From IMG/VR virus record IMGVR_UViG_3300050119_000076, positions 1 through 64,000 of that record: a DNA stretch of 64,000 nucleotides. One strand, 5' to 3'. Below are positions 1-64,000 of the stretch, one piece after another. The position numbers and the translations under genes are program-made. Every line of letters begins with the position of its first letter. The stretch's first letter is position 1. Source of the stretch: a virus. The notes beneath the pieces were generated by a model, which made no database searches, was not told where the DNA came from, and saw only the letters and a program-made list of their open reading frames with translations.

Positions 1-95
1 CCGCCGCCATCACCGACGACCAAATAGTCGATCGAGTAGACGCCGGTCGGGACGGTGAATGATGTACTGGAGTAAAAATACTGAAAGACGGCCAT
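1..95 (-). CDS. Tail protein with glycine-rich segment, N-terminal part (runs off the window)
   Basis: The minus-strand ATG at 95 follows a GAGGTAA ribosome site that overlaps the stop of the 306-residue gene upstream. The readable N-terminus begins MAVFQYFYSS, continues with a VPTGVYSIDYLVVGDGGG stretch and leaves the window at base 1. 'VPxGV.SIDYLVVGGGG' is the usual entry into glycine-rich domains of phage tail and adhesin proteins. A glycine-rich frame enters at the other end of the window (62356-64000) and may be the rest of this same gene on a circular map. The function as a tail component is inferred from this motif and the neighbours. Confidence 0.7.
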   Translation of the reverse strand, partial: MAVFQYFYSSTSFTVPTGVYSIDYLVVGDGG

Positions 96-99
96 CGGC

Positions 100-1020
100 T
101 TACCTCACTTCGAGGTCAGCCCATGAGCCCGTCAACGCGAAAGAGCCAGAGATGTTCAGCATTGGCAGCGGCCACATAGCGGCGAAGTTAGGCGTCACCA
201 TGAATATGCCGGTCTCGCAGATCATGCCGTTCGTCGGCGGTTCAATAAGTGGTATCAGTTCAATCTCAACCGCAGCTATCCATCGTGTATCCACGCATAA
301 ATCTGTCGTCCATGTAGCACCAGGCTTCTGAACAACAGCACCACTGTACTCCAACTCCAAGTCGAAAGAGTCGGCGAGCGAGAACACACCAGTCGCGGCG
401 ATGAGCTTACGGTTGTAGGCAACCTCGGCTGCCGCACCAGTCTCCACGAAAGTGCCGGTGGCCAACGGGATAGCCGGCGCGCCAATAGCAAGCATCTCGG
501 CGTGACCAGCCGCGGCAAAGACACCATCGGCGCCAACGAGTTGGTGGTTCCATTTAACGACAGCGGCTGAGCCAACCTCGGCAAAGACGCCAGTCGACAC
601 GGGAAAAAGTTTCGGCACGAGAATCGTTGCAGCGTGCGCGGTCTTGGCGAAGACACCAGTGGCGCCGGCCAGATGACGATTATACGCGAGCGTAGCAAAG
701 CCAGCGCACGAGAAGGAGGCATTATAAGCGGTGAGTGTCGGGGTCTTTTGAAGAACAGCAGCAGAGCCAGTAAGCGCGAACACACCCGTTGGAGGACCTG
801 TGGCTTTGTAGATGTGCTTGAAGGCGAGGCTCTCGGCGGTCTCGACGAACATACCCGTCAGCGCTACGATCGCCAGCGCGCGCACAACCACAATCGCTCT
901 GCCCGTCACTACGAACGAGCCAGTCGCTCCAGAGAGTTTACGGTTATACGCAAGCTTGTTCGGCGCGTAGGAACCAACGCCGAAGACACCAGTCGCAGCA
1001 GCGAGTGAATATGTCGACAT
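100..1020 (-). CDS. Repeat-rich tail protein (TGVFxxTGSAA repeats)
   Basis: A 306-residue protein made largely of about 20-25-residue units with the core [L/V]xGATGVFxxTGxAA, visible roughly ten times between residues 5 and 225. A non-repetitive part around residues 225-290 follows, and a last unit (ISGSFALTGSWA) closes it. The same unit makes up most of the protein at 62356-64000, so the two are paralogous tail or fibre components. Repeats of this kind usually form beta-rich rods in exposed virion proteins. No catalytic motif was seen. It lies between a tail-type gene (1034-1462) and the start of the glycine-rich tail gene at 95. The role as a tail fibre or tail surface protein is inferred. 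Confidence 0.75.
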   Translation of the reverse strand: MSTYSLAAATGVFGVGSYAPNKLAYNRKLSGATGSFVVTGRAIVVVRALAIVALTGMFVETAESLAFKHIYKATGPPTGVFALTGSAAVLQKTPTLTAYNASFSCAGFATLAYNRHLAGATGVFAKTAHAATILVPKLFPVSTGVFAEVGSAAVVKWNHQLVGADGVFAAAGHAEMLAIGAPAIPLATGTFVETGAAAEVAYNRKLIAATGVFSLADSFDLELEYSGAVVQKPGATWTTDLCVDTRWIAAVEIELIPLIEPPTNGMICETGIFMVTPNFAAMWPLPMLNISGSFALTGSWADLEVR

Positions 1021-1033
1021 GGCTCACCGCCGA

Positions 1034-1462
1034 TCAGGCAAGGGTGAGAAGCACGGTGCTCGCGGGGGTCACGGTGAACGTCTCGCCTGCCACACCATTC
1101 AGTGTGACCGCGCTGCCGTAATCGTACCAGCCGATCAGGTCGCCCGTGGTCGAGTCGTAATAGACCACATAGCGGAACGGTCCCATGTTGCCAGTCGATG
1201 ACGTCCAGGTCGTGGGGTTCGCGGCCAGCGAAGAAGTACCCGAGCTATTCGTCCAGCCCGTGCCACCGACTGTCGCACCGCCGGTCGTATAACCGTCACC
1301 ACTGGCCAGCTCGGAAATTCTCGCGGCGATGACCGTATAGGTCGTGTCCGCCACAACGGGAGTCGCAGCGAACAACGCGACCTTGATTGTATCTGTATTT
1401 AGGTCCATACCACCGAGACCTAAATACTGCACGAAGTTGTTGAACTTGCTGAACGTTGCGAT
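1034..1462 (-). CDS. Small tail/virion structural protein, possible ATC start
   Basis: About 142 residues. The sequence FSKFNNFVQYL...DTIKVALF followed by ISELASGDGYTTGGA and FRYVVYYD matches a common phage structural family that usually starts MxxFNKFxxFV. The first standard start in frame is the GTG at 1432, but that would remove the conserved FSKFNNF. Upstream in frame there is no ATG, GTG or TTG before a TAG stop. An ATC codon at 1462 sits 7 bases after a GGGAG ribosome site and gives the expected N-terminus, so I prefer it. Translation from 1432 (132 residues) remains possible. It is probably a tail-tip or fibre-associated protein; the exact role is unknown. Confidence 0.75.
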   Translation of the reverse strand: MATFSKFNNFVQYLGLGGMDLNTDTIKVALFAATPVVADTTYTVIAARISELASGDGYTTGGATVGGTGWTNSSGTSSLAANPTTWTSSTGNMGPFRYVVYYDSTTGDLIGWYDYGSAVTLNGVAGETFTVTPASTVLLTLA

Positions 1463-1531
1463 GGCCGTTACTCCCGAGTTCGAAAATCCTGCGGACTATG
1501 TCACAACACCGTTAACCGTGCAAGTCCTAGC

Positions 1532-4500
1532 TCATTTCATATAGCTGAGCAATTTCCTGGTGTACACGTCTTTCATGGGTGTGCCAAGAGGCAATCCGGT
1601 GGCCCTAGACTGCCCAACCTCTTGCATCCATTTGCTAACTCCGCCTTGTAGGTTCATCTGCATGCCTCGATTTTCGGGCTTCATATTGAACTCTAGCGAA
1701 GCAGCACGCCACTTCGACATACCCTCCGTATCCTGGTTCTGTAGCGCGCGAGCGTAGCCTTCCTCAATCACCTGCGAACGCGCTTGCCGCGCCTCCTCGG
1801 CTCCGCTCTCTATTTCCTTACCTTCCATAGCCTCGGAATAAGCGCCGGGCGTCAGGCCTACAGCCTGTTGGAGAGCATCAAGCGCACCATGCTCCAGCGG
1901 CATCGGCTTGCCGGTGTGATCGACATAACCATGCTCTTCGACGTTATACGCGCGAGCGATATTGCGCAGCGATGTGGGGAGGAAATGCGCCATCACCATC
2001 GTCGGCGGAACGCCGTTATAGAAGTCTCGCATCGCTGTCACCGAGTTACCTATCATGCTTATTGGAGCGCCCCAGGCGCGCGACAGAGCATCCGGCAATG
2101 CATCTTCCCACTTGCGACGGTCCTCAATGAAGCGCGTGAAGGGCGCCTCAGCAACACCCCAATCGGCAGCGTCCACACCAAGAGTCCGCGGCAATCCGCG
2201 CGCCAACATCTCGGACGTGTCGTGGCCAAAAACCTCCCTCAGAAAATCACGATAATGCGCGACAACATCGTAGCCCTGGCCCCCAGTGAACAAGTCGGAC
2301 ATGCGGGTAAAGAGCCCGGCCATCAAGCCAGCGGCCGGCAAACCTAGCGTACCGGTCAGAACAGTCGCCGCGGCTAAATGCGCCATCATGAAACGCTGCG
2401 ATTCGGCGCGCGTCTCCGGGCTCGCATCCATGCCACCGAACGAACGTACCAACTCCGGCAGGAGCTTTGACCAATACTTGGATTGGAACTGATGGAACTT
2501 AAAGACCATCGGCGACATTGGTCCCATGAAACCGCCCTTCGCACTAAAGCCGCGCGGCGTGTCATAGTTGCCCCAATTAAACATGCTCTCACCGAGCACA
2601 TGATGCGTGTAATCCCCCACACTGTTGAAGCCCGTCATCTGATCCGGTCGCGCATCAGCTAAATGCTTGGCGCTGAGAATGATCGACAGGCGCGCATTAA
2701 CCTCCGCGAACGTCGCAGTCATGTTGGCGTACTGCATCCAGCGATTAATGGCCCCATGACCGACAGTACCGCCCTGCTGCGCCTGCGCGAAGCTCCCGGA
2801 CTCCAGCATAGCGCGATTGCGCATGTCCAGGACGTGTGCAACCTCTGATTGGTTGAGCCCAGCGCGACCGAGCATAGCGTCATTGAAGCCATCCAGAGGG
2901 TTCTTCAGCAGCTCCATCATGATCCGCATGGTCTTCGGCGCGGTCGAGATCAGCGCGGCGCCGGAATTTACGAAGCCGAACTTCTTCGCGAACTCGGGCC
3001 AGCCAAGAAGTGGGTTTTGCATGACCTGCATCGCCATAAAAGCCGGGCTGCCACCAAGTTGCCAAGTGTGGGCGATAGCAGTAAGGGCCTCGATATAGCT
3101 ATGCGGCTCGCGTGACAACATATTCGTGCGGCGCGTCATGTACTCATCAGCAACACCCTGCATTTTGCTGGCCAGTGCGGTATTACCCATGCCCTTGAAT
3201 GCGCCTGCCTGTGCCTGCAGATCAACATCATTCTTAGCCATGTCATAATTCGTCGCCAGTGACGCTAGCGAGTTTGCCACCATCGCATCGCTGCGACCCA
3301 TGCTGCTAACCATGTCCTTAGATGACCCCAGGACGTTCTCGCGCTTCTCCCACAACTGGCGCACAGAGTTTGGAGGCAAAAGATCGACCTGCAGCGCGCG
3401 AACCGCAGCTAAGATATCGAGTTGGTTTGGATCGCTGGAGTTCTGTTTCTCTGCATTGGCGAGCAGATGATCGGCGAACGGGATCGCCCCGTCGAAAATC
3501 TTTCCTGCGCCAATCGGCCCGGTCGTGATACCCTTCTCGGTATCGAGAAACCCATCCTTCTGAAGCCCGTATGCTAAATCTGCCATCGCCTGCGCGTTGT
3601 CCGTCGTCGGATGGCGGGTATAGACAGTGCGACGATCGGATGAGAGCGCGTTCATGTCTACATCACCCATGCCACCTGCGTTCATACGTGTCTCGGCCGC
3701 CTTCAACGCAGCCGGATCGATACGACCATCAGGGCCAGCGCGCAGTGTGAACGCGGTGAAGAAGTCTCCATTGCGCCCAAGAGTGAAATGCGGTGCTTGA
3801 TTCATAGCCTGCATACGGGCAGTGTTTTCCGCCAGAATCTTCTCGAACGGTTTCGCGTAATCTGGCAACTCGCCCTGGCCATGCAGCCCATCTAGGAACG
3901 TCTGAACACTTGATTGCATCTGCGTCAGCGCCGCATTGCCGTGCTGGTTATACGCGCTGATGTTGCGATGGTCGGGCCGCTGATTCCAAGCACTAGACGG
4001 GGACTGATCCGGGAAGTCGGCGACCTTACCGGGCAAAAACCGGCTCACCATGTCGAAGAGATGCTCCGCCATTTGCATGTAGCCATGTCCCTGCTCCAGT
4101 TGGACACGCTCCCTATACAAATTCTGCCCCACACCGGGCGGCGCGCCGTCTTTAGCCGGCTGCCCGAGGGTGTTATAGACACCCTGCGCGCGGTTAAACT
4201 CGCTCTGCAGCTCCGCGAGACGCGGATTCGGCTGCGTCGGATCGTCGGGGTCCATATGGAGCCATGTCTGCGCTGACCACGGCTTGGTCAGGTCGAACTT
4301 ATTCTTCGTCGCAGTGCTGATAATGTACTGCAGATTAGCGTAGGACTGCTTGAACGCCGAATACTGGAGCAGTCCGCGGTTGTTCACGTTCGTAGTGTCG
4401 CCTATGGCTGCAGTAATAGCAGCACGAGCCTGATGTAGCGTCTCGCCAACACCAAGCGCAGGGAGTTTCTCGCCCCATGAACGCACCATGTCCCGAAGAC

Positions 4501-7500
4501 CCATCAGTTTCATGCGGAAACTCTGTATCGGCTGGCTAGATATCCAGTCTCCGATCTTCGCAGCCTCCTGCATCCCACGACTGATAACGTCATCCGCTGC
4601 TTCGGGACGTTTAGCGAGCATGCTCTGCGCGGGATTGTCGTAGTTGGCGCCGGGAACCACCGGCCGCTGCGTCCCCTGCATCGCTGTGCGGTTGTCCTCA
4701 ACCCACTTTGCCACGTCAGAGGCGCCGAAAGTCTTGAACTTCGCGGCAAACTGATGCAGCCCGACATCATCGAGTTTCGCGGCAATGGCCTGCTTGAACT
4801 TTCCAACGATTGCGAGAAGAGCCTGCTGCAGCGGACCAGTGCGACCAGGCTCAGAGGCGTGCGCGATAATTTCTTCGGCCGCATTTGCCTTCTCTGCATC
4901 CGACATCTCAAAACCATTAGCAGGAAAATACTGAGCTACGGAGTCCTGAACGCCAAACCGCTGCGCGAGCTTCTGCGCCCCGGCACTACCGCCCATGCGA
5001 TCGAACACATCAGCCATTGTCGCGGTATGCTCTGGAGTGCCCTGCTCCCCAACGCGGGCCATCGTGGCCATATGTCCAGCAAGTGCCTCATGCGACAATG
5101 TCTGCTCGACCTCCAATGGTGTGCGCATCTGATCGCGGAAAATATACGCACGCTGGTTATGATAGAGACCCATCAGGTTGTTCAAGTCGAACTTCGCCTG
5201 CGCAGCGCTCGCTTGAACATCAGGCGGTAATTGACTGGCATTATCCAGGACATGAACACGCGCTGCAATGTCCGGTCTAATGCGATCGGTGGCCAGACGG
5301 TTCGCGACGATGCGATCAATGCGCGCAGCCGGCATCGGCGCCGAATTAGGAGCATCGGAATAGCTTGCGAGTGGTGTCTTCACAACCGGATCGGGCTGAT
5401 ACGAAACAACTTGCGGCTTGTCGAAGACGTTCCGCAGCAGTTTCAAGTCCTCGCCCTTCGGCCCAGTATCGGTGGGCTCAGCATCATTCCAACGCACAAC
5501 GAGACCATCGTACCCTTTGCCCAGGACCGTATCTTTCAACGCCTGCGTCTGCTGTGTCATCTGTGCTGGGTCGGTTCCATAGGGATTCGGGAACTTCCAA
5601 CCGGCCTCCTTCGTTAGCGCGGTCCACTGTTGTCCACTCGTGATGGTCAGCGGCTTCTGCACGACTTCAGCGAGGTTGGCCTTCTCGATGTTAGGACCGA
5701 ATGTCGCCGCGTGCGCCGGATCGAACGAGAAGTAGCGTCCCTGTCCAGCAATCGGCACCGGCGAACCAGTCGGGTTGTATACAGTAGACACATCACCACG
5801 ACCAGAGCCACGGAATAACTCCGGCCCCACGTCCGCCCGCGCACCAATGCCCTTCAAGAACGCCGGCACATCATCAGGTCGCGGTGTCGTCAAGTCTTCA
5901 GGAGTTGTTCCGATATCTTGGATAGCAGGGCCTTTTTCTTCTGGGGGAGCTGGAGGAGTTTCTCGGGGCGCAACTTCCGCAGGGGTAGCATCCCTCGCGG
6001 CGTATGGGCTTCCCGCCCCACCACTATTTTCGGATGCTGCGCCTGGTTCTTGAACGACACCTGGCTCTTGAATAGCAGTTGCCGTATCTGGTGTAGGTTT
6101 CAATGCCGCAGCTTGATCGCGCAGCGCGATCAGATTCTCCAACTTCGGGCTATCGGGGCTCTTGGCCAGCTCGGCATCGAGATCGCGCGCAATGCCTAAA
6201 TGAGTTGCGAGCTTATCAAACGACTTAGTATCTGTCACCGGCAACTTCTGGTCGACCGCAGCCTGCACTTCGTTATAGAACTCAGGGAGATTCTTAGCCT
6301 GCGAACCTTTAAGGAAGTCACCCACAACACCAGACGAAGCCGCGCGAGGCGCGACATCCGCATTGGTAGCGACCTGCTTAGCAATCGGGATCTGCGAAGT
6401 TTCATCCACATGAAGCTTCTGCGCAAGCGTCGGTTCGGCAAGCGCGGTTTCGACCTGTGACACAGGCACGGCCGGAGTTTCAGCAGCCGGAGGCACAGGC
6501 ACGACCGGAGTTTCAGCAGCCGGAGGCACGGGCGCACCAGGCACGGGTGTCTCAGCAGCCGCAATCGGAGGCACAGGCTCAGCGGCCGGCGTCGCGGGAG
6601 CAGCACGCTGACCAAAGTCGGGGGCGGGGGGCGCCGTGGGCGCCATTGCTTTGACCGCCGCAGCCTGATCGGGATCAATGGTGTCGATCTGCGCCTTAAT
6701 CGCATCGTTTGTCGGCGCGCCGCCACGCATGCCAAGAACGCCACCCATCAGGCCGCCAGTGATGGCACCCGAGGCTGCGGATTCAGCGATCATATGTGCC
6801 TTATCGGCGGTGGAGAGATCCGGCCGCACGGTCATCTCGGCCGCGGTCTGCAGGCCAGAGCCCACCGTATTGAACGCAGCACCGCCAAAGGCCGTCGCGG
6901 CCATGCGCGACATCAGCGTACCGTTAGCTTTCTCCAACACCGAGGCCGGGAACATGGCCTGGATCATGCCGACCGGGACGCCGAACATGAGGGCCTTTGC
7001 GGCGTCGAGTTGCGTAGCGCCTCCGGGCTTCTGATCGGCCTGTTGCTCGATCCCACCGACGGCAAGCGGCGTCATGACGCCGGCAGCAGCCGCAGCGAGC
7101 TGGTTGCTACCAGTGCCGCCAGCGATTTCAGGGATCGCCTGAGAGAGTTTGCCCATGATGCCCGGCGCAGCGGAGCGTACTGGCACCCCCATCGCGGTGA
7201 GACGCGCCGCATAGGGCGCCGCTTCAGCGCCGGCACCGGCCAAGCCTCCAATCCCCGCCAACATTGGAGCCATCTCAAGACCGGTCACAGCGGCTTTCTT
7301 CAAGAAGCCGCCCACGCCGTTAGCGAAATAACCGCCCTGCTCAACACCTTGAATATCCGGCTCGTTAGTCGCGGAGGCCGTCGCGGCGAAGTTACTCATC
7401 GCATCTGCAGCGCCGGGCATGCCTAGAACGCGCGGAACTGCGGAGGCAGCATAAGCCGCGCCGCCCACGAGTTGATGCAGCCCGACACCGATCGGCTCGG

Positions 7501-7720
7501 CGACCGCGCGCACGGGCGCAGGCACATTGGCCCGCATCCAATCAGCAAAATTATTGACGGCAGCAGCCGCGTAATCCACGGGTCCGGCGCCAGGCGTCGT
7601 GCTCCAGACAGAGCCGGGCGCAGGTGGGGGCGCGGCAGGCACGGGTGCGGTAGGGCGCGGCAAATTCTGATCACCGCCAGCCCAGGCTATCGGCGCATTT
7701 GGATCGGGCATGCCGGCCAT
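1532..7720 (-). CDS. Giant polyvalent virion protein (2062 aa) with ART-like and metallopeptidase-like segments
   Basis: The N-terminal 330 residues are Ala/Gly-rich with hydrophobic stretches. A Pro/Ala linker with repeated VPPAAETP units covers about 375-430. Around 634-790 there is an ADP-ribosyltransferase-like segment (ELFRGSG, then GQGRYFSFDPAHAATFG). Around 877-883 a zincin-like HEALAGH motif follows YIFRDQMRTPLEVEQTLS. The remaining 1000 residues are helical and resemble large polyvalent protein-associated domains (LPD type). In phages, such giants next to head-tail connector genes are usually packaged and ejected into the host cell. The enzymatic activities are inferred from motifs only. 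The gene begins 3 bases after the adaptor gene stop. It is not the N4 virion RNA polymerase: no such motifs were seen. Confidence 0.85.
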   Translation of the reverse strand: MAGMPDPNAPIAWAGGDQNLPRPTAPVPAAPPPAPGSVWSTTPGAGPVDYAAAAVNNFADWMRANVPAPVRAVAEPIGVGLHQLVGGAAYAASAVPRVLGMPGAADAMSNFAATASATNEPDIQGVEQGGYFANGVGGFLKKAAVTGLEMAPMLAGIGGLAGAGAEAAPYAARLTAMGVPVRSAAPGIMGKLSQAIPEIAGGTGSNQLAAAAAGVMTPLAVGGIEQQADQKPGGATQLDAAKALMFGVPVGMIQAMFPASVLEKANGTLMSRMAATAFGGAAFNTVGSGLQTAAEMTVRPDLSTADKAHMIAESAASGAITGGLMGGVLGMRGGAPTNDAIKAQIDTIDPDQAAAVKAMAPTAPPAPDFGQRAAPATPAAEPVPPIAAAETPVPGAPVPPAAETPVVPVPPAAETPAVPVSQVETALAEPTLAQKLHVDETSQIPIAKQVATNADVAPRAASSGVVGDFLKGSQAKNLPEFYNEVQAAVDQKLPVTDTKSFDKLATHLGIARDLDAELAKSPDSPKLENLIALRDQAAALKPTPDTATAIQEPGVVQEPGAASENSGGAGSPYAARDATPAEVAPRETPPAPPEEKGPAIQDIGTTPEDLTTPRPDDVPAFLKGIGARADVGPELFRGSGRGDVSTVYNPTGSPVPIAGQGRYFSFDPAHAATFGPNIEKANLAEVVQKPLTITSGQQWTALTKEAGWKFPNPYGTDPAQMTQQTQALKDTVLGKGYDGLVVRWNDAEPTDTGPKGEDLKLLRNVFDKPQVVSYQPDPVVKTPLASYSDAPNSAPMPAARIDRIVANRLATDRIRPDIAARVHVLDNASQLPPDVQASAAQAKFDLNNLMGLYHNQRAYIFRDQMRTPLEVEQTLSHEALAGHMATMARVGEQGTPEHTATMADVFDRMGGSAGAQKLAQRFGVQDSVAQYFPANGFEMSDAEKANAAEEIIAHASEPGRTGPLQQALLAIVGKFKQAIAAKLDDVGLHQFAAKFKTFGASDVAKWVEDNRTAMQGTQRPVVPGANYDNPAQSMLAKRPEAADDVISRGMQEAAKIGDWISSQPIQSFRMKLMGLRDMVRSWGEKLPALGVGETLHQARAAITAAIGDTTNVNNRGLLQYSAFKQSYANLQYIISTATKNKFDLTKPWSAQTWLHMDPDDPTQPNPRLAELQSEFNRAQGVYNTLGQPAKDGAPPGVGQNLYRERVQLEQGHGYMQMAEHLFDMVSRFLPGKVADFPDQSPSSAWNQRPDHRNISAYNQHGNAALTQMQSSVQTFLDGLHGQGELPDYAKPFEKILAENTARMQAMNQAPHFTLGRNGDFFTAFTLRAGPDGRIDPAALKAAETRMNAGGMGDVDMNALSSDRRTVYTRHPTTDNAQAMADLAYGLQKDGFLDTEKGITTGPIGAGKIFDGAIPFADHLLANAEKQNSSDPNQLDILAAVRALQVDLLPPNSVRQLWEKRENVLGSSKDMVSSMGRSDAMVANSLASLATNYDMAKNDVDLQAQAGAFKGMGNTALASKMQGVADEYMTRRTNMLSREPHSYIEALTAIAHTWQLGGSPAFMAMQVMQNPLLGWPEFAKKFGFVNSGAALISTAPKTMRIMMELLKNPLDGFNDAMLGRAGLNQSEVAHVLDMRNRAMLESGSFAQAQQGGTVGHGAINRWMQYANMTATFAEVNARLSIILSAKHLADARPDQMTGFNSVGDYTHHVLGESMFNWGNYDTPRGFSAKGGFMGPMSPMVFKFHQFQSKYWSKLLPELVRSFGGMDASPETRAESQRFMMAHLAAATVLTGTLGLPAAGLMAGLFTRMSDLFTGGQGYDVVAHYRDFLREVFGHDTSEMLARGLPRTLGVDAADWGVAEAPFTRFIEDRRKWEDALPDALSRAWGAPISMIGNSVTAMRDFYNGVPPTMVMAHFLPTSLRNIARAYNVEEHGYVDHTGKPMPLEHGALDALQQAVGLTPGAYSEAMEGKEIESGAEEARQARSQVIEEGYARALQNQDTEGMSKWRAASLEFNMKPENRGMQMNLQGGVSKWMQEVGQSRATGLPLGTPMKDVYTRKLLSYMK

Positions 7721-7723
7721 TTA

Positions 7724-8536
7724 TCAGTTTCCTACAAAGGAAAATCCTGAGCGGCCAAAGCCCCAAACACTCGGCGCGAACATCTTACGAAGCATCTCGC
7801 GCCTCGCTAGATCGACCTTCGCTTCGAAGGTTGTTAGGAACTCTTGTGCGCGCTCGGGATCACCAAGTTCATGATCGACAATACGCAGCGCGAGATACGC
7901 TGCATAGTCCAACAGGTCGAGATGATATTCCTCCGGGACCTCCGGCGCAACCTCTGTGTTATCAGGCGTCAAATGCTTCGGCAGACGCGCGACACGCATC
8001 TGAATAGTGCAGCCGGCGTATAAGGCACTTGGAATGGGATAGGCGCGAAAGTTGATGATGCCCATAGAGCCATCTTTATTGGCTGTCGTGAACTCGTCCG
8101 TATCGTAAGCCAGTGGCTTACCAGGCGGTAGCGTCGAAAGTTCATTGGGACTGAAGAAATAACGATCGGGGATCGTGTAGCAATCGAACTGGAAATGCCC
8201 GGCGCGCGCAAGATCCGCCTTATCCTCGGGCTGCGGCCCGACCCACACGCCATTGACCCATGAGCCGTTACCCATGAAGCGCGCGGAGATAATCGCGAGG
8301 ATGGAGGGATCTAGGGGGTAGTTCTTCTGGAAAGCGACCGTCTTAAACTGCGTAATAGACGGCGTCGTACCGTCGCGGATACAGAGTGTCCGACGGGCGA
8401 ACCGACGCTGCGCCTCATCAATATAGCGGACGAGCGTCGACTTCGACCAAAGGTAATCCGTGTCACCCGCGACGAGATCGCTACGATCGTGCAGGATGTC
8501 AGCCCGCAGTATGCCAAGCAATTCACCGAGGGTCAT
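7724..8536 (-). CDS. Head-to-tail adaptor (connector) protein, DUF6682-like
   Basis: 270 residues. The start MTLGELLGILRADILHDRS and the LWSKSTLVRYIDEAQRRFARR helix are typical of podovirus head-tail adaptor proteins that bind below the portal (N4/P22-like gp4 role, DUF6682-type family). The C-terminal half has the usual EEYHLDLLDYAAYLALR helix. An AAGGAAC ribosome site precedes the ATG. It lies between small head genes and the giant ejection-type protein, which is the normal place for a connector. Function is inferred from family resemblance and position. Confidence 0.75.
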   Translation of the reverse strand: MTLGELLGILRADILHDRSDLVAGDTDYLWSKSTLVRYIDEAQRRFARRTLCIRDGTTPSITQFKTVAFQKNYPLDPSILAIISARFMGNGSWVNGVWVGPQPEDKADLARAGHFQFDCYTIPDRYFFSPNELSTLPPGKPLAYDTDEFTTANKDGSMGIINFRAYPIPSALYAGCTIQMRVARLPKHLTPDNTEVAPEVPEEYHLDLLDYAAYLALRIVDHELGDPERAQEFLTTFEAKVDLARREMLRKMFAPSVWGFGRSGFSFVGN

Positions 8537-8545
8537 GACCGTTCC

Positions 8546-8887
8546 TTATTCGGCCAAGCGCAAATCAGCAGCCGTTACGAGACGATAGGGGAAGCGTCGA
8601 CGACTCCGAGTGCCGATAACCTTCAGCGTGTTCGAATCCTTGCGCGGCATCGCCTGGATAGCGTTATCGAGAACCTCAATGACAGCAGGCGGCACCCAGG
8701 CCGGCTCGCCGGCTCTTAGAATATAGCCCTTGCCATTGACGCCAATCGGTAAACCGGTAGGCGGCATGTTCTCTGACTCTTCCAGGATGATATGCACGTA
8801 ATCTTTCGGCATGCCGATCGAAGCCTTTTTGACCGGCTTGGCGTCCACAGACGGGGGGCTCGCCACGATTTCAACTTTGTCGCTCAT
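8546..8887 (-). CDS. Conserved small head-region protein
   Basis: 113 residues. The ATG overlaps the stop of the upstream gene (ATGA), so the two are probably translationally coupled. The sequence contains YVHIILEESENMPPTGLPIGVNGKGYILRAGEPAWVP, a pattern seen in small hypothetical proteins next to the capsid genes of N4-gp56-type phages. No catalytic motif or membrane segment was seen. It is probably a minor head protein or assembly factor; the function is unknown. Confidence 0.75.
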   Translation of the reverse strand: MSDKVEIVASPPSVDAKPVKKASIGMPKDYVHIILEESENMPPTGLPIGVNGKGYILRAGEPAWVPPAVIEVLDNAIQAMPRKDSNTLKVIGTRSRRRFPYRLVTAADLRLAE

Positions 8888-9159
8888 TTCTTGTCTTCCT
8901 TCTCTTCAGTGTCTTCCTCGGTGGCCTCCTTGAAGGCCGCCGCAAACGGGTCCGGTGGAGGCGGGTCGAGAGGCAGAGCCTTCTCGGCAATCGTCTTCAC
9001 GAACTCGCAAGCATCTTCGCAAGTCTTGAATTGATACTCGCGCTCAGGGTCCACCCAAACTGTGGAGGGACTTTGTTTACGATTAGCTTCCGCGATCTTC
9101 GGATCAGTCGCCGTGACCGAGTAACCGTTCTGATCGCGCTCAATGCGGATGCAGGCCAT
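8884..9159 (-). CDS. Small acidic protein of unknown function
   Basis: 91 residues. The N-terminus (MACIRIERDQNGYSVTATDP) is followed by an acidic C-terminal tail (EEDTEEKEDKK). It starts directly after the 231-residue gene and overlaps the next gene by 4 bases. I do not recognise the family. Its place between head structural genes suggests a virion or assembly role. Confidence 0.7.
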   Translation of the reverse strand: MACIRIERDQNGYSVTATDPKIAEANRKQSPSTVWVDPEREYQFKTCEDACEFVKTIAEKALPLDPPPPDPFAAAFKEATEEDTEEKEDKK

Positions 9160-9160
9160 C

Positions 9161-9856
9161 TCAGGCTTCCGTATAGCTGCAGGTGATTTCGTAGTCGATC
9201 AGCCCGGTCGCCGATGCGGCCGTAACTGGCGCCACCGTGCGTGCGACGGCGTCTGTCACAACGCTGGCAATCGCTTCGTCCGCTGCAGTCTGCGAAGTTC
9301 CTTCAACGTTCGTGATCTTGGTCTCTTTGATGCAGGTAAAGTTGGTGACGGCGCCGCGGCCAGTGGAGATACCGAAATCTGCGGCCACGCCGATACCGAC
9401 CGTGTTGCCGGTGCCCGAGCCGTTCGCGGCATAGCCCGCAACTGTCGCGGAGGTAAGTTGCGCATAGGCCCATTTGCTCTTGACCGTTGCGGAGGCGTTC
9501 TCGATGAGGCTAATGACTTCTGAAACTGGGCTACCATCCTGGTCCGTGCCGACCAAAGTCAACGTGCCAGCGGTAATCGCGGTCGTGGTCGTGGTGCCAA
9601 TCACGATGCGAACACTGAGCTTCCGAGCATGCGGAGGCTGCGCGGCGAGCGTCAGCGCGACGTTGGCCGGCGTCACAGCCGCGACGATAGAGACCAAGTC
9701 CGCAAGAATAGGTGCGTGGATCGACTCTTTGACCGTAAAGTATTGATCGTTACCTGCGCCGGCTTGACCAAAAAGATCCGCAAACATCGCATCGATCTTA
9801 GCGAACGAACTACGGGAATCTTCCTGACCACTGTGGTCGAGTTTTTGATAGGCCAT
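9161..9856 (-). CDS. Probable head structural protein
   Basis: 231 residues, rich in Ala, Thr, Val and Gly, and probably mostly beta structure after residue 40. It begins MAYQKLDHSGQEDSRSSFAKIDAMFADLF, a helical start common in small virion proteins. It comes just after the terminator that ends the capsid/decoration unit, and before the connector genes. No enzyme motif was seen. A head fibre, decoration or minor capsid protein is plausible from position and composition only. Confidence 0.65.
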   Translation of the reverse strand: MAYQKLDHSGQEDSRSSFAKIDAMFADLFGQAGAGNDQYFTVKESIHAPILADLVSIVAAVTPANVALTLAAQPPHARKLSVRIVIGTTTTTAITAGTLTLVGTDQDGSPVSEVISLIENASATVKSKWAYAQLTSATVAGYAANGSGTGNTVGIGVAADFGISTGRGAVTNFTCIKETKITNVEGTSQTAADEAIASVVTDAVARTVAPVTAASATGLIDYEITCSYTEA

Positions 9857-9881
9857 TGGTGCGGACTCCAGAAACTAAAAT

Positions 9882-9912
9882 GAAAGGTAAAAGGCGCCCC
9901 GTAGGGCGCCTT
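9882..9912 (-). terminator. Rho-independent terminator after the capsid/decoration unit
   Basis: Read on the minus strand, an 8-bp perfect stem (AGGCGCCC / GGGCGCCT) with a TACG tetraloop is followed by TTTTACCTTT. It lies 6 bases past the stop of the 161-residue gene. With the promoter at 11621-11649 it delimits a capsid plus decoration transcription unit. Confidence 0.8.
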
Positions 9913-9917
9913 AACTA

Positions 9918-10403
9918 TTAGCTGCCAAAAGCGTACCAGACGTACACTTTGGCGGAGACGTTGGCCGGAGCAGCGGCCGAACCAGCGGTACCGAACATGA
10001 GAGTCCAGCCCCCCGTCTCGGCCAGGTTCGGCGAATAATCTTCGACGGTCGTGTTTATCAGCGTGCCATCACCAGTTTCCGAAGTGCCGGGCGCGTAGAC
10101 ACCTGGCTCAGAGTACGAAGTGCCGACATCCGAATTGATGACAACTGTGTCGGTGCCAATCGCCGGATCTGCGCCGGTGACGCCGTACCACGAATCAGTC
10201 GCGGCTAAGCCTTCAACCCACTCCCACCGCTTGGTGTCGGTGACGTTGATGAGCACGACCACCCGCGGCACGAACCCGATGTTAATCGGAATGCCACCAG
10301 TGTTCCCGTCACCGGTGTAGCTACCATAGGCGAACTGGCAAGCGCCAGGCGTCTGCGCGGGCAGCACCGTTCCAGGGGCAGTATTTCCAGTTGCGACAGC
10401 CAT
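9918..10403 (-). CDS. Probable capsid decoration protein
   Basis: 161 residues, Gly/Thr/Val-rich, with a beta-type pattern (GFVPRVVVLINVTDTKRWEWVEG) and many small residues, typical of surface head proteins. It follows the major capsid gene by 34 bases and shares its promoter. A strong hairpin terminator directly after its stop suggests it is made in large amounts with the capsid protein. The decoration role is inferred from this arrangement. The family was not recognised with certainty. Confidence 0.6.
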   Translation of the reverse strand: MAVATGNTAPGTVLPAQTPGACQFAYGSYTGDGNTGGIPINIGFVPRVVVLINVTDTKRWEWVEGLAATDSWYGVTGADPAIGTDTVVINSDVGTSYSEPGVYAPGTSETGDGTLINTTVEDYSPNLAETGGWTLMFGTAGSAAAPANVSAKVYVWYAFGS

Positions 10404-10437
10404 TATAGTCTCCTATTAACCAAAAGTTATGCCCTTA

Positions 10438-11520
10438 TCAGGCGGTGCAAGCTGTCTCCAAACGAGCCATCCACAGATCCTGTAGAATGACCTGACCCGT
10501 GTAGAGCTTCCAGCCAACGGTGCCGCGCTGTGCCAACGGGTCGCCGGCAGCCGGCTTCGGGTTGACAACCATCGGGGTCATCGAAGACTTGCCCTTCAAC
10601 GGGACGATGCCGTAGGCATCGCGGCCGAAGATGAGGATCGGATAGACGTCAAGATCGGTGCCACCGGCGCTCTTGCCGGTACCAACGGGGGTGGAACCTG
10701 TGTTGTTGAAGTCAGCAACCACAGCGCCAGCCGCAAGGAACGGCGCGATGACCGTCGAAGTCAGGTAACGAACCTGCTCGATCGAGCCAATCTCGCCTTC
10801 GAACGGCGTGGTGTGCGGCCCGTAGGACGCGACAGCAACGAAGCCGGTCATATTGCGGATGTCAGATTCCAGATCCGGGTGGCAGACCGCCATGTACGAG
10901 GCTTCGACCGACTTCGTATTGAAGTCCGGGTTGGAAGCCACGACCTGGGTGATCTTGCGCGCATTCTGGCCGTTTAGGGCCGTGGTGACGCGCCGTTGAT
11001 CGGCCAAACTGATCGGCCAACGCACAGTCGCGCGGGTCGATACCGCGGTGTTGGAGCCGTAAGAGTAGAAGACGTTCGTTCCGGCAACGAGAGTGTTGAA
11101 CCGAAGCGTCTCGACCGTGACGGCAGCGGACTCACCGAGGATGTCGGTGGTTTGCTGGAGCACAGGATCGGTATGGGTGTCTTCGATCACGTCGGTGATG
11201 GTGACAAAGTCGCCATACTGACCGAGAGTGACAGTGTAGTCCTGGTTCGCGAGCAGCGAGCCAGAGGGGGTGACACCTTCAACCAGTGGCGTAATCGCAA
11301 CTGGAATGAAGAAGGACCCGCTGTCAGGGCCGGCGGCGCCGGATGCACCAGCCAAAAAGTAACGACGGAACTTGGCGGTCATCGTCGAGTTGGTCGGCAG
11401 AGGATAGACCTGACCAAACTTCTCCAGATGCAGATACGGCATTGCGCGCTTCAACATGCGTACAACAGAGTACGCAGCGACGGCTGGCGAAATGTCGCCG
11501 TATGAGGTGATAGCAGCCAC
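10438..11520 (-). CDS. Major capsid protein, N4-gp56 family
   Basis: 360 residues, the normal length for the N4-gp56 family. Recognisable family stretches in order are ITPLVEGVTPSGS, YTVTLGQYGDFVTITDVIED, DPVLQQTTDILGESAA, the C-terminal PILIFGRDAYGIVPLKG, and LAQRGTVGWKLYTGQVILQD up to ARLETACTA. The HK97-like fold forms the icosahedral shell. A ribosome site AAGGAG precedes the ATG, and a near-consensus sigma70 promoter lies about 100 bases upstream on the same strand. This is the clearest structural identification in the window. Confidence 0.95.
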   Translation of the reverse strand: MAAITSYGDISPAVAAYSVVRMLKRAMPYLHLEKFGQVYPLPTNSTMTAKFRRYFLAGASGAAGPDSGSFFIPVAITPLVEGVTPSGSLLANQDYTVTLGQYGDFVTITDVIEDTHTDPVLQQTTDILGESAAVTVETLRFNTLVAGTNVFYSYGSNTAVSTRATVRWPISLADQRRVTTALNGQNARKITQVVASNPDFNTKSVEASYMAVCHPDLESDIRNMTGFVAVASYGPHTTPFEGEIGSIEQVRYLTSTVIAPFLAAGAVVADFNNTGSTPVGTGKSAGGTDLDVYPILIFGRDAYGIVPLKGKSSMTPMVVNPKPAAGDPLAQRGTVGWKLYTGQVILQDLWMARLETACTA

Positions 11521-11620
11521 GATAGTGCTCCTTGATCCAAAGGAAAAATCATGCCCTCTACATGATCTTACTCACTGACCGCTTGATTGGTCAGAAGAAG
11601 CACCGAAGGGTATATCGCCG

Positions 11621-11649
11621 TGTATACGTGTTTACAGATAGCGTGTCAA
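11621..11649 (-). promoter_or_regulatory. Sigma70-type promoter for the major capsid gene
   Basis: On the minus strand TTGACA (11649-11644) is followed by a 17-base spacer and TATACA (11626-11621). This is a near-consensus promoter. It lies in the 130-bp gap between the scaffold and capsid genes, pointing at the capsid gene. It implies that host RNA polymerase can transcribe the capsid gene separately from the upstream genes. Confidence 0.75.
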
Positions 11650-11651
11650 TA

Positions 11652-12737
11652 TCACCTACGCGCACCCGCCATCCGAATATCTTCCTTCTCTTGTTCTAGT
11701 CGCGCATCCTCGGAAAATTTAGAGAACGCGCTCTCGAAATTATTTGGATCAATACCATCTGTCGTGACACCAGAGCGCTTCGAGCCCACCGGTGCAAGTG
11801 CCGCAGCCGCGGCCGCAACCTTCTTGGCTTCAACCGCAGCAGCCGCCGCAGCCGCTGTCGCTTCAGGTGTCGGCGCGAGAGCTGCAGCCGCAGTCGGCGC
11901 GGGAGTATTAGTCGCCACGCGCCACCGGCCAATCAGATCGTTCACCTGCGCGGGCGAGCCGCTCTTCGCGACGTTTTCATACGCAGCTTTGATGTAATCA
12001 GGCTGCTCGCCGACCCACTTAATCACTTTGTCGTGGATCTCATCGTAGTCCTCGACCAGATTATAAACCTGCTCGGCGTGTTGACGCTCGGCAACCGATC
12101 CGGTTTGCGATCTAAGATCGCGCAGCACAGGTCCAATCTGCGCGAAGATGTAGTTGACCATCTGCTGGTACTCGCGACTACGCTTCAGCGTCTCCGCGTG
12201 CGAAACATCAGCCCACTCCGCCTCATACTTCGTGAGGAACGCCTGCTCCTCGGCCGAATATGGAGCGATCTGCTCAACGGGCTGCTCAGGAACCTTCACA
12301 GGCTCAGGTTTTACGGCTTCTTTGACCACTTGCTGAAAGCGCGCGAGCATATCCGCATCTTGTGCGGCCTTCTGCTCGGGTGTTAGCGCAGCCGGAGGAG
12401 GCGCAGCAGGCACTTCCGGGGCTGCTCTGGCCGCAACTTTGGCGGCTTCAGCAGCCGCAGCGGCAGCAACCACTTCCGGGTCGGGTAAGCCACTGTCCAC
12501 GACTGCAGAGGGAGGTGCTTTGACGGGTTCTTTGGCGGGTACGACAGGCGGCACGACCGCAGCAGCCGGCACAACAGGAGGCACGACGGGCGCAGCGGGC
12601 TCGGGCTCCAGTTTTACTATCGGCGTATCGTCGGCAGCCTCCGCGAAAGCCTTCGCGAAGTCCACATCCATACTTTCCCGCGTCTGAATAACAGTCGGCG
12701 GGTCCTCCGGCTTTACGGGGATCGCGTCAGTAGCCAT
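11652..12737 (-). CDS. Putative scaffolding protein
   Basis: About 361 residues. Residues 1-150 are Pro/Ala/Val-rich and disordered-looking (repeats of PPVVPA). The middle is helical (EEQAFLTKYEAEWADVSHAETLKRSREYQQMVNYIFAQI), and Ala-rich and charged sequence closes the C-terminus. Lying between portal and major capsid, with low complexity and helices, it fits a phage scaffold. The ATG at 12737 is chosen because AGGAGG lies 9 bases upstream; an ATG at 12743 is too close. The small overlapping gene ends 3 bases before. The family is recognised by position and composition rather than by signature residues. Confidence 0.65.
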   Translation of the reverse strand: MATDAIPVKPEDPPTVIQTRESMDVDFAKAFAEAADDTPIVKLEPEPAAPVVPPVVPAAAVVPPVVPAKEPVKAPPSAVVDSGLPDPEVVAAAAAAEAAKVAARAAPEVPAAPPPAALTPEQKAAQDADMLARFQQVVKEAVKPEPVKVPEQPVEQIAPYSAEEQAFLTKYEAEWADVSHAETLKRSREYQQMVNYIFAQIGPVLRDLRSQTGSVAERQHAEQVYNLVEDYDEIHDKVIKWVGEQPDYIKAAYENVAKSGSPAQVNDLIGRWRVATNTPAPTAAAALAPTPEATAAAAAAAVEAKKVAAAAAALAPVGSKRSGVTTDGIDPNNFESAFSKFSEDARLEQEKEDIRMAGARR

Positions 12738-12739
12738 TA

Positions 12740-12967
12740 TCATTCTCCTCCTGAAGATTTAAGACGGTTGGCCAGGGTTTGGTATGCCTGGGCTCGGCCC
12801 TGGGCCACCGGGAAGTCCTCCGGGGGGCATTGCACCAGGCTGTCCTTGGCTGATTGCAGCAAGCATTCCACCAATTCCACTAGCGTCTGGTGGAGGGGGC
12901 TGTCCCTGTTCGCTCGAAGGGTTTTTGTTAGCTCCCCCTCCCGCGTCCGGCTGTTGCGTTCCGCCAT
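12740..12967 (-). CDS. Small protein overlapping the 3' end of the portal gene
   Basis: 75 residues read in another frame inside the last 200 bases of the portal gene, ending just before the scaffold start. The segment LHQTLVELVECLLQSAKDSLVQCPPEDFPVAQGRAQAYQTLANRL looks like a real helical protein and resembles small post-portal proteins of other podoviruses. The portal C-terminus in this stretch is low-complexity Pro/Gly, which would tolerate a second frame. Its TGA overlaps the first ATG before the scaffold start. Confidence 0.55.
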   Translation of the reverse strand: MAERNSRTREGELTKTLRANRDSPLHQTLVELVECLLQSAKDSLVQCPPEDFPVAQGRAQAYQTLANRLKSSGGE

Positions 12968-15059
12968 GACTCAATCCTTTCTCCATAATTTCCAGCGCGG
13001 CGTCGATCGCCTGCACGTTCGCGCCCATTTGATTCTTCTGACCCTGCGCGATGTTTTTGAAGGCATCGGACAGCGTCTTGCGGATATTGGCTTCGAGCCA
13101 AGACTGCGTCTGCTGTGCCTGTTGCGCGGCCTGCGCGTCCTGCGACGCCTGACGACGAGCAGCTTCTGCCTCAGAAACCAGCAGATCATCAAGATCCCGA
13201 ACCGCAATGCGCGCTTCGACCAGCTTCCGGGCATCGATATGCAGCATTTCCTCTGGCTTCAAGGTCGCCGCAAGCTGATCCACCTGCATACCCCGAAGTT
13301 CCTTAGCAATCAAGCTCGTCGCGCCACGGGCGATCACATCATATTCACTCGGCAGGGCTTTGGACGGGTTAAACTTGCGATTGAACTGCACCAAAGACTG
13401 GATCACGCCCTCGGTAAACCGATCGAAATTGCGAACGATCTGCTTGAATGGAAGCGACGCCTTGCCAAAGATCATCGACGCGCCGGCCGCGTTGCGCATC
13501 GGCTCGCTCGGCATATTCTCCATATCGCCGCCAGCCGCGGGGCCAGCAAAAGTCTCGATATCGGCGAATTTCATGAACAGCTCGATGATGCCCTGCAGCT
13601 CCGGCACATGCGACTCAATCTTTACGTCACGCACAGCCGGCCATTGTGCCGTAGGGTTCTCATCGTCGCGGTAGAAAATTTTGTAGGAGGTAAGCGAACT
13701 AAGATCCTGATCGGGGCGCAGGAGCGCCGTGTTCAACTCTAGGATCGGGCCACAGATCACGCTTGCGTTATCGAGCAGCATGCGCGTAGCCGCAGAGATG
13801 GACATCTGTGTATCGCGGATGACGTTCGGCAAGCCAAAACCAATCGGTGCCGTGTCGTCGCGATCAAAAATAAAATAATGCAGCGTCTTGACGTCCACGC
13901 CGAGCGATGCCCACGGGTTCAACGCAGCTTTAATGACGTAGCCATCCAGCAACCACACCTCGGCGTCGATCTCTTCGGCGAGTTTGTCCGACGCGACTTC
14001 AACGCCAGCCATCTGCAGATAATTACCGCTGACCTTGCCGGCCCAAACGAGCACCTCATACTTAGTGGACTCGATCTTCATCTCGTTGACGTTGACCTTG
14101 ACACCCATCGCGCGCAGCTCAGTCTCGAACGGCTCGGGGCGGTAGTTGCCGATCGTATGTGCAGCGAGGTAATCCTTGATGACATCCGCAAAGAAGTCCT
14201 CGCGCTTGCTAAGTTCGAGAACTTGATGTCGACTCTGCACCACCCGCGTGAAATAGCCGTCGCCGGTATCGAGCCGCTTCGCCGACAGATCGGGGTAATA
14301 ATCCCACACACTGAGAAACTCGAACATCGGCATGTAGGCCGTGATGGTCTTGCTGCTCGGCTGCTGCGTCTTCGGATCAATTACCCACTGCGTGGACTTG
14401 ACCTTGCGTGCATATGGCCCGCGTAAAAAGCCGGCGCCGAACTTAATTCCGCTCTCGATCACTTCATTGTTCAGCGCGACATAATCATAAGCCTGATCGC
14501 CGCCTAGCTCTTCCAACTGATCGTCGATGACGAGTGTCAGGGCCTTGGCACGCTTGGTGGCGAGATCCTGCGCCGCCTCCGTCACATAATCCATATCTAC
14601 TGTGGACTGCACCCCCGCGGCTTGATCGAGCGCCTGCTTCTCCGCGATTGCCTCCTTGATGTCCTTGGCATCCATGTCCGGGCTCGGGCGCGCCTGAAGC
14701 GTCCAGTTGCGATCATCAGATGGGAACATCAGGTCCATAAGGTGAGCCTGCAAGGTGATGCACTTGACGCGCGTCATCTTGGGGTAGGCGCGGGAACGAT
14801 TAGGCGAAAGCTCCTTCTCCACCTCAGGATCGTAATATCCAAGGTACTGACGCAGGCTTCGCAGCCAGCGCAACTCTTGGATGCGCCGGTCGGAACGATA
14901 TTGCATGTACAACTTAGAAAGATTGTAGCCGAGAGACTTAAGTCCCTCCTTGTTGATCTTCTTAACTGGCACATCATCGCCAGGGACCAAGACGCTAGGC
15001 GGCTCGATCTTGTCCTGCATCACCGCTTCCGAGCCGTAGTTAGGGCCAGCATCAGCCAT
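12759..15059 (-). CDS. Portal protein (head-tail connector ring)
   Basis: About 766 residues, in the size range of the large podovirus portals. Typical features are the N-terminal helices (YRSDRRIQELRWLRSLRQYLGYYDPEV), a VKCITLQAHLMDLMFPSDDRNW stretch, GFGLPNVIRDTQMSISAATRMLLDN (stem/crown helices) and a Gln/Ala-rich and Pro/Gly-rich C-terminus. It forms the dodecameric DNA entry ring with which terminase docks. The ATG at 15059 follows GGAGGG by 8 bases. A GTG one codon earlier is possible. Its position between terminase and scaffold supports the call. Confidence 0.9.
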   Translation of the reverse strand: MADAGPNYGSEAVMQDKIEPPSVLVPGDDVPVKKINKEGLKSLGYNLSKLYMQYRSDRRIQELRWLRSLRQYLGYYDPEVEKELSPNRSRAYPKMTRVKCITLQAHLMDLMFPSDDRNWTLQARPSPDMDAKDIKEAIAEKQALDQAAGVQSTVDMDYVTEAAQDLATKRAKALTLVIDDQLEELGGDQAYDYVALNNEVIESGIKFGAGFLRGPYARKVKSTQWVIDPKTQQPSSKTITAYMPMFEFLSVWDYYPDLSAKRLDTGDGYFTRVVQSRHQVLELSKREDFFADVIKDYLAAHTIGNYRPEPFETELRAMGVKVNVNEMKIESTKYEVLVWAGKVSGNYLQMAGVEVASDKLAEEIDAEVWLLDGYVIKAALNPWASLGVDVKTLHYFIFDRDDTAPIGFGLPNVIRDTQMSISAATRMLLDNASVICGPILELNTALLRPDQDLSSLTSYKIFYRDDENPTAQWPAVRDVKIESHVPELQGIIELFMKFADIETFAGPAAGGDMENMPSEPMRNAAGASMIFGKASLPFKQIVRNFDRFTEGVIQSLVQFNRKFNPSKALPSEYDVIARGATSLIAKELRGMQVDQLAATLKPEEMLHIDARKLVEARIAVRDLDDLLVSEAEAARRQASQDAQAAQQAQQTQSWLEANIRKTLSDAFKNIAQGQKNQMGANVQAIDAALEIMEKGLSHGGTQQPDAGGGANKNPSSEQGQPPPPDASGIGGMLAAISQGQPGAMPPGGLPGGPGPSPGIPNPGQPS

Positions 15060-15184
15060 CACGCAGCCCTCCGCGACCGCCGGTTACGCATCTGTTCACT
15101 CCATGTCGCCCACCGACAGTTCTCGGGACGATAATCACCATCATTATCACGTCGGTCTAATGAAAGTCCAGCCGGGCGCTCGCC
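15059..15184 (-). pseudogene. Remnant of an HNH-type homing endonuclease (C-terminal end only)
   Basis: Between terminase and portal an open frame without a start codon encodes about 41 residues: [18 protein letters not shown], then [19 protein letters not shown], ending at a TGA that overlaps the portal start. 'SLDRxDNDGxYxPxNCRWATxxEQxxNRR' is the hallmark C-terminal stretch of phage free-standing HNH endonucleases. An in-frame TAG lies immediately upstream and the N-terminal and catalytic parts are missing, so the gene is dead. It indicates past invasion next to the terminase gene, which also carries an intein. Confidence 0.75.
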
Positions 15185-15188
15185 CTAA

Positions 15189-17717
15189 TCATTGGAAATG
15201 ATATCCTCCGACTTTCCCCTGAATGGGGCGTCGTTCGCGCCGGTCGGTGACGGTCTCGCCTCTAGCACTACCACGTTCCCATTGACGATGGAAGTAGCGA
15301 CAGAGATAACCAAATCCATCACCTACGTGTGAGTATTCGTTTTTCTCCGGGGTCGGTTTTAGCTGGTCATTTTTGTTGGCGATCTTATCGTACCGCCAGC
15401 CACCCGCAAGCGCGCGACACAGCATCGGACACTCAGCCTTATCGATCAACAGCGCTGGACCCATGTCGGTCAGGCGGCTCGTGAAGCTCTCGATCGCATC
15501 GAGTCTCTTAGCTAAATGATTGTTAGTTTCGATTTTGACCTGAAAGTATTTTTTGAAGATGTCGACGACGGCAGCCTCGTCGGTTTGCACTCGGCTCGCA
15601 GACGCAGGATCAGGAGCGACGATAACTTCCGCACCAGGGAACCGATGTCGAAGGTAAGGTTTGACTTTATCCGTGATGAAGCGCGTGGCCCCCATGCCGC
15701 GCGCGGTGATTTCGCCGAGCACGAGAAGGCGCCCATAGAGATCTTCCTGGCCGAACACCATCGCGGTTCCCGCAAGACCAGGATCGAGCCCGGCAATCAG
15801 TGGGTACGCGGAATTGTAGAGCAGCGGCTTTTTCGATAAGTGTATGTCGGGCCGGAACGATCCGACCACCGGTCGACCACTCGCCGAGAAGCCCCACTCG
15901 GCGTCCAAGAACTGCTTGATCCACGCGCGCCCCTTACCAATCGCCTGATTCGTGTAGTAGGAATTATCACCGGCTATGAAAGGCGGCAGATGCGCTAAAT
16001 TCTCGGCGTTCGGGCCGAGCCCGCTCGGCTGCACGAAATAAGAAATGTTGCAGTCGGGTCGAAGTATCACGTGCCGCACCCGTGCGCAGTCTTCATCTTC
16101 ATACACATTGACGAGTTCAACCGTTTTCTCATCGTGCAGATAATCGTGCCACCAGTTGTCTTCCGTATCGGGGTTCGACGAACCCCACATCCCCCAATTC
16201 GTTGGCTCTCCGTACTTCTTCCAACGCCCTAGACGGCCGGACAGCGCATCGATAATCGACTTAGGGATTTGCACAAACTCGTCGATGATCGCGAACGTCA
16301 CTTCTAACGAGAGCACACGCCGAATGTCGTCCGCGGTATCGAGCGGGCGAAACAGAACTTCGCACTCGACATCATCGAACCGCAACATGAAGATACTATT
16401 CGTCGCCGACCAATGCCCGCAGACACCATCCTGAAACCAATAGCCCCACGAAACTAACGTCGTGTCGCGAAGCTGCGGCATGGTTTGCGAGCACCAAAAA
16501 GGCTTTCCATTGCGTCGAACATAGACCACGTGTGTCGGGACTTCGACGCAATACACCACGCCATCATACTCCTGCTCGTACCAACTCTCGGCACGCGGAC
16601 ACGGAGAGGCCCGCAGATCCGTTAGCAGCGTCACGGAGTACAGCACACCGCCGAAGAAACCACCTTGTGGTAGTGGCTGTGGGTCATTACGCCGGTCGCG
16701 ACAATACTGCGTTGTTGCGTAGCCCGCGAGAAACGCGATCTCCTGAAGATCGTCGGCAAGCTGCTTCGACGCGGTGTACACCCGTGTCGTGTCACATGCT
16801 GCGTTCTTTAGATGACCATCGCCCATAACAAACCCGTGCAAGAAAGCGCGCAGATGTTCAGGCGGCGCGTGCTTGATCCATAGTGGAATCGCTTTAGTGG
16901 TCGCTTTGCCACACGCAGCAAGCTCCTCACATAGCCGCGTCGTGCGGTCGTCCAGTCGAATCGTCAGATTGAAATTACCGTGACCTTTATCGTGCTCCCC
17001 CCATTCGAACCCGGCGCGACGCATCACGTCGCGCGCGTACTCAATCGCGACTTTCTGCGAGAGCACAAGTCGATGGTGCAGGCGAGGCTCGCGGTCGGGA
17101 TATGCATACACGCCTGCGTAACCTTCCGCGAACCAAAACCCGAGAAACTCAAACAGCTCCAGTGTGAACTTCGTCGTGCCATCCCAGCCGGCGGTCATCG
17201 AAAACTCGCGGTTGGTCTTGCCAAACGCGGCGGCACACGGCTCTAGTTTGTACGGCGCGCGCTCTTTGGTGCGACCGTTGATTGTCGCAGTCCACAAGTT
17301 ATGATCCGGCGTCACGAGAAAGTCGAGGTTCTGCTGCTTGCACCCGAGCATCTTTCCCCTGTACGGCGCGTGATAATGCAGCGTCGGCACGACAAACACA
17401 GTCTTCCCGTCCTGAAGCATTGCGACTCTATCGTCGTCCCGTAAATCGCGGAACAACTGCCAACCGCGTTGCTCGGTCAGAATCTCGGTCTGATCGTCGA
17501 AGCAGTTGCGAACGATCACCGCGCGAGTGTGGCGTATCCCATCCGGGGATGGTTCCTGCAACTTCGCCATATGCACGAGCTTAAAGAAAAGCGCGGTCGT
17601 CTTGCCGGCGCCAAGAGGACCGATGACCCAATCGTAGAATAGCGCGCCGTGAACGTAATGCCGGATAAACGCGCGTAGGGTCTTTGGAGGCTTATAATCG
17701 ATACCTTCATCACTCAC
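15189..17717 (-). CDS. terL: Terminase large subunit precursor, interrupted by an intein
   Basis: 842 residues encode a terminase of about 502 residues plus a 340-residue intein (residues 72-411). The terminase has Walker A GPLGAGKTT (33-41), a Walker B-like TFAIIDEF (about 475-482), and the nuclease residues IAGLDPGLAG (about 641-650) and HVGDGFGY (about 796-803). It packages phage DNA by ATP hydrolysis and cuts it. Joining the exteins restores AVIVRN-TMPQLRDTT, matching the family's conserved RNTYPxLRDTT. The GTG start overlaps the stop of the upstream membrane gene (GTGA). Protein splicing should be required for activity, as the insert falls between conserved ATPase motifs. Confidence 0.93.
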   Translation of the reverse strand: MSDEGIDYKPPKTLRAFIRHYVHGALFYDWVIGPLGAGKTTALFFKLVHMAKLQEPSPDGIRHTRAVIVRNCFDDQTEILTEQRGWQLFRDLRDDDRVAMLQDGKTVFVVPTLHYHAPYRGKMLGCKQQNLDFLVTPDHNLWTATINGRTKERAPYKLEPCAAAFGKTNREFSMTAGWDGTTKFTLELFEFLGFWFAEGYAGVYAYPDREPRLHHRLVLSQKVAIEYARDVMRRAGFEWGEHDKGHGNFNLTIRLDDRTTRLCEELAACGKATTKAIPLWIKHAPPEHLRAFLHGFVMGDGHLKNAACDTTRVYTASKQLADDLQEIAFLAGYATTQYCRDRRNDPQPLPQGGFFGGVLYSVTLLTDLRASPCPRAESWYEQEYDGVVYCVEVPTHVVYVRRNGKPFWCSQTMPQLRDTTLVSWGYWFQDGVCGHWSATNSIFMLRFDDVECEVLFRPLDTADDIRRVLSLEVTFAIIDEFVQIPKSIIDALSGRLGRWKKYGEPTNWGMWGSSNPDTEDNWWHDYLHDEKTVELVNVYEDEDCARVRHVILRPDCNISYFVQPSGLGPNAENLAHLPPFIAGDNSYYTNQAIGKGRAWIKQFLDAEWGFSASGRPVVGSFRPDIHLSKKPLLYNSAYPLIAGLDPGLAGTAMVFGQEDLYGRLLVLGEITARGMGATRFITDKVKPYLRHRFPGAEVIVAPDPASASRVQTDEAAVVDIFKKYFQVKIETNNHLAKRLDAIESFTSRLTDMGPALLIDKAECPMLCRALAGGWRYDKIANKNDQLKPTPEKNEYSHVGDGFGYLCRYFHRQWERGSARGETVTDRRERRPIQGKVGGYHFQ
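16485..17504 (-). mobile_element. Intein with LAGLIDADG homing endonuclease inside the terminase
   Basis: Terminase residues 72-411 (340 aa). Block A starts with Cys72 in CFDDQTEILTEQRGW; a block B-like TPDHNLW follows (137-142). The two DOD/LAGLIDADG helices are LGFWFAEGYAG (192-202) and LHGFVMGDGH (293-302), so this is a full intein with an endonuclease. The C-terminal end reads VYVRRNGKPFWCSQ followed by Thr+1. The last residue is therefore Gln rather than Asn, and the penultimate residue is Ser rather than His. Gln-ending and non-His inteins exist but are a minority. The insertion site is the conserved RN|T of the terminase ATPase domain. Confidence 0.88.
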
Positions 17718-18277
17718 GTAGACTTATCTTTCTCGTGCAGTGTGACCCATGACTGCACCCCCGCGGTAAAGAACACGGCTAGAAGCGGGACATCGAGAAT
17801 GCCATCCATCAAGCCCGCACCGCCGAACGTCCCCGGCGCGCCAGGAAGTTCGTGTATGTGAAATAGATCAGCACCGATGAATATGCCGAGCGTGGTCGCG
17901 ATGTACGCAACAATCGGTACATGAGTGCGCGTGACGAGAAACACCAGGACCGACGCGAAAGTAGCCATCGCGATTGGATCCAACTGCAGACCGATCACGG
18001 ATGGAGGACCCATCGGATTGGACCGAAGCGCCGGGGATGCGAGAAGACACGCGACAATCGTGCAGCCGACGATAGAGACCAGGATCGGAATCAGCTCGTC
18101 GCGGTACACGACCGTCAGAATAAGCGCAATAATAACCGGGAGCACCGCCGCGCCGATGTTGATGCGATCCATCGAGTTGATCGGAATGGAGAAGAAAGAT
18201 CCCACGACAATCGCGACGGTAGCGATGCATAAAAGTATGTGGGGACTAAGCGGCCACTTAACGGGTGTTGAGGACAT
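17714..18277 (-). CDS. DUF1614-family integral membrane protein
   Basis: 187 residues with about five to six transmembrane segments. Family-like stretches are SFFSIPINSM near the start, INIGAAVLPVIIALIL, IVAYIATTLGIFIGADLFH and the C-terminal FGGAGLMDGILDVPLLAVFF, which correspond to the conserved NIG, GxLIGADL and GGAGxFDGI motifs of DUF1614. The family occurs in cellular genomes and has no known function. Its place between the two terminase genes is odd for a membrane protein. The stop overlaps the terminase start (GTGA). The role in the phage is unknown; effects on the host membrane or lysis timing are possible but not shown. Confidence 0.8.
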   Translation of the reverse strand: MSSTPVKWPLSPHILLCIATVAIVVGSFFSIPINSMDRINIGAAVLPVIIALILTVVYRDELIPILVSIVGCTIVACLLASPALRSNPMGPPSVIGLQLDPIAMATFASVLVFLVTRTHVPIVAYIATTLGIFIGADLFHIHELPGAPGTFGGAGLMDGILDVPLLAVFFTAGVQSWVTLHEKDKST

Positions 18278-18289
18278 CAGATGTTCCTT

Positions 18290-18547
18290 TTATTGGGTAT
18301 CGGGGCAAATCCGCGCGATCTCTCCCGTCACGTCACGGATACGTTTCATAGCGCCGGCCGGGTCGCGCTCGGCGTTTGCCCGAGCCCAGTCCATAGCCGC
18401 ACGCGCGTCGTTCTGCGCTTGCTTACAGTATTGACCAGTCAAAAGCGGCTGCACCTGCTGCGTCACCGCGTGCGCTACGTCCAACATCACCCACGCAAAA
18501 AAGACAGCAAACAACACTAGAACGAGAAGCGGAACATACGTTCTCAT
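18290..18547 (-). CDS. Small protein with an N-terminal membrane anchor
   Basis: 85 residues. Residues 5-28 (VPLLVLVLFAVFFAWVMLDVAH) form one membrane segment. The rest is a soluble helical region with two cysteines (about 41 and 81) and many Ala/Arg. The topology resembles inner-membrane spanin subunits or anchored regulators, but no second spanin gene was recognised next to it. It overlaps the upstream 69-residue gene by 4 bases and precedes the DUF1614 membrane gene by 12 bases. Confidence 0.7.
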   Translation of the reverse strand: MRTYVPLLVLVLFAVFFAWVMLDVAHAVTQQVQPLLTGQYCKQAQNDARAAMDWARANAERDPAGAMKRIRDVTGEIARICPDTQ

Positions 18548-18753
18548 TTCTTCTTCCCTAAGACCGCATTAGCCTTTGTGTCGATCTTCGCTTCGGTGCC
18601 CTTGGACAGTTTGCCCTTCTTCACTTGCTGCGAAGCGCGCGCCTTAGCGTTCCCGGCGTGAGAAGCATCATTCATAGGAAATTTTCGAGCTGCAGGCATA
18701 CCGAAGCTCGAAGCAGGAAGAGACTTACGATCTTTGGTGGTTAGATCAGCCAT
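18544..18753 (-). CDS. Small basic conserved phage protein
   Basis: 69 residues, MADLTTKDRKSLPASSFGMPAARKFP..., then DASHAGNAKARASQ and a Lys-rich tail. The LTTKDRKxLPxSxFxxPxxRKxPxxDASHAxNAxAR pattern is common in small phage proteins of unknown role near head or tail genes. The start at 18753 is preferred over 18762 because AAGGA lies 9 bases upstream of it. One base separates it from the small-terminase stop. Confidence 0.75.
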   Translation of the reverse strand: MADLTTKDRKSLPASSFGMPAARKFPMNDASHAGNAKARASQQVKKGKLSKGTEAKIDTKANAVLGKKK

Positions 18754-18754
18754 G

Positions 18755-19264
18755 TTACGCATCCTTATGTTCGATGACTACCATGCGTTCGTCGTCGTCT
18801 TTGCCGAGGTCGATGTTGATATGGAAGCTCGGCATCGCATTTTGCTTACCTAGGATAGCTGGATCTTGGCTCGCGTCAAGCCCCGCGCACCGAATCGTGA
18901 ACTTTATCAGGTCCGCCCGCACGCTCGCGGGCGTCTCGCCAGACTTGTCCTGGGTCATATCCCAGGATGTGTCAAGCAATGCAAGCGCCTGCAGCCCAGC
19001 GCGCGTCTTGAACTGCATGCCGTCCTTCTTGAGAGCCTCGAACGCCGCGGCGACTTCAACAATGAACGCTGGGTTGGCACGAATCTCATTCCACCGCTCG
19101 GACGAAATGTCGTTGCCTTCGCAAATCTTGCGGATCGGCCGCGACTTGTCGGCATGGTACAGCGCGACCTCGATCGGAAACGTCGGGGGCCAGCCCATGT
19201 CGGCGGGGTCCGCGGGCAGCGGGCGCCGATCGGGCTCTATGAGTTCTGAAAGTTCAGTGTCCAT
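18755..19264 (-). CDS. terS: Terminase small subunit (putative)
   Basis: 169 residues. The central helical part (ICEGNDISSERWNEIRANPAFIVEVAAAFEALKKDG) looks like a DNA-binding/oligomerisation core. The C-terminal part has RADLIKFTIRCAGLDAS and a beta end (FHINIDLG), a pattern seen in terminase small subunits of related podoviruses. It would recognise phage DNA and load the large subunit. It is the first recognisable gene of the head module, 38 bases before the next upstream gene, with AAGGA 8 bases before its ATG. Confidence 0.7.
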   Translation of the reverse strand: MDTELSELIEPDRRPLPADPADMGWPPTFPIEVALYHADKSRPIRKICEGNDISSERWNEIRANPAFIVEVAAAFEALKKDGMQFKTRAGLQALALLDTSWDMTQDKSGETPASVRADLIKFTIRCAGLDASQDPAILGKQNAMPSFHINIDLGKDDDERMVVIEHKDA

Positions 19265-19323
19265 CCCATGTTTCCTTGAGAGCAGTCTAAGTGATCTAAG
19301 ATGCTCTTAAGAGCAATCGCCGG

Positions 19324-19563
19324 TTAGCATCTATGTGAGCGCCATCTTGCGATGAAGCGCCAGAGGCTCTCGATCTCGGGCGCAGTCGGCTTATCCGACA
19401 GTGCGATAATAAGTAACCGTTCGGGATGCTCGATCTCGACCTCTCCGAGAACAATCTCAATCCCCTGCAATGGGGCCAGCCCAACGGGCTTGAGAGCAGG
19501 TTTGACAACCTGCCCGTCGTTGGTGCAGGTTCTATCGTTGAACGAAATCACCGTGGCACTCAT
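19324..19563 (-). CDS. Small protein of unknown function at the start of the late arm
   Basis: 79 residues, starting MSATVISFNDRTCTNDGQVV, with a balanced hydrophobic/acidic composition (GIEIVLGEVEIEHPERLLIIALSDKPTAPEIESLWRF) that supports real coding. There is no clear ribosome site. The ATG lies close to a possible promoter (TTGACG at 19599-19594, TCTTAT at 19575-19570, 18-base spacer), so the mRNA could be nearly leaderless. A divergent gene starts 19 bases away on the other strand. Confidence 0.55.
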   Translation of the reverse strand: MSATVISFNDRTCTNDGQVVKPALKPVGLAPLQGIEIVLGEVEIEHPERLLIIALSDKPTAPEIESLWRFIARWRSHRC

Positions 19564-19582
19564 TAAGAGATAAGAGCACAGC

Positions 19583-19873
19583 ATGACCCCTGACGTCAAT
19601 GACTTGGTAAATTGTGGCTTTCTGTCCGCCGGCGCGATCGCACAGTGGGCCAACGTCAAGCGCATTCTTCGCGACAAACAAGTCTGCGGCGTCGTCTGGC
19701 AGCTCAGTGCGATTTATATCGCGTGGGGCTTTTGGGGTCTCTATTACTGGCCATCGCTACATCAGTGGTGGTCTTTCGCGGCCGAGATGATCCTCACAAT
19801 CGGAAGCACCGTATGGGGCGTACTCGCGGTCTGGTACACATTACACCCGGAGGCCAAGTATGACTCACAATAA
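19583..19873 (+). CDS. Small membrane protein
   Basis: 96 residues. At least two hydrophobic spans rich in Trp/Tyr (VWQLSAIYIAWGFWGLYYWPSL and ILTIGSTVWGVLAVWYTL) indicate an integral membrane protein. It resembles small phage membrane proteins of unknown role found near holins, but no holin signature is clear. It starts a short plus-strand unit with the next gene, ending at the terminator at 20224-20261, inside otherwise minus-strand territory. Confidence 0.65.
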   Translation: MTPDVNDLVNCGFLSAGAIAQWANVKRILRDKQVCGVVWQLSAIYIAWGFWGLYYWPSLHQWWSFAAEMILTIGSTVWGVLAVWYTLHPEAKYDSQ

Positions 19874-20120
19874 CCTCTCGAAGCATGCCACCTCACCTCG
19901 CAGTAACCATGTTCATAGACTAAAACGCCTAGACAGTGCCGTCCTCTTCCAGACCGCGGAGATGCAGATAGACGTCCTCGGTCTGGCAGAGGACGGGATA
20001 GTTCTTTCGTGGGGGCCGGCCAAAAATTATTACGGCTACCACCGCCCGAACAACAAATTGCTGCGCGGGTATAACCAGTGCGCTCAGGGCCACTTAAGCG
20101 CTCCTGATGGGCCAATATAG
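19860..20120 (+). CDS. Small protein of unknown function, coupled to the membrane protein
   Basis: 86 residues. The ATG lies inside the end of the upstream gene with a GGAGG ribosome site 6 bases before it, so translation is probably coupled. The segment AVLFQTAEMQIDVLGLAEDGIVLSWGPAKNYYGYH looks like a folded small domain. The family is not recognised. About 100 bases later the unit ends at a strong terminator. Confidence 0.5.
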   Translation: MTHNNLSKHATSPRSNHVHRLKRLDSAVLFQTAEMQIDVLGLAEDGIVLSWGPAKNYYGYHRPNNKLLRGYNQCAQGHLSAPDGPI

Positions 20121-20223
20121 CAAACTTTCTCGACTTAAGTGGTAAGAGCCGCAAATTTTCCAGAGTTAAGGCTTTGAAAGGAGTGTGATGTGCCATGACC
20201 GAAGAACGCGGCAACATATAGAG

Positions 20224-20261
20224 AAGCCCCCGGCATCTAACCATGCCGGGGGCTTTTGTTT
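20224..20261 (+). terminator. Rho-independent terminator, possibly bidirectional
   Basis: A perfect 11-bp GC-rich stem (GCCCCCGGCAT / ATGCCGGGGGC) with a 6-base loop is followed by TTTTGTTT on the plus strand. It ends the plus-strand unit 19583-20120. Minus-strand genes converge from 20304 on the other side, so it may also stop those transcripts. Just before it, AAGGAG precedes two very short frames (8 and 29 codons) that I do not annotate. Confidence 0.85.
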
Positions 20262-20303
20262 ATCGGGGTTGTCGTAGTGTAACTACGAACCACGCGCGGG
20301 AGA

Positions 20304-20669
20304 TCAGCCGATGACGGGGCCGGACGAACCGGGGACCGGAGCGGCCGGAGCTACAGACGGACCAGAAGTGCCAGGACGCTCCGCAACCGGAGCGACTGTC
20401 GGATTTGCCTGGGCCTGCGCGGCTGCGAGGTTGAGTCGGCTAATGGCCTCTCCAACTGCAGCGGCATGCCATGTGGGGTCTAAGGCGGCGGTAATAGCCG
20501 CTGTTTCCGTGTTGACGGCCGCGATGAGCGTCGCGAGGACTGCGTTATGCTGCACATATCCCACCTGATGCGCGGGGTACGTGGGGGCGGGATGTGCTAA
20601 GGGAGCTGGATGCGCTAAGGGCGCGCGCGTGGGATTCGCGGGATTCGCGGGTTGTACTGGATTAGTCAT
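20304..20669 (-). CDS. Pro/Ala-rich protein of unknown function
   Basis: 121 residues. The N-terminus has Pro/Ala repeats (PANPANPTRAPLAHPAPLAHPAP). A short helical core (NAVLATLIAAVNTETAAITAALDPTWHAAAVGEAISRLNLAAA) and a Pro/Ser/Gly tail follow. AGGAGA lies 7 bases before the ATG. A promoter-like pair (TTGATT, TATAGT, 16-base spacer) lies just upstream, and the terminator at 20224-20261 follows. No family was recognised. Confidence 0.65.
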   Translation of the reverse strand: MTNPVQPANPANPTRAPLAHPAPLAHPAPTYPAHQVGYVQHNAVLATLIAAVNTETAAITAALDPTWHAAAVGEAISRLNLAAAQAQANPTVAPVAERPGTSGPSVAPAAPVPGSSGPVIG

Positions 20670-20695
20670 GGTCGTTCTCCTGAGATGACGGGTTC

Positions 20696-20723
20696 ACTAT
20701 ACACGAGTTGCCGCAACAATCAA
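20696..20723 (-). promoter_or_regulatory. Possible sigma70 promoter for the Pro/Ala-rich gene
   Basis: On the minus strand TTGATT (20723-20718), a 16-base spacer and TATAGT (20701-20696) stand 27 bases ahead of the ATG at 20669. It overlaps the end of the small membrane gene upstream. Confidence 0.45.
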
Positions 20724-20863
20724 ACTCTGCCGAGCAACCAGCAGATGAGTAGGATAATCAGGATTGTACCGAGTATGCCGCCCCCAACAAAGGGGCCGCC
20801 TGTTCGGTAGCCGAGGCCGCCGAACATAATAATCAACACGATGATGAGTAGGATGAGGCCCAT
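20720..20863 (-). CDS. Small two-span membrane protein (DUF3309-like)
   Basis: 47 residues: a hydrophobic stretch (MGLILLIIVLIIMFGGLG), a short Gly-rich turn (YRTGGPFVGGG) and a second hydrophobic stretch (ILGTILIILLICWLLGRV). The layout resembles the DUF3309 family of tiny membrane proteins found in many Alphaproteobacteria. AGGAG lies 9 bases before the ATG. It follows the 28-residue peptide gene by one base. A similar gene sits at 45836-46018. Confidence 0.65.
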   Translation of the reverse strand: MGLILLIIVLIIMFGGLGYRTGGPFVGGGILGTILIILLICWLLGRV

Positions 20864-20864
20864 T

Positions 20865-20951
20865 TCAAAGTGCTCCTACGCCTATACACAGCCCGGCCAC
20901 AAAACTAATAATGAGGCCGAGCAGTGTAAAGACAATCCAAATTGTGATCAT
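20865..20951 (-). CDS. Single-span membrane peptide
   Basis: 28 residues, almost entirely hydrophobic (MITIWIVFTLLGLIISFVAGL, then CIGVGAL). It is packed between the stop of the secreted repeat protein (2 bases) and the start of the 47-residue membrane protein (1 base). The tight spacing supports a real coupled gene; the ribosome site is weak. Confidence 0.45.
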   Translation of the reverse strand: MITIWIVFTLLGLIISFVAGLCIGVGAL

Positions 20952-20953
20952 TT

Positions 20954-21226
20954 TCAGTTATCGCGGTTGTCACGATGATCGCGGTTGTCACGATGATCGC
21001 GGTTGTCACGATGATCGCGGTTGCCACGATGATCGCGGTTGCCACGATCACGATCGCCACGATCACGATCGCCACGATCACGATCGCCACGATGGCTGTC
21101 TCCAAGATGAGGGAGGGTCAGTCCACCATGCCAATAGGTTTCATGCGCGCTGGCAGTTAGCGTGCTGCCAGCGAATAGAATGCTGGCGAAGGCGAGTGCG
21201 ACGAGGACGGCTTTGGAACTATGCAT
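20954..21226 (-). CDS. Exported Asp/Arg/His repeat protein
   Basis: 90 residues. Residues 1-27 form a clear signal peptide (MHSSKAVLVALAFASILFAG, then STLTASA) with an ASA-HE cleavage site. A short spacer (ETYWHGGLTLPHLGDS) is followed by a C-terminal half made of HRGDRDRGDRDR, then GNRDHRDN units. AGGAG lies 8 bases before the ATG. The charged repeat is unlike any phage family I can name. Export to the periplasm is predicted; metal or polyanion binding is only a guess. The DNA repeat itself is annotated separately. Confidence 0.7.
   Translation of the reverse strand: MHSSKAVLVALAFASILFAGSTLTASAHETYWHGGLTLPHLGDSHRGDRDRGDRDRGDRDRGNRDHRGNRDHRDNRDHRDNRDHRDNRDN
20961..21095. repeat. Tandem repeat coding for the Asp/Arg/His tail
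   Basis: About seven to eight copies of an 18-base unit (GCGGTTGTCACGATGATC) that changes to a 15-base unit (GCCACGATCACGATC) toward the signal-peptide end. The unit is a multiple of three, so copy-number change keeps the frame. Confidence 0.85.
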
Positions 21227-21239
21227 TAGAATCTCCTAA

Positions 21240-21731
21240 GTAGCGGGGTAGTCCACTCAGGCTGTGCTAGGCGCCGCGGCGTGTCAAGTGAAATAACTAT
21301 GTCAAAATTGAAGCAGCTCGGGAGGCGGCATATACTACAAAGTTATCGTAGTTTCTAAAGTTTATGTTTTGGTTATTTTTCGAAATTTTTTGTCGATCCT
21401 ATATGAGGTACGGTGGACGCGCCCGCGCACGCATATACTAACCCCCAATGGCTAATTGTTAAGGTAAAGAATTTCTCCGAAGGGAGAGCCACTAACCCTA
21501 AGTCTTAAGGTTAACCAACTCGATACCTGCGGGCGCGTATCGGTTAAGGTTAATTCTCAAGCATGTAGCATCGACAGTTCGAGTGGTAGTTGCCTACGTT
21601 AATCTTAATACTTTACTATAAGTAACTATCGCATGTTGTTAACCATATATATTAGTTGATTTCATAGTTCATAGTGATATGTGTACGTGTGTATCGTAAT
21701 CGATTGAACGACAATGTAAGGAAGAACGATC
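21240..21731. promoter_or_regulatory. AT-rich divergence region with repeated TTAAGGTTAA boxes
   Basis: There is no convincing gene in these roughly 490 bases. The decamer TTAAGGTTAA occurs exactly at 21505-21514 and 21544-21553 and nearly at 21459-21467 (TTAAGGTAA). Related GTTAATCTTAA and GTTAACC occur near 21598 and 21637. A palindrome CGATAC...GTATCG lies at 21521-21542. The region separates the minus-strand and plus-strand arms. Iteron-like repeats in an AT-rich gap fit a replication origin or the operator region of early promoters; neither is proven. Confidence 0.5.
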
Positions 21732-21935
21732 ATGACGCGCACTTATAACTGGCCACATGATAATGCGCCGTCCTATCAACCTCGCGACCGCTACGGTGAC
21801 CTACCACAGCCGGCTTTCCTAGAGCCGGATCTTAGCGAAGACCTTGTTGGGACAGGCGATATCGCCGCTTGGCGAGAGCGTGACGGCAGCCTGGTTCTGC
21901 TAGACCGCGACACTGGCGAAATAACGAGGTTTTAG
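21732..21935 (+). CDS. First plus-strand small protein, unknown function
   Basis: 67 residues, acidic, starting MTRTYNWPHDNAPSYQPRDR and ending LVLLDRDTGEITRF. AAGGAAG lies 8 bases before the ATG. It is followed 10 bases later by a strong hairpin terminator, so it forms a one-gene unit right after the repeat-rich control region. This is typical of a highly expressed immediate-early phage product. The family is not recognised. Confidence 0.7.
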   Translation: MTRTYNWPHDNAPSYQPRDRYGDLPQPAFLEPDLSEDLVGTGDIAAWRERDGSLVLLDRDTGEITRF

Positions 21936-21945
21936 GCAACCTAGT

Positions 21946-21980
21946 AACCCGCTGAGTTATAAGGCTAACTCAGCGGGTTT
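21946..21980 (+). terminator. Hairpin terminator after the first early gene
   Basis: A 14-bp near-perfect stem (AACCCGCTGAGTTA paired with TAACTCAGCGGGTT) with a short loop is followed by TTTACAG. The U-tract is short but the stem is strong. It ends the unit 21732-21935. Confidence 0.7.
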
Positions 21981-22004
21981 ACAGAATTATCGAAAAATCG
22001 CCAA

Positions 22005-22273
22005 ATGATGTTTAAAACATCATATTACGATTTCTCAATAATTCCAATGGGTTAGGAGAGTGTGACATAAATGTTAAATTAGTATGCCCATGCAATTGTT
22101 AGCAAGTTAGCACTTTGTACAGTGATCGAATTACACTGGTTTTCTGTAACGAGATAACTGGCTATTTCCATTGATTTAATTTCACTATCCCACATATCCA
22201 ACTTTTTTAGAGTAAAAACATATATACTGCGCGAGGCACTGGTTTTGGGAGCCCTGATGTTTAAAACATCAGG
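22005..22273. repeat. Pair of GATGTTT-A-AAACATC inverted repeats
   Basis: Copy 1 at 22005-22023 has 9-base arms (ATGATGTTT / AAACATCAT) around a central A. Copy 2 at 22253-22273 has 10-base arms (CCTGATGTTT / AAACATCAGG) around a central A. The core is identical and the copies are 249 bases apart. Such spaced identical palindromes are typical of dimeric repressor or recombinase sites. Confidence 0.65.
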
Positions 22274-22344
22274 AGGCAAAGACATATAAATAAATATAGC
22301 TAGGGGCGTCTTTTGTCTGAAATCGTTGGATATGTGGGATAGTG
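22183..22344. repeat. Perfect 20-base inverted repeat flanking a 122-base loop
   Basis: CACTATCCCACATATCCAAC at 22183-22202 is exactly inverted at 22325-22344, and the similarity continues a few bases further out (TAATT). The arms enclose the second GATGTTT palindrome. The gap 21981-22490 holds no convincing gene: a 68-codon minus frame at 22079-22285 has no ribosome site. Confidence 0.7.
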
Positions 22345-22429
22345 GAATTAGAAGAGCAATTTCAAAGGCTTATATTCAAATAGAAAGAAATTCGTAATCG
22401 GTTTATAAACCATACTATGTGAATAGGCC

Positions 22430-22457
22430 TTGACTGCCAATGAAAACAGCATATTAT
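22430..22457 (+). promoter_or_regulatory. Sigma70 promoter for the main early operon
   Basis: TTGACT (22430-22435), a 16-base spacer and TATTAT (22452-22457), followed about 35 bases later by AGGGA and the ATG at 22491. An upstream ATG at 22440 lies within the promoter and is not used. Confidence 0.65.
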
Positions 22458-22490
22458 CTAACTCTAGAACGAAAACAGGGAATAAACGAT

Positions 22491-22793
22491 ATGAAAAAGT
22501 TTAAAGCGGACTTCCGACTATGCGGTACGGTTTATGTTTATGCTGAGGATGCGAAGCAGGCTCGTGCGCTGTTTCTCAAGGTCATTGGCTCGCGTGTTCA
22601 TCCTGGCACTATTGACCTGGGCGACGCGGTAATCCCGCCGCTTAGTGACCAAGTGTGGCTAGCGCCCGCTCTTACTGCCTACGGTTTCGAAGGCTGCGTA
22701 CGCGACGCGGGCACGGATCAACCAGTGGCGGATGGCACTAGTGCCAGGGTGGAAATCAAGAACTATAGCGAAGCGCGACGCGAACACAGATGA
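22491..22793 (+). CDS. Early protein of unknown function
   Basis: 100 residues from MKKFKADFRLCGTVYVYAED. The start has AGGGA 9 bases upstream. It has a beta-alpha-beta type beginning and the ending SARVEIKNYSEARREHR. The tail IKNYSEA is also the C-terminus of the next gene, indicating a local duplication. The family is not recognised; it heads the long early operon. Confidence 0.65.
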   Translation: MKKFKADFRLCGTVYVYAEDAKQARALFLKVIGSRVHPGTIDLGDAVIPPLSDQVWLAPALTAYGFEGCVRDAGTDQPVADGTSARVEIKNYSEARREHR

Positions 22794-22816
22794 ACCAGTT
22801 TGATAGGAGAATGAAT

Positions 22817-22972
22817 ATGCCCTACACCTTACAAGCTGATCGAAACGGAAATATGATAATTTGTCATGATCAGCGCAAGCGTAACGGTTATACGATAATC
22901 GCTCGTGGTGGTTACGTTGAAATGATCTTGGCGCGCGCCATGCGCACAATCAAGAACTACAGCGAAGCGTGA
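22817..22972 (+). CDS. Small early protein, unknown function
   Basis: 51 residues, starting MPYTLQADRNGNMIICHDQR, with a C-terminal IKNYSEA shared with the upstream gene. AGGAGA lies 6 bases before the ATG at 22817; the ATG at 22811 would be too close. The family is not recognised. Confidence 0.6.
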   Translation: MPYTLQADRNGNMIICHDQRKRNGYTIIARGGYVEMILARAMRTIKNYSEA

Positions 22973-23040
22973 CATTCTGGCCTACGGCTCGTAATGGCCG
23001 TAGAGCAGAGCGTCAACGCTCTAGAAAGCGAGAAAACATC

Positions 23041-23385
23041 ATGGTCGATGAAACATTGTTAGCGCGTCCTCATGTTCGCAAGCTTTACGAAATTACCTTG
23101 CCAATCTATGACAACTCCGGCAAGCAAACCGAAACCGCTCATAATCTTTTCAAGAAAGTCATTCTTGAAACGGTAGGTGGTTATTCGACTAGCTCGGGCT
23201 ATGGTACATGGCGTGACGAAACCGGTCACATTTACGAAGACAAAAACATTGTCTATCGTATCGCGTGCGAGTATCATATTTTCGAGAGAGAAATTTTACC
23301 GAAGGCATTTGAATTGTTTCCTGACCAGCTCGCAATTTTCCATGGCGATGTAGGTTGGGCATGGACAACGGCTCGCGCGAGCTAA
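23041..23385 (+). CDS. Early protein of unknown function
   Basis: 114 residues starting MVDETLLARPHVRKLYEITL. It has a mixed alpha/beta pattern and a Gly/Ser/Tyr-rich middle (GGYSTSSGYGTWRDETGH). The ribosome site is weak. It lies in the early cluster of small unknown genes. No motif was recognised. Confidence 0.6.
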   Translation: MVDETLLARPHVRKLYEITLPIYDNSGKQTETAHNLFKKVILETVGGYSTSSGYGTWRDETGHIYEDKNIVYRIACEYHIFEREILPKAFELFPDQLAIFHGDVGWAWTTARAS

Positions 23386-23491
23386 CTTTTCGGGTCGCCC
23401 TATTGAAAGTGAGGATTATTGCGGCCTGCCATTCATTCTCAGGCGGATGGCAGTGCGGAATAATCAGTATAAAGGTCTAGGAGTAGGGACA

Positions 23492-23671
23492 ATGAGATAT
23501 CGCACTTACAAAACACAAGCCGGCGCGGAACGATATCGCGAAAAGCTCTGCACAAAGTATCCTGAGCGGCGCGCGATGTTTTATGTCGGGGTTGAGCCAC
23601 AAAGATTTTGGTTCTGTGTTTATTATCAATTACCGGATGGAAGACCGCACCAACTATGTGCGGCTATGTGA
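23492..23671 (+). CDS. Small basic early protein
   Basis: 59 residues, starting MRYRTYKTQAGAERYREKLC. AGGAG stands 8 bases before the ATG at 23492. The RYRTYKTxxGAERYREKLxxKYPER pattern suggests a small helical basic protein. The 22-base sequence GCGGAATAATCAGTRTAAAGG before it recurs before the next gene, hinting at a shared control or duplicated leader. Confidence 0.6.
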   Translation: MRYRTYKTQAGAERYREKLCTKYPERRAMFYVGVEPQRFWFCVYYQLPDGRPHQLCAAM

Positions 23672-23720
23672 CATTGCGAGCGCTGTCTCGCGGAATAATC
23701 AGTGTAAAGGAAACTTAGGC

Positions 23721-24248
<528 letters not shown>

Positions 24249-24249
24249 T

Positions 24250-24441
24250 ATGCCCTATTTCGCATGGCTAACAAACGATAACGATATGGCCGCGAAGCTT
24301 CGCGCAATCGATCAAGCTTATGATCGCGCCAAGGCCAAAGCCGCGCGTGGTCGTCTCGCTCTCAAGGTTCAAGGCTATCGCGACGCCAAGGCCGCACGCG
24401 AAGCCTCAATCGCGGCTCTAATGAAGGAACAAACCAAATGA
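24250..24441 (+). CDS. Small Lys/Ala-rich early protein
   Basis: 63 residues, starting MPYFAWLTNDNDMAAKLRAI. It is mostly one long basic helix (DRAKAKAARGRLALKVQGYRDAKAAREASIAAL), possibly nucleic-acid binding. AGAGG precedes the ATG, and the stop overlaps the next start (ATGA). Confidence 0.6.
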   Translation: MPYFAWLTNDNDMAAKLRAIDQAYDRAKAKAARGRLALKVQGYRDAKAAREASIAALMKEQTK

Positions 24442-24554
24442 GCAAATGGTTAGGAGATCTAAGCGATTACCAACGATATGCGGTGATCGCGGCGATTGCG
24501 ACATGGTTTGCCCTTCCGCTTATCGCGTTGCTCTTCCTCTTGTTTGCGTCCTAG
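24438..24554 (+). CDS. Small membrane protein
   Basis: 38 residues: MSKWLGDLSDYQRYAVIAAI, then ATWFALPLIALLFLLFAS. One membrane span runs from about residue 14 to the end. ATGA overlap with the upstream gene. The family is not recognised. Confidence 0.55.
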   Translation: MSKWLGDLSDYQRYAVIAAIATWFALPLIALLFLLFAS

Positions 24555-24565
24555 GAGCTAACCAA

Positions 24566-24772
24566 ATGAGCGCGACAATTATTGACTTTGTGGCTTATCG
24601 TGCGAAGCGCGAGGCGACGACTACCATATGCGAGCGTGAGCTTGATGACTTGCTGCGGCCCTCCTTTGACCGGTCGCCTATCCCGCCGACACAAGCGCGC
24701 GAGTCGCGCTTCATGGGTTTAAGCGCCAATGAAATTTATAACCTTTTAATGGGCGATAGGGAGAAGAAATGA
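24566..24772 (+). CDS. Small early protein, unknown function
   Basis: 68 residues. The N-terminal MSATIIDFVAYRAKREA is a common opening of small phage and alphaproteobacterial hypothetical proteins. AGGAG lies 8 bases upstream of the ATG, and the stop overlaps the next start (ATGA). Confidence 0.65.
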   Translation: MSATIIDFVAYRAKREATTTICERELDDLLRPSFDRSPIPPTQARESRFMGLSANEIYNLLMGDREKK

Positions 24773-24963
24773 GCCGCAACTATCAAAATTCCGATGAGTT
24801 TCGTCGCGAAGACGCGCGCTTGTTCGCAAGGCTAGACGCGCGAAACCAAGCTTTGCGCGCGACATTGGACGCGCTCGATTTGCCACCCTCGCAACAACCG
24901 CCTCGGAAATATGACCTAAAGGCAATCGAGCGCGACTTGCGCGAGATCATGGAGTCGAAATGA
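24769..24963 (+). CDS. Small charged helical early protein
   Basis: 64 residues, highly charged (FRREDARLFARLDARNQALRATLDALDL and KAIERDLREIMESK), probably helical. It is ATGA-coupled to both neighbours. The family is not recognised. Confidence 0.6.
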   Translation: MSRNYQNSDEFRREDARLFARLDARNQALRATLDALDLPPSQQPPRKYDLKAIERDLREIMESK

Positions 24964-25673
24964 GCGATAACGTATCGATTGAAATCCCGCTTGGCCCACA
25001 AGAGCAAAAGGCCGCACAAGCCTTAGCGAAGGCCGCTGGCAAGAGTTTGTCGGCCTGGGCTCTAAGTGAGCTGCTAGGGCAAACAAGGCGCCAGCGACCC
25101 GCTCAGCCTGACTTTCGGACGCTGTATGGGGATATTAAGCATAGATCCAGGGTTAACGCGGTTTTTGTCTTTTGCACGCGCCACGATAAAGCCAAGCTAG
25201 AGCGCGCTGCGCACGCGATAAGCGTCAGAAACTTTACGTTTTGGGCGCGGACCATTATCTTATGGACCATCGATCGTGACACGGGGCGACTAGGGCCGAT
25301 CGTGATGCCGGAGATCGTGGCGAGCTTGACCCTGCCGGCGAGCATTGCCGCGATAACTGAGCCTGAGACCGTAAAGGCAAGCGCCCTAAGCCTTGCGCGC
25401 GGCATTCTAAAAATGTCGTCTAACAATCCAACCGAGACAGCCGTTATTGAAAAGATTAAGCGTGGCCTTGCACGCGTGCTGGCCCATGCCGACGAGAGTG
25501 GCGAGGCTGAGCTAGGCGTCACAATCCCGTTAAGCACGATTGAACTTAGCGATATATTCAACGCGGCGGATAGGCTAGGATTAGAAGTTTCCGCATTCCT
25601 CGCAGGCGTTGCGCTCACTATCATCGCGCGACGAAACGAGGCGTTGCATCGGACAATCGCGAGCAAGGGATAA
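24960..25673 (+). CDS. Protein with three ribbon-helix-helix-like units
   Basis: 237 residues. Three similar segments, each a beta strand followed by two helices, can be seen. They are IEIPLGPQEQKAAQALAKAAG (about 6-38), VFVFCTRHDKAKLERAAHAI (about 70-104) and VTIPLSTIELSDIFNAADRL (about 188-225). This matches the strand-helix-helix layout of MetJ/Arc-type DNA-binding units, with the WAxxxL/FWAR pattern in the second helix. A DNA-binding regulator is possible. The identification is from pattern only, and no family name is certain. Confidence 0.6.
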   Translation: MSDNVSIEIPLGPQEQKAAQALAKAAGKSLSAWALSELLGQTRRQRPAQPDFRTLYGDIKHRSRVNAVFVFCTRHDKAKLERAAHAISVRNFTFWARTIILWTIDRDTGRLGPIVMPEIVASLTLPASIAAITEPETVKASALSLARGILKMSSNNPTETAVIEKIKRGLARVLAHADESGEAELGVTIPLSTIELSDIFNAADRLGLEVSAFLAGVALTIIARRNEALHRTIASKG

Positions 25674-25679
25674 GTGCGA

Positions 25680-25889
25680 ATGAATGGCGCAAGAGCGCGT
25701 GCGAGCACGCCAAAGGAATGGTCCGATAGTCAATATCGGCGCGGGTATGCCGCAAGCTCAACCAGGGAAGAGTTAGACGCTAATCCTTATCCCGCCGGCT
25801 CGCCCGCCCATAGTGCATGGGTTAAAGGATGGGAACAGCATACGGTCAATCTAGCAATCGAGACAATCAAAAGGAATTGGCAGAGATGA
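25680..25889 (+). CDS. Small early protein with RMF-like pattern
   Basis: 69 residues from MNGARARASTPKEWSDSQYR. The stretch YRRGYAASSTREELDANPYPAGSPAHSAWVKGWEQ resembles ribosome-modulation-factor-like small proteins (GYxA...NPYPxGSxxxxAWxxGW) common in phages and Proteobacteria. AAGGGA is 8 bases upstream of the ATG at 25680; the GTG at 25674 is less likely. The stop overlaps the next start. Confidence 0.65.
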   Translation: MNGARARASTPKEWSDSQYRRGYAASSTREELDANPYPAGSPAHSAWVKGWEQHTVNLAIETIKRNWQR

Positions 25890-26614
25890 AACTTCCCGAA
25901 TTTCCAGCGCTCAACAAGTGTGAATGGGACTTTTATCGGCGTTTCCACTCGCTGGTACATGGTCCATTTGTTCAATTCGACAGTGGCGAGTTAATCATAA
26001 CTCACGCCAATCCGCGCGACCGGGGCGAATACCGCGAGTTAGGTTTATCGATCCACCTTGCGAAGGATCCACGTTGCCCGAGGCTAACATCGCCCGTCAC
26101 TGGCAAAGCAGTCGCGAAAACGTGGTTCCCGCGCGGGGTAACGCTTTTACTGGATCACGATTTAGGCCGCGCTACACTAGTACGTCGGCTTTATGCTCAT
26201 ACCGGCGATGACGAAGCCGCACCTATCCCCGCGTGGTTGGATGGTGGCTGCTTCGCCTACTTTCCCGGCGGAGGCTTACCGGCAGTTGGTGGCACGATTT
26301 GCTATGACGAGCCGCGCAAGATCGACTGGCCTACGGAAGCGCACGCGCGCGAGATCCATACGCTTTGCGCAGCGTGGTTCGCCACGCGAGCTAATAAAAT
26401 GTTTCCGGCGCTTTGCGCAGCGTGGTTCGCCACGCGAGCTAATAAAATGTTTCCGGCTACATGGGTTATTGAGTGCGATGCGCCGCGCATTGACATACTA
26501 CAACTAGCGTCCTTGTCGTTTGTCGATCTGAGCGATGCCGAGCGGTGGACGATCGCACGCCACGGCGTTGCCCGTCCCGTCGATAAGCGCGAAGTAACGC
26601 ATCTTTTGTATTGA
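25886..26614 (+). CDS. Early protein of unknown function with a 16-residue tandem duplication
   Basis: About 242 residues from MKLPEFPALNKCEWDFYRRF. It is a globular protein with no catalytic motif I can name. The unit LCAAWFATRANKMFPA occurs twice in direct succession (about residues 160-191), from a perfect 48-base tandem duplication. The ATG overlaps the upstream stop. The stop TGA is part of the -35 box of the next promoter. Confidence 0.65.
   Translation: MKLPEFPALNKCEWDFYRRFHSLVHGPFVQFDSGELIITHANPRDRGEYRELGLSIHLAKDPRCPRLTSPVTGKAVAKTWFPRGVTLLLDHDLGRATLVRRLYAHTGDDEAAPIPAWLDGGCFAYFPGGGLPAVGGTICYDEPRKIDWPTEAHAREIHTLCAAWFATRANKMFPALCAAWFATRANKMFPATWVIECDAPRIDILQLASLSFVDLSDAERWTIARHGVARPVDKREVTHLLY
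26361..26456. repeat. Perfect 48-base tandem duplication
   Basis: Two identical adjacent 48-base units (26361-26408, 26409-26456) inside a gene, keeping the frame. Each unit contains a small hairpin (GCGTGG/CCACGC). Identity of the copies suggests a recent event. Confidence 0.95.
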
Positions 26615-26640
26615 CAAGCGATAATCTCTTGCGATAAGAT
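26611..26640 (+). promoter_or_regulatory. Early promoter before the MoxR-VWA module
   Basis: TTGACA (26611-26616), overlapping the upstream stop TGA, followed after about 17-18 bases by ATAAGAT. The flank AGCGATAA is shared with the promoter at 29518, suggesting a common regulatory site. The ATG of the ATPase gene follows 31 bases later. Confidence 0.65.
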
Positions 26641-26670
26641 GCACTCATAATTAAATGAAGGAAAACACTT

Positions 26671-27768
26671 ATGGAAGTTCTTTCGCTGCCTCGTGCCCTT
26701 GAACTAATCGAGCACGTAGGCTTTCGCCATCGTGATCCCGTGTATCTGCAAGGTCAGCCCGGTTGTGGCAAGACTGCGGGCGTAACGCAACTTGCCGCTA
26801 AACATAACGCGTTCTTGTGCTCGATACGTTTTGCACAATTCGATAGCGTTGACTTGCGCGGCTTTCCGGGCGTCACCGACGGCAAAACCGTTTGGCACGT
26901 ACCCTCAGTGATGCCTTTCGTTGGCAACGAAGATAAGTTTCCGACCGATCGACCGATATTGCTTTTCCTGGATGAAATGAACGCTGGTAATCCCGCAGTT
27001 CAAGCGGCTGGGATGCAATTACTTAACGAAGGTGGCATTGGCGAGCATAAGCTTATGCCGAACGTCGTCACTGTCGGCGCTGGTAATCGTGAGAGCGACC
27101 GGGGCATTGCAAACCGTATGCCGACGACAACCTGTAACCGCTTGACGTTTGTTGAGGTCGCAATCGACGTAAACGCGTACTGCGAGTATCGGCAAACGAA
27201 AGAATGCAACCCAGTCGAGATCGCGTTTTACCAATATCGGAAAGAGCTTCTGAACACGTTCCTGGTTCCCGGTCCGGGCGGTAGCGGCTTTCAAGTGACA
27301 ACGGAGAAAGCCTTTAGCACGCCTCGCAGCGCCGAAAAAGCGTGGACGTATTATGCCGACGCGAAAATGCCGGAGGATATTAAGCGCGCGGCTATGGCCG
27401 GCACTATGGGTATGGGACCGACGATCGAGGCTTTCGGCTTTATTGAGATATGGCACAAAGTGATCGCCGTCGCCAAGATCCTTGCTGACCCGCGCGGCTG
27501 CGCCATCCCGGACGAAGCCTCGATGCAATATGCGACGGCGGTTTCTGTGTCCGGCCATATGGCGAAGGGCAACGCTGACCCGCTGCACGCGTATCTAACG
27601 CGGATGCCGCCCGAGTTTACGGTCCTAGCTTGGAACCTCGCGCTAAAGCGCGAAGAGGCCGCTCATGCTGCTAATCCGAGTATCCCGGAAGGCTTGCAGG
27701 AAACTGGCGCTTTCGTTGATTTTGCTAAAAAGTTCAAGGCGGTTTTCGCCGGGGTCGGTGCCGCGTGA
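26671..27768 (+). CDS. MoxR-type AAA+ ATPase
   Basis: 365 residues. Walker A GQPGCGKT (28-35), Walker B ILLFLDEMN (96-104) and a sensor-like VGAGN are followed by a helical lid. The pattern matches MoxR-family AAA+ ATPases, which act with VWA proteins as chaperones that remodel target proteins or insert metal cofactors. The VWA/metallopeptidase gene lies just downstream and the DUF3150-like gene after it, an arrangement also known from other phages. AAGGAA precedes the ATG. The target in phage infection is unknown. Confidence 0.88.
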   Translation: MEVLSLPRALELIEHVGFRHRDPVYLQGQPGCGKTAGVTQLAAKHNAFLCSIRFAQFDSVDLRGFPGVTDGKTVWHVPSVMPFVGNEDKFPTDRPILLFLDEMNAGNPAVQAAGMQLLNEGGIGEHKLMPNVVTVGAGNRESDRGIANRMPTTTCNRLTFVEVAIDVNAYCEYRQTKECNPVEIAFYQYRKELLNTFLVPGPGGSGFQVTTEKAFSTPRSAEKAWTYYADAKMPEDIKRAAMAGTMGMGPTIEAFGFIEIWHKVIAVAKILADPRGCAIPDEASMQYATAVSVSGHMAKGNADPLHAYLTRMPPEFTVLAWNLALKREEAAHAANPSIPEGLQETGAFVDFAKKFKAVFAGVGAA

Positions 27769-28019
27769 CGGATAACCTCACACGCGCGAGGCGATTGTTT
27801 GACGTAGCTCCGACAGGCGCAACGGCGCAACGTCTGTTGCATATTGGAACGCGCTATGTCAAAGCCGGTCGCTTGTCGCGCGAAACGTTCGATACGCTTA
27901 TCGTTATTCCCGTGGGTCAATTTCTATTGTCCCAAGTCGGCATAAGGGCCGAAGAGCCAACAGTCTCCGAGGCCTCGCAAGCCGACCTAGAGCCTATTGA
28001 TGTTCAGGGAGATAGCTAG
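27765..28019 (+). CDS. Small protein between the MoxR and VWA genes
   Basis: 84 residues, GTG start overlapping the ATPase stop (GTGA). A helical core (RARRLFDVAPTGATAQRLLHIGTRYVKAGRLSRETFDTLIV) is followed by an acidic tail. It lies inside the MoxR-VWA pair and so may belong to the same complex. The family is not recognised. Confidence 0.6.
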   Translation: MTDNLTRARRLFDVAPTGATAQRLLHIGTRYVKAGRLSRETFDTLIVIPVGQFLLSQVGIRAEEPTVSEASQADLEPIDVQGDS

Positions 28020-28020
28020 G

Positions 28021-29187
28021 ATGGCGGCGCACGGCCTTACCCAGATCGAGCGTGTTAAAGGGATCATGCTAATGAAGCATGTTTTCTTCGCGAGCGTGCT
28101 TCTTTCAACTCCATTGATCGAAAGCGCCGAACAAGCGGGCGATACAGCTTGCACGGATATGCGCTCGATTTGGTTTAACCCCGTGTTCATGGCAACCTTG
28201 GATGATAGGACCGCGCTATTCGTGCTCGCGCATGAGACGGCTCACATTGTCTTGAAGCACGGCCTGCGCAGGGGGCGGCGCCATCCTAAGATTTGGAACA
28301 AGGCCGCTGACTACGCCATAAACCTTTGGCTGCAAGACTGCGGCTTTAGCGTTTGGAAAGACGCGCTAATCGAAAGCAGTTATCGCGGTCTGCCGGCCGA
28401 AGAAATTTACGAGCTTATAATTGACGATCTAAAGAACAAGCGCGGTAAGCACTATAGCAAAGACGGTGAGCCTATTTCTATTCCTGGATGCGGGGATGTT
28501 AGCGTGGGATACGCCGACGGACTAGGCGATGATCTGGTGCCGATGCCGCCTATGAGCGATGCCGAGGCCGCGAAGATTGGCCAACAGATAACGCAAAAAA
28601 TTGCCGCCGCCGCCACAATGCAGCGGCAGTCCGGTAAAATGCCGGCGGGGTTAGAACGTGTCATAGGTCCGCTACTCGATCCGCAAGTGCCGTGGAATGA
28701 ATTATTCGCAGCTTACGCTAACAAGGTTGTTTTTGCGAGCGAGAGCTGGTCCCGCCGTAATCGGCGCTTCGCAGAAATTCTCCCCGGTCGTCATTCGCTT
28801 GCTATGGGCGAGCTTGTAGTTATTAATGACTCGTCCGGCTCAATTCGCGACGCTGAGATCGGCGTGATTGCGTCTGAGCTTAACGCCATTCGTGAGACTG
28901 TGAACCCGGAGCGTATGCGTGTAATATGGGCCGATGATTGTGAATGCTCTCACGAAGAAGTGTTTGAGCAAAATGAGCCGCTAGAGTTGCATCCTAAGGG
29001 CGGGGGCGGCACGGACATGCGCAAGCCGCTTAAGTTTGTCGAGCAGTATGAGCCTATCATCACGGTGCTAATTACCGACGGTCACACGCCGTGGCCGGCT
29101 ATCGCGCCGCCGTTCCCGCTGATTGTTTGCTGCACCACGGATGAGCCCGTGCCGGACTATGCGGAAGTAGTGAGGTTACGAGCATGA
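28021..29187 (+). CDS. VWA-like protein with N-terminal metallopeptidase domain (DUF2201-like)
   Basis: 388 residues. The N-terminal half holds a zincin motif HETAHIVLKH (71-80) in a DUF2201-type putative metallopeptidase domain. The C-terminal third is a VWA-like domain with the metal-site motif NDSSGS (about 270), GGGGTDM (about 326-332) and ITDGH. It is the expected partner of the MoxR ATPase upstream. Similar pairs occur in bacteria and phages with unknown substrates. The ATG at 28021 is used (GGGAG upstream); an upstream ATG at 27997 lacks a ribosome site. Confidence 0.85.
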   Translation: MAAHGLTQIERVKGIMLMKHVFFASVLLSTPLIESAEQAGDTACTDMRSIWFNPVFMATLDDRTALFVLAHETAHIVLKHGLRRGRRHPKIWNKAADYAINLWLQDCGFSVWKDALIESSYRGLPAEEIYELIIDDLKNKRGKHYSKDGEPISIPGCGDVSVGYADGLGDDLVPMPPMSDAEAAKIGQQITQKIAAAATMQRQSGKMPAGLERVIGPLLDPQVPWNELFAAYANKVVFASESWSRRNRRFAEILPGRHSLAMGELVVINDSSGSIRDAEIGVIASELNAIRETVNPERMRVIWADDCECSHEEVFEQNEPLELHPKGGGGTDMRKPLKFVEQYEPIITVLITDGHTPWPAIAPPFPLIVCCTTDEPVPDYAEVVRLRA

Positions 29188-29309
29188 CGTGGATCGCGGT
29201 TTTGACTTTCCTTCTGTGGATGTCCCCTACATGGGCCGGCGAGCGGTATGCCATGGCGCAGGATGCTTATGAGCAGATGCGCACGAAACTCAAGGAGCTA
29301 CGCAAATGA
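29184..29309 (+). CDS. Small protein with signal-anchor
   Basis: 41 residues: hydrophobic start MTWIAVLTFLLWMSPTWAGE with a possible cleavage site after TWA, then a short charged helix. It is coupled to both neighbours by ATGA overlaps. Function unknown. Confidence 0.55.
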   Translation: MTWIAVLTFLLWMSPTWAGERYAMAQDAYEQMRTKLKELRK

Positions 29310-29521
29310 CTGGCAGCGGATTTCGTGGGCGCGGCTCGCGATTAGTTACACTACAACAACGTCACTTTGAGTTAATTGCGGAGATGGTCGCGACGCTCGC
29401 GACGCTGGCATGGGATGATCGCGCCAAAGTTGCGCGTCACTTCGCTATCCGCCTTCGGGGAACAAATGAAAATTTTGACGAGCCGCGCTTTTTGGAAGCG
29501 TGCGGCGTGGAAAGATATTGA
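29306..29521 (+). CDS. Small conserved-type phage protein
   Basis: 71 residues. The helical stretch QRHFELIAEMVATLATLAWDDRAKVARHFAIRLRGTNENFDEPRFLEAC is of a kind common among small early phage proteins. The stop TGA overlaps the -35 box of the next promoter. Function unknown. Confidence 0.65.
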   Translation: MTGSGFRGRGSRLVTLQQRHFELIAEMVATLATLAWDDRAKVARHFAIRLRGTNENFDEPRFLEACGVERY

Positions 29522-29548
29522 CAAAGCGATAACTTCTAGTAGTATGCT
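29518..29548 (+). promoter_or_regulatory. Early promoter before the DUF3150-like gene
   Basis: TTGACA (29518-29523) overlaps the upstream stop. It shares TTGACA(A)AGCGATAA with the promoter at 26611, and has TATGCT about 19 bases on (or AGTATG at 17). Confidence 0.5.
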
Positions 29549-29586
29549 ACATCATCGAAAACGAATAAACCAAGGGAGCCAAATCA

Positions 29587-30444
29587 ATGAGTATCGCAAC
29601 GAACGCAATGGTTGTAAATTTGCAGATATGCGCGTGGCAGGGCTCTAAACTTGACCGGAGCAAAAGCACCGCTGTTACGGCCGAGGCCGGTGCCGAAAAA
29701 GATGCGGCGAACGTAAACAAGCATCTTGTCTCCCGCGATGATCTGAAGAAGCTCAACGCCGCCGCCGGCGCGCTACGGCTGCACTTCTATAGCCGTACGC
29801 TGCCTTGGAAGGATAACGGCGATCGGCTTCTGCCGCGCAAGGCCTATATTAAATTCATGGGCGAGCATGGCGCGCTGGTGGAAGTGTTCGAGACTGAGGC
29901 ACAGGACTTTATCGATAGAGTGTACCCGGCTGCACGCGACCGCGCTGCGTTTCGCATGGGCGATATGTTCAAAGATGCCGATTACCCTGAGCCCCAGGCG
30001 CTTCGCGAAAAGCTTTATGTCAAGCTTGACATAGACGCGGTTACGACCGCCTCTGATTTTCGCGTGGACATGGATGCGGATCGTTTGGATGCCATCAAGG
30101 GAAGCATCGAACAGGCCATGACATCACGCCTACAGCGTGCGGCGCGCGAGCCATGGGAACGCGTCTCGGCGGCCCTAGAGCGTTTCATCGAGCATCTGCC
30201 GGCCGATCGCGTGCTCCAAGCTCGCACCGTTGAGAGCTTGGCCGAGCTTGCTGAGACGCTGCCGGCCCTCAATATCACCAGTGACCCGGAGATCGACAAG
30301 CTCTGTGAGCGTATCACACAGCTACTTTCGGGGGTTGACTTGAAGGCGGTTCGCGCGGATGGTGCCGCCCGGTCACATATCAAAGAACAAGCCGACGCTA
30401 TTATGACCGACTTATCAGGATTTATGGCGGCAACGAGGAATTAA
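29587..30444 (+). CDS. DUF3150-like protein of the MoxR-VWA module
   Basis: 285 residues. Recognisable stretches are the N-terminal VVNLQICAWQGSKLDRSKST, FYSRTLPWKDNGDRLLPRKAY, FKDADYPEPQALREKL, ASDFRVDMD, and a long helical C-terminus with repeated leucines. This agrees with the DUF3150-type proteins that commonly accompany MoxR ATPase and VWA genes in phage genomes. It may be an adaptor or substrate of that chaperone pair; the function is unknown. It has its own promoter upstream. Confidence 0.72.
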   Translation: MSIATNAMVVNLQICAWQGSKLDRSKSTAVTAEAGAEKDAANVNKHLVSRDDLKKLNAAAGALRLHFYSRTLPWKDNGDRLLPRKAYIKFMGEHGALVEVFETEAQDFIDRVYPAARDRAAFRMGDMFKDADYPEPQALREKLYVKLDIDAVTTASDFRVDMDADRLDAIKGSIEQAMTSRLQRAAREPWERVSAALERFIEHLPADRVLQARTVESLAELAETLPALNITSDPEIDKLCERITQLLSGVDLKAVRADGAARSHIKEQADAIMTDLSGFMAATRN

Positions 30445-30445
30445 A

Positions 30446-30925
30446 ATGCCCGTACCTTTCGACAACGGCGGCTATACTCAGCGCGACAACTGGAATGAGC
30501 GCGGCGCGCCCGGTATTCGCGCCCGCCATGCTAGTGCCGATATCCCTGGTGACATCGCCGAGGTCCGCGATCGCACTCGCCGTATCGAGACGCGCTTGAC
30601 GAAATGGTTGGAGAGCATCGGCTTCGAAACGCACGCACAAAAGCCTCTATGGTTCGGGCCGGACGATCAGGTCGCGGTTAGCGACGCGTTCGTCGAGCTT
30701 CCTTCGTTGTATGTTTCGATCAAAGATATTTTGGAGTCTATTCCGCCGGGATATATCGAGACGATCGAAGACGTATGCATCGTTCATGCGGGTCGCATCG
30801 TCGCAGTCCTTACGGCGCCGATGCTGGCCGACGGCCGCCATTATGGGCAGGAGGTTGGCGGCCACCATTATGGGCAGGAGGTTGGCGAGGATGATTATAG
30901 ACCACCCGAGCCCTCCGATGATTGA
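30446..30925 (+). CDS. Early protein of unknown function with a 9-residue tandem repeat
   Basis: 159 residues starting MPVPFDNGGYTQRDNWNERG. It has a predicted helical middle and the C-terminal repeat HHYGQEVGG/HYGQEVGED from a 27-base tandem duplication at 30835-30888. It follows the DUF3150-like gene by one base. The family is not recognised. Confidence 0.6.
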   Translation: MPVPFDNGGYTQRDNWNERGAPGIRARHASADIPGDIAEVRDRTRRIETRLTKWLESIGFETHAQKPLWFGPDDQVAVSDAFVELPSLYVSIKDILESIPPGYIETIEDVCIVHAGRIVAVLTAPMLADGRHYGQEVGGHHYGQEVGEDDYRPPEPSDD

Positions 30926-31202
30926 GATTCAAACGGGCGTGCCGATGCCGAGCGCCATGAAGCTGGCCGGCGATAAGCGCCGGAAATATCCGTGGTCCGA
31001 CATGGCTATCGGCGGCATGTTCTTCGTGCCGGATCGCATGAAGAACACTTTATCCGTTCGCGCGTCTGTTATGGGCCGGAAGCTCGGGCTGAAATTCCGC
31101 ACGCGGCTTTTGTCTATGGAGAAAAGCACTGGAGCATGGAAAGAGTGCCCGCCCGGGGGGCTGGGCGCTGTTTGTGGCATAGGAGTATGGCGCATTGCCT
31201 GA
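30918..31202 (+). CDS. Small conserved phage protein
   Basis: 94 residues. VPMPSAMKLAGDKRRKYPW, then SDMAIGGMFFVP...ASVMGRKLGLKFRTR...VCGIGVWRI matches a widespread small phage family with the scheme KYPxxxMxxGxSFFVP...GRxLGxKFxxR...GVRVWRI. No function is established for it. It overlaps the preceding gene by 8 bases. Confidence 0.7.
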   Translation: MIEIQTGVPMPSAMKLAGDKRRKYPWSDMAIGGMFFVPDRMKNTLSVRASVMGRKLGLKFRTRLLSMEKSTGAWKECPPGGLGAVCGIGVWRIA

Positions 31203-31395
31203 ATGTTATTCCACTTTTACCATTGTCAAAATAAGACGCGGGCGCTATGCGCTCGTTGATGAGGCGTTGATGAGACGCACACGCTACTTTCCTACGCTAC
31301 TTCAGGCGCGAGCCTATGGTCTTTGCGTATACGGAGGTCGCGTATACGGAGGTGCTCGCTTTCGCTTTGCGCCCTGGGTGGTGCGAACCATATGA
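31195..31395 (+). CDS. Small basic early protein
   Basis: 66 residues with a possible TTG start at 31195. FTIVKIRRGRYALVDEALMRRTRYFPTLLQARAYG suggests a small folded domain. CVYGGRVYGG comes from a 15-base tandem duplication (31326-31354). The start is uncertain; the stop overlaps the next start. Confidence 0.5.
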   Translation: MPECYSTFTIVKIRRGRYALVDEALMRRTRYFPTLLQARAYGLCVYGGRVYGGARFRFAPWVVRTI

Positions 31396-31673
31396 GCGAT
31401 CTATTCGATCTCTGCCTCCTAGAGTGGACTGGTGTCATGTTAGTGACGCAGCCTGTGGAGTACGAAGGGCATAATTGCGCCATTGATATTTGGATGCTTG
31501 CCAAGCCGGATTTCGGGCCGGCAATAACTGTGGTGCTCCCGCACGGGCGTAGCGACATAGCCGAATTTATGGTGAGGTCTTTGCGCGCCGGACAAAACTG
31601 TCTAGTTCAACTAGCCCCAGGTGAGAAATTCGAACCGGATCTTCGCTGTCCCTTTCCAGAAAGAGCACACTAA
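31392..31673 (+). CDS. Small early protein, unknown function
   Basis: 93 residues from MSDLFDLCLLEWTGVMLVTQ. A beta-rich pattern, no motif recognised. ATGA overlap upstream; the next gene starts within its stop (TAATG). Confidence 0.6.
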   Translation: MSDLFDLCLLEWTGVMLVTQPVEYEGHNCAIDIWMLAKPDFGPAITVVLPHGRSDIAEFMVRSLRAGQNCLVQLAPGEKFEPDLRCPFPERAH

Positions 31674-31987
31674 TGAGTGACACTTACTTTGTTGACCTAC
31701 TGGAATTCGCGCGAGAGCATGTAAGCGCCATGCGCGATCGTCACATTGTGTACAGTTCGAAGCTTGAAGTTCTCGATCAACTAAACCACCCTATTTATCG
31801 GCATGAGCGTAGTAAGAATTGGATTCTTGACGGGAAACTGACCGAGGATGCTGATAGATTATTGGTGAGGTTGGATCATCAGATTTGTGAGCTTCGCGCA
31901 GCGCATAGGGCGTGTGGCATTAGCGCAGAGGATGCGCAAGTGGATGCCCTGGCGACGTACAAGTCGCGTGGACAGCATTTTCCATGA
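31673..31987 (+). CDS. Small early protein, unknown function
   Basis: 104 residues, MSDTYFVDLLEFAREHVSAM. Predicted mostly helical, with no recognised motif. It is packed tightly between coupled neighbours. Confidence 0.6.
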   Translation: MSDTYFVDLLEFAREHVSAMRDRHIVYSSKLEVLDQLNHPIYRHERSKNWILDGKLTEDADRLLVRLDHQICELRAAHRACGISAEDAQVDALATYKSRGQHFP

Positions 31988-32127
31988 GCGTCAAAGATCA
32001 AAAAGGCGCGCGGCGCCGGATGCGGCTGCGCTACAAACTTCCTCCCAAGCTCTTGCTCGGCGAGATCATTGCGCGCGAGCGGCAACAGGCCGTGCGCGAG
32101 AACGCACGAAAGAAGGCGGCGAAATGA
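31984..32127 (+). CDS. Very small basic protein
   Basis: 47 residues, strongly basic (MSVKDQKGARRRMRLRYKLP). Could bind nucleic acid. ATGA overlaps on both sides support translation. Confidence 0.55.
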   Translation: MSVKDQKGARRRMRLRYKLPPKLLLGEIIARERQQAVRENARKKAAK

Positions 32128-32291
32128 GATATGTTCTTCTCACTCTTCTTCTAGCCTTTATTATCGGCCTTATGTTCTTTGCGCACGCGCCGGATGATCC
32201 GCGCTGGCATGAGCAACCAACACCACAATGCAAGTCCGGTTACGTGTTTGATCCTTGGCGGCGTTTTTGCGTGCCGGGATACGTTCCATGA
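32124..32291 (+). CDS. Small exported or membrane-anchored protein
   Basis: 55 residues: signal-like MRYVLLTLLLAFIIGLMFF, then a Cys-containing tail (CKSGYVFDPWRRFCVPGYVP) with two cysteines suited to a disulfide. ATGA overlaps on both sides; it immediately precedes the DNA polymerase. Confidence 0.6.
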   Translation: MRYVLLTLLLAFIIGLMFFAHAPDDPRWHEQPTPQCKSGYVFDPWRRFCVPGYVP

Positions 32292-33340
32292 AATGGCTAT
32301 CGCTAGATCTGGAAACTTCCGGCACACTGCCGGAGTACGCGCTGCAGCCGTGGCGCGTGCGGCAGAAGAAAGCTTGGATCACTACCTGCGCATACACGGT
32401 GCGCAACGGCGCGGACTTTGCATCGCGCGGGAAGATTTATCCGAGCTGCGCCGATCTGAGACGTATCCTTGAACGGGCGCACGAAGCTGGCTTTACGATC
32501 GTCGGTTGGAACGTGACTTTCGATATCGCATGGCTTCTTGCGTATGGATTGGGAGACATTGTGTTTAAGCTCCGATGGCTTGATGGAATGCGCCTCTGGC
32601 GTCATTACCACATGGAACCGGAGTACGACATGGACCGATCCAAAAAGAAATCCTACGGCTTGAAAACATGCGTCGCCGAGATCCTCCCGGACTTGGCAGG
32701 CTACGAAAATGGCATTGACTTTCAAACTGATGAACGCCCACATAGTGCAGAAGCCCTTAAACGCTTGCTCGCTTATAACAAGACCGACACGCTTGTAACG
32801 TACATGCTGGCCGGACATTGGTGGGGTCTACTCACTAAGCGGCAGCGATGCTGCGCGGGTCTTGAGGCGGCGGCTCTTCCTTTCGTGGCACAAGCTAATT
32901 TAGAGGGCGTGCGCGTTGATCGCGCGCGTCTAAAAGACTTGGACGACGAGCTTGTGGCGATAGCGGCCCAATGTGCGAAAGAGCTAGAGAGCGACGGCGT
33001 GACTCCCGCAGTTATCCGATCCCCCGTACAGCTACGCAAACTGCTATATGATGATTGGAAATTGCTGCCGCCTGACCCGCGCGACGTTCGTCTCACGCCG
33101 AAGGGCGATATGAGTACCGACAAGGCTGCGCTACACGAGCTTGCGCTGCTCGATCCGCGTGCTAGGCGTGTCCGCGATTACCGCGAGGCGCTTAACCTAC
33201 GCTCCAAGTTCATAGGCTCGCTATTCAAGTCGGCTGCCTACAACGATGAACATGATCGCACGCACCCCGAGGCTATTTTGTTCGGCACTTCCACCGGACG
33301 CATGACATATGCGTCATCGCAAGGGAAGGGGGCAAAGTGA
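32288..33340 (+). CDS. Family A DNA polymerase, N-terminal part (3'-5' exonuclease and thumb)
   Basis: 350 residues. The DEDDy proofreading exonuclease shows LDLETSG (Asp7, Glu9), NVTFDIAWL and YNKTDTLVTYML. A thumb-like region follows, and the protein ends within the conserved TGRMTYASSQGK before motif A, at a TGA. The polymerase catalytic core is in the next gene, which starts in the -1 frame with GTGA overlap. A purine-rich tract (AAGGGAAGGGGG, 33321-33332) just before the junction could serve as a ribosome site or a frameshift stimulator. The two parts together (about 630 aa) have the length of one phage PolA. Confidence 0.85.
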   Translation: MKWLSLDLETSGTLPEYALQPWRVRQKKAWITTCAYTVRNGADFASRGKIYPSCADLRRILERAHEAGFTIVGWNVTFDIAWLLAYGLGDIVFKLRWLDGMRLWRHYHMEPEYDMDRSKKKSYGLKTCVAEILPDLAGYENGIDFQTDERPHSAEALKRLLAYNKTDTLVTYMLAGHWWGLLTKRQRCCAGLEAAALPFVAQANLEGVRVDRARLKDLDDELVAIAAQCAKELESDGVTPAVIRSPVQLRKLLYDDWKLLPPDPRDVRLTPKGDMSTDKAALHELALLDPRARRVRDYREALNLRSKFIGSLFKSAAYNDEHDRTHPEAILFGTSTGRMTYASSQGKGAK

Positions 33341-34179
33341 AAGTCCAAACAGGGTTCGCCCTGCATCAAATGAAACGCGGCCCTAAGTTCCGCTCCGCTA
33401 TTATCCCCCCGCCCGGAGACGTGCTCCTAGAGTTCGACGCCGCTGGCCAAGAGTTCCGATGGATGGCGCTACAGTCTGGCGACCTGACGATGTTAAAACT
33501 CTGCCAGCCGGGGGAAGACCCGCATTGCTACATGGCCGCCGCGATCAAAGGTTGGGATTACGCTGAGATCATGCGTCTCCACAAAAGTGGAGACAATGTG
33601 GAGATTTCCGGGCCGCAGGGTGCTCGCATGTTCGGCAAGCTCGCGAATCTCTCGCTACAGTTCCGCACCTACGCGAAGCGACTGCGCATGGTCGCGCGAG
33701 TAGATTACGACCTGGCGATGAATCCTAGCGAGAGCGAGCATATATGGAGCACTTATCCTAGAACGTATCCACGCGTGAAAGATTACTGGTTTCTGAGTAT
33801 TGACAAGGCGAAGCGTCTTGGCTACGCAGAGACCCTCGCAGGTCGGCGCGTACAGATCGCGGGCGATTGGTCCGGCAAGCAATCTTGGGCGATGGAGAGC
33901 ACAGCCATTATAGTTCCCATCCAAGGGACCGGGGCCGATCAAAAATATCTTGCGTTAGCGTGCTTAAAGCCTTACCTTGTCGAACATGGTATCCGGTTCG
34001 CTTGGGACATGCATGATGGGCTTTACTTCTATTGCCCCGAGGCAAAAGCCGAGCGCGCACTAATTGATATAAAGGCGATCTTGGACAACCTACCTTATGA
34101 AGCTGCGTGGGGTTTCAAGCCGTCGATCCCGCTACCGTGGGACGCGAAGTCTGGCCCCTCATGGGGAGAATTAAAATGA
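33337..34179 (+). CDS. Family A DNA polymerase, catalytic part (palm and fingers)
   Basis: 280 residues from a GTG that overlaps the upstream TGA. Motif A is LLEFDAAGQEFR (Asp34, Glu39). A motif B region reads RMFGKLANLSLQFRTYAKRL. Motif C is WDMHDGLYF (about 224-232), with HDG in place of the usual HDE. The N-terminus VQTGFALHQMKRGPKFR normally continues directly from TGRMTY... of the upstream gene, so a -1 frameshift or association of two chains is needed to rebuild the enzyme. It replicates phage DNA together with the primase-helicase at 41829. Confidence 0.85.
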   Translation: MKVQTGFALHQMKRGPKFRSAIIPPPGDVLLEFDAAGQEFRWMALQSGDLTMLKLCQPGEDPHCYMAAAIKGWDYAEIMRLHKSGDNVEISGPQGARMFGKLANLSLQFRTYAKRLRMVARVDYDLAMNPSESEHIWSTYPRTYPRVKDYWFLSIDKAKRLGYAETLAGRRVQIAGDWSGKQSWAMESTAIIVPIQGTGADQKYLALACLKPYLVEHGIRFAWDMHDGLYFYCPEAKAERALIDIKAILDNLPYEAAWGFKPSIPLPWDAKSGPSWGELK

Positions 34180-34202
34180 AGACGCCAACAGGAGCAACAA
34201 CC

Positions 34203-34568
34203 ATGACCGACAGGCGCATCAGCGACGGACTCGCGAAAGAGCTTGGCGACATCGCCAAAGGCCCGCTGCCGTTGTCCAAGCACGAAATTGCATTGTTGCG
34301 CACATGGTTCCTTGAAGCTCTCGCCGACCGTGCCTCTGACATCGCCGAGATTGATGGGCTGCGGAACCTGCTTCCCGATGCGCTGACGATGCTTAGCCTT
34401 GTGCTCGCTGAGCCCGAGACGATGCTTAGCCTTGTGCTCGCTGAGCCCGAACGAGCGGAGATAAACAAAGGGCGCATTGAACGAGTCGCCGCCCGCATCC
34501 GCGCTGCGCTCGGCAATGCCGCCGGCCACGCCGCCCTCGCCGATAAAGAAATTTGGCGGGGGCATTAA
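34203..34568 (+). CDS. Small helical early protein with a tandem duplication
   Basis: About 121 residues from MTDRRISDGLAKELGDIAKG, with AGGAG 7 bases upstream; an ATG at 34176 overlapping the polymerase stop is an alternative. TMLSLVLAEPE occurs twice in succession because of a 33-base tandem duplication. The family is not recognised. Confidence 0.6.
   Translation: MTDRRISDGLAKELGDIAKGPLPLSKHEIALLRTWFLEALADRASDIAEIDGLRNLLPDALTMLSLVLAEPETMLSLVLAEPERAEINKGRIERVAARIRAALGNAAGHAALADKEIWRGH
34386..34451. repeat. 33-base tandem duplication
   Basis: Two adjacent 33-base units (34386-34418 and 34419-34451), identical except for the last base, in frame within a gene. Confidence 0.95.
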
Positions 34569-34573
34569 CCATA

Positions 34574-34747
34574 ATGAAAGTTTTTCTAGTCAACAAGAAA
34601 ACCAAGCGGCGGTTCGAAGTAATATCTCTTGACCCAGCCGCGGGAACCGTTAAGCTACGCGGAGAATTTGGGGTGTTCACTGAGCCCTACTCGAAAGAAC
34701 GAATGAAGGAACTTGGTTACATACTTATTAAAGAGGACACGCTATGA
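34574..34747 (+). CDS. Small early protein, unknown function
   Basis: 57 residues, MKVFLVNKKTKRRFEVISLD. A beta-rich small domain resembling many phage hypothetical proteins (KxxKRRFExxxxDPxxGTVxLRGExGxF). Its stop overlaps the exonuclease start. Confidence 0.6.
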   Translation: MKVFLVNKKTKRRFEVISLDPAAGTVKLRGEFGVFTEPYSKERMKELGYILIKEDTL

Positions 34748-35364
34748 CGAAGAAGAAGCAGACCCCCGAACAACAGCTCGAACAAGACGACGCGCCCAAG
34801 CTTCATGTCATGTTGGACTTGGAGACGTGGGGCACTGCGACGGATGCGGGCATTATGTCTATCGGTGCTGTCAAGTTTGATCCCTTCGCCGCCGACGATC
34901 GCACTCACAAGTTCCCTGATGAGTTTCACGTCGCTATTGATGTGGATTCCGCGCTCCGTTCGGGTGGCGACATAAGTGGATCGACGCTTCTCTGGTGGTT
35001 AGACCCGGATCGCCGCAAGGCTCTGGATGAATGGCGCGGGATGGAGCATCTTGATCTGACCACCGCGCTCGAAGGCTTCTCTATCTGGTTCGGCGCTGAC
35101 TCGCTGCCGGTATGGGGCAACGGTGCAGGCTTTGACAATGTGATTCTCCGCTCCGCATACACCAAGCTCGGCGGCAACGCGCCGTGGCATTACCATCATG
35201 ATCGGTGCTTCCGCACGCTCAAGGCGCTGCGTCCCCAGGGCCTTATATTACGCACGCCTCCGCCCGCGTGGGACGTCATCGCGCACGAAGCACTTTCTGA
35301 TGCGCGGATTCAGGCGCGTGAGCTTCAGCAGATCGCTGCGTTTTTGAGGTTGCCTCAGTTATGA
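34744..35364 (+). CDS. DnaQ/DexA-like 3'-5' exonuclease
   Basis: 206 residues. DEDDh signatures are MLDLETWG (Asp25, Glu27), GNGAGFDNVILRSAY (Asp about 127) and AHEALSDARIQA (His and Asp of motif III). The layout matches T4 DexA/Rv2179c-like exonucleases, which degrade single-stranded DNA or RNA from the 3' end. It is separate from the polymerase proofreading domain and lies 560 bases after it in the same operon. A role in DNA turnover or recombination is inferred. Confidence 0.85.
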   Translation: MTKKKQTPEQQLEQDDAPKLHVMLDLETWGTATDAGIMSIGAVKFDPFAADDRTHKFPDEFHVAIDVDSALRSGGDISGSTLLWWLDPDRRKALDEWRGMEHLDLTTALEGFSIWFGADSLPVWGNGAGFDNVILRSAYTKLGGNAPWHYHHDRCFRTLKALRPQGLILRTPPPAWDVIAHEALSDARIQARELQQIAAFLRLPQL

Positions 35365-35543
35365 GCAGTCGTAAGGGCCGGCACGGTCAACGAAAGGGCG
35401 ACAGCCTAGCACGGCAGAACGCCACGAAAGTTGACAATCATCGGCGGACTGGCGCTAGGTACGCTACGTCGAAGCAAGATGGGGTGATGTACCGCCCGAG
35501 ACAGGTACGCGGTAAGATATACGATACGAAAGGAAAACGATAA
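35361..35543 (+). CDS. Small basic early protein
   Basis: 60 residues, very basic (MSSRKGRHGQRKGDSLARQN), possibly nucleic-acid binding. ATGA overlap with the exonuclease gene; the next gene begins at its stop. Confidence 0.55.
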   Translation: MSSRKGRHGQRKGDSLARQNATKVDNHRRTGARYATSKQDGVMYRPRQVRGKIYDTKGKR

Positions 35544-35758
35544 TGACAGATAAGCTCAAATTTAGCAATGAGAGAGATCAGGACTTGAAGTTGAGTATCG
35601 TTCTCAACTTGCTAGCGACGCATCCACATTATACGATTGCCAAGCTTGTTGAGGCGGCTTCTTGGCTATCTCAATTCGTCGTGCTCGATGACATTGCTGA
35701 TATTCAGCTCGTCACGATCGTCGTGGACGACGCCGGTGACGCTGGCGACGCGGAATGA
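35543..35758 (+). CDS. Small acidic early protein
   Basis: 71 residues, helical with an acidic tail (VVDDAGDAGDAE). AAGGAAA lies 6 bases before the ATG. The family is not recognised. Confidence 0.55.
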   Translation: MTDKLKFSNERDQDLKLSIVLNLLATHPHYTIAKLVEAASWLSQFVVLDDIADIQLVTIVVDDAGDAGDAE

Positions 35759-36072
35759 GTGCAAAATCGCCAATCACCACGCAACACCTCCACTGGATCC
35801 TCACGTTTCCAGTGGGGGAGTGGACAACCTACTTCACGTCGAAGAAGGACGACACGCTTGGTTGGCAGTCCGAGCATAAGCCTGACCTGCGTGCGTTCGC
35901 TAAAATCCTGTTCGGGCTTCATCTGCGCGGGTGCGCGACTCTCATGCAGCGTCGCGTATGGGGCGCCGGCACGCAGTACATGATCTTTCCGTTTCGAAAT
36001 ATCACGGACCTCGACATTGAGGTAGCCGGCAAACTCGAACGTGAGTACGTGTGGAAGGACACACCCCTTTGA
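35755..36072 (+). CDS. Early protein of unknown function
   Basis: 105 residues, MSAKSPITTQHLHWILTFPV. Aromatic-rich alpha/beta pattern, no known motif. ATGA-coupled upstream, immediately followed by the Cas4-like nuclease. Confidence 0.6.
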   Translation: MSAKSPITTQHLHWILTFPVGEWTTYFTSKKDDTLGWQSEHKPDLRAFAKILFGLHLRGCATLMQRRVWGAGTQYMIFPFRNITDLDIEVAGKLEREYVWKDTPL

Positions 36073-36759
36073 ATGAAGCCCGCCCCCTGGTCATTCTCGA
36101 AATACGACACGTTCCAAACATGCCCGCGCATGTACGCGGCGAAATACGTTTGGAAGTCGGTGGTGGACGAGACGACGCCCGAAGCGCAGTACGGATTGGA
36201 CGTTCACAAGACGTTCGAGTTGTACGTCAAGGGCGACGTGGTCGATCTGCCGGCCGAGTTGGCGACTCACGAGCCGTTTATGAAGCGGTTGCGGGATTTG
36301 CCTGGGACGAAGTCAGCGGAACGCAAGGTGGGCCTTACCCGGACCTTGACACCGTGCGACTTCTTGGATCCCGAAGTCTGGTGGAGGGGCATCATTGACT
36401 ATACTCGCACCACCACCTTTCAACGAGAGGGAAGTCCGGCACTTCGTGCGACAATCGTTGACTACAAAACGGGCAACCCTGCGCGGCCCAAGGTTGCCCA
36501 ACTCAACATCAATTCATTATACGCCTTTGCAGAGGGCGCTGACCTTGTGGACGCATCTTTTTATTGGACTCGGACTGGCAAGCCTACTCGTTTTGTCTAC
36601 GATCGTAGCGACGTTCCCGATCTGTGGGCAGGCTTTGCGCCGGGTTTGCACGCGTATGTTCAAGCGTATCGTACAGATCAATGGCCACCCAAGCCGAACG
36701 GCCTTTGCCACGGTTGGTGCCCGGTCAAGGACTGTGAATTTTGGAGATCAAAGAGATGA
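36073..36759 (+). CDS. Cas4/RecB-like PD-(D/E)XK nuclease with iron-sulfur cysteines
   Basis: 228 residues. SFSKYDTFQTCPRMY, His45, GIIDYT (about 105-110) and IVDYKTG (about 128-134) form the PD-(D/E)XK core of the RecB/Cas4 superfamily. Cys17 with the C-terminal Cys212, Cys216 and Cys221 could bind a 4Fe-4S cluster, as in Cas4 and AddB. No cas genes or CRISPR array were seen, so a recombination or replication nuclease role is more likely than spacer acquisition. The downstream nuclease gene overlaps it (ATGA). Confidence 0.85.
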   Translation: MKPAPWSFSKYDTFQTCPRMYAAKYVWKSVVDETTPEAQYGLDVHKTFELYVKGDVVDLPAELATHEPFMKRLRDLPGTKSAERKVGLTRTLTPCDFLDPEVWWRGIIDYTRTTTFQREGSPALRATIVDYKTGNPARPKVAQLNINSLYAFAEGADLVDASFYWTRTGKPTRFVYDRSDVPDLWAGFAPGLHAYVQAYRTDQWPPKPNGLCHGWCPVKDCEFWRSKR

Positions 36760-37172
36760 CCAAGCAGCATCCTACCGAGGGGGACGTCAAGAAGGGTGTC
36801 AAACTTATTTTGAATAAGCACGGCTGGTTTTGGTGGATGCCGCCAGCGGCTATGTACGCTAAGACAGGGATCAGCGATTTCAATGCGCTTAAGGATCATG
36901 TGTTTATGGCCATCGAGACGAAGCACGCCGACAATAAACCAACGAAGAATCAGGAAGGCTTCCTCGCCTCGGTCTTATCGTCAGGTGGCTATGCCTTTGT
37001 AGTGAACGAAGATCGCCTGCCTATCTTGGACGCGTTCCTAACTGCGTTCGCCGCCGCGACTCAGCGCACACACGCTGCGCTTGCTGCTGGTGAAAAAGAA
37101 GCCAAGGTAAGCGAGAGCGATGCGCAACTGATGGTGAATTGTATCCGCTCACTTTCATGGGAGATTACCTGA
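36756..37172 (+). CDS. VRR-NUC-type nuclease
   Basis: 138 residues. GWFWWMPPAAMYAKTGISDF followed by VFMAIETKHADNKPTKNQEGF gives the G.SDF...iExK......Q pattern of the VRR-NUC branch of PD-(D/E)XK nucleases, which act on branched DNA. Many phages have a similar gene as a Holliday-junction resolvase-type enzyme. It overlaps the Cas4-like gene and the next gene, so the two nucleases are translated together. Confidence 0.8.
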   Translation: MTKQHPTEGDVKKGVKLILNKHGWFWWMPPAAMYAKTGISDFNALKDHVFMAIETKHADNKPTKNQEGFLASVLSSGGYAFVVNEDRLPILDAFLTAFAAATQRTHAALAAGEKEAKVSESDAQLMVNCIRSLSWEIT

Positions 37173-37357
37173 TGCTCGTAAACAGTATAGGGTTCCATTC
37201 AAGAAAGCTCCACAAGACGCGATCCGGCTATGGTCGTAGCCCATACGCACGGGCGCTTGCCGAGCAGAGAGTATGGCTGCAAGCTAATGCTCGTTATGCC
37301 AAGCCCATCACACTGCCACGTGTGCAGTGGATGGAAACCACGAAGGGAAAAGTCTGA
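37172..37357 (+). CDS. Small basic early protein
   Basis: 61 residues, MLVNSIGFHSRKLHKTRSGY, basic, with GGGAG 8 bases upstream. TGATG overlaps at both ends. Function unknown. Confidence 0.55.
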   Translation: MLVNSIGFHSRKLHKTRSGYGRSPYARALAEQRVWLQANARYAKPITLPRVQWMETTKGKV

Positions 37358-37890
37358 TGCCAGTAGATGATAGCATGCGTGAGGCTGCGAAGATCGCAGT
37401 TGCCTCGCTTAGTAGCGACGCCACCGCGGCCGATATCGCCACAGCGGCGATCAATGCCGCGGAGATAAAGGCCAACGAGAACCTCGCGGCTGCGCAGGCT
37501 TCGAACAAAGCCGCGCAGGAAGCTGCGCATGAGGCCGCCGCGACGAGCCCGCTGGTCGTGGGCTGGAAAGAATTCATCACTACACCACAGTACACCGCGG
37601 CCTTTACAGGGGGGCGCCTGATCGTCCTAGCTCCGTCGAAGGAAGGCATGGAGGTGCAGCATCCTCAACTCGCGCAGGCACTCGGTACCGCTTACGCGGC
37701 CGGCTTCGTGGCCGGCGTCGAGTCGTTGAAGCCCTCAGTCGCACAACCAGCAGCACCGACTATTCCAGTCCCGCCGCCCAAGTCTGGTTCGATCCAAGTC
37801 GGAGTGGTCGGCAACGATGCGGATATGAAGATCGGTCGGCCTGCGACGCCCGGTGTGCGAGTTGATGGGCGCCCACGGCGGGGTCGCTAA
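37357..37890 (+). CDS. Ala-rich early protein of unknown function
   Basis: 177 residues from MPVDDSMREAAKIAVASLSS. The N-terminal half is an Ala-rich helix (residues about 15-65). The middle VGWKEFITTPQYTAAFTGGRLIVLAP may fold as a small domain, and the C-terminus is Pro/Arg-rich. AAGGGAAA precedes the ATG. The family is not recognised. Confidence 0.6.
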   Translation: MPVDDSMREAAKIAVASLSSDATAADIATAAINAAEIKANENLAAAQASNKAAQEAAHEAAATSPLVVGWKEFITTPQYTAAFTGGRLIVLAPSKEGMEVQHPQLAQALGTAYAAGFVAGVESLKPSVAQPAAPTIPVPPPKSGSIQVGVVGNDADMKIGRPATPGVRVDGRPRRGR

Positions 37891-37971
37891 ATGGAAGGCA
37901 ACATCATTGCTGCCGTTTCGATCGCCGCGTTCCTTATCGGCTGCATCGCGCTTGTGTGTATCTTTGGATAA
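37891..37971 (+). CDS. Membrane peptide
   Basis: 26 residues, MEGNIIAAVSIAAFLIGCIA, one membrane span. It begins directly after the upstream stop and ends 9 bases before the helicase start. Real status is moderately supported by spacing. Confidence 0.4.
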   Translation: MEGNIIAAVSIAAFLIGCIALVCIFG

Positions 37972-37980
37972 GGCGAGTTA

Positions 37981-39600
37981 ATGTTCGTACACGAAGCAAC
38001 GCGAAGCTTAATGCTTCGCGCCGATGACCCATTGGCAATTCGTGAGGTGATCCCGCACAGCCGCATCATGGGCCATCCAGATTACAATATAGCGGTACAG
38101 CATACGGTTGAGTCCACGCGCATCCTGCGTAACATGGGCTACGAAGACACGCCGTCGCCGATCGCGGCTTACTATGATTGGCCAGGGAAGTTCACGCCGT
38201 TCGATCATCAACGTGTCATGGCTGAAGCGTACACCATGCACAGCCGCATCTTTAATCTGAGTGAGATGGGCACTGGAAAGACCGCCGCATCGCTGTGGGC
38301 CGCCGATTGGCTCATGAAAGAGGGTAAGGTCAATCGTGTGCTCGTCGTCGCGCCGCTGTCTTCGTTGGAACGTATCTGGATGGAAGCAGCTTTCGACGTT
38401 ACCATGCATCGCAAGGCGGTAGTTGTTCACGGGACGCGCGAGAAACGACAAGCCATGCTTGACAGCGGAGCTGACTTTTATATTATTAACCACGATGGTA
38501 TTTCGATCCGCCCGATCCGCGAAGCCATCATGCGCGATCCCCGCATCGACCTCGTCATCGTGGACGAAGGCGGCAAGTTCCGCAATTCTAAGACCGACAG
38601 ATACCGCGCGCTTGCGGAGATAACCACCACCCGGCCTGACATGAGGGTGTGGTGGCTAACCGGAACACCGTGCCCCAATGCTCCATCGGACGTGTGGTCG
38701 CAGTGCCGCATCGTCAGTCCGGCCCGCGTGCCGCCGTACTTTGGGAAGTTCCGCAACATGACGATGTATGAAGTAGACTCACAGCATCATACTTGGAAGC
38801 CTAAGCCCGACGCTTACACTGTCGCGTTCAACGCGATGCAGCCGGCCGTGCGGTTTAATAAAGACGACTGCCTAGATCTGCCGCCTGTGATGTCTGAGGA
38901 CTGGCAGGCCGAGATGTCCTCCGACCAGAAGCGCGCTTACGACGAGATGCGTAATGAGATGTACATGGCGGACGTTGCAAATCAGTGCAAGGGCAAAGAG
39001 ATTACCGCGGTCAACGCAGCGGACAAGTTGAACAAGCTTCGCCAAATTCTCTGCGGGGCAGTCAAGGTGACGGAGGATGTAGCAAAAGGTAAGAGCCCCT
39101 CTCAATATGTGATCCTCGATCATAAGCCTCGATTCAAGGTACTTATGGACGCCATCGAGACCGCCGCGACTAAGGTGCTTGTCGTCGTCCCGTTCAAGGG
39201 CATCATCCGATCGCTAGAGAAAGAGCTAAGCGAACACTACAGCGTGGGGATGCTCAATGGTGACGTGCCTATAGGTAGGCGCAACGCGATCATTACCGAC
39301 TTTAAGACCAAGACCGATCCGCATATCCTGCTCTGCCATCCGCAGGTCATGGCCCACGGGCTTAACCTTGTTGAAGCAAATGTCTTGATTTTCTATGCTC
39401 CGATATACTCTAATGACGACTACCGGCAAGTGATCGAGCGGTTCAATCGCCCTGGTCAGTTGCATAAGATGACGATCATTCGTATAGGAGCGCACCCATT
39501 GGACTGGTCCATCTATGCCACAGTTGACAATCGCGATGATGGGCAGCAGAGTGTGCTACGCTTATATAAGTCAGTGATTTATGGAGACGACAATGTTTAA
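37981..39600 (+). CDS. SNF2-type DNA helicase/ATPase
   Basis: 539 residues. Helicase superfamily 2 motifs in order: Q-like FTPFDHQRVMA (about 72-82), Walker A SEMGTGKTA (about 94-102), Walker B VIVDEGG (about 194-200), motif III WLTGTPCPN, and in the second RecA domain LNGDV, HGLNLVEA and motif VI VIERFNRPGQ. The QxxxRxxRxGQ-like ending is the SNF2/Rad54 type rather than RecG. In phages such proteins assist replication fork restart or recombination. The last 8 bases overlap the next gene. Confidence 0.88.
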   Translation: MFVHEATRSLMLRADDPLAIREVIPHSRIMGHPDYNIAVQHTVESTRILRNMGYEDTPSPIAAYYDWPGKFTPFDHQRVMAEAYTMHSRIFNLSEMGTGKTAASLWAADWLMKEGKVNRVLVVAPLSSLERIWMEAAFDVTMHRKAVVVHGTREKRQAMLDSGADFYIINHDGISIRPIREAIMRDPRIDLVIVDEGGKFRNSKTDRYRALAEITTTRPDMRVWWLTGTPCPNAPSDVWSQCRIVSPARVPPYFGKFRNMTMYEVDSQHHTWKPKPDAYTVAFNAMQPAVRFNKDDCLDLPPVMSEDWQAEMSSDQKRAYDEMRNEMYMADVANQCKGKEITAVNAADKLNKLRQILCGAVKVTEDVAKGKSPSQYVILDHKPRFKVLMDAIETAATKVLVVVPFKGIIRSLEKELSEHYSVGMLNGDVPIGRRNAIITDFKTKTDPHILLCHPQVMAHGLNLVEANVLIFYAPIYSNDDYRQVIERFNRPGQLHKMTIIRIGAHPLDWSIYATVDNRDDGQQSVLRLYKSVIYGDDNV

Positions 39601-39886
39601 GCAGTTCGCCAAATGGTGGTTCAACGGCACACTAGTTTTCCCACTGACCACGAAGAGTGGTCAGCGCGTGAGCGTCACCCTTCAGCGTACCTATATCGTC
39701 AATATGGCGGAGAACAAAACCTTTGCGACGCCCGACGAGTTTGCGAAGTACGCTGAGTCTCTGCCGCGGTCGCCACAGCAACTTCGCGAAGAAAGCCAGC
39801 AGTTCGAGGCCGCGTTCGATAAAGAGGCGGCGAATACCGCGCCTCTCTGGTTGCCCCACAACAAACACGAGAACACAAATGGTTGA
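39593..39886 (+). CDS. Small early protein, unknown function
   Basis: 97 residues from MFKQFAKWWFNGTLVFPLTT. The beta-rich start (SGQRVSVTLQRTYIV) and the helical, acidic second half do not reveal a family. It overlaps the helicase stop and the next gene. Confidence 0.6.
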   Translation: MFKQFAKWWFNGTLVFPLTTKSGQRVSVTLQRTYIVNMAENKTFATPDEFAKYAESLPRSPQQLREESQQFEAAFDKEAANTAPLWLPHNKHENTNG

Positions 39887-40286
39887 CGCACCGCCGCTTG
39901 ATCTTGAACGCATCGTTCGCGCCGTCATCAAGATTGATGACAAGCGTAAGGCCGACAAAGCCGTGTGGGCAAAGGAAGATCATCGGCTCGAAGCGCAGCA
40001 GGACGCGCTAGAAGCTGTCTTGCTTCAGGCGCTCAACACCGCTAAGATCGATTCGATGAATGTGAAGGGCCTTGGCTACTTCTACCGCAAGGTTGACACC
40101 AAGCCACAGGCTACCGACTGGCCCATCTTCTACGCTTGGATCAAAGAGAATGACGCATTCGAGGCGCTTAACAAGCGCATCACCAAGACCTTCATCGAGA
40201 CCTTCATGGACGAGCACGGCGGCTCGCCGCCACCCGGCGTCGCCGTGCAACAGGAATACAAGGTGCATGTAGTTCGCAAAGCATAA
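39879..40286 (+). CDS. Conserved early protein linked to the SSB-like gene
   Basis: 135 residues from MVDAPPLDLERIVRAVIKID. It starts with a long helix (KADKAVWAKEDHRLEAQQDALEAVL), then NVKGLGYFYRKVDTKPQATDWPIFYAWI and a PPPGVAV end. This pattern is common next to replication genes in phages, with no assigned function. It sits 16 bases before the putative single-strand-binding protein. Confidence 0.65.
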   Translation: MVDAPPLDLERIVRAVIKIDDKRKADKAVWAKEDHRLEAQQDALEAVLLQALNTAKIDSMNVKGLGYFYRKVDTKPQATDWPIFYAWIKENDAFEALNKRITKTFIETFMDEHGGSPPPGVAVQQEYKVHVVRKA

Positions 40287-40302
40287 ACAAGGAGTAACGT
40301 CA

Positions 40303-41388
40303 ATGGCTAATGACTTGATGCAATTTGAAAAAGGCAGTCTCCCGGCGCATCTCGCCGAGATATTCGGCGACGAGCAGAACATCGTCGAGCGCGAGACGGT
40401 TCCGTCTCTAAGCTTTGGCGGCAAGGTGTGGTCGATCGCCATGAAGGGTGAGAGCACGCCTCTGTTTCGCACCGATCCCGATGGCGATCAGGTCCCACTG
40501 GCCACCATGCAGGTGGTCATCCTGGACTACGCGCATGAGCGTGGGCGCACGTATTATGCTGGCGCGTACAACGCCGACAATGTCAAGCCGCCGGTCTGCT
40601 GGAGTAACGATGGCATCGTGCCGGATCAGAGCGTCGCAGAGAAGCAGCATGAAACTTGTGCGGGTTGCCCGCAGTCTATAAAGGGCTCACGCACGACGGA
40701 CAACGGCAAGGCTACGGCCGCATGCAGTCAGCATCGTATGCTGGCGATCGTCCCCGCGCAGGACCTGGGCTTCACGCCGCTGCGTCTCAAGATCCCGATC
40801 ACGTCTGATTGGGACGGGCAGAGCCCGGACCTTCAGATGCAGCTTCTATTCGCCTTCAGCAACTATCTCAAGTTCCTGCAGGCGCGGGGGGTGCCACATA
40901 CGGCTTCGCTTGTTACCAAGATGAAGTTTGACCCCAATGTTACCTATCCAAAGATACTCTTCTCCCCATCGCGTTGGCTTACTGCAGATGAAGCAGCGCG
41001 AGCCAAGGCGGCTGCTGATAGCGACATAGTGAAGAATTTACTACATGGGACATGGACACCCGCAGGTGTGGATGGTACACGTCTTACGTCGCCCGAGACG
41101 ATAGCTGCGAAGGTGGAGGCGGTGATGCCACCTGCGAAGGTGCAGTCGCCAACACCGGCAGCGGCGGCGCAGTCACAGCCGAAGGCTGCTGCACCGAAGA
41201 AACCAAAGCCGCCTGTCGAAGATGACGACGGTAGTTTTAATATCAAAGGACTTACCGCGTCCGCGCCAGCGCCCGCCACACCTGCTCCAGTGAAAGCTCC
41301 CGCAACTCCAAAGACTGTGCCGACGGCACAGTCAGTGGAAGTGCCGCCCGAGATCGCTGGCATGTTGGAGGAATGGGGCGAAGATTAA
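40303..41388 (+). CDS. Putative single-stranded DNA-binding-type protein
   Basis: 361 residues. A beta-rich N-terminal domain (about 1-215) contains a possible zinc knuckle (HETCAGCPQSI and CSQH). A Pro/Ala/Lys-rich linker (about 275-345) follows, and the last residues are acidic (MLEEWGED). Folded domain, flexible linker and acidic tip is the plan of phage and bacterial SSBs, whose tails recruit replication proteins. The position between helicase and primase fits. The sequence is not a recognised OB-fold family, so the call is tentative. AAGGAG precedes the ATG. Confidence 0.5.
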   Translation: MANDLMQFEKGSLPAHLAEIFGDEQNIVERETVPSLSFGGKVWSIAMKGESTPLFRTDPDGDQVPLATMQVVILDYAHERGRTYYAGAYNADNVKPPVCWSNDGIVPDQSVAEKQHETCAGCPQSIKGSRTTDNGKATAACSQHRMLAIVPAQDLGFTPLRLKIPITSDWDGQSPDLQMQLLFAFSNYLKFLQARGVPHTASLVTKMKFDPNVTYPKILFSPSRWLTADEAARAKAAADSDIVKNLLHGTWTPAGVDGTRLTSPETIAAKVEAVMPPAKVQSPTPAAAAQSQPKAAAPKKPKPPVEDDDGSFNIKGLTASAPAPATPAPVKAPATPKTVPTAQSVEVPPEIAGMLEEWGED

Positions 41389-41400
41389 ACAGGAGTGATT

Positions 41401-41829
41401 ATGTCCAATCTGCCTCAAGATTCGAAAGCTCGTAAGGAAGTACCGCTGGTCACTGGTCTGTTGCGGTACTTCCCTGACGCTCTTGCCGAAGTTGCAAAGG
41501 TCTCATTCTACGGCAATGAGAAACATAACCCCGGAGAGCCACTACATTGGGCGCGCGACAAAAGTACCGATCATCTCGACTGCGCTGGACGGCATTTGCT
41601 CGACGCTGGCGGCTTCGATGCGCCGGACTTTCCTGGTGCACCTCCGCAACGTCATACCGCAAAGCTCGCATGGCGCGCGCTTGCTGAACTACAGGTGGAG
41701 ATCGAGCGAGATCGTGGCTCCGTGCCATATGACACCGCGCCATATGATCGCGCGCACGAACCGTGGGGACGCCCTGATACGGAAGTCCCCCTCAATGATC
41801 TCGCGGATGGCGAGCGCATAGCCGACTGA
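41401..41829 (+). CDS. DUF5664 / dATP-dGTP diphosphohydrolase-like protein (MazZ-like)
   Basis: 142 residues from MSNLPQDSKARKEVPLVTGL, with AGGAG 7 bases upstream. ALAEVAKVSFYGNEKHNPGE, then LHWARDKSTDHLDCAGRHLL follows the DUF5664 scheme (ALxEVAxVxxyGxxKH..xNW....YldAllRHLL). In this family some members (MazZ) hydrolyse dGTP or dATP in phages with 2-aminoadenine DNA. Here it probably adjusts the nucleotide pool. Its TGATG overlap with the primase-helicase and the HD hydrolase after that put both nucleotide enzymes in one replication block. Confidence 0.75.
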   Translation: MSNLPQDSKARKEVPLVTGLLRYFPDALAEVAKVSFYGNEKHNPGEPLHWARDKSTDHLDCAGRHLLDAGGFDAPDFPGAPPQRHTAKLAWRALAELQVEIERDRGSVPYDTAPYDRAHEPWGRPDTEVPLNDLADGERIAD

Positions 41830-44801
41830 TGGACACCTTCGAGTTTCTTCGAACCGTATGGCCGGATGAAGGGCTGTACTGCATCGCTACTCCACAACGA
41901 TCCAGCGATGGCAAGCAGGAGTGGTGGAAGCATTACGTCTTCGAGACGATCGAGGACGCCGCCTCGCACGCGTTGAAGATTAGCGCGCTCATGCAGAACA
42001 CCTACTTCTGCATGAACACGCTGGCGCAAAAAGAAGTATGGGACCCGACGAAGAAATCTAAGACGGGCGCGCCCGGCGGCATGCGTATACGGACGAAAGA
42101 GAACACGAAAGAATGCCGCGTCTTCTTCGCCGACCTGGACGTTGGTGAAGAAGATGGAAGGTTCGGCAGTCGCAGCGCCGCGCTGAACGGCCTCACCATT
42201 TTTCTTAATCAGACCGGGCTTCCGTGGCCCGGCGTATCATCCTCCGGTCGGGGGTTGCATGTATTCTGGCCACTTACGGAGGCGCTCCCATCTGCTGTAT
42301 GGGAGCAGCATGCAACCAAATTACTTCGGCTCGCGCAGCACTACGGCTTTCGCCTCGATCCTTCGCGCGTGAAGGATCGTACTAGCGTGCTTCGCGTGCC
42401 TGGCACTTGGCATCTGAAGGACCCAACGCACCCACTTCGAGTGGAGTTGCGGGTGCCTCCGGTGCGCATCCCTACTGCGGAGTTTCTTACTAGCTTAGAC
42501 GTGGCATTTGCGGCTGCAGGAATTGCGGAGATTGCGCCAGCCAATCTCCGCATCGAGATCGATATGCCGGCGCACATCGCGGCGCTTGAGCCTAATATAA
42601 AACTTACCTATGAAGAAGGTCCACCCCCAACTCTTAAGACGCTGGGTAAAGTGTGCGCGCAGGTGCGCTGGATGCTACAGCATCCGGCCGAGGTGTCGCA
42701 GCCGCAGTGGTATCTCGGACTTCTCAACACGGTGCGGTTCTGTGAGGACGGCGATAAGCAAGCACGCGCTGTCTCGAAGTACGTTCGTGCCGATCACGGG
42801 CACTCGGCCGACGAAGTCGAAGAGAAGTTACAGCAGCTTAAGGATGGCAACTTCGGACCCGCAACTTGTGGCAAGATGGCTGAGCTGTGCGGCGAGGACC
42901 GCTGTAAGGTGTGTCCATTTTACGGTAAGCCCACGTCTTCCCCCGTCCATTTCGCGCGCACGTACCGGCCGCCGATTATTCATAAGACGCCTGAAGGCGT
43001 GGAGGTTGAGGTGCCTCCTGCCCCTCGCCCTTTTTCACGTACCAAGGATGGGGTCCTTTTTACTTCGAAGACCCCGAAGGGCGTGCTAGTGGAGAAGGTG
43101 ATCTATCCATATGACCTGTATCCATTTCAGATTTTGGACAACGCGGATAAGCGCACCAAATCATTTATGTGGCATGCGACTTTGCCACTACGCGAGCCGA
43201 TTAACTTTGAAATAGCGGGGCCGGCTACAGGCGATTTGCGGATGCTGCATGAGGTGTTCGTTAACGCCGGCGTGAATGTCGATCCTGATAACCTGCCACA
43301 CATGAGGAAATACGTGATCGCTTATATCCGCGAGCTTCAGAAACGAACGCTCGATCAGCAGCAGCATTCGCATCTCGGATGGACTGCTCGCTACAAATCA
43401 TTCGTGCTCCCTGATGGCGTCATTAGCTTCAGCGATGGGTGCGTGCAGACCAAGCGTGCGCTTCTTAGTCCAGGCGCGCAGAACGCATCAGACACCGTCT
43501 GTAGTGATGGCACGTTGGAGAAGCAGGTCGAGCTGCTACGGTTCTACAATCAACCGCAGTACACACATCTACAGTTTGCAGTCGTCGCTGGCCTCGCCGC
43601 GCCAATCTTTTATATGACTGGGCACAAAGGCGCGCTAGTCAATATGAGTGGCGAGTCAGGCGCCTCCAAGTCCACGGCTCTGTACAGCGCCGCCAGCTTT
43701 TGGGGAGACCCCGATCGGTACACGATTAACGGAACGAACAAAGGGTTCACCACGCTCGCGCGGCATACGCGCATGGCGGTACTCTCTAATCTGCCTGTCT
43801 GCGTGGACGAGATCACGGGGATGGATCATGCCGAAGCGCGTGACATGGCGCTCAGTGTTTCGCAGTTCACTGGCCGCGTGGGGTGCGCAACCTCGGGCGA
43901 CGAGAAAAAGAGCGCCCTTACGCTTAAGTCCACTGTCATGATAACGACAGCGAACAACAGCTTGCATGAGGGGCTGTCGCTCAAGAGTGCCGCCGGCACG
44001 GCCAGCTCGATGCGTGTCTTCGAGATCACTTGCCCGAAGCAGCCCAAGAAAGATAAGGAGGCGTCCGATGACTATCTGCGCGAGCTACGCCACAACTACG
44101 GTCACGTTGGCCCTGTATTCATGGAGTACATCCTGGCTAACCACGATAGTGTTGGAAAGCGCGTTATCGACAAGATGCGCAAGCTGGACATCCTTGGTTC
44201 CGTCGAGCCCGCCGAACGCTTCTGGAGCGCCCTCGCCGCCTCCGTTCTGGTAGCCGCGGAGATCGCTGAAGAGATAGGGCTTCTTGCGTTCAGTCCGCTG
44301 GTTCTGCAGGACTGGATTATGAATGAGCAGCTTCCCATGATGCGCGGCGCCGTGAAGTCTAACTACTCGAACGCGCTGGACGTGCTTATGGAGTACATCG
44401 AGCATGTCGCTGGTGACACACTAGTTGTGCGTCCACGCGAGGGTAGCATCCCAACCATCGATAAAGGTGTGCGCGCCGGGCTGCTGGCGCGCTACGAGTT
44501 GGGGCCGGGGAGCGAGAAGGTTCTCTTTGTAAGAGAGGACTCGTTCAAGAATTACTGTCTACGCGGCGGAGCAGTGTACCACGCGTTAGTGATCGAGTTG
44601 ATAAAGTCGAAGGTCGCCACGCAGCGGCGTGTGATCTTAGGCGCGGGTTGCTCCGACTACTCGAAGGGGCAAACGCGCGTGCTTGCCATTGATATGACAC
44701 ACCCACTCGTTACGGGTCAGCCGAAGTTCACAGTGATTGAAGGTGGTCTGCGGGTTAAGGTATCCGAGGACCAGGAAGAGGCGCAGGAGAGTAAGTCATG
44801 A
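41829..44801 (+). CDS. Primase-helicase (PrimPol-like N-terminus, DUF927 ATPase)
   Basis: 990 residues. The N-terminal part has archaeo-eukaryotic primase-like motifs: FFADLDVG (99-106) with the metal-binding D.D, and SSSGRGLHVFW (137-147) with the catalytic S.H pair. VPGTWHLKDP comes later. From about residue 410 a DUF927 domain follows, with Walker A GESGASKST (about 608-616) and Walker B VCVDEITG (about 657-664). It would prime and unwind phage DNA. The start overlaps the DUF5664 gene, and the end overlaps the HD gene (ATGA). The domain calls come from motif reading. Confidence 0.85.
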   Translation: MDTFEFLRTVWPDEGLYCIATPQRSSDGKQEWWKHYVFETIEDAASHALKISALMQNTYFCMNTLAQKEVWDPTKKSKTGAPGGMRIRTKENTKECRVFFADLDVGEEDGRFGSRSAALNGLTIFLNQTGLPWPGVSSSGRGLHVFWPLTEALPSAVWEQHATKLLRLAQHYGFRLDPSRVKDRTSVLRVPGTWHLKDPTHPLRVELRVPPVRIPTAEFLTSLDVAFAAAGIAEIAPANLRIEIDMPAHIAALEPNIKLTYEEGPPPTLKTLGKVCAQVRWMLQHPAEVSQPQWYLGLLNTVRFCEDGDKQARAVSKYVRADHGHSADEVEEKLQQLKDGNFGPATCGKMAELCGEDRCKVCPFYGKPTSSPVHFARTYRPPIIHKTPEGVEVEVPPAPRPFSRTKDGVLFTSKTPKGVLVEKVIYPYDLYPFQILDNADKRTKSFMWHATLPLREPINFEIAGPATGDLRMLHEVFVNAGVNVDPDNLPHMRKYVIAYIRELQKRTLDQQQHSHLGWTARYKSFVLPDGVISFSDGCVQTKRALLSPGAQNASDTVCSDGTLEKQVELLRFYNQPQYTHLQFAVVAGLAAPIFYMTGHKGALVNMSGESGASKSTALYSAASFWGDPDRYTINGTNKGFTTLARHTRMAVLSNLPVCVDEITGMDHAEARDMALSVSQFTGRVGCATSGDEKKSALTLKSTVMITTANNSLHEGLSLKSAAGTASSMRVFEITCPKQPKKDKEASDDYLRELRHNYGHVGPVFMEYILANHDSVGKRVIDKMRKLDILGSVEPAERFWSALAASVLVAAEIAEEIGLLAFSPLVLQDWIMNEQLPMMRGAVKSNYSNALDVLMEYIEHVAGDTLVVRPREGSIPTIDKGVRAGLLARYELGPGSEKVLFVREDSFKNYCLRGGAVYHALVIELIKSKVATQRRVILGAGCSDYSKGQTRVLAIDMTHPLVTGQPKFTVIEGGLRVKVSEDQEEAQESKS

Positions 44802-45382
44802 TACCTACAGGCCCCGTTGAAGGTTCAGTAATGCAGTTTAAGAGCGGTCGGTATTTCGACATCCTTAAACCGTGGGATGAGCCTGACATCTTAGTTGACG
44901 ACCTCGCACACTCACTCTCTAATCTGTGCAGATACACTGGCCACTCGGCGAGAAATTATACCGTCGCCGAGCATTCCGTGTGGTGCAGTTATCTTGTGCC
45001 GGAGGAAGAGGCCTTTGACGCACTGATGCACGATACTGCCGAGATGATAACAGGCGACATCGCGAGCCCGTTCAAGTTTTGCCTTGGTGATACCTATAAA
45101 AAATTAGAGAAGCCGATCAATGAACGGTTGGCTCTGCAGTTCGATTTGCATTATCCGTGGTCGCAAGCAGTGCGGGACGCCGATCTTGCGATGCTCGCGG
45201 CGGAGCGTAGGCAACTCATGATGCCGATAGGTGAGTGGAAATGTTTGACCGGCGTGGTACCGGCTCCGATCGCAGTGGAGTGTTGGGAGCCGTGGCACGC
45301 TAAGGAAAAGTTCCTAAGCCGCCTGCGTGCGTTGGCCTATAGGCGCGGGCTGCATATTCCGCTTTTAGTGCGGAATATATAA
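44798..45382 (+). CDS. HD-domain deoxynucleotide hydrolase (DatZ/YfbR-like)
   Basis: 194 residues. HD-domain metal ligands appear as AHSLSNLCRYTGH (His38), VAEHSVWCSYLVP (His59), ALMHDTAEMITGDI (His78-Asp79, Asp87) and a downstream Asp in VRDADLAM. The family includes 5'-deoxynucleotidases and the phage dATP triphosphohydrolase DatZ. With the DUF5664 gene it could remove dATP or other dNTPs from the pool. No adenylosuccinate synthetase-like PurZ was seen in the window. It is the last plus-strand gene; a hairpin covers its end. Confidence 0.8.
   Translation: MIPTGPVEGSVMQFKSGRYFDILKPWDEPDILVDDLAHSLSNLCRYTGHSARNYTVAEHSVWCSYLVPEEEAFDALMHDTAEMITGDIASPFKFCLGDTYKKLEKPINERLALQFDLHYPWSQAVRDADLAMLAAERRQLMMPIGEWKCLTGVVPAPIAVECWEPWHAKEKFLSRLRALAYRRGLHIPLLVRNI
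45354..45378. terminator. Strong hairpin at the convergent junction
   Basis: Perfect 9-bp arms ATATTCCGC / GCGGAATAT with a 7-base loop over the last codons of the HD gene, 11 bases from the tRNA end on the other strand. There is no clear U-tract, but its place between converging transcripts suggests a terminator or RNA end-stabilising hairpin. Confidence 0.4.
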
Positions 45383-45388
45383 CATGAG

Positions 45389-45465
45389 TGGTCGCGCAGG
45401 ACAGATTCGAACTGTCGATTTCCTGGGTATGAGCCAGGCGAGATAGACCGCTTCTCTACCGCGCA
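45389..45465 (-). tRNA. tRNA-Met (CAT anticodon)
   Basis: A complete cloverleaf on the minus strand. The acceptor TGCGCGG pairs with CTGCGCG using two G-U pairs. The D-stem is GAGA/TCTC, the anticodon stem CCTGG/CCAGG with loop CTCATAC, and the T-arm GACAG-TTCGAAT-CTGTC. Discriminator A and encoded CCA complete it. The anticodon stem lacks the three G-C pairs of initiator tRNA and there is no 1-72 mismatch of the initiator type, so it is an elongator Met tRNA or an Ile2 tRNA if lysidine-modified. It lies 5 bases after the tmRNA end. Confidence 0.9.
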
Positions 45466-45469
45466 ATAA

Positions 45470-45800
45470 GTGGTGGAGCTTCTGTTGCTAGGTGCTCCAC
45501 CGAACCCCGACTCGATTACGCGGCTAAGCGCATCTCGTCATATGCGACATTATCGTTCGCATTTCCATGTTGGTCATTCACGGGAACCACCCCGAGCACA
45601 CTGTACACCTTACACGCCCGATCGAACCTGTTTCGCCCCCATCAAATACGCGATCACGTATAAAATGACCTTATACGTTCTCGCGTATATGGTGGAGGCG
45701 GCCGGTACTGCCCCGGCGTCTCGAACGCTTACGCTGCACGATTCAGCGCCATCTTCCGTTGCCAACAACGAAACTCTCGGTCAGGATAAGCCGCCTGACC
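45470..45800 (-). ncRNA. ssrA: Circularly permuted (two-piece) tmRNA
   Basis: Read on the minus strand, the acceptor piece comes first and ends GCCGG-GGCAGTA-CCGGC, CGCCTCC, A, CCA (45690). A 49-base spacer with a strong hairpin (45641-45689) follows. The coding piece then starts GGGGGCGAAACAGG at 45640. GGGGGCG pairs fully with CGCCTCC, including G3-U70, the alanyl-tRNA synthetase identity pair. The tag frame at 45560-45516 reads ANDNVAYDEMRLAA then TAA, the ANDN...LAA type of Alphaproteobacteria. This acceptor-spacer-coding order is the permuted alphaproteobacterial form. Outer ends are approximate; hairpins lie at 45779-45800 and 45471-45500. It tags stalled nascent proteins for degradation and rescues ribosomes. 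Confidence 0.92.
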
Positions 45801-45835
45801 TTATGAATGGGGCGCGCGGCCTCGCGCCGGTGACT

Positions 45836-46018
45836 TTAGTAGGTACCGCCCGGACCCAACAAGAGCCGGATGAGAATAATCCCCAAGATCACCAGAAGTA
45901 GCCACGCAACACCGCCGCCAACCGGGCCGCCGGGGATGCGATCACGGCCGACCCATAGGCCGCCGCTGCACACGATAATCCAAAGCACAGTAACAAGTAA
46001 AATGATTGACGGTTGCAT
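45836..46018 (-). CDS. Small two-span membrane protein
   Basis: 60 residues: MQPSIILLVTVLWIIVCSGG, a polar turn (RDRIPGGPVGGG) and WLLLVILGIILIRLLLGPGG. It resembles the 47-residue DUF3309-like protein at 20720-20863. It follows the 90-residue gene by 4 bases and is the last protein gene before the tmRNA. Confidence 0.65.
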   Translation of the reverse strand: MQPSIILLVTVLWIIVCSGGLWVGRDRIPGGPVGGGVAWLLLVILGIILIRLLLGPGGTY

Positions 46019-46022
46019 GATC

Positions 46023-46295
46023 TTAACCCTTCTCTTTGTCCGCGTCTCGAAGGGCGAGCACCTTAGCGCGCTCCTCAGATATTACTTCTTTTCCACCTGC
46101 GATCGTTATCAACTCGCCACGCCGGGGGAGCGGGAGCGTAGCGCGTACCAACTTAGCTAAAGAAAGAGCTTCCTTCTTGAAGGAAGGAGTCTTAAGCAAG
46201 TCCGCATCCACGAGCAAGTCACGGATAGCATCCGTGCGCCGCGCGATGACATCTTCCTGATACCCCGGCTCGTAGGCGTCAACGTCGTCGCTCAT
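46023..46295 (-). CDS. Small charged protein, unknown function
   Basis: 90 residues from MSDDVDAYEPGYQEDVIARR, with GAGGG 9 bases before the ATG. Mostly helical and charged, with no motif recognised. It lies between the phosphoesterase and the small membrane gene near the end of the late arm. Confidence 0.65.
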   Translation of the reverse strand: MSDDVDAYEPGYQEDVIARRTDAIRDLLVDADLLKTPSFKKEALSLAKLVRATLPLPRRGELITIAGGKEVISEERAKVLALRDADKEKG

Positions 46296-46332
46296 GGCGC
46301 AGCCCTCGGCTAATGGTGAAACCGCTTGCAGA

Positions 46333-47718
46333 TTACGCCTCCGGGGAGGCGCTATCAAGTGACAAATCGAAGGGCACGGCCGAGATGTTCCGTAGGCGTT
46401 CCCCTAGATTCTTGTCGTAAGTGACTGCAGTCATTGATCTTCCTGCCCCACCGAAGCCCTTAGCGGCATGCCATGAGTCGGCTGGTGCAAGTGTCTGGAA
46501 TGTCTCGCAAACAACGCCTCCGACCTCTTTACAGAATTTTTCTGTGTGGTGGACGTGACCCCCTACCGCGTAGCGGAACCGGGTGCGGCCCCACATTGCC
46601 GGCTGGTGGGCGGCCATGATGCCTGGCATGTCCTTGATCTTCGCCATGTCGTTGTGCGTGCCAGCGAGCATCGTCAGACCGTGCTCTAAGTAGAAATAGC
46701 GAGACGAGCTGCAATGCACGATAACGCGAGGGTTGTTATGAAAGAACGCCCACATGGAAAGCTCCAGCGTGGGGGTCGACTCCGGGTCATGGTTGCCGGG
46801 CAGGCAACGTACCTCGACGGTCTCATGCTTAGTCAGCGCCAACTCGATGCATTGGACTAGCAGCATCACGCCGGCCTTATAAACTTTGGCGCGACGACTA
46901 TCGACATCGAGCGCGTGGCCACTTGCGGGCGTCTGGTTGTTCGAGCTATCGGCATGGAAGAAGTCTCCGAGCGAGACAACAATCGCGCGCTTTGAGTTTG
47001 GTGTGGCACGTACCAGATCGACCATTGCGTTCTGCAGGAGCTTGGTGCTGATCTTCAAGTCGTAATCGAAGCCTGTCTCTTCACGCCAGCTAAACATGCC
47101 GAGATGGTGATCCGCGATGTAGTACGCGGTCAGGTAATCATCGATCGTTTCTTCTGGCGCCGGGCCAAGCTCCGATCGGCCAGTGTACTCTTCGAATGCA
47201 GCCTTGACCGCCTCGATCGCGAGCACACGCTGCTCAGCTCCGGGCTTAGACTGTACCCACTTGCCGACAACTTTGTCATCGCGCACATACGCAGAGATTT
47301 TTGAAATCTCGTGATCTGGCGGTAGCTCGTAAATCTCGGTGTGTTCGGGCTTCTGCTGAATATACTCTTTGAGAAGGTTGCCATCGGGGTCGCGCGCCGT
47401 AGTGACTTGCGTCGTTTCGAAGCCTGGCAGGATGGGCTCGAATCCTAGTTTGCCCTTCTTCGCAGCGTAGGGGGGGTAGAGATCCCAATCAGGGCAGAAG
47501 TGCTGATTACCTTTTGCGCGGCGTCGCTCTTGTAGAGATACCCATTCGCAAATGGTTGACTTAGCGGTATTAGTGATGGCACCAGTGGACTTAAGGTGCT
47601 CGTAGGTCGCAGCAACGGCGCTGCCCTTACCATCCATGCCGCGGTACATCTTGTACGGGGCATAGCCTTCCGATAGGAACCGTTCGATGGTCCCTTTGAA
47701 AAGTTCGTCACGGGTCAT
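46333..47718 (-). CDS. Calcineurin-like metallophosphoesterase
   Basis: 461 residues. The C-terminal two thirds hold the dimetal phosphoesterase motifs YIADHHLG (about 199-206), SLGDFFHAD (about 246-254), LPGNHDPES (about 305-313) and GGHVHHTEK (about 383-391). The N-terminal 200 residues include a possible helix-turn-helix (AAATYEHLKSTGAITNTAKSTICEWVSL) and a linker domain. The family cleaves phosphate mono- or diesters, including nucleic acids. In phages such genes often lie at the end of the late region; the substrate here is unknown. Confidence 0.85.
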   Translation of the reverse strand: MTRDELFKGTIERFLSEGYAPYKMYRGMDGKGSAVAATYEHLKSTGAITNTAKSTICEWVSLQERRRAKGNQHFCPDWDLYPPYAAKKGKLGFEPILPGFETTQVTTARDPDGNLLKEYIQQKPEHTEIYELPPDHEISKISAYVRDDKVVGKWVQSKPGAEQRVLAIEAVKAAFEEYTGRSELGPAPEETIDDYLTAYYIADHHLGMFSWREETGFDYDLKISTKLLQNAMVDLVRATPNSKRAIVVSLGDFFHADSSNNQTPASGHALDVDSRRAKVYKAGVMLLVQCIELALTKHETVEVRCLPGNHDPESTPTLELSMWAFFHNNPRVIVHCSSSRYFYLEHGLTMLAGTHNDMAKIKDMPGIMAAHQPAMWGRTRFRYAVGGHVHHTEKFCKEVGGVVCETFQTLAPADSWHAAKGFGGAGRSMTAVTYDKNLGERLRNISAVPFDLSLDSASPEA

Positions 47719-47725
47719 GAGTTCC

Positions 47726-49936
47726 TCAAAGCATTGGTTGCTGTGGCATTGAAGCCATAGGCATGCTTGGCATTGCCGGCATTGTCAAGCCGGGAGGCGA
47801 CGCCATAGGAACGGCCGGCATGGATTTCGTTGACTTGCCAGCCTTCGCAGATTTCACCTTCGTGGTGCCCTTGGCGTAACCTGAGGGCTTCTTGTCCGGC
47901 ATACCGCCTGCCGTACCGGCTCCCTTGACAGTGGCCTTAGCAAGCTGTGGCGTGGCCATTGCGGCCGCGCCAGCCCGAGCACCCTCATTGGTAGTGCTGC
48001 CCATTGAATACACTTCATCGACACCATCCGCGAAACCTTGTGGCGCTGTCACACGAATGCTTGGGTCTCCGCCAGTGTTGATGCTGAAGCCCCCAGGAGC
48101 CCGCACACCGGCAAGGTACGCCGCAGTGTTAGCATCAGGGGCGCCCGAGCCAAGGCCGCTACCGACCGGCTGAAAGCTTGCTTCTTGTGCCGCGCGCATC
48201 GCGCCTAGCGAGGGTGCTATTGACATCCCCATACCGGGTGAAAAGCCGGCTGATGCGAATGGAGGCGGAACAGCAGCCGGAGCAATCGGCGCTACGCGCC
48301 CAAGCCCATCAGTCGGTTGCGCCTGGAGCAATCCGCCCGGTCCGGCCTGCGCTGCACGAGGGGCCTGAGGGGATGCAAGCTGATTTAGATAGCTGCCGAG
48401 GTTGTCATAGCGTGGCATGCCCCGACTATCTCGGCCTTTGTATGGTGTGTTGGTGCTGTACACATCCTCGCCAATGTTCGCGTCGCCGTCAGCAAAGCCA
48501 GGAACGCCGCCACGAATAACCTGTGGCAGCGGTGCTCTTGCGGCGGGCGCAGGACCATAGCCGCCGTCAGATGCGATCGGGTCTTCAGCACGCGTCTCAG
48601 AGACCAAAGGAATCGTCGTATAGCCCTGCGTGAACGGGTTCTTTCCATCCAGGAGGCCGCCACCTAGTCCGATCGGGCCACCGTTCGCTTCCATCTTGCC
48701 GACAACATCTGGAGTACCGTCAGCGTAGAAACGCGCGAAAGGCACCATGCCGCCGAGAGCCAACTGCATAACGGGTGTGTCGCCGCCTGTCGGCGTTTGT
48801 GGCGCGCGACTCTTGGATATTTTCGTGGCGCCCGTCGCGTGGCCTGGAGGGGTTTTCTCTTTCTTCGAAAGCTCTTTGGGATTGGTACGCGGAAGATTCT
48901 GTGATGCGAAGTCAGCGCCTGTCAGGGGTGCGCGGCCAGCGTCCGTGCCGCCACCATCGCGCATCGTCGGAGCGGCCTTCTTCGGAGCAGCCTGTACTTT
49001 CTTTCGACTAGCCGCCTGCGCCGCGGGCTGACCGCCCGTGCCTCCGGCGTTCGTCGCGGCCATACGCATGAGGCCGATCTTGTTGAGATGCTCGATGATG
49101 CCGCGGCCAACGTGCTCCGCTGCGCCCTTGTTGAGCACTGCTTCACCCGGCGATAGCATGGCTGGCACAATATCAGTCGGACCGGCCTTTGATCCCTTAG
49201 CCGGTAGCCCCTTGCCGGAAGCCTTCTGAGAAGGCTTCTGAGTGTCTGCGGTGCCCTTGGCCCACTGTGCGATCCCCGTGTAACCGGCGCCAGTCGATTC
49301 GGGTGTCTGTGGCTGTGGCGTATAAACGCTAGAATTAGGGTCCGGCGCGGGTGTGCCTCCTTCCTGAGCTATATGGCCGAGGGCTTGTCCGTTCTGAATT
49401 TGATCGTCGGTCAGTCCGTACATACGTGCTTGTGCGACTGTCAACATAGTTTTGCCACTTGCAGCCTCGCCTTGTTTCTGACGCAGAGACTCCAAAGATG
49501 GCATCGCGCCTATCTGCGCTGCGCGTAGACCTACGAGAGACGGCGCAACTTCAGCCTGAGCCTGCGAAAGCGCGCCAGTACCCATCTGTGCAATCGCCTC
49601 GGCTGGGATACCAATTCGTGCCTGTGCCTCACGAAGCATAGCTTCGGAGGGGGTTGCGAATGCTTGCTGTGTCGTAAGGCCAGCCTGTGCATTGCGCATG
49701 GCGATATCGGCTGCGGACACGGGACCTAGGGTCTTGCCTTGTTCGCGGGTTGTGAAGGCCGATGCACGCTCGGCTGCTTGCTGAGCCTCCGCGGTCGGTC
49801 CGAACTGCGCGGCCTGCTCGCCAGTCAGGGCGGCCTGCGCTCTCACGACTTGAGCTTGCGCCAAATTCGCGGGAATGCGCGATGCCGCTTCAGCACCTAG
49901 CTGTTTCTGATAGGTAGAGAGATCGCCCATCGCCAT
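47726..49936 (-). CDS. Virion protein with tape-measure-like motif
   Basis: 736 residues. The N-terminal 200 are Ala/Gln-rich helices (QLGAEAASRIPANLAQAQVVRAQAALTGEQAA). Around 250 comes TDIVPAMLSPGEAVLNKGAAEHVGRG, a motif shared with phage tail tape-measure and internal virion proteins (VPAMLxPGExVlNKxAxxxxG). The rest is Gly/Pro/Ala-rich with several copies of ADGxxxV-like short units. No enzyme domain was seen. An internal or tail structural role is inferred from the motif and its neighbours. Confidence 0.65.
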   Translation of the reverse strand: MAMGDLSTYQKQLGAEAASRIPANLAQAQVVRAQAALTGEQAAQFGPTAEAQQAAERASAFTTREQGKTLGPVSAADIAMRNAQAGLTTQQAFATPSEAMLREAQARIGIPAEAIAQMGTGALSQAQAEVAPSLVGLRAAQIGAMPSLESLRQKQGEAASGKTMLTVAQARMYGLTDDQIQNGQALGHIAQEGGTPAPDPNSSVYTPQPQTPESTGAGYTGIAQWAKGTADTQKPSQKASGKGLPAKGSKAGPTDIVPAMLSPGEAVLNKGAAEHVGRGIIEHLNKIGLMRMAATNAGGTGGQPAAQAASRKKVQAAPKKAAPTMRDGGGTDAGRAPLTGADFASQNLPRTNPKELSKKEKTPPGHATGATKISKSRAPQTPTGGDTPVMQLALGGMVPFARFYADGTPDVVGKMEANGGPIGLGGGLLDGKNPFTQGYTTIPLVSETRAEDPIASDGGYGPAPAARAPLPQVIRGGVPGFADGDANIGEDVYSTNTPYKGRDSRGMPRYDNLGSYLNQLASPQAPRAAQAGPGGLLQAQPTDGLGRVAPIAPAAVPPPFASAGFSPGMGMSIAPSLGAMRAAQEASFQPVGSGLGSGAPDANTAAYLAGVRAPGGFSINTGGDPSIRVTAPQGFADGVDEVYSMGSTTNEGARAGAAAMATPQLAKATVKGAGTAGGMPDKKPSGYAKGTTKVKSAKAGKSTKSMPAVPMASPPGLTMPAMPSMPMASMPQQPML

Positions 49937-49941
49937 GATAG

Positions 49942-50127
49942 TTACCCGCTGTTCTCTTCGCCCGTGGGCTTACCTGCCTGTGGCAATACAATCGGCGACC
50001 ACCAATCATCCTGGTGTGGCGCCCACTTATACCCATACACCACTCGAAGCTCTGGCGCTAGTTCCACGCGGAATGTCTTCTCAGGATCAGGATAGCCACC
50101 ACTGGCCTCGTCTAGGGGGAGATACAT
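49942..50127 (-). CDS. Small protein of unknown function
   Basis: 61 residues from MYLPLDEASGGYPDPEKTFR. The ATG at 50127 follows GGAG; a GTG at 50133 overlaps the upstream stop. Trp-rich (WAPHQDDWWSP). It lies between two large virion genes, so it is probably a minor virion or assembly protein. Confidence 0.6.
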   Translation of the reverse strand: MYLPLDEASGGYPDPEKTFRVELAPELRVVYGYKWAPHQDDWWSPIVLPQAGKPTGEENSG

Positions 50128-50129
50128 GC

Positions 50130-52190
50130 TCACTCCGTAGAAGCAATGTTGAGGTTGGTGTTGTTGGACTGGCTCACGCTCTCCTGGCTCTCGCCGATAT
50201 TAGAGGCCGTCTGCGAGGCGCTGTTGCTCGTCTGGTTGCTATTGATGAACTCCGTAACGTCGCTCCGGCTAACCTGCCAGCTAGACGAAGATCCGAAGTT
50301 GACGTTGTCCTGACGTGCGCGATGGCTTGCCCATGTAACGGAGCCGAGTGCCGATGCAGCGATTTGAGCCTCAACCTGCGCGCCTACCTTGGCAGCATCG
50401 GTCGCGATCGACTTGGCCGTCATATAAAGCTGCGCGTTCATATTGGCAGCCGAGACACCGACTTGCGTAGCCTGCAGCGCCTCATCTAGCGCAGCCTGCC
50501 ACTCCTTGATAATCGCGTCGTTGTACGCACTGGTGCCGGAAACCTCCGACGCATAGATGCGCGCGGTTGCTTCATTCTGCGCGGCTATGGCCTGCACTTG
50601 TGCAGACTGACCAACGACCAGGGCTTTATAACCTTCGTACTCGGCCACGTAAGCATCAAGTTGCGCTTTGTAGACAGCGATATTTTCGTCGATCTCTTTG
50701 GCAACGGCCGTAACCTGCGTAGAGAAGACATCAGCCTGCGTCCCGAAGACCTGCTCCTTGACCTGCTCGCCTTGCAGCAGCGCCTTATAGGCTTCGACGT
50801 TCGCCGTATAGGCGTTGATCTGCGCGGCGTAGGCAGCCACTTCCTGCCCGAAAATTTGCACCTTGAGGCTCTCGACCTGTGCCTCGACCTGGATAATCTG
50901 GATCTCGCCCTTGAAGACCTCGATCGATGCCAGCGCAGCGTCGACCTCGACTTTGTACTGCTGGACCAAGGCCGTGTTCATTTGAACCTTGACCATCTCG
51001 GCTTCAAGCTCGGCGCGGTACGCTGCCACTAAAGCCATCTGCCCCTGGATCTTTGCGTTGTAGATGTCGATCGTGGCACGATACACGGCGACCTGTGCTG
51101 TAAACGCTTGGATCTGCGCGTTGTAGATCGCGACACCGGCATCGGTCATATACTTACATGTCTCGAAGCGGCGTTGCTCGGTCTGGTTGGCGTAGTCGAT
51201 CAGCTTGCCCTCAAGCTGTGTCGCACTATCCAGCGCCATCTTGATATTATCTTGTTCAAGTTTGGCCTGAGCGACAGCAATATCTCGCGATGATCCAACC
51301 AACACAAAGGCCAGTTCAGTTTGGATCTTGATCTGCGCGTCAATAAACACACCGGGCGGGAAGGCGTAGCCCATCGTCTCCATGCGATCTAGTGCGGCGA
51401 TTGCGTCGCCCGCCTGCTTCATTTCCCGCTCACGTTCACGATTCCAGATGTTCTCTTCGATCGCGGGCGGCAGGCCGGTGTTAGTTCCCGTGTTGCCAAT
51501 GTCGAGACGCTGTAGCAGCGTCGCTTGCATCTCGCTAAGAAGAGCATCGGTGTACGGGGCGTTGGGGATATAGTCCACGATGCCAGGGGAGACAATCGTC
51601 AGTACCGGCGCTGTCGCGCTTAGCGTCGGCAGCGTCACGCCGCCGAAGGCATAGGTCTGCAATGATAAGAGGCTAGGCGGCGCCGGGAGATCCACGCTGA
51701 CCGTCGGGTACGTGAAGTTGGTATCGATCGCCGGCGCGCCAGGCTCCACTAAGAAAGGTTGCGGGGGCGCATTGGGAAAGTTGATCGTCGGAGGCGTCGC
51801 CGTGAACAGCGGGAACACGTCCGTGATCGCGAGCTGCGCGTTGAACGCCGCCGGAATAGGTGGCGCGCTCCACACAATAGGCTCGACAACTGGAGGCGCC
51901 GGTACGGTGACGGCAGGCCCTAGGGTGTTGATCGGGTAAACTGGCGTGATGACTGGCGGCACAAGAGATAAGGCCAGCGTCCCAAGCTGCTGAATGTAGC
52001 TGTCCGCGGTAGCAGCATGATCTTCGGCAAAAGTAGTGACGTCCTGCGCGCCGATGAAATCTTGTTCAATCGGCAGGATGACTGGCGGCGACGGCGGTAG
52101 CGGCGGCACTGGTACGGGAGACGACGGAGTCGTCGGCTTCAGCGGCGGCACTGCTGTCGGTGGCGGGACGGGGATATAGAGATCGACCAT
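50130..52190 (-). CDS. Long coiled-coil virion protein
   Basis: 686 residues. Residues 1-60 are Pro-rich. The middle (about 330-560) is a long helical array of units like AxVAxYxAxIxAYxAxIQGE (examples VAVYRATIDIYNAKIQGQM and VAAYAAQINAYTANVEAY), predicted coiled coil. The C-terminal 60 residues are Ser/Asn/Gln-rich. Such proteins are internal or tail-tube-like components in short-tailed phages. No catalytic motif was seen. Confidence 0.7.
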   Translation of the reverse strand: MVDLYIPVPPPTAVPPLKPTTPSSPVPVPPLPPSPPVILPIEQDFIGAQDVTTFAEDHAATADSYIQQLGTLALSLVPPVITPVYPINTLGPAVTVPAPPVVEPIVWSAPPIPAAFNAQLAITDVFPLFTATPPTINFPNAPPQPFLVEPGAPAIDTNFTYPTVSVDLPAPPSLLSLQTYAFGGVTLPTLSATAPVLTIVSPGIVDYIPNAPYTDALLSEMQATLLQRLDIGNTGTNTGLPPAIEENIWNREREREMKQAGDAIAALDRMETMGYAFPPGVFIDAQIKIQTELAFVLVGSSRDIAVAQAKLEQDNIKMALDSATQLEGKLIDYANQTEQRRFETCKYMTDAGVAIYNAQIQAFTAQVAVYRATIDIYNAKIQGQMALVAAYRAELEAEMVKVQMNTALVQQYKVEVDAALASIEVFKGEIQIIQVEAQVESLKVQIFGQEVAAYAAQINAYTANVEAYKALLQGEQVKEQVFGTQADVFSTQVTAVAKEIDENIAVYKAQLDAYVAEYEGYKALVVGQSAQVQAIAAQNEATARIYASEVSGTSAYNDAIIKEWQAALDEALQATQVGVSAANMNAQLYMTAKSIATDAAKVGAQVEAQIAASALGSVTWASHRARQDNVNFGSSSSWQVSRSDVTEFINSNQTSNSASQTASNIGESQESVSQSNNTNLNIASTE

Positions 52191-52234
52191 TGGCGCTCCT
52201 CAACAGAGCACCGTATCTCAATTAAGTCACAGCT

Positions 52235-52471
52235 TCAAGCGGCGTGGAGATCCGCCTTCTGCAGCATAGCGATAAGATGCACAGTCGTCAGACCACACTC
52301 GACTAGAATGTCTTCGACGTGGCCGAATGTCAGTGTGTTCTTATGCGCATCCCATTCACTCTGGAGCAGCCGAACCGCTGCATCATAGATGGGCTTGCGA
52401 ACATCTGCGTCATGGCGCTTGGAGATAATAAGAACTTCGCGAAAGACGCCCGATACATCGAGATGACTCAT
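52235..52471 (-). CDS. Small helical protein, unknown function
   Basis: 78 residues, MSHLDVSGVFREVLIISKRH, helical, with GGAGGG 7 bases before the ATG. It lies 12 bases after the stop of the 804-residue tail protein. The family is not recognised. Confidence 0.6.
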   Translation of the reverse strand: MSHLDVSGVFREVLIISKRHDADVRKPIYDAAVRLLQSEWDAHKNTLTFGHVEDILVECGLTTVHLIAMLQKADLHAA

Positions 52472-52483
52472 GGCGCCCTCCTA

Positions 52484-54898
52484 TCATGTTACCGCCGCTG
52501 GCGGTTTAACCGTCACATTGCAGATCCCTTGGGCTACACCATATGGGATGTCCATGAACAGCGCACGAATATCCGTGGGCTGGCAGCGCAAAGCTTTCGT
52601 CAACGCAGGCATAAAGTCTACGCCGTCCAGATAGAGATAGGGCGTCTTGTCTACATAGAAACCCTGCGCATAATGCATACCGTTGGAGACGTGCAGCCAG
52701 GGATCGAAACTGCTCGCCGTCGTGCCAGTAAAGATACCATAAGGTGTGTGAATTTCAAGCGCCGTAACGACTTCGCTATAGTTGAGTGTCGACACGCTGT
52801 AGAAATCTGGATCGCTGCCTAATGCGCCGGTCGGAACTTGCGACAAGCTCGGTGGAAATGGATGTAGATTTACGGCTACGAGATATGTAGCGCTTAAATC
52901 AAGCTCGCCGGAGAAGTCGAAAATCTTGAGTGTTTCGTCGGCGCTTAGAGTGCCGTTAATCTCGTCGACATTAGAGTACGTGTAGATTAGTGGGCAGCCC
53001 GGCAACTCCTCGGTGGCGCCGTTATAGCTCGTCCCGCTTACCGTGCCGCTCGTGTGCAGCACAGGCGCGATGTCAGGTACACTTGTGATGCCGGGGAAGT
53101 CCGACACAGGTGCGGTGGCGAAGCCGTTGAAGTAACTGCCGGACGGAAGCCAACTAGCGGCTCCGCTATAAACCCCCGCGGGCGTCGGAATATGGCTAGG
53201 ATTCTCGCCGTTCGACACATCCCACCACGCCGCCAGATCAATAAGAGGACCACCCTCGCCGTCGGACGTAATATCTTGTGGCGCGGTTTCGCCAACACCG
53301 GTCCCGCTATCGTACATATCGTTGGTGCCGAACACGAGCCAGTTACTATTTACCGGGTTCGGAGATGCCCAATCGGCTGCATCCGCCAGCCACGCTGCGA
53401 CGGTTGACCAATTCTCCGCGAGGGCCGGAGCAGAGGCCGTGACGATCGGAGCTACGAAAGTCTCAAGGACCACGAGAGAAACAGGGACCATCGCTGCTGG
53501 CAGACTGTCCTGCGACTGACCTGGTGTCGGAATCTGATATTGCGGCCAAGGAAGCTGACCGCCGATGTCTCCTCCCGTGCCGGGCGCCAACACATATGTC
53601 TGCTTCCAATCTAAGTACCATAGACCGACATAAGCTGTCGTGTTGGTGGGCAACGATGGCGCGCCATTTGCTGGGCTGGTGGCGACGGTTCCGAATCCAA
53701 CATTATTCTGAACTGTCTGTAGTTGTGGGGTCGTAACCGGAGGAGTCCCGCCAAGGACCGGGATCACGTACATATCAAATGCGGCGCTACTGCCGTCGGA
53801 ACTATAAAGCTCTTTCACACACGCTTCCGGGTATGTGTAGATTATTTCTTGAGGCGCGGCCGCTGGCCCGGTCGGAGTAAGGCTGTTTTCCAACGTCGCA
53901 ATCGCATCCGGTGCAGTCGACGCGGGCGGGACCGCCTCGGCGTTGCCGTACTGAATGCCGTAGAAGTTCTTGAACGGGGATGTATGTGGCAGCGTCGGCG
54001 CAGCCTGGGGATATGTAATCGGGTCCAGGCCGACAGTGATAAGCGCCGGCGACGGCACCCACGACGGCGCGTAATAATAATCGCCGTCCGGTGAGATACA
54101 GTAAGGCATCAACGATGTGAGGTCTGGCTCCAGCACATTAAGGCCGCCAGGGCCTGTGCGCGTGATCGTGCCGCTGATGTCGAACACATCGAGCGCCGTC
54201 CATATCGTGCTTTCTTTGCCGTTCATGATCGGCACATGAGCCTGTTCGGTCGCGGTGGTGCTACCGCCAGCCAGGGGAGTGGAGTAGAGCACAAGCGTCG
54301 TCGCGGCCTCACCACCGGACGTAAAGTTGATGGGTGTCAGGATCGCCTCGATCGGTCCAAAGGCTTCCTGGTGGACCCGGATATGCTGCCCGCCCCAGGT
54401 TGTGGTTTTTATGCCGGCACAAAATAGGTTGGGGAGCGGCTCGAAGAAGTTATTAGGGTCCAGGGGCGGCGATAGCGACTGTGGGTTGAGTGTTGCCATG
54501 TCGAACACGGCAAAGTCGCAATCCCCGTCAGGGCCATTGTAGAGGACCAGGAGGCATGTCACCGGTATGGGGGGTGACAGTAGCGGGGGCCTCACGCCAG
54601 GCACCTGGGCGACGCGCTGACGGGGCTGTGCGGGCTGTGGCGTGGTTAACGTCTTCGGGGGATGCGCCGTCAGGGTGATTATTTCATTTCCGAACTGATT
54701 TTGGTAGCGGATATCCAGGCCGGGAGACAGAAGCTCGGCAGTATGGATCTGGACGATGCTGAGCGAATACGCCTGCCGCTGGCGCGCGACGAACCAGTTA
54801 ATTAGGCCGCGGCTGGCTTCCACCAGGGCAATAGCGCCGGGGCCAATGCCGTCCATACGGTAGGATGCGGGAGTTTTGTACCGGTCATCGTCGTCCAT
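52484..54898 (-). CDS. Large tail/virion structural protein
   Basis: 804 residues. It begins with a polar segment and helix (GIGPGAIALVEASRGLINWFVARQRQAYSLSIVQIHTAE), then becomes Pro/Gly/Thr/Tyr-rich with many short beta-type segments, as in large fibre or tail surface proteins. No hydrolase or chaperone motif was seen. It is translationally coupled (TGATG) to the 39-residue gene upstream. Role inferred from its place among tail genes. Confidence 0.65.
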   Translation of the reverse strand: MDDDDRYKTPASYRMDGIGPGAIALVEASRGLINWFVARQRQAYSLSIVQIHTAELLSPGLDIRYQNQFGNEIITLTAHPPKTLTTPQPAQPRQRVAQVPGVRPPLLSPPIPVTCLLVLYNGPDGDCDFAVFDMATLNPQSLSPPLDPNNFFEPLPNLFCAGIKTTTWGGQHIRVHQEAFGPIEAILTPINFTSGGEAATTLVLYSTPLAGGSTTATEQAHVPIMNGKESTIWTALDVFDISGTITRTGPGGLNVLEPDLTSLMPYCISPDGDYYYAPSWVPSPALITVGLDPITYPQAAPTLPHTSPFKNFYGIQYGNAEAVPPASTAPDAIATLENSLTPTGPAAAPQEIIYTYPEACVKELYSSDGSSAAFDMYVIPVLGGTPPVTTPQLQTVQNNVGFGTVATSPANGAPSLPTNTTAYVGLWYLDWKQTYVLAPGTGGDIGGQLPWPQYQIPTPGQSQDSLPAAMVPVSLVVLETFVAPIVTASAPALAENWSTVAAWLADAADWASPNPVNSNWLVFGTNDMYDSGTGVGETAPQDITSDGEGGPLIDLAAWWDVSNGENPSHIPTPAGVYSGAASWLPSGSYFNGFATAPVSDFPGITSVPDIAPVLHTSGTVSGTSYNGATEELPGCPLIYTYSNVDEINGTLSADETLKIFDFSGELDLSATYLVAVNLHPFPPSLSQVPTGALGSDPDFYSVSTLNYSEVVTALEIHTPYGIFTGTTASSFDPWLHVSNGMHYAQGFYVDKTPYLYLDGVDFMPALTKALRCQPTDIRALFMDIPYGVAQGICNVTVKPPAAVT

Positions 54899-55017
54899 CA
54901 GCGATCTCTTAATATCCCTAGATCGCGAAGTAACTGCTTACCGACAAACCACCACGGCTGCCGCAGACAGATACTTGAATGAGCACGATAGAATCGTCTT
55001 TTAAGCCACTTCATCAT
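54898..55017 (-). CDS. Very small basic protein bridging two tail genes
   Basis: 39 residues, MMKWLKRRFYRAHSSICLRQ, then PWWFVGKQLLRDLGILRDR. Its start overlaps the upstream stop and its stop overlaps the downstream start, filling the 115-base gap exactly, which supports it being translated. Function unknown. Confidence 0.5.
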   Translation of the reverse strand: MMKWLKRRFYRAHSSICLRQPWWFVGKQLLRDLGILRDR

Positions 55018-56267
55018 ACTCTCCGTGTGCTGCTGATCGGCAGGAACTCGATGCTGTCCAGGTCAAAATTCTGGCCCACGCTCGTCAGCTCCCAAGTGAA
55101 GTAGCGAGAGCGCAGCCCTTTACCTATATCGACGCGGGCTGTGCGAAGTGAATGTGTACGAATTTTATAGACATATTCCTTCTCGTCGCCGGAACACAGC
55201 TTCAGGAAGAAGTCACCTTTGCCACGAAGGCCGAGGTAAGCGGCTTTAAAGGATGTAAGGTAGGAGCCGGAAAGCTGTAGCAATCCGCCCATGAGGTCTG
55301 TAATGATCGGCTTTCCAGCGTCACTCCCACCAGAAAGCTCAAAGAGCCCACTAGAATTAGCACCAAGATAGACATCCCCAAGTTTCGCGAATGAGTTGAA
55401 TTCATAATTTGTGTACTCCGTGACGGCGCCCGTGCGGCTGTTCATGGCCCAGGCGGTGAAGCCCCCGCCGGGGGACATATACGCGATGCTGCATTTGAGG
55501 GTATCTTGCAAGGCGAGATTGTAGATCGCCAGCAGTGAGTTTGAGTCGCTGAAAATGGCGTTCTCGTCCATCACCATTGTGACGATAAGCTGGTCGGCGA
55601 ACGCGTCACTTAAAGACATCGTGTCACTTTGCAAAACACCGGCGCAATAAACCGGAGTCAGCGTGTCGGAGAACATCGCCGTGTCGGTCCAGTTGCCCCC
55701 CAGGAACCAGGCCAATGCCTCGTTAAGCGCAAGGAACTCCGTCATGGACTGTGAATAATTGTAGCTAGCTAGGGACGTATCGACCAGTCCGAGCTGCTCC
55801 AGCACGACTAGTCCCTGCACCACCGACATGAACATGGAGAACGTGAGGGTGTCTTGGAGCTTCGCCGTTGTCGATAGACCGAAGAAGTCTTCAAGAACGG
55901 CCTGCTCGCGCTGCGTAAAGTTGTAAACGCCGAGCGTAGTCATCGTCGGCGTGATCGTCAGCAATTCATTGATAAGTCCCGACGGCCGCCAGAGCAGCGC
56001 CTGTACCGCGGTCAGGGTGATCGTATCGACAATCGCGCACGGCGAGCCAAAGACCGGGCTCCAGCCCCATTGATCGGACGGCGACACGCCTAACGTAAGC
56101 TCTTCGGCGAGCGACACATAAGCTGTCCAGGCGGCGGTGAGGGTGTCCGAGAAATCAACGGTCTCAGTAAGAGCTAGTGGAAAGATCGCCGAGGTATAGA
56201 CGAGCGCAGCGTTGCCGCCGCCCACTGTGAAATGGCCCGAGGTAGCCGCGAGGACGTGATTAGTCAC
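55014..56267 (-). CDS. Tail structural protein with degenerate repeats
   Basis: 417 residues. The first 260 contain loose repeats built around TETVDFSDTLT, LAEELTLG, LQDTLTFS, FSDTLTPVY and SDTMSLSDAF, a pattern seen in repetitive phage tail proteins. The last 120 residues (GKGLRSRYFTWELTSVGQNFDLDSIEFLPI) look like a folded C-terminal domain. Virion role inferred. Confidence 0.65.
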   Translation of the reverse strand: MTNHVLAATSGHFTVGGGNAALVYTSAIFPLALTETVDFSDTLTAAWTAYVSLAEELTLGVSPSDQWGWSPVFGSPCAIVDTITLTAVQALLWRPSGLINELLTITPTMTTLGVYNFTQREQAVLEDFFGLSTTAKLQDTLTFSMFMSVVQGLVVLEQLGLVDTSLASYNYSQSMTEFLALNEALAWFLGGNWTDTAMFSDTLTPVYCAGVLQSDTMSLSDAFADQLIVTMVMDENAIFSDSNSLLAIYNLALQDTLKCSIAYMSPGGGFTAWAMNSRTGAVTEYTNYEFNSFAKLGDVYLGANSSGLFELSGGSDAGKPIITDLMGGLLQLSGSYLTSFKAAYLGLRGKGDFFLKLCSGDEKEYVYKIRTHSLRTARVDIGKGLRSRYFTWELTSVGQNFDLDSIEFLPISSTRRV

Positions 56268-56302
56268 GGCTTAAAATCCGGGATCTGTGTCTACGGCACT
56301 CA

Positions 56303-56839
56303 TTAACCTGCAGCCGCGGCGGTATAAGTGAGCAGCAACTGATCGCCTACACCCACCGACTTCGGCGTGCTGAACTGCGCAGCCGAAAACAAAATGCCTG
56401 ACGTTGAACTCTTCGTCGAGGCCGACGACAAGAACGCACCGTAGATCGTCAATATAGAGGTAAATACGAAGACTGCCGGCGAAGCGGAATTTGTGGCCTG
56501 CTGACCACTCTCGACACCCGCAAAGGGGACACGAGTCACAGCCGAGTAAGCCGTTGCTTCGGTCGCATTACCAGGAATCGAAGCAGCAGTGTCCGTCGCA
56601 ACGGGTACATAGTTGCCCGTAAAAGGCGCCAGATACCACGAGCTGATCTGCGAGACGCCGGTAAATTCAACGCCAAGAATGTGATCGAGGCCCTGATTGA
56701 CGATAAGGTTGTCCGCCTCGAACTCGTCTATCACTTTGCCGGCGCGAACGATCTTGCCCGAATAGCGCCCCTCAAGCCGCAATAACTGCTTCGGCACTAG
56801 AATGCCCCGCTCCAGGCGGTATCCATCATTGCCTTCCAT
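56303..56839 (-). CDS. Tail-associated protein
   Basis: 178 residues. LRLEGRYSGKIVRAGKVIDEFEADNLIVNQGLDHIL followed by SSWYLAPFTGNYVP resembles a common phage tail-fibre-attachment family (W.i.v.r.Gkvie....kNliVn.Gl...l). The C-terminus is Ala/Ser/Thr-rich. AAGGAG precedes the ATG. Role is inferred from the family resemblance. Confidence 0.65.
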   Translation of the reverse strand: MEGNDGYRLERGILVPKQLLRLEGRYSGKIVRAGKVIDEFEADNLIVNQGLDHILGVEFTGVSQISSWYLAPFTGNYVPVATDTAASIPGNATEATAYSAVTRVPFAGVESGQQATNSASPAVFVFTSILTIYGAFLSSASTKSSTSGILFSAAQFSTPKSVGVGDQLLLTYTAAAAG

Positions 56840-56849
56840 AGCGCGCTCC

Positions 56850-56963
56850 TTACGGCATATCCCCAGGGCGTAGCGTCGTCGCTATGCCTGCAAAAACTGT
56901 GATCAAGATAAGCACGATAAGGGCCGCAACGCCGATACCGGCTAGAATGTGCTCAACCGTCAT
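56850..56963 (-). CDS. Single-span membrane protein
   Basis: 37 residues: MTVEHILAGIGVAALIVLIL, then ITVFAGIATTLRPGDMP, one membrane span. It overlaps the end of the upstream tail gene by 11 bases, and its stop lies within the ribosome site of the next gene. A lysis-related or membrane role is possible; nothing specific can be said. Confidence 0.5.
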   Translation of the reverse strand: MTVEHILAGIGVAALIVLILITVFAGIATTLRPGDMP

Positions 56964-58083
56964 TCCTATTAGCACGGATTATCTCCGCGTCAAAGCGATC
57001 CGTAAACCGGGCGGTCGCCGTAACCGGCGTGCCCCCCGAGTTAAGAGCCTGAACTATCGTGTGCATCCCGTCCTGGTGACGAAACAGCGTGGCCGACCGC
57101 GTAGCGTTCGGAAATAAGAACCTATCGTGGGTCATGCGAAAGGTCTGGCCGCCGGGCATACCGAGCACGATTCCTTCGGTCGTCAGGCAGACCATACACC
57201 GAGCATTGCGATAGGGGATGTCGGGAAACCGTCGCGCCTCCGGGTCGATCTCCGCGGATGGCACGGTTATCATAGAGCCCGGCACTACACCGGCGTCTTC
57301 TCGAATCGTGCGTTCCTGCTTTTCGTCAAAGGCGCCCGACAAGAAGTAAAGCTTTGCCGCGGTGCCAACATAGATGCCGTCCTCGACCATCCCAAGAGCG
57401 GTGATATCCTCTTCAAAGTGCCGATAGCCCTTAGTCTTGTCGACATAGTCATAAAGGAAAAGCTCTGTCGCCCATAGCGTGCGCTGGCCAGCGAGGTATA
57501 TGCGACCGTTGAACCAAGTGAGCGCGGTTGCGAAAGGAGCTGGCCCAAGGAGTCGACCGCCGACCGATCCAAGGGTAGGCTCGGGGTTGACAACTGGCGA
57601 GAACCAAAAGTCTGCATTGGGGGGGTCCGATGTGGTTGTAGCCGGGGTGTAGGAGGGTGAAATGATGCGTCCCCAAGGCGACACTATGTTCGTCTTCAGA
57701 TCAATTTTCCCCGAAACGCTGATCGAGCTGTAATAGAGTGTACGCCCAACCTGCACATAAGCCAGAGGCGCGCGAGGAATACCAGTCACCAGCGGCATGA
57801 AGGTAAAGTCGGGGTTGATACGCCCTAGCGTGCCATTCATAACCACCAGCACCTTATTGCCGTTGGTCGTGAAGAGCGAGTGGAAGACGCCTATTAGCCT
57901 CTGTGTATAACCGCGGCGACGGTGAGCTTCTCCCAAGTCATCTATATCTATGTTCTCCGCGCGCTGCAGCTCGGCGTTCGATAGGCGCTCAGGAGCAACG
58001 GTGTTCTTCAGACCAGTGAACTTGTCAAACCGAACAGGTGGGTCCGGCGGTTCTTGGGGAGGCGGTGCTTGCTGGGCCATCAT
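56953..58083 (-). CDS. Tail protein with propeller-like repeats
   Basis: About 376 residues from the ATG that overlaps the upstream stop; a much earlier frame start lies in the preceding gene and is rejected. The stretch DKFTGLKNTVAPERLSNAELQRAENIDIDDLGEAHRRRGYT is a frequent opening in podovirus tail proteins. It is followed by several blade-like segments (GRTLYYSS, NGRIYLAG, DGIYVGTAAKLYFLSG). This suggests a beta-propeller tail component. The host-contact or structural role is inferred. Confidence 0.7.
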   Translation of the reverse strand: MMAQQAPPPQEPPDPPVRFDKFTGLKNTVAPERLSNAELQRAENIDIDDLGEAHRRRGYTQRLIGVFHSLFTTNGNKVLVVMNGTLGRINPDFTFMPLVTGIPRAPLAYVQVGRTLYYSSISVSGKIDLKTNIVSPWGRIISPSYTPATTTSDPPNADFWFSPVVNPEPTLGSVGGRLLGPAPFATALTWFNGRIYLAGQRTLWATELFLYDYVDKTKGYRHFEEDITALGMVEDGIYVGTAAKLYFLSGAFDEKQERTIREDAGVVPGSMITVPSAEIDPEARRFPDIPYRNARCMVCLTTEGIVLGMPGGQTFRMTHDRFLFPNATRSATLFRHQDGMHTIVQALNSGGTPVTATARFTDRFDAEIIRANRNDG

Positions 58084-59402
58084 CAAAGCTCCGCACTCGC
58101 CATGTAGTGGAGGGATGCCGTGATATCGCTGTGCCAGTAAAAATCGAACCCATCTGTAGCGATGTTCAAGACCCCGCCACCACTTCCGAATGCCAAATCG
58201 TCTGACCAAGTGCCGGTGATGAACTCAGATATCTTGTTTACGTTACCTGCGCCATCCCAAATTGAGATTGATGCTGGGGCAGCTCGCATCGGCGCATGGA
58301 ATTGAACGCCGAACAATGGATAATATACAGCTCCGCCTTGGTAAGAATATCCAACTCCGGATCGCAGCCCCGATCTCGTTGCTGTGCCTGGAGGAACACT
58401 GTTTCCATAAGAGCTGTCAAAGTACCGCTGACAAAAGGTCAGCTCAGTGTGAATCGGCCGGCCCTCGACACGCGGCGGTGCATAGTTAAGTCCAGTCGGC
58501 ACACCGGGCGTAGCGCGGCCATCGGCTTGTCCGATATCTACATAACCAGAAGTTAACGCGCCAAGCGAGAGCTTGATCTGATAACCCAAAGCGAGATGCG
58601 CCCCGGAGATCGACGGCAAGAAAGTGTACGCGACTCTCGTTAGTGTGGCGTTCGGACACACCTGCAGATTGGTCGCGGCGAGATCAGCATCCACCGTCGC
58701 GAAGTTATCTTGCGCGGACGCGTACCCGCAGGTCAGCGTCGGCGTGATCGAGGCACCTGAATTATTATAGATAAGGAACTGCACCGTGATCGGCTGAACC
58801 GCAAGCGCGTCAGTAAGCAGGTCCGCCGCAATGTAGCTCTCAATACGCTGGATAAGCGTGTTCTGCGAGTTAGACGTGACACCGGTGATGCGAAGGGCGT
58901 TGCCCTTCATGTTCTGGCAATACTCTTGCGTCCAGGTGGTCGTGGCTCCCGTGGGGGTAAAGATCCAGCCATCCAGAGAATAGGTCGGCGTTGCCGTGGC
59001 GATATTTGCCGTCGTGCCGCGCTGAGCGATGTCGAAAACTGGATTGCGAAACTTGTTAAGATAACCAACCGAGAGACCAGCAATGTCCTGAACACCGATC
59101 GAGACGCTCACCAGTGCGGCCACGGTCAGCGTTGCCGCGGTCGCGGCGCCGGCCGAGGACTCAATGACCTGTGTTCGCGTCAGCGTCCAAACACCGGCCG
59201 CGAGCGTGAACGCGCCGTAACCAAACTCCCACGCGCCGTCGACGTCATCCACTTCATATGGCAAAATTGCACCCGAGGCTGGTTCTGCGGTCGAGCTGGA
59301 CAGTCCTTGATAGCCGGCTGCTGATGGACCAAGCGTAATCGCTCCGGTGCCGGGCGTGCCAGTGACGCTGTGACGGATGCGGTTTGGGAAAGGTAGGATC
59401 AT
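58083..59402 (-). CDS. Tail fibre / receptor-binding protein
   Basis: 439 residues. The N-terminal 110 residues (MILPFPNRIRHSVTGTPGTG, then WEFGYGAFTLAAGVWTLTRTQVIESSAG) look like a virion-attachment domain. The central part (LNKFRNPVFDIAQRGTTANI, then YSLDGWIF, NALRITGV and FLIYNNSG) matches the carbohydrate-binding jelly-roll region common in phage tail fibres. The C-terminal part (RPIHTELTFCQRYFDSSYG) is typical of fibre tips. It probably binds a host surface glycan. Confidence 0.8.
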   Translation of the reverse strand: MILPFPNRIRHSVTGTPGTGAITLGPSAAGYQGLSSSTAEPASGAILPYEVDDVDGAWEFGYGAFTLAAGVWTLTRTQVIESSAGAATAATLTVAALVSVSIGVQDIAGLSVGYLNKFRNPVFDIAQRGTTANIATATPTYSLDGWIFTPTGATTTWTQEYCQNMKGNALRITGVTSNSQNTLIQRIESYIAADLLTDALAVQPITVQFLIYNNSGASITPTLTCGYASAQDNFATVDADLAATNLQVCPNATLTRVAYTFLPSISGAHLALGYQIKLSLGALTSGYVDIGQADGRATPGVPTGLNYAPPRVEGRPIHTELTFCQRYFDSSYGNSVPPGTATRSGLRSGVGYSYQGGAVYYPLFGVQFHAPMRAAPASISIWDGAGNVNKISEFITGTWSDDLAFGSGGGVLNIATDGFDFYWHSDITASLHYMASAEL

Positions 59403-59403
59403 T

Positions 59404-59820
59404 TTACTTTCCGAGCCAATGGGCGCCGCTTAGATAGATGACGAGAATCGTAACGACCGCAACAACGACACCCCAGGCGGTTCCAACTAGACCAGTATGT
59501 GCGATGCGCGTCGAGGTGACATTTGTTTTCCAATTATCCAAATCATCGACACGCTTAGCCAATTCCCCAACTTCGCGTTCAGTCTTCTCCATCAGAGCGA
59601 TGAGGTTCTTCATATTGACATTGATCGTGACGAGCAGGTCATGATCGATATTAGCACGTTCGCGAGCTTCTGTAATTAGAGCTGACGCAACTTTCGTAGC
59701 CTCTGCGCCGACGGCCGCGGCGGTAGCAGCAGCCGTGGCGGCGACACCCGCCGCGGTGGCAGCAGCCGTAGCTGCAGCAGTGGCAGCAGCGGAGCGGATT
59801 TCGTCATCTACATCGGCCAT
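59404..59820 (-). CDS. Ala-rich coiled-coil protein with C-terminal membrane span
   Basis: 138 residues. An Ala-rich helix (about 10-45), the shared block EATKVASALITEARERANIDHDLLVTI, a coiled coil (LIALMEKTEREVGELAKRVDDLDNW) and a membrane span near the C-terminus (GTAWGVVVAVVTILVIYL). The first half is paralogous to the next upstream gene product. A membrane-anchored lysis or tail accessory protein is possible. Confidence 0.65.
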   Translation of the reverse strand: MADVDDEIRSAAATAAATAAATAAGVAATAAATAAAVGAEATKVASALITEARERANIDHDLLVTINVNMKNLIALMEKTEREVGELAKRVDDLDNWKTNVTSTRIAHTGLVGTAWGVVVAVVTILVIYLSGAHWLGK

Positions 59821-60074
59821 CAGCGTTTTCCAAGAGTGGAGTGGATCGTGACGAGCAGGTCATGGTTGACCTTTTCGTGTTCGCGAGCTTCGTCTAGAAG
59901 AACCTTCGCAACTTTCGTAGCCTCTTCAGCGACAGCCGTAGCAGTGTCCGTAGCCGTATTAGCAACAGCAGCAGCAGTCGCAGTCGCAGCCGCAGCCGCA
60001 GCAGTCGCAGCCGCAACATCCGCGGCGGCGGCAGCGACACCCACGGCTGCAATCTCAGCGGCGGTCTTAGCCAT
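59820..60074 (-). CDS. Ala-rich small protein, paralogue of the neighbour
   Basis: 84 residues from MAKTAAEIAAVGVAAAAADV, with GGGGAG 9 bases upstream. Long Ala-rich helix and the end EATKVAKVLLDEAREHEKVNHDLLVTIHSTLGKR, matching the downstream 138-residue protein but without its coiled coil and membrane span. Tandem duplication with divergence. Function unknown. Confidence 0.6.
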   Translation of the reverse strand: MAKTAAEIAAVGVAAAAADVAAATAAAAAATATAAAVANTATDTATAVAEEATKVAKVLLDEAREHEKVNHDLLVTIHSTLGKR

Positions 60075-60489
60075 TATTTCGTCTCCCCAACAAGCCAGCG
60101 ATCGAGGTAACAATCGGCATGGCGGGGGCGAGTATAAAGAAGCTCAAGGCGATATTCAACTCCGCGCCGGCGTAACCACCTGGCAGAGCAGGCACATGCC
60201 AGCCAAAACGGAAAGTGCTGTCGAGAAACACAGCGTTCCAATGCAGTGCAGCCGGCAGGCCGAACAAATAAATCATCAGGTGCGCGCCCCACCAAGCGTT
60301 CGCGGCTATCTTGGAATTGTTCATCACGCCAATGGCTTGCGCGTAGGCGATATATTCCGCCTGCTCCGCGCCGGTCAACGCAGCAAATTCCTGGCCTTTG
60401 ACCACATTAGCGGATGTGAAGAAGCCCATGATTGGCGAAAGAATCGCACCGATGCCACCGCTGAATAGGGAGCCTAGTAGCCCGAACAT
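60067..60489 (-). CDS. Membrane protein, holin candidate
   Basis: 140 residues with hydrophobic segments at about 5-25, 65-85 and 110-133, and a short basic C-terminus (GLLGRRNNG). It belongs to a run of membrane proteins directly downstream of the endolysin. Three spans and this position suit a holin or related lysis protein, but there is no diagnostic motif. It overlaps the next gene by 8 bases. Confidence 0.6.
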   Translation of the reverse strand: MFGLLGSLFSGGIGAILSPIMGFFTSANVVKGQEFAALTGAEQAEYIAYAQAIGVMNNSKIAANAWWGAHLMIYLFGLPAALHWNAVFLDSTFRFGWHVPALPGGYAGAELNIALSFFILAPAMPIVTSIAGLLGRRNNG

Positions 60490-60905
60490 CAGTGCTGCTC
60501 CTCAGGCGGGATTGGCGACGCCTGTGCGGCTCGGTATAACCCATGAGCGTGTGTCAGCGGGATCAAGAGTGTGCAGACAATGGTAATCATATCAGCCGTG
60601 CGCGGGGAGAAGACCCCACTCCACGGAAGGCCGCCGATCATCGGCAGGTATGGCGCCATAAGGCTAAGGGCCTGCGCGCCAACAGCGACCCAAGCGAGGA
60701 TGATCGTCTTCCAGCCGAAAAGTTTGACTTGAGTCCAGTGCCACCACGGGGCAGCGCAAAGCAGCAGGTCCTTACCAAGAACCTGCGCGGTGAGTTTCAT
60801 GTAATGTTTGATGACTAGGAAGTAGGCGACAAGCGCCGTTGAACCGGCGGCTATAAGCCACCAGCCCAACCACACTTCTTGCAGGGCAAGCCAGAGCTTG
60901 CTCAC
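60489..60905 (-). CDS. Multi-span membrane protein next to the endolysin
   Basis: 138 residues, GTG start overlapping the upstream stop. Hydrophobic spans at about 10-32, 64-86 and 104-118, rich in Trp. It lies in the lysis neighbourhood; a holin or antiholin role is possible. The family is not recognised. Confidence 0.6.
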   Translation of the reverse strand: MSKLWLALQEVWLGWWLIAAGSTALVAYFLVIKHYMKLTAQVLGKDLLLCAAPWWHWTQVKLFGWKTIILAWVAVGAQALSLMAPYLPMIGGLPWSGVFSPRTADMITIVCTLLIPLTHAHGLYRAAQASPIPPEEQH

Positions 60906-61063
60906 GCTGCCGGCTTCACGGGAGCCTTCACAACCGACGCAACGCCGGTTGTAATGGCGGTCTCAACTGCCGTCAGCCGCTTGTCGATAAACTCGAACAC
61001 GCGCCAACCAACGAAGGCGAGAGCAAGTACCGACACGACGTCGAAAACTAACCAGAGATGCAT
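60902..61063 (-). CDS. Small single-span membrane protein
   Basis: 53 residues: MHLWLVFDVVSVLALAFVGW, then a charged segment (RVFEFIDKRLTAVETAITTGVASVVKAPVKPAA). GGAG precedes the ATG. One N-terminal span plus a short cytoplasmic or periplasmic helix is consistent with a small lysis accessory protein. The gene is short and only supported by composition and coupling. Confidence 0.55.
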   Translation of the reverse strand: MHLWLVFDVVSVLALAFVGWRVFEFIDKRLTAVETAITTGVASVVKAPVKPAA

Positions 61064-61075
61064 AGTTATTCTCCT

Positions 61076-62035
61076 TTATGCGGACCCAATAGGGGGAACG
61101 GCCGTTGTACTCGGCTTAGGCTCCAAAGTCGAGGGTGTCAGCGGCGCGGTAAGTGATACAACCGGGGCGCCAGCGTCACCGGCTAATCCAGAAAGCACGA
61201 GCGAACTAGTAACGATGGGCGGCGGAATGACAGGCGTGGGCTTGGTAGCCGCAACCAACGCCTGCTGCGTGACGACAGCACTAGCCGCCGCTTTTACCGC
61301 CCCAACAATCGCCACGAACACCGCCGCGGCAAGCACGCCCAGGACAATCCAGCCCCACAGAGGCATATGCCACGAGACATGCGTCCCTATCGTAGCGGCA
61401 GCCGCGATCGTACCAGCGCCAGCGACAGCGAGACCGCCTGTCTGCGTATTCTTCTGAGAGGCGGCGGTCATATTCAGCACCGTCGTAGGAGCCGAGGAAT
61501 TCATTTTCGGCATGGCTGCGAACACCGCTTTGGCCTGCGCCACGCGGAACGCGAGACGAGCTGTTGCAACGGCCGGGCGCTCGTACTGCCAGCAGATCGC
61601 CGCGGTCAGCGTTGCAATGTCGCCACCAGCACGCAACTGCGCATCCAGCGCGCCATAACTCTCACGACACTCGATCGCCGTGAAGGCAACCTGATAATCC
61701 ATACGACCGTACCACGGCCATAGCTCCTGAGTTGTGAGGCCAGGATGCAGGCTCTTGACGTATTGTTCGTATCGCGTCAGGCGATCCAGGCGCCACTGCG
61801 CCAGCCCTTCGCTCCCGTGGTCTAGGCCCGCAGTGCGGAAAGCAGTCGGAAGGCTGACACCGGACTCGGCGCTAAAGTCACCGACGAACGCCGCAGCAGA
61901 CTCGGCCGGATAACCTTGCGCCTCAAACAGCGTAGCGCATTGAATTTGTCTGGGGGTCGCCATTGAAAGAACTCCGTAGGGGTTGCCTTGCCACGATGCC
62001 GCGAAGGCATCCTTATAATCTTGGGCGGTTTCCAT
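61076..62035 (-). CDS. Endolysin (phage tail lysozyme type) with C-terminal membrane segments
   Basis: 319 residues. Residues 28-190 match the phage tail lysozyme pattern: AAAFVGDFSAESGVSLPTAF with the likely catalytic Glu, LDHGSEGLAQWRLDRL, and later AICWQYERP. It would cleave peptidoglycan. After an Ala/Thr-rich region, residues about 200-260 hold two hydrophobic stretches (GLAVAGAGTIAAAATIG and WGWIVLGVLAAAVFVAIVGAV), so the enzyme may be membrane-attached. A Pro/Thr/Val tail ends it. A virion-borne lysozyme is an alternative; the nearby membrane genes favour lysis. Confidence 0.8.
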   Translation of the reverse strand: METAQDYKDAFAASWQGNPYGVLSMATPRQIQCATLFEAQGYPAESAAAFVGDFSAESGVSLPTAFRTAGLDHGSEGLAQWRLDRLTRYEQYVKSLHPGLTTQELWPWYGRMDYQVAFTAIECRESYGALDAQLRAGGDIATLTAAICWQYERPAVATARLAFRVAQAKAVFAAMPKMNSSAPTTVLNMTAASQKNTQTGGLAVAGAGTIAAAATIGTHVSWHMPLWGWIVLGVLAAAVFVAIVGAVKAAASAVVTQQALVAATKPTPVIPPPIVTSSLVLSGLAGDAGAPVVSLTAPLTPSTLEPKPSTTAVPPIGSA

Positions 62036-62045
62036 AGATAGTCCC

Positions 62046-62324
62046 TTATTGAAAAGCGGACGGCTGAACCTCGAAGGCGCCCTCGACTGCGGCCGTCACA
62101 ATGCCCGTCCCAACCCATCTATAGTGCCATATACCGGCTACGAGCGGGGTATACAAAGCCTGGAAAACGCCCGTGGTGGGATTCGTCGGCACCACACTTG
62201 TCTCATTCCCGCATGGGTCCAGAACGAGACACGCGACGTTCGTCGGGTTTGTCGGTACCTTAGTCGTCGCGTCGGCAAACGTCACCGAAATGGTCATTTC
62301 GTTGCCTAGCGGGTAGCTGTCCAT
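62046..62324 (-). CDS. Small beta-rich tail protein
   Basis: 92 residues from MDSYPLGNEMTISVTFADAT, with AGGAG 8 bases upstream. It looks like a single Ig-like domain (VACLVLDPCGNE, VVPTNPTTGVFQALYTPLVAGIWHYRWVGTG). Such domains occur in phage tail and fibre proteins. It lies between the repeat-rich tail gene and the endolysin. Confidence 0.65.
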   Translation of the reverse strand: MDSYPLGNEMTISVTFADATTKVPTNPTNVACLVLDPCGNETSVVPTNPTTGVFQALYTPLVAGIWHYRWVGTGIVTAAVEGAFEVQPSAFQ

Positions 62325-62355
62325 GCTCATTCTCCTGAGATTGACTTATATAGCA

Positions 62356-64000
62356 TTATGGCCCTCTGAAGACAAACCCCGTAGCCAGGTTATCAATGGC
62401 CACCCAATGAGAGATGAGGTTCTGATCCGTCAGAACAATCCTCACAGTCTGGTTCCAAGGACTACCAGTCGCGCGAAAGGCACCTGTTTCGCAGGCCAGA
62501 AACAGCGGGGTAGTTAACACAAATGTTGCAGTAGAGCCAATCAGCGCGAAGGAACCGATAGCGCCGTTCAGCGCGTACTGACCGCTCAGTAGCATTGTAT
62601 TAATGCTACCAACTTCACTAAAGACACCTACGACTTCATCGAGAATACGATCCCATGCGAGTTGAGCAGATGCCGCTTCACTAAAGACGCCGGTCGCAGC
62701 GACGAGATCGCGGCCCCAAGCAAGTTCTGCGGCACCAGCTTCAGCGAATATGCCGGTCGCGCCGACAAGTTGATGATCCCATGCAAACGAGGTTGCCGAA
62801 CCGACTTCACTAAAGATGCCGGTCGCAGCAGCACACCAGTAATTATGCCGGCACGACGCTATGGAGCCGGTCTCGCTAAAGATGCCAGTCGCACATGCGA
62901 GACGATAGCCCGCCGCCAAAGCGGCAGCAGAACCTGTTAACGCATAGGAGCCCGAAGGGGCGACAATGTCGTGACCCCACTCCAACACTTCGGAGCCGGT
63001 CTCGGCGAAGGTACCGGTCGCGCCGACAAGTTTATGATTCCAAGCGAACTGTGTCGCAGAGCCGGTCTCAGTGAATACACCCGTAGCCGCGACCAGTTTG
63101 TGCCCGACAGTGAGTTTAGCAACGGAGCCTGTTAGCGCGAACGAACCATCAGACTCGACTAACTTATGGCTCCATTTGAAAGTGGCGGCCTCGCCAGTTA
63201 GTGCGAAGGCACCGGTCGCGCCGACAAGTTGATGATCCCATGCAAACGAGGTCGCCGAACCGACTTCACTAAAGATGCCGGTCGCCGCAGCACACCGGTA
63301 ATTATGCCGAAGTATCGCACTGTTTCCGGCCAGCGAGAAATTACCGTGATCGCCTGCAGCATTATGAGCCCATGCAAGTTTTGCGGAACCGGTAATCGCG
63401 AAAGAGCCGGTCGGACAAGTGAGCGTCATACTTTGCAGCGGAGAAAGTGCTTCAGTGGGGACAGCATCCGTTGGGCCAAAGTCCCCAAGTCCACCAAAAG
63501 CTGATGGGTAATGAGAGCGCAAGAAAGTCGCCGAAGAACCTACCAGCGCAAACGCACCAGGTGCAGCAGTAATTATCTTTGGAAAAGGTTCAACGAACGT
63601 CGGAGCGGCATCGGTTGGGCCGAAGAAGCCAAGACCACTGCTTAATGTAACTGGAGCGCTCGTTGAACTTCCGACGACAAGAAAGACACCCGAAGGGACT
63701 TGGAAAATCCGATCGTAGGCGAACTGTGCCGCAGAGCCGGTAAAACCGAATGAACCCGTAGCGCCGACAAGTGAATAAGCGGCTGCGTATGAAATCGCGA
63801 CAAAGCCGGAGCCACCGTTCCCACCGTAAAATGCCGCAGATAGCGAACCACCCGCGCCGCCACCACCGCCGCCCGTATTAGCGCCGCCGGCACCACCATT
63901 CGAAGCATTACCACCAGCCCCGCCACCACCAGCACCCCCCGCTCCGGCCGTACCTAAGTATGTGCCGCCACCGCCACCGCCGCCGTATGTGCCTCCGGTA
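62356..64000 (-). CDS. Repeat-rich tail protein, C-terminal part (enters from the window end)
   Basis: The frame is open from 64000 to 62356 (about 548 codons); a TTG at 63522 sometimes taken as the start lies inside the continuous frame. The first readable 60 codons are Gly-rich (GGGGAGG type). About twenty units of 20-25 residues follow: LVGATGVFSETGSATxFAWDH and similar. The last 60 residues (FLACETGAFRATGSPWNQTVRIVLTDQNLI) close the protein. The unit is the same as in 100-1020. On a circular map the missing N-terminus is the partial gene at 1-95. Probably a tail fibre or tail surface adhesin. Confidence 0.8.
   Translation of the reverse strand, partial: TGGTYGGGGGGGTYLGTAGAGGAGGGGAGGNASNGGAGGANTGGGGGGAGGSLSAAFYGGNGGSGFVAISYAAAYSLVGATGSFGFTGSAAQFAYDRIFQVPSGVFLVVGSSTSAPVTLSSGLGFFGPTDAAPTFVEPFPKIITAAPGAFALVGSSATFLRSHYPSAFGGLGDFGPTDAVPTEALSPLQSMTLTCPTGSFAITGSAKLAWAHNAAGDHGNFSLAGNSAILRHNYRCAAATGIFSEVGSATSFAWDHQLVGATGAFALTGEAATFKWSHKLVESDGSFALTGSVAKLTVGHKLVAATGVFTETGSATQFAWNHKLVGATGTFAETGSEVLEWGHDIVAPSGSYALTGSAAALAAGYRLACATGIFSETGSIASCRHNYWCAAATGIFSEVGSATSFAWDHQLVGATGIFAEAGAAELAWGRDLVAATGVFSEAASAQLAWDRILDEVVGVFSEVGSINTMLLSGQYALNGAIGSFALIGSTATFVLTTPLFLACETGAFRATGSPWNQTVRIVLTDQNLISHWVAIDNLATGFVFRGP
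62753..63309. repeat. 98-base near-identical repeat within the tail gene
   Basis: 62753-62850 and 63212-63309 agree in about 95 of 98 bases, in the same frame, 459 bases apart. Other units in the gene have diverged much further, so these two have been copied or homogenised recently. Confidence 0.85.

Follow-up and report, generated by a model that had tools for sequence, protein, structure and literature searches.

A circularly permuted tmRNA gene was identified on the minus strand of the IMG/VR virus IMGVR_UViG_3300050119_000076 (record length, 64,536 bp), of which positions 1 to 64,000 were analyzed and are referred to here as the window. The parts of the gene and the features around it are listed in Table 1. 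According to cmscan analysis, the gene matched the Rfam model alpha_tmRNA (RF01849) from model position 1 to 355 of 355 with 134.3 bits (E value, 1.8e-36) and the model tmRNA_permuted (RF04321) with 114.8 bits, the gathering cut-offs of these models being 50 and 47 bits, respectively. A chance match was considered and rejected. The phage gene is a complete circularly permuted two-piece tmRNA of the alphaproteobacterial type. This identity had been proposed in a first-pass annotation, with a covariance-model search as its check; all of the elements named there are present, the RF01849 match is significant, and the identity was not refuted. The locus given there is also correct, but its limits (45470–45800) are replaced by the slightly wider match of 45469–45811.

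Table 1. Features of the tmRNA gene and its surroundings (window coordinates).
Feature	Position	Strand	Remarks
Whole permuted tmRNA gene	45469..45811	-	RF01849 match; 5' limit may include a leader
Acceptor piece (5' part of gene), ends in encoded CCA	45690..45811	-	Mature 5' end outside the prediction
Hairpin GGTCAGG-CGGCTTAT-CCTGACC, 5' side of gene	45779..45800	-	Sequence
Hairpin TTCGTTG-TTGG-CAACGGA, acceptor piece	45755..45772	-	At the site of the model's 5' stem-loop
T arm GCCGG-GGCAGTA-CCGGC	45701..45717	-	Model match
Acceptor 3' strand CGCCTCC + A + CCA	45690..45700	-	U70 pairs with G3
Intervening spacer, 49 nt, single long hairpin	45641..45689	-	-21.5 kcal/mol; expected to be removed
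Coding piece (3' part of gene)	45470..45640	-	Mature 3' end outside the prediction
Acceptor 5' strand GGGGGCG	45634..45640	-	Pairs with CGCCTCC
Tag frame ANDNVAYDEMRLAA + stop TAA	45516..45560	-	ARAGORN, sequence
3' terminal hairpin, conserved CCTaGCAACAGAA loop	45470..45500	-	Model match, fold
tRNA-Met (CAU)	45389..45465	-	3 nt beyond the RF01849 match; the tmRNA 3' end may be set by 5' processing of this tRNA
60-aa hydrophobic ORF, upstream on the tmRNA strand	45836-46018	-	Read from sequence
90-aa ORF, upstream on the tmRNA strand	46023-46295	-	Read from sequence
DNA repair exonuclease, upstream on the tmRNA strand	46333-47718	-	

Read along the minus strand, the acceptor piece with its encoded CCA is followed by the spacer and then by the coding piece, which is the permuted order. 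The two acceptor strands form 7 of 7 pairs, including G3-U70, and the tRNA-like domain consists of this stem and the T arm without an anticodon arm. The stem pairing, the CCA end of the acceptor piece, the spacer of exactly 49 nt and the tag frame with its stop codon had all been described in the first-pass annotation and were borne out. The conserved CCUgGCAACAGAA hairpin is present at the 3' end of the coding piece, and the D-loop reads TTCGAT, the commoner form in the phage set being ATCGAC. For the whole precursor, a folding energy of -144.6 kcal/mol was obtained, with z = -5.7 relative to dinucleotide-shuffled sequences; the fold displayed the acceptor stem and the T arm, with the spacer hairpin enclosed by a long P2-like helix. 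ARAGORN did not call a tmRNA at this position under default settings; when the score threshold was lowered to 90%, the gene was called as permuted with the tag ANDNVAYDEMRLAA. Routine annotation could therefore overlook it. Compared with alphaproteobacterial ssrA (RF01849, RF04321), the phage gene has in common the permuted order, the G3-U70 stem, the T arm, the encoded CCA, the spacer, an ANDN...AA tag and, in the coding piece, the conserved 3' hairpin. It differs in belonging to a phage in which no smpB was detected, in adjoining a tRNA-Met and in having a tag absent from the genomes scanned.

The ends of the record (window 1–188 and record 64349–64536) overlap by 188 nt with 99.5% identity, which suggests that the genome is complete and either circular or terminally redundant; the 64.5-kb record appears to represent a phage genome that is nearly complete. 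Minus-strand genes lie at both record ends, and many of them encode virion proteins (head-tail adaptor, major head protein, tail and head-closure proteins). When the record is read as a circle, these genes become a single block that closes with the tmRNA and the tRNA. The earlier placement of the tmRNA at the end of a late operon is thus a fair reading, with the block presumably read as one transcript. An assembly chimera with host DNA was considered because the record is metagenome-derived. It was rejected as scarcely credible, since the tmRNA is flanked by phage genes on either side, the ends of the record overlap and the exact core pattern of the tmRNA was not found in approximately 85,000 genomes.

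Three other genes of the window were recorded in passing. A terminase-like gene (15189–17717, minus strand) carries an intein-like insert; it has a Walker A motif near its start and reads VRN, then CFDDQTEILTE...PFWCSQ, then TMPQLRDTT, with a sub-threshold LAGLIDADG_3 match. A DNA polymerase (32255–34179, plus strand) is split over two overlapping ORFs, which match successive segments of phrog_17 (668–979 and 979–1233). A 237-aa phage protein (24960–25673, plus strand) has an N-terminal NikA-like mobilisation-protein domain.

SmpB (PF01668) was absent from the record in a search whose positive controls worked; the phage tmRNA would therefore need host SmpB. This lowers the case for tmRNA and SmpB as a self-contained phage system and leaves the identity of the tmRNA unaffected. 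It is reported that tmRNA genes are common integration sites (PMC11915505), and the phage might on that ground carry tmRNA sequence only through integration into host ssrA. The gene is complete rather than a fragment; the ORFs scanned, which took in part of the small ones, yielded no integrase, nor does one adjoin the gene. An attachment-site remnant is therefore very improbable and was rejected.

On the opposite strand, a convergent block of DNA polymerase, helicase and primase genes ends at position 45382 with a deoxynucleotidase-like gene, facing the tRNA-Met that abuts the tmRNA. A direct tmRNA-tRNA tandem was also found in seven other IMG/VR contigs from four tag groups among the matches listed (L003, L010, L053, L055, L079, L084 and L107), with tRNA-Pro, -Cys, -Trp or -Arg; together with the tRNA-Met pair at window 45389–45811, five different tRNAs occur in tandems. 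The distance from GGGGGCG to the tRNA is 149–176 nt in the tandems and 175 nt in this phage. The 5' processing of the abutting tRNA likely helps to make the 3' end of the tmRNA.

Relatives of the phage, as recognized by the major capsid protein, are abundant in IMG/VR, and 80 with 68–79% identity were retained. A tmRNA of either the permuted or the one-piece form was detected in none of 47 related records (E ≤ 0.001), four of which are 61–64 kb long and many of the others fragments. The gene is accordingly dispensable in the group. After its primase gene, the near-complete relative G027 carries other small genes and, beyond them, a convergent homologue of window 50130–52190; at the same junction, a partial homologue of window 47726–49936 occurs in several relatives. 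These differences in gene order mark the stretch with the nucleotidase, tRNA, tmRNA and exonuclease genes as a variable junction, and the tmRNA is most readily explained as a sporadic gain. No close relatives were confirmed through the exonuclease gene. The tmRNA core with the CAGGTTCGA(T) form of the D-loop was found neither in viral contigs nor in approximately 85,000 genomes. BLAST of the tmRNA gave no match to plasmids and, among named phages, only a 32-nt match in the T arm and acceptor region of Erythrobacter phage vB_EliS-L02.

A scan with consensus promoters revealed no promoter-like site at the 5' side of the tmRNA. Among the matches listed, 52 of the 80 non-redundant loci from phages have TATAAATA 56–73 nt ahead of CCTCCACCA (approximately 1% in shuffles), and 42 of the 80 have TTGAY-N15-20-TATA(A/T/G)AT at the 5' side of the gene, in a sample that leans towards mutual relatives. 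This phage has neither motif at the 5' side of its tmRNA; the outermost 5' hairpin (Table 1) occupies the place where most other sampled copies carry a promoter-like motif. The TATAAATA motif could be a promoter or, in part, a conserved segment of the RNA itself; it equals the T4 late-promoter consensus, often with TTGAC upstream (loci L002–L120). The missing motif fits read-through from upstream.

The same absence would also be expected of a passenger, that is, a captured tmRNA gene with little or no transcription that has no role or is starting to decay, and the lack of a tmRNA in all 47 related records searched points in the same direction. The structural elements tested and the tag frame are, however, all intact despite strong divergence, which argues against decay because a decaying copy would have lost parts, and the searches made found no close copy in genomes, plasmids or named phages. 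A passenger gene is therefore considered unlikely.

The tag ANDNVAYDEMRLAA begins with the resume alanine codon, keeps the ANDN start and ends in a hydrophobic LAA before the stop codon. When degenerate codons for ANDNVAYDEM were searched, no match was found in 2.9 million viral contigs or in approximately 85,000 genomes of bacteria and archaea. Among the matches listed, with this phage included, the 104 complete phage tags of the ANDN type all end in Ala-Ala, and 47 of the 53 distinct ones end in LAA. Fifteen phage tmRNAs that appeared to be tagless were rejected as such: 14 phage loci among the matches listed have variant tag starts, such as ANNNNFALAA (read by eye), and the 15th is cut by a contig end. 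Unusually long tags of 29 and 31 amino acids (ANDNALSNVTFVDFSAPVTAVNEDFALAA; ANDNVAQPKFMKKRNTFARKVGFTKGMALAA) were observed in L020, L022, L039, L045 and others, and in L032, L100 and L113.

A C-terminal LAA is a signal for ClpX. The degron-like end thus favours ordinary rescue and degradation over diverted tagging and argues that the present tag would be degraded in the ordinary way by host proteases; the retention of such ends across complete phage tags argues for phage tmRNAs being maintained as functional tagging RNAs. The first-pass annotation had suggested that the phage might divert host tagging by using its own tag, a proposal that is unsupported and has no positive evidence. More broadly, the RNA could act as a decoy that competes with host tmRNA for SmpB, or its tag could give proteins a different fate. 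Mycobacteriophage DS6A offers a precedent with an RNA consisting of the tRNA-like domain only, and such molecules inhibit tmRNA (PMC4131195); the present tag, moreover, was found nowhere else in the viral contigs and genomes scanned. The phage RNA retains a full mRNA-like part together with its LAA end, and the uniform Ala-Ala ends of the other ANDN-type tags point the same way. A decoy or diverter is thus quite improbable.

The two-piece form had also been regarded as unusual in phages, and this view does not hold. In a previous study of 18,146 phage genomes, 402 were reported to hold tmRNAs, which amounted to 133 unique structures, 53 of them two-piece by ARAGORN (PMC9004378); because default ARAGORN missed the present gene, counts based on this program may be low. 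A strict survey pattern (CCTCCACCA, 25–55 nt, GGGGGCGAAANAGG) matched at least 119 IMG/VR contigs, a contig count with redundancy included, and 20 of 20 sampled matches exceeded the Rfam cut-offs. Some of these alphaproteobacterial-type contigs share tRNA abutment with the present phage as well as the gene form; the TATAAATA motif, present in 52 of the 80 non-redundant loci, is a difference from it. In the cultured Erythrobacter phage vB_EliS-L02 (OL955261.1, ~75719–76127; L213:2920–3328), an unannotated permuted tmRNA (RF04321, 91.9 bits) closely follows a large cluster of likewise unannotated tRNA genes.

The tmRNAs of mycobacteriophages and Bacillus phage G are of the one-piece form. They are likewise phage-borne but belong to other hosts, and the comparison with them is by description only. 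Both are listed as ssrA-bearing phages (PMC4131195), and tmRNA genes of unspecified form are present in Bradyrhizobium elkanii phages (PMC12656738). Like the present phage, Methylophilales phage Melnitz (141.5 kb; Kyanoviridae in its record) carries a complete two-piece tmRNA of the alphaproteobacterial type (PMC9004378). The Melnitz ssrA is tied to a glutamine riboswitch, and its authors inferred early expression (PMC9004378), whereas here no riboswitch was matched and the tmRNA gene closes the late gene block. A glutamine riboswitch match was also observed within 2 nt after another phage tmRNA (L016:2466–2836).

Overall, the gene very probably yields a functional phage-borne two-piece tmRNA that works with the host rescue machinery; we infer its transcription, processing, charging, function and timing from the gene and its context. 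The gene would be transcribed on the minus strand, with read-through from the late genes as the probable source. The precursor would be cut by host tRNA-processing enzymes after the encoded CCA and before GGGGGCG, releasing the hairpin spacer, and cleavage at the 5' end of tRNA-Met would help to define where the coding piece ends on its 3' side. Both pieces would remain base-paired to each other, be charged with alanine and bind host SmpB, and stalled ribosomes would be rescued during infection, with a degradation tag added for host proteases to read. A more speculative extension, which we hold only tentatively, is that phages have repeatedly put a two-piece tmRNA before a tRNA so that tRNA 5' processing makes the tmRNA 3' end, and that the promoterless pair at the end of the late operon here may serve late rescue, opposite to the early timing inferred for Melnitz.

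These findings add a clean, complete two-piece tmRNA to a 64-kb phage group in which no other was seen, and the side survey suggests that such genes are numerous in environmental phages. The degron-like tags in all complete copies among the matches listed point to real trans-translation during infection, and the recurrent tandem with tRNA genes and the differing promoter contexts provide testable clues as to when ribosome rescue is needed by phages.
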